A DNA stretch of 20,750 nt, taken from positions 1-20,750 of the IMG/VR virus record IMGVR_UViG_3300027973_000258; one strand, given 5' to 3'. The notes beneath the pieces were generated by a model that did not search any database, was not told the DNA's origin, and saw nothing but the letters and a program-made list of their open reading frames with translations. The translations under genes and the position numbers were made by a program. This DNA is from a virus. Of this stretch, positions 1 through 20,750 are shown piece after piece (position 1 is the first letter of the stretch; the number at the start of each line of letters is the position of its first letter).

Positions 1-1
1 A

Positions 2-1549
2 AAAAGACATGAAAAAGCTCTAACAAAAAAAGAAGATTTTAGATCTTTATACGAAGAATGTTATGAGTTTGCGTTACCACAACGTAATCTTTATGACGGC
101 TATTATGATGGTAAAACATCTGGCCAAAAGAAAATGAATCGTGTATTTGATGCTACTGCTATTAACTCTACACAACGATTTGCTAATCGTATGCAATCTG
201 GCATATTCCCACCACAACGTAAATGGTGCAGATTAGAGCCAGGCACAGATATTCCACAAGAACGTAAAGCACAAGCTCAAGCATCATTAGATGTTTATGC
301 AGATAAAATGTTTGCTGCACTAAAGCAATCAAACTTTGATATTGCTATTGGTGAGTTCTTACTTGATCTATCAGTAGGCACTGCTGTAATGATGGTGCAA
401 CCTGGTGATGATATTAATCCAATTAACTTTATTCCTGTGCCACAATTCTTAGTATCATTTGAAGAAGGTGCTAATGGTCAAGTAGACAATGTATATAGAC
501 GTATGCGCATTAAAGGCGAGTCTATTATGCGTCAATGGCCAGATGCAAATATCCCAGAAGATCTACAAAGAAAAATAGATCAAAAGCCAACAGACGATTT
601 AGACTTTATTGAGGCTACTATTTTAGATCAAAAACGTGGTGATTTCTGTTATCACGTTATTCATAAGGAATCTAAAACAGAGTTAGTCTATAGACGTATG
701 ACTAGAAGTCCATGGATTGTATCTCGTTACGCTAAAGTAGCTGGTGAAATTTATGGCCGTGGTCCATTAATTACTGCATTGCCAGATATTAAAACTCTTA
801 ATAAGACATTAGAGTTAGTGTTAAAAAATGCTTCATTAGCTATTGCTGGTGTTTATACAGCAGCAGATGATGGTGTATTGAATCCTAATACAGTTAAAAT
901 TATTCCAGGTGCTATTATTCCTGTAGCACGTAATGGTGGCCCACAAGGCGAATCATTAAAGCCATTACCACGTGCTGGTGACTTTAACGTATCTCAAATC
1001 ATTATGAATGACTTACGTATGAGCATTAAACGTATTTTGCTTGATGAGTCATTACCACCAGATAACATGTCAGCTCGATCAGCTACAGAAGTTGTAGAGC
1101 GCATGAAAGAATTATCACAAAATCTAGGATCAGCATTTGGTCGTTTAATCAATGAAACAATGATTCCATTAGTTACCAAAATATTAGGTGTTATGGATGA
1201 TCGTGGCATGATTAACTTACCACTTAAAGTTAATGGTCTTGAAATTAAAGTATCAGCAGTAGCACCATTAGCACAAGCTCAAGCTATGGAAGAAGTGCAG
1301 AATGTATTGCAGTATGCACAAATAGTTCAAGGTGCTGGACCACAAGCTCAGTCAATTATTAAGATTGATGCTATGATGGAGTTTATAGCAGATAAGCTTG
1401 GAGTGCCACAACGCATTCTAAATACAGCAGAAGAACGTATGCTTATTCAACAACAACAAATGCAAATGGCTGCTATGGCAGCTCAAGCAGCACCAGAAGC
1501 AGTGCCAGAGATGGTTAAAGGTGCTATGAAACAGCAAGGTGGTATGTAA
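2..1549 (+). CDS. Portal (head-tail connector) protein, 5'-partial
   Basis: Forms the dodecameric ring at the capsid vertex through which DNA is packaged and ejected. The first internal ATG is at 134, but the same frame is open back to base 2, and the upstream residues (for example LYEECYEFALPQRN) are typical portal N-terminal sequence. The true start therefore lies before the window. Recognisable portal features are the N-terminal NSTQRFANRMQSGIFPP segment, a central mixed region, and SARSATEVVERMKEL (about residues 314-328 counted from the ATG at 134) before the helical C-terminus. The C-terminus ends in a Gln/Met/Ala-rich tail (IQQQQMQMAAMAAQAA). The family is that of T7 gp8. The stop codon overlaps the next start by one base (TAATG), so the next gene is probably translationally coupled. 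Identity is inferred from sequence motifs plus position before the scaffold and capsid genes. Confidence 0.93.
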   Translation, partial: KRHEKALTKKEDFRSLYEECYEFALPQRNLYDGYYDGKTSGQKKMNRVFDATAINSTQRFANRMQSGIFPPQRKWCRLEPGTDIPQERKAQAQASLDVYADKMFAALKQSNFDIAIGEFLLDLSVGTAVMMVQPGDDINPINFIPVPQFLVSFEEGANGQVDNVYRRMRIKGESIMRQWPDANIPEDLQRKIDQKPTDDLDFIEATILDQKRGDFCYHVIHKESKTELVYRRMTRSPWIVSRYAKVAGEIYGRGPLITALPDIKTLNKTLELVLKNASLAIAGVYTAADDGVLNPNTVKIIPGAIIPVARNGGPQGESLKPLPRAGDFNVSQIIMNDLRMSIKRILLDESLPPDNMSARSATEVVERMKELSQNLGSAFGRLINETMIPLVTKILGVMDDRGMINLPLKVNGLEIKVSAVAPLAQAQAMEEVQNVLQYAQIVQGAGPQAQSIIKIDAMMEFIADKLGVPQRILNTAEERMLIQQQQMQMAAMAAQAAPEAVPEMVKGAMKQQGGM

Positions 1550-1815
1550 TGGCTGGATGGGAAGATTTAGAACAAGCATTACCGCTTGATGTTAGAGATG
1601 TTAGTCAAGCTAGAGAAGATCTAGACAGACTAGCATTACGTGTATTAGGTGATGAAGATGGAAATAAATTGATGGATTGGTTACGCCAATCTGTTTTAGA
1701 GCAACCAGTTGCCTTGCCTGGTAGCGATTCTAGTTATGCTTACTACCGAGAAGGTCAGAATAGTATAGTCAGAGATTTAGAAGCAAGGTTAATTCGCGCA
1801 AGGAAAATAAAATGA
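1549..1815 (+). CDS. Small Bbp19-like virion-module protein
   Basis: An 88-aa acidic, helical protein between portal and scaffold. The C-terminal half contains YYREGQNSIVRDLEARL, which resembles the conserved REGQ-type motif of the Bbp19-like family (first described from Bordetella phage BPP-1), often encoded in podovirus head modules. No enzymatic motif or membrane segment is visible. It starts one base inside the portal stop (TAATG) and its own stop overlaps the scaffold start (ATGA). It is therefore coupled on both sides and probably needed in proportion to head proteins. Family assignment is from memory of the motif; function is unknown. Confidence 0.7.
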   Translation: MAGWEDLEQALPLDVRDVSQAREDLDRLALRVLGDEDGNKLMDWLRQSVLEQPVALPGSDSSYAYYREGQNSIVRDLEARLIRARKIK

Positions 1816-2594
1816 CAGACGACGTAATCGAGCCTAGTAGCTCTGAGGAATCTTCTCAAGACACTGGCCTACTCGATAATGTAAATGTAGAACCAGCGGC
1901 AGAAGCAGACTCAACAAAAACAGACATATCACATCTTGATAAACCAGAAGATGATGGCCCATTAGAAAGACCAGATTGGTGGCCAGAAAATTTCTGGAAA
2001 AAAGATGATGCAGAACCAGATTTAGAAGCGATTGCAAAATCGTGGACAGATCTTCGTAAGCAAATTTCACAAGGCAAACATAAAGCTCCAGCAGATGGAA
2101 ACTATGATTTGGCTGCATTTGGAGGAACTCCAGATACAGATCCAGTCAAAAGCCATGTAGTATCATGGGCTAAAGAGTATGGCGTAAGTCAAGTAGCTTT
2201 AGATGCTTTAGTTTCAAAGGTAGTTGAAATGAATGCCAACTCATCTCAAACAGCAACAGTAAACTTAGAGCAAGAACGTAAATCACTAGGGCCTAATGCA
2301 GATGCTCGTATTAAAAGCGTTGTTCAATGGGGAACTAGCCTTGTTCATAAAGGCGTATGGGGTAAAGATGACTTTGAAGAATTTAAAGTTATGGGTGGAA
2401 CTGCTAAAGGGATATCTGCTTTAGAAAAGATTAGAGCTGCTTATGAAGGTAGAGTTCCAACAGAAAGCGCACCAGCAGATGGAGCGCCATCTAAAACAGA
2501 GTTATATGCTATGGTAGGAGATCCAAAATACAAAACAGACCCAGCTTACAGGGCTAAAGTAGAGAAAATGTTTCAATCTTCCTTTGGAAGTTAA
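1812..2594 (+). CDS. Capsid assembly scaffolding protein
   Basis: This 260-aa acidic protein probably guides polymerisation of the major capsid protein into the procapsid and is then lost, like T7 gp9. The first 45 residues are rich in Asp, Glu and Ser. RPDWWPENFW follows (about residues 53-62), then an AKSWTDLRKQI helix, a combination typical of podovirus scaffolds. The middle and C-terminal parts are predicted helical, ending with a short basic-acidic segment (AYRAKVEKMFQSSFGS) of the kind that contacts the capsid protein. It starts by ATGA overlap with the preceding gene and is followed by an intrinsic terminator, so it closes the portal-scaffold transcription unit. Position directly before the capsid gene supports the call. 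Confidence 0.88.
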   Translation: MTDDVIEPSSSEESSQDTGLLDNVNVEPAAEADSTKTDISHLDKPEDDGPLERPDWWPENFWKKDDAEPDLEAIAKSWTDLRKQISQGKHKAPADGNYDLAAFGGTPDTDPVKSHVVSWAKEYGVSQVALDALVSKVVEMNANSSQTATVNLEQERKSLGPNADARIKSVVQWGTSLVHKGVWGKDDFEEFKVMGGTAKGISALEKIRAAYEGRVPTESAPADGAPSKTELYAMVGDPKYKTDPAYRAKVEKMFQSSFGS

Positions 2595-2610
2595 TCTATG
2601 TAATAAACTA

Positions 2611-2637
2611 GGCCCACTTAATTGTGGGCTTTTTTTT
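2611..2637 (+). terminator. Intrinsic terminator after scaffold gene
   Basis: A GCCCAC/GTGGGC stem (2612-2617 with 2624-2629, extendable by a G-T pair) with a six-base TTAATT loop is followed by eight consecutive T residues (2630-2637). It lies 17 bases after the scaffold stop codon. This is a textbook rho-independent terminator for host RNA polymerase. It would separate portal-scaffold transcription from the capsid gene or reduce read-through. Confidence 0.88.
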
Positions 2638-2648
2638 GCATAAAACAC

Positions 2649-2677
2649 TTGCCAAACACTTAAAAATCTGTTAAAAA
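2649..2677 (+). promoter_or_regulatory. Possible sigma70-type promoter for capsid gene
   Basis: TTGCCA (2649-2654, 5 of 6 matches to the -35 consensus) is followed after 17 bases by TAAAAA (2672-2677, 4 of 6 matches to -10). It lies just downstream of the terminator and upstream of the only long leader in the window. AT-rich DNA gives such matches by chance, so this is tentative. It would explain why a terminator can sit directly before the highly expressed capsid gene. Confidence 0.3.
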
Positions 2678-2683
2678 CTGCTC

Positions 2684-2813
2684 AAGGCTCATTGCATTCG
2701 CAACCCTTCACACAAGTTGTCTTGTCGTTTGGCTATCGTAAATAGCAAGCACTGGCCCAGGCTTTATCTGGCTAACCAAAGCGATAAACTTTATTTTTAT
2801 CAATTCTAGGAGA
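2684..2813 (+). promoter_or_regulatory. Structured 5' leader of the capsid gene
   Basis: The region between terminator and capsid start is GC-enriched (39 of 80 bases in 2681-2760) and contains a run of short hairpins: TTGC/GCAA (2692-2703), ACAAG/CTTGT (2712-2725) and GCTAT/ATAGC (2732-2746). Nearer the gene, GATAAA (2783-2788) can pair either with TTTATC at 2763-2768 (stem extended by TGG/CCA) or with a second TTTATC at 2796-2801. The strong Shine-Dalgarno AGGAGA is at 2808-2813, five bases before the ATG. All pairings were read by eye. Function as a stabilising or switching leader is inference. Confidence 0.4.
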
Positions 2814-2818
2814 ATAAC

Positions 2819-3661
2819 ATGGCTATTGGATTATCTAATGCTTTTGTAACGCTCTTTGATGCCGAAGTTAAACAGGCTTACCAAGGTAAGGCAGAATTAG
2901 TTGGTGCTGTTAGACAAAGACGCGGTGTTGAAGGCTCAGTAGTAAAATTTCCTAAAGTAGGCAAAGGTGTTGCTACTTTAAGAATCCCACAAACAGACGT
3001 AACACCATTAAATGCAACATGGTCACAAGTAACTGCTACGCTTGCAGATTGGAATGCAGCAGAATATTCTGACATTTTTATGCAACAAAAAGTAAACTTT
3101 GACGAAAGACAAGAGTTAGTGCAATTAGTAGCTAACGCTATTGGTAGACGTCAAGACCAAATGATTCTTGATGCACTTGCTGCTTCATCAACATCATTAA
3201 CAGTGTCTAACGACATTGGCACTACAGACTCTAACCTTAACGTAGCTAAACTACGTGAAGCTAAACGTCTATTAGACAAAAACAATGTTCCACCAATGGA
3301 TCGCCATATTGTTTTACATGGCAATGGCTTGGCTTCATTACTTTCAGAAACAGCAGTAACTTCTTCTGACTTTAATACAGTTAAAGCACTTGTAGCTGGC
3401 GAAATCAATACATTCTTAGGTTTCACATTCCATGTATTGGGTGATCGTTCAGAAGGTGGTTTAGCAATTGATGGCTCTTTAGACAGAACAATGTTCGCGT
3501 TCCATAAAGATGCTGTTGGTTACGCAGAAGGCATAGCTCCTCGCACAGAAATCAATTATGTTCCAGAAAAAACATCATTCCTTGTGAATGCAATTTTCTC
3601 TGCTACAGCAACAACAATTGATGCTGAGGGTATCGTTCAACTCACTTGCCGTGAAACTTAA
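2819..3661 (+). CDS. Major capsid protein
   Basis: This 280-aa protein probably builds the icosahedral shell and is expected to have the HK97 fold. An N-terminal segment (MAIGLSNAFVTLFDAEVKQAY) leads into a region rich in beta strands. The Asp/Glu-rich long helix region NFDERQELVQLVANAIGRRQDQMILDAL (in pieces, about residues 95-125) resembles the spine helix. The C-terminal part contains AVGYAEGIAPRTEINYVPEK, characteristic of podovirus capsid proteins in which a viral particle protein contacts the P-domain. It is shorter than T7 gp10A (about 345 aa). A strong Shine-Dalgarno (AGGAGA) with ideal spacing, placed after a terminator and structured leader, fits high expression. Its position after the scaffold gene supports the assignment. 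No slippery frameshift extension was seen. Confidence 0.9.
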   Translation: MAIGLSNAFVTLFDAEVKQAYQGKAELVGAVRQRRGVEGSVVKFPKVGKGVATLRIPQTDVTPLNATWSQVTATLADWNAAEYSDIFMQQKVNFDERQELVQLVANAIGRRQDQMILDALAASSTSLTVSNDIGTTDSNLNVAKLREAKRLLDKNNVPPMDRHIVLHGNGLASLLSETAVTSSDFNTVKALVAGEINTFLGFTFHVLGDRSEGGLAIDGSLDRTMFAFHKDAVGYAEGIAPRTEINYVPEKTSFLVNAIFSATATTIDAEGIVQLTCRET

Positions 3662-3678
3662 TCTAAGGAGAAAATATT

Positions 3679-3966
3679 ATGGCATTTTCAAGCACAGCGT
3701 TTCAACCTATTGGCGGACAATCAAAAGCTGGTAATGCTCCACAAGTTTGGAGTTATACCACTACTGATTCTGCTGCAACAGTTGATACATCAGGTTATTT
3801 CAATACAGTAGCTTCACTAGTAAAGGTAGGCGACATTATTTGGCGCGTAACTACTTCTTCTGGTTCAGTTTCAACAGCTGGTCAGCACGTTGTAATGTCT
3901 GTTTCAGCTGCTGGAGTTGTAGATGTATCTGATACAACAGCATTAACAGTAACAAATACAGACTAA
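3679..3966 (+). CDS. Small head protein, possible capsid decoration protein
   Basis: A 95-aa protein, rich in Ser, Thr, Val and Gly and probably all beta, beginning MAFSSTAFQPIGGQSKAG and containing YFNTVASLVKVGDIIWRV. Small proteins with this start and a YFN..A..L.VGD core are common next to capsid genes of podoviruses, and similar domains also occur in fibre proteins. The gene follows the capsid gene by 17 bases, has a clear AAGGAG (3665-3670) eight bases before its ATG, and is followed by a strong hairpin. This suggests co-expression with capsid in large amounts. A decoration or head-stabilising role is inferred from position only; no catalytic motif is present. Confidence 0.65.
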   Translation: MAFSSTAFQPIGGQSKAGNAPQVWSYTTTDSAATVDTSGYFNTVASLVKVGDIIWRVTTSSGSVSTAGQHVVMSVSAAGVVDVSDTTALTVTNTD

Positions 3967-3994
3967 AAAACTGTATCGTAGTAAGTAACTTGGG

Positions 3995-4022
3995 TAAGGT
4001 GGGTGTTTTGGCACTCACCTTA
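3995..4022 (+). terminator. Strong hairpin after head genes, terminator-like without T-tract
   Basis: An 11-bp stem, including one G-T pair, forms between 3995-4005 and 4012-4022 with loop 4006-4011. It lies 29 bases after the stop of the small head gene. It is not followed by a run of T (next bases are TTCTCAC). It could be a weak terminator, an RNase processing site or a 3' mRNA stabiliser that protects the capsid message. Confidence 0.55.
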
Positions 4023-4044
4023 TTCTCACATCTGGAGATAGAGT

Positions 4045-4659
4045 ATGGCAGCTGGAGATTCAGCATTATCAGTTTGTTCTGATGCACTAATATTATTAGG
4101 CGCAAAGCCTATTTCTTCATTCACAGAAGGCACTGATGAGTCATCTACTTGCGATCGTTTATATTACGATATAAGAGATCAAGCATTAATGATTTATCCA
4201 TGGTCATTCTCATTTAAAAAAGTTCAATGTGCTAGACTGGTCACTACACCGGTTACCGAATATACATACGAATATCAATTACCATCAGATAGATTAGGCT
4301 CACCAAGAGCAGTCTATGATGCTAATGAAGTAGGATCTCATCCAAGAAATGATTATAGAATCATGGGTGATAAGATTCTAACTAATTACGAAGAAGTATG
4401 GGTAGATTATCAATACTCTGTTACAGAGCCTAATATGCCTGTATATTTCATTCAATTACTTAAATATCTATTGGCATGGCATATATGTGTGCCTATTACA
4501 GACCAAGTAGATAAAGCTCAATATTGGCAAGGTGTAGCTATAGGATCACCAGGCGAAAATGGACGTGGTGGTTATATGCGTCAAGCTATGAATATTGATG
4601 GCCAAGGACAACCCATAAATGCTATACAAGACTTCTCATTGATTAATGTGAGGTATTAA
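4045..4659 (+). CDS. Tail tubular protein A (T7 gp11-like)
   Basis: Forms the ring that joins the portal to the nozzle in short-tailed phages and serves as the platform for fibre attachment. At 204 aa it is close to the T7 gp11 size. Motifs expected for the family are an N-terminal helical segment SALSVCSDALILLGAKPISSF (in pieces, residues 6-26), CDRLYYDIRDQALMIYPWSF (about 35-54) and the YEYQLPSDRLG strand region (about 74-84). The FIQLLKYLLAWHICVPITD helix lies at about residues 134-152. A GGAG at 4034-4037 precedes the ATG by seven bases. The stop overlaps the next gene by one base (TAATG). The pairing with the gp12-like gene makes the call firm. Confidence 0.93.
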   Translation: MAAGDSALSVCSDALILLGAKPISSFTEGTDESSTCDRLYYDIRDQALMIYPWSFSFKKVQCARLVTTPVTEYTYEYQLPSDRLGSPRAVYDANEVGSHPRNDYRIMGDKILTNYEEVWVDYQYSVTEPNMPVYFIQLLKYLLAWHICVPITDQVDKAQYWQGVAIGSPGENGRGGYMRQAMNIDGQGQPINAIQDFSLINVRY

Positions 4660-6662
4660 TGGCTCGTTTTGTTACAGTCCAAACAAACTTCACTACAGGC
4701 GAACTAGATCCACTATTAAGAGCGCGTATTGATTTAAAGTCTTACGAGAATGCATTAGAAACAGCTCAAAATGTATTCTGTCAGCCACAAGGTGGAATCA
4801 CACGTAGATCTGGCACTCGCTATATTAACTCACTTCCAAACACTAGCACAGATTCTGCTGCTAATGGTGTTCGTCTAGTTGCATTTGAATTTTCAACATC
4901 AGATAGTTATATGCTTTGCTTTACGCATAATCGTGCATATATATATAAAAATGGTGCATTAATTACCAATATTAATGGCACAGGAAATTCATATCTATCT
5001 ACATCTGGCGTTAGTTTAACATCAGCTAAATTAAATGAAATGTGTTGGACTCAATCTGCTGATACATTAATAATTACGCATGAAGATATTAATCCAGTTA
5101 AGATTGTTCGTGGCGCATCTGATTCATTGTGGACTGCATCAGCATTAACTTTTGATAGTATTCCTAAATATGCATTTACATTAGCATATAGTAATCCAGC
5201 TGGAACATTAACACCATCAGCCATATCTGGAAAAATTAAAGTTACAGCATCTACTGGAACTCCATTTTCTGCTGCATCAGTAGGTCAATATATTAATATT
5301 ACGCCACAAGGTCGTGCAAAAATAATCCAATATTTATCTGGCACAGAAGTTAATGTAGTAACAGAATTTCCATTCTTTGATACTACCGCTGTTGCTACTG
5401 GAAATTGGGAAATTGAATCTGGATATGAAAGTGTTTGGTCATCAACAAAAGGATGGCCAAGAACAGTATCTTTCCATCAAGGTCGTTTATATTTTGGAGG
5501 ATCTAAGTCAAGGCCATCTACTATATGGGGATCTGTTGTAGGGTTATTTTTCCAATTTGAACCAACAGAAGGGCTAGATGACGATGCTTTAGAAGCTACG
5601 TTAGATACTAATACGTTCAATGCCATTACAGATATTATTTCTGGACGAGATCTTACTATCTTTACAACTGGTGGTGAGTTCTATGTGCCACAAAATGGTC
5701 TAGAACCTATTACTCCATTATCATTCTTTGTGCAGTCTACTAGCCGTAATGGAAGTAAACCTGGCATACGAGTGCAACAACTTGAAGGTGGTGTTATATT
5801 TGTGCAAAGACAAGGTAAGTCATTATCTGAAATTGCATATTCTGATACACAGCTTACTTATGTTACATCAAAGATATCTCTATTATCTGGCCATCTATTA
5901 AAAACACCTAAACGCATGGCATTAAGACGTGCAGTAAATACAGATGAAAATGATTTACTTCTTATTGTAAATGGAAGTGATGGGACATTAGCATCATACT
6001 CATTAATGAGATCACAAAATGTTATAGCTCCATCAGAACTTGTAACATCAGAAGGATCATTTATTGATATTGGTATAGATCTTACTACAATTTATGCTGT
6101 TATTAAAAGAACTATATCTGGCACAGACCAATATTATGTAGAAAAAGTAGAGCAAGGATTATTAACAGATAGTGCTAAAACTGGTGGTGCAGCAGCATCA
6201 GTATCTATGAGCCATTTAGTTGGTAAAGAAGTTAATGTTATTCTTGATGGTATTGTGCAAGCTAACCAAACAGTAGCAGCCGGTGGAACAGTAACATTTC
6301 CTAGATCATCTACAATTTCTTATGAAGTAGGATTGCCAATTACAGTTCAAGCTACTACAATGCCTATAGATTTAAAAATTCAAACTGGAACACGTTTAGG
6401 CTTTAAAAAACGTATTGTTGAAGTTAATGCATTGGTATTAGAAACACAGAATATGGTAGTAAATGGCATTGAAGTCCCATTTAGATCATTTGATACACCA
6501 TTAACATTAGATGCAGATGTTCCAGAATTTACAGGGACTAAAGTATTGCACGGAATTCTAGGGTATAGTAATGAAGCTAAAATTACTATCACTCAGAGCG
6601 CACCATTAAAGTTTACCTTATTAGGTATGGAATATAAAGTAGCAGTTCACCAGGGGACATAG
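4659..6662 (+). CDS. Tail tubular protein B (T7 gp12-like nozzle)
   Basis: This 667-aa protein probably forms the hexameric nozzle of the short tail. The N-terminus is diagnostic: FTTGELDPLLRARIDLKSY followed by ENALETAQNVFCQPQGGITRRSGTRY (in pieces, residues 12-57), the first beta-propeller element of the T7 gp12 family. Repeated short aromatic/beta motifs follow, such as KGWPRTVSFHQGRLYFGGSK (about residues 263-282) and the FTTGGEFYVPQNG strand pair (about 332-344). The C-terminal half is beta-rich and ends in a platform-like domain. The start is coupled to the tail tubular A stop (TAATG), and only one base separates its stop from the next start. Length is somewhat below that of T7 gp12 (794 aa). 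Confidence 0.93.
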   Translation: MARFVTVQTNFTTGELDPLLRARIDLKSYENALETAQNVFCQPQGGITRRSGTRYINSLPNTSTDSAANGVRLVAFEFSTSDSYMLCFTHNRAYIYKNGALITNINGTGNSYLSTSGVSLTSAKLNEMCWTQSADTLIITHEDINPVKIVRGASDSLWTASALTFDSIPKYAFTLAYSNPAGTLTPSAISGKIKVTASTGTPFSAASVGQYINITPQGRAKIIQYLSGTEVNVVTEFPFFDTTAVATGNWEIESGYESVWSSTKGWPRTVSFHQGRLYFGGSKSRPSTIWGSVVGLFFQFEPTEGLDDDALEATLDTNTFNAITDIISGRDLTIFTTGGEFYVPQNGLEPITPLSFFVQSTSRNGSKPGIRVQQLEGGVIFVQRQGKSLSEIAYSDTQLTYVTSKISLLSGHLLKTPKRMALRRAVNTDENDLLLIVNGSDGTLASYSLMRSQNVIAPSELVTSEGSFIDIGIDLTTIYAVIKRTISGTDQYYVEKVEQGLLTDSAKTGGAAASVSMSHLVGKEVNVILDGIVQANQTVAAGGTVTFPRSSTISYEVGLPITVQATTMPIDLKIQTGTRLGFKKRIVEVNALVLETQNMVVNGIEVPFRSFDTPLTLDADVPEFTGTKVLHGILGYSNEAKITITQSAPLKFTLLGMEYKVAVHQGT

Positions 6663-6663
6663 T

Positions 6664-7317
6664 ATGAGTTTCTTATTACCAGCAGCACCAATATTAGCAG
6701 AAACAGCAGCAGCATCAGCGGCAACTACCGCATTTGGATCTACAGCTTTTTGGGCTGGGACAGCAGCAGCTGCTCCTATGGCAGCAACAAGTTTTGTGCC
6801 ATCATTATTGGTATCATCAACACCATCATTCTTTGGTAGCATTAGTAGTGCTTTTAATACTATTAAACCATTTATGGATGTTATATCTCCAGCAACTCAA
6901 GTGCTTAGTGGCATTAACTCTTTAAATGCTGGTCAAACACAAGCAAGCATGTATAAGTTACAGCAATTGCAATTACAAGCAAAAATTCAAAATGACAGAC
7001 TTAATCTTACAAGGCAAGGTAATGATGTGTTAAGAAGGTTAAACCAGTCTAATGCATCAGCAGCAGCACGTGGCTATGCTGGAGGCGTCAAAAGCTTTGA
7101 AGGATCAAGTGCATTGCTTATGGATATTAATACAAAATATGCTGGTCAAGATATGGAAACTATTCAGCAAAATATAGCAACATCATCAGCATATGGTCAA
7201 ATACAAGACAGCATGCTAACAACAGCATCAGACAAGGCTGTGTCTGGATCTTATGCAGACTTCTTTACTAGCGTAGGTAAAGCAGCTTATTTATATAGCA
7301 GTTTAAAAACAGTTTAA
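6664..7317 (+). CDS. Internal virion protein, T7 gp14-like ejection protein
   Basis: A 217-aa protein with an Ala/Ser-rich, hydrophobic N-terminal third (about residues 1-75) that could insert into a membrane. A long helical part follows (LNLTRQGNDVLRRLNQSNASAAARGYAGG, in pieces, about residues 112-140). The segment AAARGYAGGVKSFEGSSALLMD is the pattern seen in gp14-like proteins, where RG(Y/I)xxxG.S.EG.S is conserved. In T7, gp14 is ejected first and forms the outer-membrane pore for DNA delivery. Shine-Dalgarno AGGGG at 6652-6656 lies seven bases before the ATG. It opens the four-gene ejection cluster. Confidence 0.8.
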   Translation: MSFLLPAAPILAETAAASAATTAFGSTAFWAGTAAAAPMAATSFVPSLLVSSTPSFFGSISSAFNTIKPFMDVISPATQVLSGINSLNAGQTQASMYKLQQLQLQAKIQNDRLNLTRQGNDVLRRLNQSNASAAARGYAGGVKSFEGSSALLMDINTKYAGQDMETIQQNIATSSAYGQIQDSMLTTASDKAVSGSYADFFTSVGKAAYLYSSLKTV

Positions 7318-7326
7318 GGAATAGTT

Positions 7327-9537
7327 ATGGCAGACAGCCCACGTTATCAAAGAGCAAATTTAGTCTATGCTGATATGCCTAATATTCAGCCAGTAGATCT
7401 ACAGGAGCAACTTAACTCTAATAGACGTATTGGTGCTGCATTAGATACTATGACTAATATTACTACTGACATTGGTAAAAAATATGCAGTAGAAGCAGCG
7501 GCTAAATATAGTCTTGATAATCCTGTTACTCAAGAACAACTTATTGATGCCCAAAAGAACAATAGTAATCCAATTGCTAAAGATTTAAAAGGCGGCACAA
7601 TATTTAATGAAACGCTCAAGAAAGTTTATGCTCAACAAGCATCAGCAGAGTTTACTAACATTGCTTATACTCATTTTGAAGATGTAGATAAGCGAGTTAA
7701 AGATGGTGAACTAACTAATCCAGATGATATTAAGCAAGCACTTAATTCAGTAATTCAACCACAGCGTGATGTATTAAGCCAGATAGATGTAGAAACTGGG
7801 TTATCTTATGATGCTAAATTAAAGTCATATGCTAACACATACTATAAAAGCGCTTTAAATGAGCTTGATAAAAAAGCTAGAGAACGTATAGATTTAATGG
7901 CTGCTGATACAATGAAGATCCAAACTAAAATGTTTGAGAGTGATCTTGCTAATCAATATGATCCGATTGTAATAAAAGGATTATTAGACACAAGACTTCA
8001 AGATGGAGATACTACATTCAAACAAGGATCTCACAGAGAAGCATACAATAACCAATTACGCAAACAATTAGACTATTCAATTAATAATAAGTTTGCAGAA
8101 GATATGGCTAATACTTTTGGAAATGAAGGCGCTGCTATGCAGTCGTTAGAAAAAGGTAAGGCTGGCAAATGGACAGCATTTTGGAAAGATAAAACTGCTG
8201 ATGAGCAAGATGATCTTAGACAGTTTGTATTAAAAGAATTGCGCATTAAAAATGCCGGATCAGAAGAATTTGATCGTCAATATGCATCTAAGTTAAGTGC
8301 AGCTAATGATATGCTTACAAATGGATACCAGCCAGATGCAACATTATCTCAATGGCTTATCAATAATAGTTCATCATTAAAGCCAGACAGCGCTACAAAA
8401 GCATCAGCAAGTGCATTTAATCTTAAGCTAGATCAATTCAACAAACTTAATGGTATGAGCATGGGTGATAGACAAGTATATGAAGATTCTGTGCTTGCTA
8501 AGATTGGCCCTAATATGACCGCTGAAAATTGGCAAGTATATTCATTTATTAAGAAGTCTAATGAAAAATTTAATGAAAACATTAAAAAAGACTTTGTATC
8601 TACAATGAAAACTCAGAATGCATTTAGAGCTACATCTTTAAACTTTGCTGCACCAGATGATGTATTTCAAGGACAAGTAGATAATAGAATTAAACTTACT
8701 AAACAATTTGGCGCAATGAATAATGTTAAGCCATCATTTTTAGATGAAGGTGAAGTTGAATCATTAAAGATGTCATTAGACAATGCAAAGCCAGATGAAA
8801 GAATTGCAATCACAGGACGCATTGCCAAATCATTTGGTAATGATTCTCTTAGGGTATTTGAACAGTTAGCACCTAAAGATCCTGTTATGGCTCATATGGG
8901 AGTTCTTTATGCTAATCAATCTAATGATGACATTATTCGCAGACTAGCCAAAGGCCAAGATATTGTTAAGTCTGGATTTAAACCAGTAGAAGAAGCAACT
9001 ATGAAACAAGCTTCTATTAAAGATAGCATTGGTGATTCATTATATGCAGCTCCACAAAGTTATAATGCAGTAGTTAAAACAGCAGATACGTTGTATGCAG
9101 AAGAAGCTATGCGTAAAGGATTAACTTCATTTGATGGTGCAATATATAGCGAAAAGTTACAAGAAGCATCTGGAAGATCTGTGGGTGCTAATGGTAAGTA
9201 TTATGGTGGTGTTATTAAGTATAACAAATCAAAAGTTATTATTCCAAATTCAATACCACAAGATGACTTTGAAGATATTATGAACAAAGCCACTATTAAT
9301 GACTTTAGATTTTCATCTGACAATTTTGCGCAACGTGCAAATACTAACCAACTTATTGCAACAAATGGCAAAGAATTCTCATCTGATAAGATCAAAGATG
9401 CTAAGTTAGTTCCGGCTGGCAGAGATAACTTTATGCTTACTATTGATGATAGACCATTCTTGCTTAAAGATGGATCACCTTTATATATTAACGTAGATGT
9501 TCTATATAAGAAGCTTAGAAGCGAGAAACGTATTTAA
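7327..9537 (+). CDS. Internal virion protein, T7 gp15-like ejection protein
   Basis: This 736-aa, highly charged, mostly helical protein lies where T7 gp15 (747 aa) would be. No catalytic motif or signal peptide was found. An early segment (RYQRANLVYADMPNIQPVDL, residues 6-25) is typical of the start of gp15-like core proteins. Long Lys/Asp/Asn-rich helices follow throughout. In T7, gp15 stacks in the internal core and forms the periplasmic tunnel during ejection. An AAGGAA at 7316-7321 lies five bases before the ATG. The stop overlaps the next start by one base. The assignment rests on length, composition and order, so the exact equivalence to gp15 is inferred. Confidence 0.72.
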   Translation: MADSPRYQRANLVYADMPNIQPVDLQEQLNSNRRIGAALDTMTNITTDIGKKYAVEAAAKYSLDNPVTQEQLIDAQKNNSNPIAKDLKGGTIFNETLKKVYAQQASAEFTNIAYTHFEDVDKRVKDGELTNPDDIKQALNSVIQPQRDVLSQIDVETGLSYDAKLKSYANTYYKSALNELDKKARERIDLMAADTMKIQTKMFESDLANQYDPIVIKGLLDTRLQDGDTTFKQGSHREAYNNQLRKQLDYSINNKFAEDMANTFGNEGAAMQSLEKGKAGKWTAFWKDKTADEQDDLRQFVLKELRIKNAGSEEFDRQYASKLSAANDMLTNGYQPDATLSQWLINNSSSLKPDSATKASASAFNLKLDQFNKLNGMSMGDRQVYEDSVLAKIGPNMTAENWQVYSFIKKSNEKFNENIKKDFVSTMKTQNAFRATSLNFAAPDDVFQGQVDNRIKLTKQFGAMNNVKPSFLDEGEVESLKMSLDNAKPDERIAITGRIAKSFGNDSLRVFEQLAPKDPVMAHMGVLYANQSNDDIIRRLAKGQDIVKSGFKPVEEATMKQASIKDSIGDSLYAAPQSYNAVVKTADTLYAEEAMRKGLTSFDGAIYSEKLQEASGRSVGANGKYYGGVIKYNKSKVIIPNSIPQDDFEDIMNKATINDFRFSSDNFAQRANTNQLIATNGKEFSSDKIKDAKLVPAGRDNFMLTIDDRPFLLKDGSPLYINVDVLYKKLRSEKRI

Positions 9538-11933
9538 TGAGCATTATCTATTCAGACATTAATATACAGCCGTATAAGTCAAATACACCAGTTCTAGGTG
9601 GTGAAGATACTGGTTTTCTGGAAAATATGCAAGCTGCTTATGATGCACAAGAATCATTTACAAAAGGAAGCGCATCAAGAACTATAGCATTTGATGACAT
9701 ATTTGCTCCTATTAGACAAAAAGTTATTGATAGATCTAATGTATCATCATTAGATAGAGTCAATATGTTTGGTGCTGATTCACGTAATCAATATGCATGG
9801 GCAGACAGAGATTATCCTAAATACGTCAATAATACACTTGACTATATAAAACAAAATCCAAGTCTTTTTCCAGAACCAGAGTTTCAAGGGTTAAGTTATG
9901 ACATCCTTGAGGGTAAAGCTATTGAAGGATCTAAAAAGAAGATAGAAGATCAAAAAGAAGTTGGAGCAAGACAAACATTCTTTGGTGGCGTTGGTGAGTT
10001 TATAGGTGATATTGGTGGTAATTGGTCCACAATGGATACATTTTCATTGGCAGTTCCAGAAGTTAAAGGCCCAGCTGTTATATGGCCTATAGTTAATAGA
10101 ATGTTTCAAAATACAATTGTTAATACTGGGGTTGAAGCAGCTAAATATCCAGATATTAAAGACTGGCAAGAAAAAGTAACTGGACAAGAATATGGATTTA
10201 AAGAATTTTTACAACATGAGAAAGATGTTGCTATTGGAACAATTGCATTGACTGGTGCATTTGAAGGTGCATTTAAAGTTCCATATAAAAAAGGATATCG
10301 CTGGACTAAAGATTCAATGCTTGAAGGAGTTGAAAAACTTCAAGATGTATATACTAAGAAATTTGGTGGTGATCCAGCAGCTAAAGCAGAGGCTATGAAA
10401 GACATTAATGCTATTAAAACACAAGATAGCATTGATAAATTTGTTAATGAATATAATCCTATTGCAGATGATGCTGGAGATATTGAACATAACAAACGAC
10501 TTAATCAAGTCAATGATGCTTTGGCTACAGGAAACTTTGATAAGCTTCCAAAAGAAACACCAACAATGAATCCTATTACAGATATTAATCATTTTGATCG
10601 CGCCAATCCAAATGTTAAATTCTATAATCCTAAAGATATTAAAGTAGATGCGGAAACATTTCAATTTAAAGCTGGTGGTAATGCAGAAGGTGTTACTGAT
10701 AGATTACAAGGTGTAACTCAATGGGATCCTATTAGTGCTAATACAGGCATTGTGTATGAAAAAGCTAATGGTGAAACATTTATTGTAGATGGGCATCAAA
10801 GATTAGCATTAGCTAAACGTATTACAGAATCAGATCCAGCACAAAAGATTGACTTTATTGCATTTCCATTAAGAGAGATGGATGGGGTATCTATAGAAGA
10901 AGCTAGAGTTATAGCTGCTATGAAGAATATAAGAGAAGGAACAGGAACAGCTATAGATGCTGCTAAAGTTCTTAAAATTGATCCAGCATTGTTAGATAAG
11001 TTGCCACCAACATCATCATTAGTTCGTCAAGCTAATGGCCTTATTAGACTATCTGACGATGCATTTAGATTGATTACCAACCAAATAATACCAGAACATT
11101 ATGGTGCTATTGTTGGAAATGTAATGACAGATCCTACAGAACAGATTGCTGCTATTGAGATGCTTAAGCGATTAGATCCGTCTAATACAAGACAAGCAGA
11201 ACAGATAGTCCGTCAAATGAAAGATACTGGATTTGTTAAGTCTACACAGGAAAGTCTATTTGGCGATGAAGTTATCTCTGAAAGCTTACTATTAGAACGT
11301 GCTAAAATATTAGACGCTGGAACATCACTATTCAAGACAGATAAGCTAGTATTCAAGAATCTTATGGAGAATGCAAATAAGATTGAGGAATCTGGCAATA
11401 TCTTAAATAGAAATAACAACGCAACCAATGAGGAAATATATGCCAAAGCAATCGAAATCACAAGGGCAAACGCCAATATCCAAGGATCCATATCAGAATC
11501 CCTTACTCGCATCGCAAGAGAATTTAAAGAAGGCGGAGGCAAAGGTTTACAAGGATACGCCCGCCAGTTCGCAGATGATGTCAAGCGATCAATTGAAGAC
11601 GGCAGTTACGAAAGGGTTCCAAATGGCGGACTTAGCAGCTTTGACGCAATTGAGAAGGAAGCAAATACGCTCAGCCCAGATGTAAAGAAAGAGTTAAGTT
11701 TATTTGATGAAGGCATTGGATCTAAAGGTGAAGTAGAGCAAACTAAAACTTTAGATACTGCAACAAAAGAAGAAATACAAATGGCACCGGAAATGAATAA
11801 TGCTGTTATTCATGTAGATGATATTGATCCAAATACAGGCATGCCATTTTCTAAAACACTTACCATGAAAGAAATCATGGATGATATTGCTCAAGACGAA
11901 AAAGCTATCAATAGATTGAAAGGCTGTATTTAA
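9537..11933 (+). CDS. Internal virion protein with ParB-like nuclease domain (gp16-position, first part)
   Basis: A 798-aa protein probably ejected with the DNA. Residues 1-250 resemble the start of large podovirus core proteins (FGGVGEFIGDIGGNWSTMD, and an amphipathic stretch with VAIGTIALTGAFEGAFKVP at about 233-251). Residues 350-480 form a ParB/sulfiredoxin-type domain: an NVKFYNPKDIKVD strand, then FIVDGHQRLALAKR with D418, G419, H420, Q421 and R422, then an IAAMKNIREGTGTAIDAAKV helix. DGHQR is the nucleotide- and DNA-contacting motif of that family. The C-terminal part is helical. Start and stop are both TAATG overlaps. Base composition changes sharply at about 11440-11690. Ejection role is inferred from position; nuclease activity is untested. 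Confidence 0.75.
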   Translation: MSIIYSDINIQPYKSNTPVLGGEDTGFLENMQAAYDAQESFTKGSASRTIAFDDIFAPIRQKVIDRSNVSSLDRVNMFGADSRNQYAWADRDYPKYVNNTLDYIKQNPSLFPEPEFQGLSYDILEGKAIEGSKKKIEDQKEVGARQTFFGGVGEFIGDIGGNWSTMDTFSLAVPEVKGPAVIWPIVNRMFQNTIVNTGVEAAKYPDIKDWQEKVTGQEYGFKEFLQHEKDVAIGTIALTGAFEGAFKVPYKKGYRWTKDSMLEGVEKLQDVYTKKFGGDPAAKAEAMKDINAIKTQDSIDKFVNEYNPIADDAGDIEHNKRLNQVNDALATGNFDKLPKETPTMNPITDINHFDRANPNVKFYNPKDIKVDAETFQFKAGGNAEGVTDRLQGVTQWDPISANTGIVYEKANGETFIVDGHQRLALAKRITESDPAQKIDFIAFPLREMDGVSIEEARVIAAMKNIREGTGTAIDAAKVLKIDPALLDKLPPTSSLVRQANGLIRLSDDAFRLITNQIIPEHYGAIVGNVMTDPTEQIAAIEMLKRLDPSNTRQAEQIVRQMKDTGFVKSTQESLFGDEVISESLLLERAKILDAGTSLFKTDKLVFKNLMENANKIEESGNILNRNNNATNEEIYAKAIEITRANANIQGSISESLTRIAREFKEGGGKGLQGYARQFADDVKRSIEDGSYERVPNGGLSSFDAIEKEANTLSPDVKKELSLFDEGIGSKGEVEQTKTLDTATKEEIQMAPEMNNAVIHVDDIDPNTGMPFSKTLTMKEIMDDIAQDEKAINRLKGCI

Positions 11934-14431
11934 TGGCATTTAAAGATTGTATTGTTAATGGTCTTAAAGATGGTGACTTAACACCAGAACAAGCTAAAGC
12001 TGCTCAAGATGTATTTGAACAGCGCGAAGCTTTGCACAAGAATAATATGGGTGACAGTGCAGCAGAAGCTAAAGCAGCACAAGAAACTATTGAAATACTT
12101 GACTATGATAGATTACACAAGAAACGTGTATTGCTATTACAAAAATCAACTCAACAAGACATATCTAAAAAGCTATTTGGCCAAGAAGGTTATCGTGGCG
12201 GTAAAGATCCAGGCGCTGGTGCTAAAGCACTTATAGCTAAAGGTGATCCATTCTCAACATATAGCAATGTAGAAGCTAGACAAGCATCTATCTTTGGTCA
12301 ATTCCAATCTCAAATATCAGATGTATTAGCTACGTTCAGAGCAAGAGGATTAGGCTGGCATTCCAATGTAAATACATTGCATGATGTTGTGCGTGAACTA
12401 TGGGGAACTAATACAGGCAATAGTGCTGCTAAAGAAATGGCAGAGTCATGGTCTAAGGTAGGAGAGATGGCTCGTCAAATGTATAACGAAGCTGGTGGTG
12501 CTATTCCTAAATTAGATACATGGAGATTACCACAATCTCATAACATGGTAGCTGTAATGAAAGCTGGCCAAGAAGCATGGGTTAAATTTGTAACGCCATT
12601 GTTAGATCATTCAAAGATGATTAATGAGCGCACAGGAAAATCATTTACTCCACAAGAATTAGATCTAGCACTTAACGAAGTATTTAAGACGATTGGTGAA
12701 GATGGCTATAACAAGATGAAGCCAACTGGTGCTTTATATACAGGCCATAGATCATTAGCTAAACGCTATATGGATCATAGATTCTTATTATTTAAGAATG
12801 CTGATGATTGGATGAAGTATCAAGAGTCATTTGGAAACCCAGATACTTTTGCATCTATGAATCAATACCTACACAGAATGTCACATGACATAGCTATGAT
12901 GCAAGTGCTTGGACCAAATCCACATGCCACTATGAATTTTATTAGACAAAGTGTAATGAAAGATGCTCAAGAATTAAAGCTTAAATTACAAGATCAAAGC
13001 ATTGTAACGCGTGCAGAAGAAAATCTTAATAACATGGATGAGTTGTTTGATTTATACAACGGATCATCTTATGCATCAGCAGATCATTGGGTTCCAAGAA
13101 CTCTACAAGGAACACGTAACATAGTTAATTCTGCATTCCTTGGAAGCACAGCTATTACATCTTTAACAGACTTAGGATTCCAAAAGCATACTGCTACTCA
13201 ATTAGGCATAGCATTTGGACCATTATTTAAACGTGTATTTAAAAACCTTAATCCATTGAATGTAGAAGAACGTGGAAAAATTGCATTAAGATCTGGACTT
13301 ATTGCTGAGTCATGGATTGGATTAGCACAGACACAAGCAAGGTTTGCTGGTGAGATGACAGGCCCACAAATTACACAAAGATTTTCTGATGTAGTAATGA
13401 GAGCATCTGGCCTTACTGCATGGACACAAGCTGGACGTCATGCATTTGGTATGGAGCTTATGGGTAATCTTGGTGATTTAGTAAGCAAGTCATTTGATAC
13501 TCTTGATCCTAGAATGCAAAAAGCATTAACTAGATATGGATTTGACAATGCATCATGGGATCTTATACGCCAATCAGAATTATATAACTATAAGGGCGCT
13601 ACATTCTTAAGGCCAGAAGAAATACGTTTAGCTACTCATATGCCTAAAGACCAAGCACAAGAGTTAGCATTACGATTCTTAGATATGGTAAATACAGAAG
13701 TAGACTATGCAGTGCCTACAGTTGGTTTAAGGGCTAAGGCTACACTTACTGGAGGAACTAAAGCTGGAACACTTCCTGGTGAGATTGTAAGAAGTTTTTC
13801 TATGTTTAAAAACTTCTCTGTTCAAGTAGCATACACACATTTATGGAAGTCAATGTCAGAAGCAACACTAGCTAAGAAAGCTGGATCATTAGCTGACTTG
13901 GCTATTGCTACAACTGCTATGGCTGCATTATCAATGCAACTTAAAGAGATAGCTAATGGACGTGATCCAAGACCAATGGATACCAAAGAGTTTTGGGGCG
14001 CATCATTCTTACTTGGTGGCGGCATGGGTATCTGGGGTGATTTCTTATTTAGTAATGTTAATCGTTATGGTGGTGGACTAGAAGATACTATTGCTGGCCC
14101 AGTAATTAACATGGCTAACTCAATTAAGAATCTTACTTATGGAAATGTGCAACAACTGATACAAGGCAAAGATACTAACTTTGCTGGTGAAACTTTAAGA
14201 ATGTTAGAAACATATATGCCAGGAAAAACATTATGGTATATGAAATTGTTATGGCAACGTCAGATGTTTGAAAGATTACATTTGTATATTGATCCTAAAT
14301 ATCAACAAAGACTTAATAGTATGCAGACTAAATACCTTAAAGAAACTGGTCAGCATTATTGGTGGAGGCCTGGACAAGAATCACCAGATCGTGCGCCAGA
14401 GATATCTAGTGAAACTTTATTGACACAATAG
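11933..14431 (+). CDS. Large internal virion protein (gp16-like, second part)
   Basis: An 832-aa helical protein at the end of the ejection cluster. The C-terminal third is a pattern widely seen in large podovirus core/ejection proteins: RSFSMFKNFSVQVAYTHLW (about 621-639), a hydrophobic helix LADLAIATTAMAALSMQL (about 653-670), then NGRDPRPMD and a Gly-rich LLGGGMGIWGDFLFSNVNRYGG (in pieces, about 693-714) that may enter the inner membrane. In T7, gp16 spans the inner membrane and helps pull in DNA. No lytic transglycosylase motif was recognised. It starts by TAATG overlap with the ParB-domain protein. Together the two are longer than T7 gp16 (1318 aa), so the gp16 role may be divided between them. 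Confidence 0.8.
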   Translation: MAFKDCIVNGLKDGDLTPEQAKAAQDVFEQREALHKNNMGDSAAEAKAAQETIEILDYDRLHKKRVLLLQKSTQQDISKKLFGQEGYRGGKDPGAGAKALIAKGDPFSTYSNVEARQASIFGQFQSQISDVLATFRARGLGWHSNVNTLHDVVRELWGTNTGNSAAKEMAESWSKVGEMARQMYNEAGGAIPKLDTWRLPQSHNMVAVMKAGQEAWVKFVTPLLDHSKMINERTGKSFTPQELDLALNEVFKTIGEDGYNKMKPTGALYTGHRSLAKRYMDHRFLLFKNADDWMKYQESFGNPDTFASMNQYLHRMSHDIAMMQVLGPNPHATMNFIRQSVMKDAQELKLKLQDQSIVTRAEENLNNMDELFDLYNGSSYASADHWVPRTLQGTRNIVNSAFLGSTAITSLTDLGFQKHTATQLGIAFGPLFKRVFKNLNPLNVEERGKIALRSGLIAESWIGLAQTQARFAGEMTGPQITQRFSDVVMRASGLTAWTQAGRHAFGMELMGNLGDLVSKSFDTLDPRMQKALTRYGFDNASWDLIRQSELYNYKGATFLRPEEIRLATHMPKDQAQELALRFLDMVNTEVDYAVPTVGLRAKATLTGGTKAGTLPGEIVRSFSMFKNFSVQVAYTHLWKSMSEATLAKKAGSLADLAIATTAMAALSMQLKEIANGRDPRPMDTKEFWGASFLLGGGMGIWGDFLFSNVNRYGGGLEDTIAGPVINMANSIKNLTYGNVQQLIQGKDTNFAGETLRMLETYMPGKTLWYMKLLWQRQMFERLHLYIDPKYQQRLNSMQTKYLKETGQHYWWRPGQESPDRAPEISSETLLTQ

Positions 14432-14446
14432 CAAAAATGGTATAGA
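14420..14446 (+). promoter_or_regulatory. Possible sigma70-type promoter before tail fibre gene
   Basis: A perfect TTGACA (14420-14425) overlaps the end of the ejection gene and is followed after 15 bases by TATAGA (14441-14446). The spacer is two bases shorter than ideal. It lies in front of a 56-base gap, one of the longer gaps in the window, and would allow independent transcription of the fibre genes. Read by eye only. Confidence 0.3.
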
Positions 14447-14487
14447 CAAAAACAAGAATATAGTTAAAATAAGGCAAAGGAAAAATC

Positions 14488-16434
14488 ATGGCTGATTATG
14501 CAATAACGAACGTAGCAAGACGAGTAGTATACACAGGATCTGCTGGTGTAGGCCCTTATGCCTTTACATTCCCTGTATTAATAAATACAGATATCGCAGT
14601 ATATAAAAATACTACACTTCTTACTTTAACGACAGACTACACTGTAACTATTAGCGGAACTACTGGTCAAGGATCAGTCACATTAGTATCAGCTGCTACA
14701 GGCACTGATCGTATTACTATTGTAGGTGCAAGATCTATTCAAAGATCAACAGATTTCGTAACTGGTGGTGACTTCTTTGCTAACACACTTAATACAGAAT
14801 TAGATTCAGAAACAATCTTTATTCAACAAATTGCTGAAACAGCAGAGCGTGGACTTAAAGCGCCTGTAACAGATCCAACGTCTATTAACATGACGTTACC
14901 ATTCAATACTACACGTGCTAACAAATTCCTATCATTCGATGCTGATGGTAATCCTACAGTAAACAATGCAGTAGGAACATATAGAGGTAATTGGGCTGCA
15001 TCTACAGCATATATTGTTTATGACATTATTAAAGACACATCTAACAATAACATCTATATCTGCTTAACTGCACATACATCTACAGGCGCACAACCTATAT
15101 CAAGTAATGCTGACGTAGCTAAATGGTCACTTCTTGTAGACGCTGCTTCTGCTACAACATCTGCAACGAATGCTGCTTCTAGTGCAAGCGCTGCTTCAAC
15201 AAGCGCTACTAACGCTGCTTCTTCTGCAAGTGCTGCATCTACATCAGCAAGTAATGCTTCTACTAGTGCATCGACTGCTACAACACAGGCTTCTAACGCA
15301 TCTACTAGTGCTACCAATGCTGCATCAAGCGCATCTTCTGCTTCTAGCTCTGCATCATCAGCCACTAGCTCTGCATCTACAGCGACTACACAAGCAAGTA
15401 ACGCAAACACATCTGCTACTAACGCTGCAAGTTCAGCATCAGCTGCTTCAACAAGTGCAAGCAATGCTTCTACATCAGCTTCTAATGCAAGCACATCAGC
15501 TTCTGCTGCTTCTACAAGTGCCACTGCTGCTTCTGGTTCAGCTTCAACTGCAACGACTCAAGCATCTAATGCATCAACTTCTGCTACTAATGCAGCAACA
15601 TCTGCAAGTAATGCTGCTACTGCACAAACTGCTGCTGAGGCTGCACGTGATGCAACACTAGCTGCATATGATTCATTTGATGATAGATATCTAGGTGCTA
15701 AATCATCTAATCCAACAGTAGACAATGATGGCAATGCGCTACTTGCTGGTGCTTTATATTACAATACAGTTGCTGTAGAGATGCGTTTATACACTGGATC
15801 AGCATGGGTAGCTGCCTATGTATCTGGCTCTGGATTCTTAGCTGCTGCTAATAACTTATCTGATCTAGCTAGTAATACCACAGCAAGAACAAACTTAGGC
15901 TTAGGCACTGTAGCTACAGAAAATACTGTCCCTGTAGCAAAAGGTGGTACTGGTAATGCTACAGCTACAGCTTATGCTGTTCAATGTGGTGGTACAACCT
16001 CTACAGGAGCGCATCAATCACTAGCTTCAGTAGGAACAACAGGACAAGTATTAACATCTAATGGTGCGTCTGCATTACCTACATTCCAAACTCCTACCGC
16101 AGTCACACCGGCTGCTGTATCAGATCAAGCTAACTCATCAACAGGATACTTTGATCTACCAGTTGGAACAACAGCACAAAGACCAGGATCACCAACATCT
16201 GGTAACATGCGTTACAATACTAGCACAACTAGCTTTGAAGGATACAATGGCACAGCATGGGGATCTATCGGTGGAGGCGCATCTGCTGGTGGTGCAATCT
16301 ATGAGAACACATTAACAATCAGCGCTAACTACACATTAACAACAAGCACCAATGGATTATCAGTTGGCCCAATTACAGTCGCTTCTGGCGCAACAGTCAC
16401 AGTTCCTAGCGGTGCTCGCTGGGTAGTCTTATAA
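14488..16434 (+). CDS. Main tail fibre protein, T7 gp17-type N-terminus
   Basis: A 648-aa trimeric fibre expected to bind the host surface. Residues 1-150 (ADYAITNVARRVVYTGSAG through LNTELDSETIFIQQIAETAERGLK) match the T7 gp17 attachment domain that docks on the tail. Residues 165-220 (GNWAASTAYIVYDIIKD, IYICLTAHTSTG, KWSLLVD) look like a CBM5/12-type carbohydrate-binding module. Residues 225-378 are 22 strict heptads with Ala at positions 2 and 5. Then comes a fibre segment with a YLGAKSSNPTVDNDG knob, NLSDLASNTTARTNLGLG and VAKGGTGN motifs common in phage fibres, and a short beta C-terminus (SVGPITVASGATVTVPSGAR). An AAAGGA at 14476-14481 precedes the start. Three separate adhesin genes follow, so this fibre may carry them distally. 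Confidence 0.9.
   Translation: MADYAITNVARRVVYTGSAGVGPYAFTFPVLINTDIAVYKNTTLLTLTTDYTVTISGTTGQGSVTLVSAATGTDRITIVGARSIQRSTDFVTGGDFFANTLNTELDSETIFIQQIAETAERGLKAPVTDPTSINMTLPFNTTRANKFLSFDADGNPTVNNAVGTYRGNWAASTAYIVYDIIKDTSNNNIYICLTAHTSTGAQPISSNADVAKWSLLVDAASATTSATNAASSASAASTSATNAASSASAASTSASNASTSASTATTQASNASTSATNAASSASSASSSASSATSSASTATTQASNANTSATNAASSASAASTSASNASTSASNASTSASAASTSATAASGSASTATTQASNASTSATNAATSASNAATAQTAAEAARDATLAAYDSFDDRYLGAKSSNPTVDNDGNALLAGALYYNTVAVEMRLYTGSAWVAAYVSGSGFLAAANNLSDLASNTTARTNLGLGTVATENTVPVAKGGTGNATATAYAVQCGGTTSTGAHQSLASVGTTGQVLTSNGASALPTFQTPTAVTPAAVSDQANSSTGYFDLPVGTTAQRPGSPTSGNMRYNTSTTSFEGYNGTAWGSIGGGASAGGAIYENTLTISANYTLTTSTNGLSVGPITVASGATVTVPSGARWVVL
15160..15621 (+). repeat. 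22 tandem alanine-heptad repeats inside tail fibre gene
   Basis: Twenty-two consecutive 21-base units encode seven-residue repeats such as SATNAAS, SASAAST, SASTATT and QASNAST. Alanine occupies positions 2 and 5 in every unit, the a/d spacing of a coiled coil. A three-unit block (SASTATT-QASNAST-SATNAAS and near copies) occurs three times. Synonymous codons vary strongly between units, so DNA identity is lower than protein identity. Confidence 0.9.
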
Positions 16435-16444
16435 GGGGAAATAA

Positions 16445-16987
16445 ATGGCATCATCAATTGACGCAAGCACAAGTGGAGCAGGGGGAGTCATAACGACTGC
16501 TGATAACACAGGTATATTGCAATTAAAATCTGGTGGCACAACGATTGCTACAATATCATCTACTGGTATTACAACACAAGTAGGCTCTCCAGCGTTTAGT
16601 GCTTATCAAGGTTCTGCTCAAACATTATCAACATCAACAACCACTAAAATTACTTTTGATACTGAAGAATTTGATACTAACTCAAATTTTGCGTCTAGTC
16701 GTTTTACACCAACTGTAACTGGATATTATCAAGTAACTGGTGGAATACAAGTAAATGCTACTGCTTGTGTTATTAGTTTATTTTTATACAAAAACGGCTC
16801 TTTATATAAATTTCTTGTTACTTCTAATAATTCAAATTTATCGGGTGCTTATGGAACAAGTTTAGTGTATTTAAATGGTTCTACTGATTATGTAGAAATT
16901 TATGCTTCAGTAAGTGTTGGTCAAGCTTTGAATGTAAATGGAACAGCAAGTAGTTATTTTAATGGTGCAATGATTAGGAGCGCATAA
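16445..16987 (+). CDS. C1q-like adhesin, first copy
   Basis: A 180-aa protein of two parts. Residues 1-50 are a Gly/Thr/Ile-rich beta segment (MASSIDASTSGAGG, ILQLKSGGTTIATISSTGI) of the kind used as connector in fibre-tip proteins. Residues 50-180 are a C1q/TNF-like jelly roll: PAFSAYQGSAQ, TFDTEEFDT, SRFTPTVTGYYQVTGGI, FLYKNGS, YLNGSTDYVEIY and a final FNGAMIRSA strand. Such domains trimerise and bind ligands. An AAGGGG (16433-16438) precedes the ATG. The stop overlaps the next start by one base. It is related to the second copy downstream and probably forms part of the fibre tip or a satellite adhesin; the exact receptor is unknown. Confidence 0.85.
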   Translation: MASSIDASTSGAGGVITTADNTGILQLKSGGTTIATISSTGITTQVGSPAFSAYQGSAQTLSTSTTTKITFDTEEFDTNSNFASSRFTPTVTGYYQVTGGIQVNATACVISLFLYKNGSLYKFLVTSNNSNLSGAYGTSLVYLNGSTDYVEIYASVSVGQALNVNGTASSYFNGAMIRSA

Positions 16988-17006
16988 TGACTTTATACGA
17001 AAAAAT
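16983..17006 (+). repeat. 24-base direct repeat, copy 1 (C1q/small-gene junction)
   Basis: This 24-base stretch covers the stop of the first C1q-like gene and the start of the small gene. It is identical to 18353-18376 at the same junction of the second module. It marks the boundary of the duplicated segment and could be a recombination point. Confidence 0.85.
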
Positions 17007-17151
17007 TAAACAACTATACCCAGATTTAACTGACAATGATTTTTTTACTGTTATTCGTTTACAAAACGACTCTGATGGTCGTGGAGATTACATAGTTAAA
17101 TGGGAACATCCTACACTAGCTAAACCAACAGAGGAGCAATTAGGTGGCTAA
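16987..17151 (+). CDS. Small XkdW-like fibre accessory protein, copy 1
   Basis: A 54-aa protein starting MTLYEKIKQLYP, with a central DFFTVIRLQNDSDGRGDYIV segment and ending KWEHPTLAKPTEEQLGG. The KW....L.KPTEEQL ending is typical of XkdW-like and tail-fibre-assembly small proteins that follow phage fibre genes, so an accessory or chaperone role for the preceding adhesin is likely. It starts by TAATG overlap with the C1q-like gene. Codons for Thr-Glu-Glu-Gln contain GAGGAG (17131-17136), which serves as ribosome binding site for the overlapping GTG start of the next gene. It is 83% identical (44 of 53 residues) to copy 2. Confidence 0.75.
   Translation: MTLYEKIKQLYPDLTDNDFFTVIRLQNDSDGRGDYIVKWEHPTLAKPTEEQLGG
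17131..17146 (+). promoter_or_regulatory. Ribosome binding site deciding GTG start of HNH gene
   Basis: GAGGAG (17131-17136) lies seven bases before a GTG at 17144 and inside the coding sequence of the preceding small gene. The residues that follow the GTG (AKFVKGQMPWNKG) begin directly with the expected NUMOD3-like motif. This supports the GTG as the start, with no usable ATG nearby. Confidence 0.7.
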
Positions 17152-17779
17152 GTTTGTTAAAGGACAAATGCCTTGGAATAAAGGTATTCCTGTAAGCGAA
17201 GAAGTGAAGGCTAAAATCAGTGCTAAAAATACTGGTAAAAAACATACGCCTGAAACCCAAGCTAAAATAAATCTTAACCTTACTGAAGGTGGTAAAGCTA
17301 CTAGGTTTGTAAAAGGACAAGTGGCACATAATAAAGGAATTAAATGTCCTCGTTATACTACAGAAGAAAAACTAGCTAAACGAAAAGCATGGCGTAAGGC
17401 TAATAAAGAAGTTCTGTATCAAAAAGGATTAGAATGGAAACGTGCTAATCCAGAAAAAGTAGCTAAGACTGCTAAGAAATCTAGGATAAATAATTCTGCA
17501 AGAGTAAATGCTGCCAATAATAAAAGACGTGCAGATAAATTAAATAGAACTCCTAAGTGGACTACTAAAGATGATTTATGGTTAATTAAAGAAGCACATG
17601 AACTAGCAGTATTAAGAACTAAACTATTTGGATTTGATTGGCACGTTGACCATATTATTCCATTAAAAGGCAAAACTGTTTCTGGACTTCATGTTCTAAA
17701 CAACTTACAAGTTATAGAAGGAAAACTAAATATTATGAAAAATAACAAATTTGAAGGAGAAACATTTTGTCATCAGTAA
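17144..17779 (+). CDS. HNH homing endonuclease with NUMOD3-like repeats
   Basis: A 211-aa, very basic free-standing homing endonuclease. The N-terminus has two FVKGQ..(W/H)NKG motifs (residues 4-14 and about 55-66) of the NUMOD3 DNA-binding type. A Lys/Arg-rich linker (about 75-135) follows. The HNH domain is at the C-terminus: WHVDHIIPLKG with D169 and H170, then LHVLNNLQVI with H183, N186 and N187, then NNKFE. It starts at GTG, overlapping the small upstream gene by eight bases, and its last 13 bases overlap the TTG start of the second C1q-like gene. It would cut DNA lacking the element and promote its own spread. Flanking genes are intact, so it is neither an intron nor an intein. Confidence 0.88.
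   Translation: MAKFVKGQMPWNKGIPVSEEVKAKISAKNTGKKHTPETQAKINLNLTEGGKATRFVKGQVAHNKGIKCPRYTTEEKLAKRKAWRKANKEVLYQKGLEWKRANPEKVAKTAKKSRINNSARVNAANNKRRADKLNRTPKWTTKDDLWLIKEAHELAVLRTKLFGFDWHVDHIIPLKGKTVSGLHVLNNLQVIEGKLNIMKNNKFEGETFCHQ
17754..17769 (+). promoter_or_regulatory. Ribosome binding site deciding TTG start of second C1q-like gene
   Basis: AAGGAGA (17754-17760) inside the end of the HNH gene lies six bases before a TTG at 17767. The frame from this TTG (SSVIIAGDTSG) has the typical beginning of such fibre proteins. An in-frame ATG is not available close by, so TTG is the likely start. Confidence 0.65.
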
Positions 17780-18357
17780 TCATAGCTGGGGATACCTCTG
17801 GCACAGTAACACTTGCAGCACCAGCAGTAGCAGGAACAACAACATTAACTTTGCCAGCGACAACAGGGACAGTAATTACAAACACAGCAGGAACCGTTAC
17901 GCAAACAATGCTTGCTGCTGGCGTAGTTGGCAATGGACCAGCGTTTTTTGTTTATGCTTCTGCAAATCAATCTATTGCTAATAATACGGCAGTAAAAATT
18001 CAGTTAAACACAGAAATATTTGATACCGCAAGTGCTTTTGATAGTACTACAAACTATAGATTTACTCCTACTGTAGCTGGTTATTACCAAATAAATTCAA
18101 ATGTTTGGTATGGCTCTGCTCCAGCAAACGGAAGTTGCCAAGCAAAAATATACAAAAACGGCTCAGAATTTACAAGTGGATTATGTGCAGTAGTTAGTGG
18201 TGCTTTTTCAGGCGCATCAGCTTCTTCAGTAATATTTTTAAATGGCTCTACTGATTATGTTGAGTTATATACCGCACAAAGCACAGGCACAACTTATTCA
18301 ACTAATGGCGGTTCTGCATTTATTACAATGAGTGGTTCATTGGTAAGGACTTCATAA
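17767..18357 (+). CDS. C1q-like adhesin, second copy
   Basis: A 196-aa paralogue of the first C1q-like adhesin. The N-terminal part (SSVIIAGDTSGTVTLAAPA, TTTLTLPATTGTV) is a fibre-associated beta segment unlike that of copy 1. The C-terminal jelly roll (about residues 57-196) matches copy 1 in order: PAFFVYASANQS, NTEIFDT, YRFTPTVAGYYQIN, KIYKNGS, FLNGSTDYVELY and a final SGSLVRTS strand. It has eight residues more around the middle loops. Start is TTG with a strong AAGGAG, overlapping the HNH gene by 13 bases. Its stop overlaps the next small gene (TAATG). Differences concentrate in loops, as expected if the two copies recognise different surface ligands. Confidence 0.84.
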   Translation: MSSVIIAGDTSGTVTLAAPAVAGTTTLTLPATTGTVITNTAGTVTQTMLAAGVVGNGPAFFVYASANQSIANNTAVKIQLNTEIFDTASAFDSTTNYRFTPTVAGYYQINSNVWYGSAPANGSCQAKIYKNGSEFTSGLCAVVSGAFSGASASSVIFLNGSTDYVELYTAQSTGTTYSTNGGSAFITMSGSLVRTS

Positions 18358-18376
18358 TGACTTTATACGAAAAAAT
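18353..18376 (+). repeat. 24-base direct repeat, copy 2 (C1q/small-gene junction)
   Basis: Identical to 16983-17006, at the same gene junction in the second module. A second shared block of 18 bases is at 17121-17138 and 18491-18508, at the ends of the two small genes. Confidence 0.85.
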
Positions 18377-18518
18377 CAAATCACTATACCCACAGTTAGA
18401 AGATAAAGATTTTATGACTGTTATAAGATTACAAAACGATAGTGATGGTAAAGGTGACTACATAGCTAAATGGGAACACCCAACACTACCTAAACCAACA
18501 GAGGAGCAGTTAGCATAG
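18357..18518 (+). CDS. Small XkdW-like fibre accessory protein, copy 2
   Basis: A 53-aa protein (MTLYEKIKSLYPQLEDKDF ... KWEHPTLPKPTEEQLA), differing from copy 1 at nine of 53 aligned residues. The conserved core VIRLQNDSDG and the KWEHPTL.KPTEEQL tail are unchanged, which indicates selection on the protein. It starts by TAATG overlap with the second C1q-like gene and is followed after 12 bases by the GIY-YIG gene. Likely role is as for copy 1: accessory or chaperone to the adjacent adhesin. Which adhesin each copy serves is unknown. Confidence 0.75.
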   Translation: MTLYEKIKSLYPQLEDKDFMTVIRLQNDSDGKGDYIAKWEHPTLPKPTEEQLA

Positions 18519-18524
18519 TATAAT
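18519..18524 (+). promoter_or_regulatory. Perfect TATAAT just before the GIY-YIG gene, possible leaderless start
   Basis: A perfect -10 hexamer ends seven bases before the ATG at 18531, so initiation would fall at or next to the A of the ATG. No Shine-Dalgarno is suitably placed; GAGGAG at 18501-18506 is 24 bases away. No good -35 was found (CAACAG at 17-base spacing), so this may be chance. Confidence 0.35.
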
Positions 18525-18530
18525 AACATT

Positions 18531-19148
18531 ATGTTTTATGTATATGAACACATCCGTAACGATACCAATGCCATCTTTTATGTAGGCAAAGGTAAAGCTA
18601 ATCGTGCTTATACCACTAAAAATAGAAATAAGCATTGGCATAATGTAGTAAACAAAGCACAAGGATTTACAGTAAGGTTTGTAGTAAAAGATGTAGACGA
18701 AGAACTAGCTTATCTTGCTGAAGAAGAAAGAATAGACCAGCTAAAAATACTAGGCATTAAATTAGCTAATATAAATGCTGGTGGTGCTGGTGTAGGTTCT
18801 GGTGACAAACATCCTATGTGGGGTAAACCACATCCACAAAGAGGTTCTAAAAGACCTTATGGTAAGTATAAACGTGGTGCTGATAATCCTAGATATGGCA
18901 AACCAAGTCCAATGCGTGGAATACCAAAACCAAAAGGAAAAGATAGTCCTTTATATGGTAGACCAAGACCTGAAGGTGGTGGTAAACCTTCTCAAGCTGT
19001 AATAGCAACAGATAAAGATGGTAACAAGTTTACATTCGCTTCATTAACTGAAGCTGGTAAAGCTGTTAATTCAGATAGACATAGTATAAAGAAATGGTGC
19101 GAAATGAATAAATTTTACAAAGGTTTTAACTGGGAGTTTTCTAAATGA
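18531..19148 (+). CDS. GIY-YIG homing endonuclease with NUMOD3 and NUMOD1-like motifs
   Basis: A 205-aa free-standing homing endonuclease. The GIY-YIG-type nuclease is at residues 2-95: FYVYEHI as the GIY element, FYVGKGKANRAY with Y17, G19 and R25 as the YIG and catalytic arginine, and the acidic AEEERI (E64-E66) supplying the metal-binding glutamate. Residues 90-155 hold three NUMOD3 copies (KHPMWGKPHPQRG, DNPRYGKPSPMRG, DSPLYGRPRPEGG). Residues 155-205 form a NUMOD1/IENR1-like helix-turn-helix (TFASLTEAGKAVNSDRHSIKKWC ending in YKGFNWEF). The stop overlaps the next fibre gene by ATGA. It sits in the same place in module 2 as the HNH enzyme in module 1, yet belongs to an unrelated nuclease family. 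Confidence 0.88.
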   Translation: MFYVYEHIRNDTNAIFYVGKGKANRAYTTKNRNKHWHNVVNKAQGFTVRFVVKDVDEELAYLAEEERIDQLKILGIKLANINAGGAGVGSGDKHPMWGKPHPQRGSKRPYGKYKRGADNPRYGKPSPMRGIPKPKGKDSPLYGRPRPEGGGKPSQAVIATDKDGNKFTFASLTEAGKAVNSDRHSIKKWCEMNKFYKGFNWEFSK

Positions 19149-20188
19149 CAATGACAATTAGTGGTAGTTCTGGATTAATATTCCCAGATGGCTCTGGACA
19201 AGAAACAGGTATAGGACGTAACCGTATTATAAATGGTGCTATGGTTATTGACCAAAGATATGCTGGTGCTGCTGGAAGTGCTGCAACCAATACAGCTCCT
19301 TACGGTGTAGATAGATGGCAAGTATATGGCGTAGTTAATTCTAAATTTACATATCAGCAAAATGCAGGTTCAGTAACTCCGCCTGCAGGATTTACTAATT
19401 ATTTTGGTATTACATCATCATCTGCTTATACTCCAGGTGCATCGGAAAGATTTTTAGTAAATCAATATATGGAAGGATTTAATACATACGATTTAGATTT
19501 TGGTAAATCTACTGCTAAAACTGTTACTCTTTCATTTTGGGTATATAGTTCTTTAACAGGAAGTTTTGGTGGTGCTTTGCAAAATTATGCAAATACTAGG
19601 TCTTATCCATTTAGCTATACTGTTTCTTCTGCAAATACTTGGACTCAAATTTCAATTACTATTCCAGGTGATACTTCTGGAACTTGGGTAGGTGCATCTA
19701 GTGCTGGTTCAATGGGTTTAGTATTTAGTCTTGGTTCTGGTTCTACATATCAAGGAACAGTTAATACTTGGGCTTCTGCAAATTATGTTCAACCCACAGG
19801 TTCAGTATCAGTCGTAGGCACTAACGGAGCTACATTCTACATCACAGGTGTCCAACTAGAAGTAGGCTCAACAGCAACACCATTTGAACGCAGACTTTAT
19901 GGTCAAGAGTTTATTAACTGTCAAAGGTATTATCAATTTGCAGAGCCAGGAATTGTTTTTTCTGTAACAGCAAGTAATCTTTATGGAGTAACTGCACAAT
20001 ATAATGTAGAAATGAGGGCTACACCTACAGCAACATGGGTATCAAATGTCAGTGCCTATGGATTTGCAGTAACTGCTGGAACAGTTGCTGTAGTTGATAA
20101 TAGAGCTGTTATGGTTTATAAAGCAGCCACTGCGTCAATAGGGGGAGCAAACTTCCAAGACAAATATTCTTTATCAGCGGAGTTATAA
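19145..20188 (+). CDS. Fibre-tip / receptor-binding protein, third adhesin
   Basis: A 347-aa beta-rich protein of a type common as the last fibre gene in aquatic phages. After MTMTISGSSGLIFPDGS comes the hallmark RNRIINGAMVIDQR (residues 25-38), then YGVDRW. A carbohydrate-binding-like sandwich follows (TLSFWVYSSLTGSFGG, WTQISITIPGDTSGTW). The conserved FYITGVQLEVGSTATPFERR (about 230-249) leads to YGQEFINCQRYYQ, and a variable C-terminal domain covers about 265-347. It starts by ATGA overlap with the GIY-YIG gene and ends by TAATG overlap with the next small gene. Base composition jumps inside the gene, near 19793-19900. It is probably the main receptor-recognition piece or a distal fibre subunit; ligand unknown. 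Confidence 0.85.
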   Translation: MTMTISGSSGLIFPDGSGQETGIGRNRIINGAMVIDQRYAGAAGSAATNTAPYGVDRWQVYGVVNSKFTYQQNAGSVTPPAGFTNYFGITSSSAYTPGASERFLVNQYMEGFNTYDLDFGKSTAKTVTLSFWVYSSLTGSFGGALQNYANTRSYPFSYTVSSANTWTQISITIPGDTSGTWVGASSAGSMGLVFSLGSGSTYQGTVNTWASANYVQPTGSVSVVGTNGATFYITGVQLEVGSTATPFERRLYGQEFINCQRYYQFAEPGIVFSVTASNLYGVTAQYNVEMRATPTATWVSNVSAYGFAVTAGTVAVVDNRAVMVYKAATASIGGANFQDKYSLSAEL

Positions 20189-20349
20189 TGTATAAACAAT
20201 GTAAAAAATTAGATAAAACTATAGATCAAGCAGTTATCAAAATTTCTGATGGTGCATATATACCATTTGACCCAGCTAACACAGACTACCAAGCCTACCT
20301 TAAATGGGTAAGCGAAGGCAATACGCCAGAACAGGCTGATAATGTCTAA
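20188..20349 (+). CDS. Small tail-fibre-associated protein (third module)
   Basis: A 53-aa protein starting MYKQCKKLDKTIDQAVIKI, with the segment IPFDPANTDYQAYLKWVSEGNTPEQAD. The F(D)PANTDYQAYL.W..EGNTPE pattern is common in very short proteins encoded behind phage fibre genes and is thought to belong to assembly or accessory factors. It starts by TAATG overlap with the third adhesin (GGAG eight bases upstream) and its last eight bases overlap the next gene. It takes the place that the XkdW-like proteins occupy in modules 1 and 2 but is not visibly homologous to them. Confidence 0.75.
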   Translation: MYKQCKKLDKTIDQAVIKISDGAYIPFDPANTDYQAYLKWVSEGNTPEQADNV

Positions 20350-20512
20350 ACCTACACAGGCTGAATTAGAATCAAGACTAAGCACACACGAGGAGATCTG
20401 TGCATTTAGATATGAATCTATCAATGCACGACTCAAGCGACTAGAGCAGATCCTATTAGGCACTGCTGGTTTTATCATTGTATTCTTACTGACACAGATA
20501 TTTAACAAGTAG
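20342..20512 (+). CDS. XhlA/holin-like small membrane protein
   Basis: A 56-aa protein with a charged helical N-terminal part (residues 1-36, heptad-like: AELESRL, ICAFRYESINARLKRLEQ). One C-terminal membrane segment, ILLGTAGFIIVFLLTQIF (residues 37-54), ends in Asn-Lys. This topology is that of XhlA-type haemolysin/holin accessory proteins in phage lysis cassettes. It overlaps the preceding gene by eight bases and is followed after two bases by a metallopeptidase-like gene. It probably lies in the inner membrane. A holin role is inferred from size, topology and location near the end of the structural genes. Confidence 0.65.
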   Translation: MSKPTQAELESRLSTHEEICAFRYESINARLKRLEQILLGTAGFIIVFLLTQIFNK

Positions 20513-20514
20513 AC

Positions 20515-20750
20515 ATGCTTCTTACTAGACAAAACTTGCGCAAACTATACGCATGCTTTGTTAAGTTGCCACCATTCAATGGCTATAAAATGCCAGCACC
20601 ACACAAGGTTCAGTTCGGTATCATCAATACCAATGGTGATGTGCTTGGATACTTTCATACAGATCCTACACGCATTGAAGTAGATGTATCTAACGACACC
20701 TACCTAAAGATTAGTGAGACACTCATGCATGAGATGATCCACTGTCTATT
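20515..20750 (+). CDS. Zincin (HExxH) metallopeptidase-like protein, 3'-partial
   Basis: The first 78 codons of a protein cut by the window end. It starts MLLTRQNLRKLYACFVKLPP, has a beta region (VQFGIINTNGDVLGYFHTDPTRIEVDV, in pieces) and then TLMHEMIHCL, where H72, E73 and H76 form an HExxH zinc motif. The layout of a beta-rich first part followed by HExxH resembles SprT-like or other short phage metallopeptidases. It lies two bases after the holin-like gene, so it could take part in lysis or host exit, or in protein or DNA-protein processing. The third zinc ligand lies beyond the window, so the family cannot be fixed. Confidence 0.65.
   Translation, partial: MLLTRQNLRKLYACFVKLPPFNGYKMPAPHKVQFGIINTNGDVLGYFHTDPTRIEVDVSNDTYLKISETLMHEMIHCL

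Follow-up and report, generated by a model that had tools for sequence, protein, structure and literature searches.

Homing endonuclease genes that may exchange adhesin 5' ends in a row of phage receptor-binding modules

We analysed a 20,750-nucleotide stretch of viral DNA (IMG/VR record IMGVR_UViG_3300027973_000258, positions 1 to 20,750; "the window") in which three successive adhesin genes are interspersed with two homing endonuclease genes (HEGs). Our main reading, to which we give a probability of about two in three, is that a row of adhesin slots which does not depend on HEGs has been invaded by two HEGs, each faithful to one type of adhesin 5' end (the anchor), and that homing would re-head the adhesins while keeping their bodies. 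This reading builds on what sequence comparison between loci established: the gene order, the linkage of HEG lineage to slot, the points at which shared blocks end, stranded old 5' ends, sites resembling ribosome-binding sites (RBS), the overlap of HEGs with adhesin starts, and purifying selection.

Composition of the adhesin row

All features described here lie on the + strand. The row follows a tail fibre gene (14488..16434; PHROG tail and tail fibre matches), the product of which has an Ala/Ser/Thr-rich middle, a C-terminus ending in RWVVL and an N-terminal part of ~218 residues with 82-97% identity to those of loci L003-L006, L008 and L009. It then consists of A1, S1, the HNH gene, A2, S2, the GIY-YIG gene, A3 and S3, an order of open reading frames which agrees with that given in a preliminary description of this DNA. 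The contig IMGVR_UViG_3300009160_001131 carries the same array at 99.7% identity across 4738 nt, with a 1-nt indel which breaks the HNH frame.

The slot-1 adhesin A1 (16445..16987) is predicted to have a body of C1q/TNF-type fold. Its Pfam C1q score is under the Pfam cut-off (E = 0.0067), and the assignment is based on a family profile, for which the best of the solved C1q-type chains gave E = 1.4e-4, and on the predicted fold, which gave TM scores to C1q targets of mostly 0.65-0.78, with a cyanophage portal-tail protein as the top Foldseek match. A copy of A1 with 89% identity over 149 residues was found in L009, which is HEG-free. The slot-2 adhesin A2 (17767..18357) has a TTG start, the A2-type 5' end SSVIIAGDTSGTVTL and a C1q-like body. 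The slot-3 adhesin A3 (19145..20188; PHROG tail fiber, 2.6e-52) has an A3-type 5' end, with the motif NRIINGAMVIDQR starting at codon 26, and is not C1q-like, its predicted core being CBM4-like (mean pLDDT 64). The small proteins S1 (16987..17151) and S2 (18357..18518) exceed the Pfam XkdW (PF09636) cut-off of 24.6 bits, with 28.5 and 37.1 bits respectively; S1 also matches a PHROG tail fiber assembly protein (0.0063) and is likely to be a tail fibre assembly chaperone. These two had been called near-identical, which overstates their 83% identity (44/53 residues). The third, S3 (20188..20349), is unrelated to them and belongs to the family phrog_20370.

The HNH gene (17144..17779) and the GIY-YIG gene (18531..19148, behind a spacer at 18519..18530) encode proteins which match NUMOD3 and HNH, and the GIY-YIG model and NUMOD1, respectively, all under the Pfam cut-offs; the best PHROG matches were "endonuclease VII" (1.2e-15) for the HNH protein and "homing endonuclease" (1.9e-13) for the GIY protein. 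The two families contain the invariant blocks WHVDHIIPL..N and YVYEH..FYVGKGK..R, some residues of which we take to be catalytic. Median dN/dS was 0.35 for HNH (28 pairs) and 0.20 for GIY (51/66 pairs with dS > 0.05). Given the family domains, complete flanking ORFs, an empty site and slots without a HEG, we class both as free-standing HEGs which presumably cleave DNA, and each runs into the start of a full-length adhesin ORF, which would tend to speak against a self-splicing intron. The preliminary description had rightly recognised two free-standing nucleases of unrelated families at equivalent junctions, and both have kin in other backbones (L018). By eye, the GIY protein also has NUMOD3-like repeats, and PADLOC gave one weak match, between 32 of its residues and PD-T4-3.

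Linkage of endonucleases to downstream adhesin starts

HEGs of the HNH lineage (≥ 65% identical to the window HNH) lie upstream of an A2-type start in 8/8 distinct phages, and those of the GIY lineage upstream of an A3-type start in 16 of 18 matches (8/8 at ≥ 250 bits and 8/10 at 125-250 bits). The repeated unit had been described as adhesin, small protein and HEG, and this was not upheld because each nuclease pairs with the adhesin downstream of it. The genes upstream of both HEGs differ between loci. A conserved XkdW gene end, which both HEGs follow in the window, was considered as their common target and rejected, as many kinds of gene lie upstream at other loci. The sequence GTTAGCATAGTATAAT, comprising the end of S2 and the spacer, is also found directly ahead of the GIY gene in L018, L047, L050 and L051.

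An RBS-like AGGAG, GGAG or AGGA precedes the adhesin start in all 8 HNH and all 15 GIY cases. The 3' end of the HNH gene carries AGGAG (8/8) together with the TTG start of A2, and that of the window GIY gene carries GGGAG and runs into the A3 start as ATGA, an overlap seen in 15/15 GIY cases. The HNH junction is empty in L009, giving the order A1-S1-A2', and the end of S1 there joins the A2 start as TTAGCATGAGTTCAG.

Near-identical blocks span the HEG and about the first 30-50 adhesin codons and then stop, the adhesin bodies being different. In L052, L053, L054 and L056, nucleotide identity is 96-100% across the HEG (by thirds) and 94-99% across the initial 108 nt of the adhesin, with neither the adhesin bodies nor the upstream DNA common to them. 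The same 5' end is found behind a different GIY gene (~51% amino acid identity to that of the window) in L061 and L273, so the 5' end and the HEG are separable. Among the 105 pairs from a hand-made list of 15 GIY-positive genes, sharp change points at codons 32-51, with the motif at codon 29/30, were found in 17 pairs from 3 groups; the 88 pairs without a sharp block were counted against the model. For HNH, the block covers the 3' end of the gene and ~75 nt of the A2 start (17572..17841), where the window and L017, which has another backbone, are 96-100% identical in 45-nt bins (end gaps penalised, background near 50%). Between L017 and L019 the HNH genes are 88-97% identical by thirds and the A2 5' ends only 78%, near the background of ~73% in our first pairwise table, which used free end gaps. 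We regard the blocks as putative co-conversion tracts around the HEG, with L017/L019 as a counter-example.

The preliminary description had proposed that the HEGs drive exchange of whole receptor-binding cassettes by co-conversion, which would mean that two HEGs bracket and mobilise adhesin-chaperone cassettes between phages as in a HEG-island. L018, the one other locus with both HEGs, which has them in the same order on another backbone, is in favour of this, as are the HEG-islands with interchangeable HEG classes described in the available part of PMC10448857. Co-conversion with the adhesin was supported in so far as the blocks extend beyond the HEG into the adhesin, but they stop at codon 32-51; adhesin bodies differ behind one and the same HEG, and between the HEGs the window and L018 have neither the A2 body nor the small gene in common. 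Three-module adhesin rows in the same order were also found without HEGs, in L009, L138, L239 and the cultured Methylophilales phages MEP401 and MEP402, and the sampled loci contradict the model. Whole-cassette mobility, which we now consider improbable, was rejected on the block ends and the unshared cargo.

Stranded 5' ends and a putative mechanism of homing

At 5 of the 15 GIY-positive slots with 130 nt upstream (L048, L196, L214, L246 and L272), a truncated and different adhesin 5' end lies ahead of the HEG. These stranded ends are 91, 75, 96, 97 and 77% identical (23-30 aligned residues) to intact adhesin 5' ends, and whereas the matching intact adhesins continue into the motif, the stranded ends stop 1-6 codons ahead of NRIINGAM. 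None was found in 267 other slots, after three matches had turned out to be the gene's own start (Fisher: P = 2e-7, or P = 6e-5 against the 76 A3-type slots alone, relatedness ignored). These control slots contain neither of the two HEG lineages at ≥ 60 bits and are not purely HEG-free: about 11 hold HEGs of other families or HEG-like genes (L014, L015, L060, L111, L117, L181, L203, L206, L209, L222 and L223), and the searched stretch there fell inside the HEG. An "HNH" label given by an in-house HMM to the HEGs of L014, L058, L117, L203 and L223 was discarded, these being GIY-YIG or NUMOD3/phrog_314 types; the assignment for L181 comes from the in-house HMM only. A short stranded end in L206 was seen by eye only and left out of the count.

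Neither the window itself nor the 8 HNH-occupied slots showed a stranded 5' end, so the model for HNH is based on the blocks and the start overlap only. The mirror image of the stranded 5' ends was found in L018 and L048, where an HNH-type HEG placed at the 3' end of S3 terminates in a stranded S3 tail.

The HEGs might instead be passengers lodged at the junctions, playing no causal part while conserved motifs let ordinary homologous recombination swap the anchors. This would suit the single 5' end behind two different GIY genes, and also the pairs without a detected HEG which share a 5' end and have divergent bodies (15/1768). However, block-type pairs are commoner among GIY-positive genes (7/45, from 10 genes in a sample chosen by HEG similarity), stranded ends were found only ahead of HEGs and the HEGs are under purifying selection, and we consider passengers unlikely.

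HEGs are rare at these slots, with at least 1 in 78 A2-type and at least 7 in 54 A3-type loci fetched by adhesin start; the scans took the best 80 of at least 511 A2-type and the best 80 of at least 525 A3-type confirmed candidates. All counts ignore relatedness, and many contigs are short metagenomic assemblies. This rarity, the HEG-free rows and the shuffling of bodies in pairs without a detected HEG go part of the way against the link between HEGs and adhesin modules drawn in the preliminary description. Sporadic presence is also what neutral late insertion at gene junctions would produce, with any effect on the adhesin limited to the carried RBS; the broken HNH frame of the sister contig agrees with this, as does the usual lodging of T4 seg/mob genes between genes (available part of PMC2988022). 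Five GIY insertions apparently inside adhesin 5' coding sequence, each with a new 5' end, and the binding of each lineage to one anchor type are against it, and we give neutral insertion very little credence.

Under the reading which we favour, the slot row behind the tail fibre gene would be independent of HEGs, each slot comprising a conserved 5' end (the anchor), an exchangeable receptor-binding body and usually an exchangeable small chaperone. Two HEG lineages would have invaded this row, HNH at A2-type starts and GIY-YIG at A3-type starts, the mobile unit being a HEG with a replacement adhesin 5' end, in which the RBS and start codon would sit within the last codons of the HEG and be followed by 30-50 anchor codons. 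Given the stranded ends and blocks, the GIY element is likely to cut within adhesin genes and to supply a new 5' end, such that the anchor changes and the receptor-binding body stays. The double-strand break may occur at the conserved DNA which encodes NRIINGAM.IDQRNAGAS; its right side would be repaired by homology in this motif, so the resident body would be kept, and its left side would join up at another place, which would at times leave the old 5' end of the recipient stranded ahead of the HEG. As the HEG would carry the replacement 5' end and the resident body would stay, homing would re-head adhesins without whole-cassette transfer, and body shuffling may occur largely by recombination which does not need HEGs. 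Cleavage, the cleavage site, the direction of transfer and translation from the HEG-borne site are what we infer from these patterns. NGAM in place of NGDM was found in 14/15 GIY-positive motifs vs 48/87 others (P = 0.004, relatedness ignored), which would fit resistance or mere descent. More doubtfully, anchor-specific HEGs may home into any motif-bearing adhesin and swap its anchor while the receptor-binding body stays. Since each slot has its own anchor type, such homing might shift a body to a different slot or tail type and link it to a new phage lineage, and the HEGs would then be kept partly for host-range diversification and not just as selfish DNA.

Relation to known systems and significance

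The T4 seg/mob genes, as covered in the available part of the review PMC2988022, are similar in that GIY-YIG and HNH enzymes lie outside introns, between conserved genes, and co-convert their flanks (intronless homing). Free-standing enzymes are described there as intergenic and as cutting at a distance of hundreds to thousands of bp from the gene, whereas the GIY cut here would be ~75-150 bp from the HEG and inside the adhesin, the RBS-like site and start of which sit in the HEG 3' end. Essential phage genes flanked by HEGs of different classes have already been published as HEG-islands (Barth, Dunham, Seed 2023, PMC10448857, available part). HEG-islands likewise have different HEG classes at corresponding places beside essential genes, including tail genes, but their cargo is > 90% identical between otherwise dissimilar phages, whereas only the HEG and adhesin 5' end are common to the window and L018.

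Introns with N-terminal duplication (available part of PMC7315562) also bring a foreign N-terminal part and keep the rest of the gene, and their hallmark of a replacement gene end beside an old truncated copy is found at the five GIY-positive slots above; those are mitochondrial introns, whereas these are free-standing HEGs in phage operons with a built-in adhesin start. For Skunavirus HNH endonucleases, HEG phylogeny is associated with insertion location, similar to what is seen here, and marker exclusion was seen experimentally; neither adhesin rows nor replaced gene ends are mentioned in the available part of PMC12724721. No description of HEGs carrying replacement gene ends in phages was found among the open-licence PMC papers listed by our searches.

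Adhesins set the host range of phages. On the exchange of adhesin modules in uncultured phages, our comparisons suggest a variant of known behaviour, in which HEGs spread with a fresh adhesin front end while the receptor-binding part stays where it is. If this is true, a free-standing HEG can invade the inside of a gene without an intron or intein, leaving the gene unbroken and a readable scar, and a stranded 5' end followed by a HEG and a complete gene would be a signature which can be searched for.

Array organisation and nuclease-free relatives

The window, an IMG/VR fragment of 20,750 bases, carries a podovirus-type morphogenesis operon with a head-tail connector (Pfam 9e-101), a nozzle-like gene (weak match, below cut-off), a virion structural gene, assigned by its named relatives, and then a tail fibre gene, the last before the array. 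The row of adhesins, small proteins and endonucleases claimed in the preliminary description is present as A1-S1-HNH-A2-S2-GIY-A3-S3 (16445 to 20349, wholly on the + strand), with overlaps of a few bases between most neighbouring genes; HNH (17144-17779) and GIY (GIY-YIG, 18531-19148) are free-standing homing endonucleases (HEGs). S1 and S2 belong to the XkdW family (83% mutual identity) and S3 to another. Profile and predicted structure (mean pLDDT 73) assign A1 a C1q fold, and A3 has a predicted CBM4-like core (mean pLDDT 64, ends unreliable). A sister contig has the same array (99.7% over 4738 nt), with one indel breaking its HNH frame. Two sister contigs (behind loci L002 and L046) end either side of a long Ala/Ser/Thr/Asn-rich stretch in the tail fibre gene (15150-16013), which perhaps breaks assembly and hence ends them there.

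The virion structural protein as query returned eight relatives, five of which (L003, L004, L006, L008 and L009) span the tail fibre to a small conserved gene. What lies between differs among them: extra adhesins may be missing, or there may be a single long adhesin, genes resembling 2-oxoglutarate oxygenases, or three modules. The three-module row, in L009, contains no endonuclease: it begins with an A1 that matches the window's at 89% identity over 149 residues, followed by S1, an adhesin that joins an A2-type 5′ end (anchor) to a different receptor-binding body, a small gene unlike that of the window, and a third adhesin with a small gene of its own. HEG-free rows were also found in L138, L239 and the cultured Methylophilales phages MEP401 and MEP402. 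By sequence comparison the adhesin array is thus independent of the nucleases, which counts in part against the link between modules and endonucleases proposed earlier.

Among 92 distinct loci with at least two typed starts, A3 came after A2 in 55 of the 56 pairs combining those two and after A1 in all 39, and A1 and A2 were found in both orders (39 and 28). Among loci fetched by adhesin start (best 80 matches per scan), a HEG lay directly upstream in at least 1 of 78 A2-type and at least 7 of 54 A3-type loci, these being lower bounds because only HEGs recognised by HMMs or motifs were scored.

Other genes also occupy the interval. At L008:4188-5945 (similar genes lie at L004:7177-8926) the extra adhesins give way to a pair of 2OG-Fe(II) oxygenase-like genes, of which one exceeds the Pfam cut-off and the other falls short, and to a 225 aa gene that had no Pfam or PHROG match and may be sulfotransferase-like; it is possible that these interval genes modify the virion or host surface. 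A gene between array adhesins at L112:4823-5578 has a weak Anp1 glycosyltransferase match (below cut-off), and at L110:3065-3661 a 198 aa gene without a Pfam match separates the slot-1 adhesin from the small gene that follows.

Endonuclease lineages and downstream adhesins

HEG-fetched loci, other scans and named phages together gave 407 loci plus the window. HNH matches of at least 250 bits (9 rows, representing 8 distinct phages) all had an A2-type start downstream; for GIY, an A3-type start followed in 8/8 rows at 250 bits or more and in 8/10 at 125-250 bits. Upstream there is no such constancy: the gene there may encode an XkdW or S3-type protein, a small product of 75-99 aa, or an adhesin. 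Each lineage thus goes with its downstream adhesin. In L018 the two HEGs recur in the window's order on a different backbone, enclosing an A2 body and a small gene unlike those of the window. Lower-scoring homologues (60 bits up) were followed by other genes in 71 of 77 GIY rows (A3-type in 1, no downstream ORF in 5) and 53 of 57 HNH rows (A2-type in none, no downstream ORF in 4).

Slot and HEG do not correspond one-to-one, because other families, GIY-YIG types with some below the Pfam cut-off, occupy array junctions before A1-type (L015, L117, L223), A2-type (MEP301, L060, L209) and A3-type starts (L111, L222). The phylogeny of Skunavirus HNH enzymes is similarly tied to insertion site (PMC12724721).

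Distant HNH homologues among L351-L385 directly precede other phage genes, whose start often overlaps the HEG end, and like HNH genes precede like genes; this way of life may be general for this HNH family.

Shared 5′ blocks and stranded gene ends

HEG and adhesin are interlocked at their junction. AGGAG starts 12 bases before the adhesin TTG/GTG, within the last HEG codons, in 8/8 HNH genes; GGAG (10) or AGGA (5) starts 12 or 10 bases before the adhesin ATG in 15/15 GIY genes, in all of which the stop and ATG overlap as ATGA. These sites are probably functional. In L009 the end of S1 takes the part of the HEG 3′ end before the adhesin start.

The 15 GIY-headed adhesins gave 105 pairs, of which 17 shared a sharp 5′ block (identity 93% or more, then under 80%) and 88 did not. 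The change point fell at codons 32-51, the conserved NRIINGAM motif beginning at codon 29 or 30. The 17 pairs form three groups (L052/L053/L054/L056/L061/L273; L018/L051; L047/L050). L052/L053/L054/L056 agree at 96-100% in the HEG and at 94-99% over the adhesin's initial 108 nt, with bodies and upstream DNA near background; L061 and L273 have this 5′ end in common with them, though their GIY gene differs. At the HNH slot, window 17572-17841 is 96-100% identical to L017, dropping to 47-53% within ~150 nt either side; as a counter-example, L017 and L019 have HNH in common but hardly the A2 5′ end. The HEGs are mosaics in their own right, as the window HNH shows, its first third 94-97% identical to L015 and L016 (L015 97%), its middle third 75-78% to L015, L016 and L017 (75% to L015) and its last third 99% to L017. 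Of the conversion tracts expected to run from HEG into adhesin, the blocks do enter the 5′ end, but the bodies beyond the change point differ. Adhesin shuffling does not need HEGs, since 15/1768 pairs without a detected HEG have 5′ ends in common and divergent bodies; such pairs were commoner with a HEG (7/45, in a sample picked by HEG similarity).

Truncated adhesin starts were found stranded between the upstream gene and GIY in L048 (MSLLLDGSNGVTFNDSSLQGAAA*, 91% to an intact adhesin elsewhere), L272 (MPITLNGDSGITTPTYGGTATSEYLVPVTA*, 77%), L246 (MAITLDGTSGITSPTYGGATTAEYSVPVT.., 97%), L196 (MAVTLNGTTGLVFNDGSAQDTAATGFGY.., 75%) and L214 (MTVAVSGESITFDDSSVQTTAATGFANE*, 96%). All five halt 1-6 codons ahead of NRIINGAM, into which the matching intact adhesins continue, and the adhesin downstream of GIY is intact with a start unlike the stranded one. 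Searching 130 nt upstream of the slot gave stranded ends at 5/15 GIY+ slots vs 3/267 others, ~11 of the latter carrying HEGs of other families; the three (L157, L251, L260) proved to be the genes' own starts, leaving 0/267. The same search found none at 8 HNH slots. A shorter stranded end was spotted by eye in L206, and L018 has a shorter scar (ATGACAATGACACTAGAGCAGTTAGCATAG), an A3-type start fused to an XkdW gene end where the upstream gene is not XkdW.

HNH-type HEGs (PHROGs) also lie at the S3 gene 3′ end (L018:7423-8040, L048:7856-8506), their C-termini being a stranded S3 tail (HTPEQAD; EGNTPLPAD), the mirror of 5′ replacement.

Proposed mechanism and relation to known systems

The simplest account of these data is that the GIY enzyme would cut the adhesin gene at NRIINGAM; right-side repair would use this motif, so that the resident body is kept, and left-side repair would join anywhere possible. 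Under such a scheme the GIY element must supply a working adhesin 5′ end, and it does. The HNH element plausibly re-heads adhesins likewise, though its support comes from the shared block and the start overlap, not from stranded ends. NGAM occurs in 14/15 GIY-headed genes vs 48/87 others, which could reflect target resistance or descent. Median dN/dS was 0.20 (GIY) and 0.35 (HNH), indicating purifying selection, and the HEGs are therefore active now or were recently.

In cryoconite phages, both HEGs and the C1q receptor-binding genes that follow tail fibres are counted among the variable islands (PMC7468147). Among the listed open-licence PMC papers we found no description of a free-standing HEG re-heading phage adhesins.
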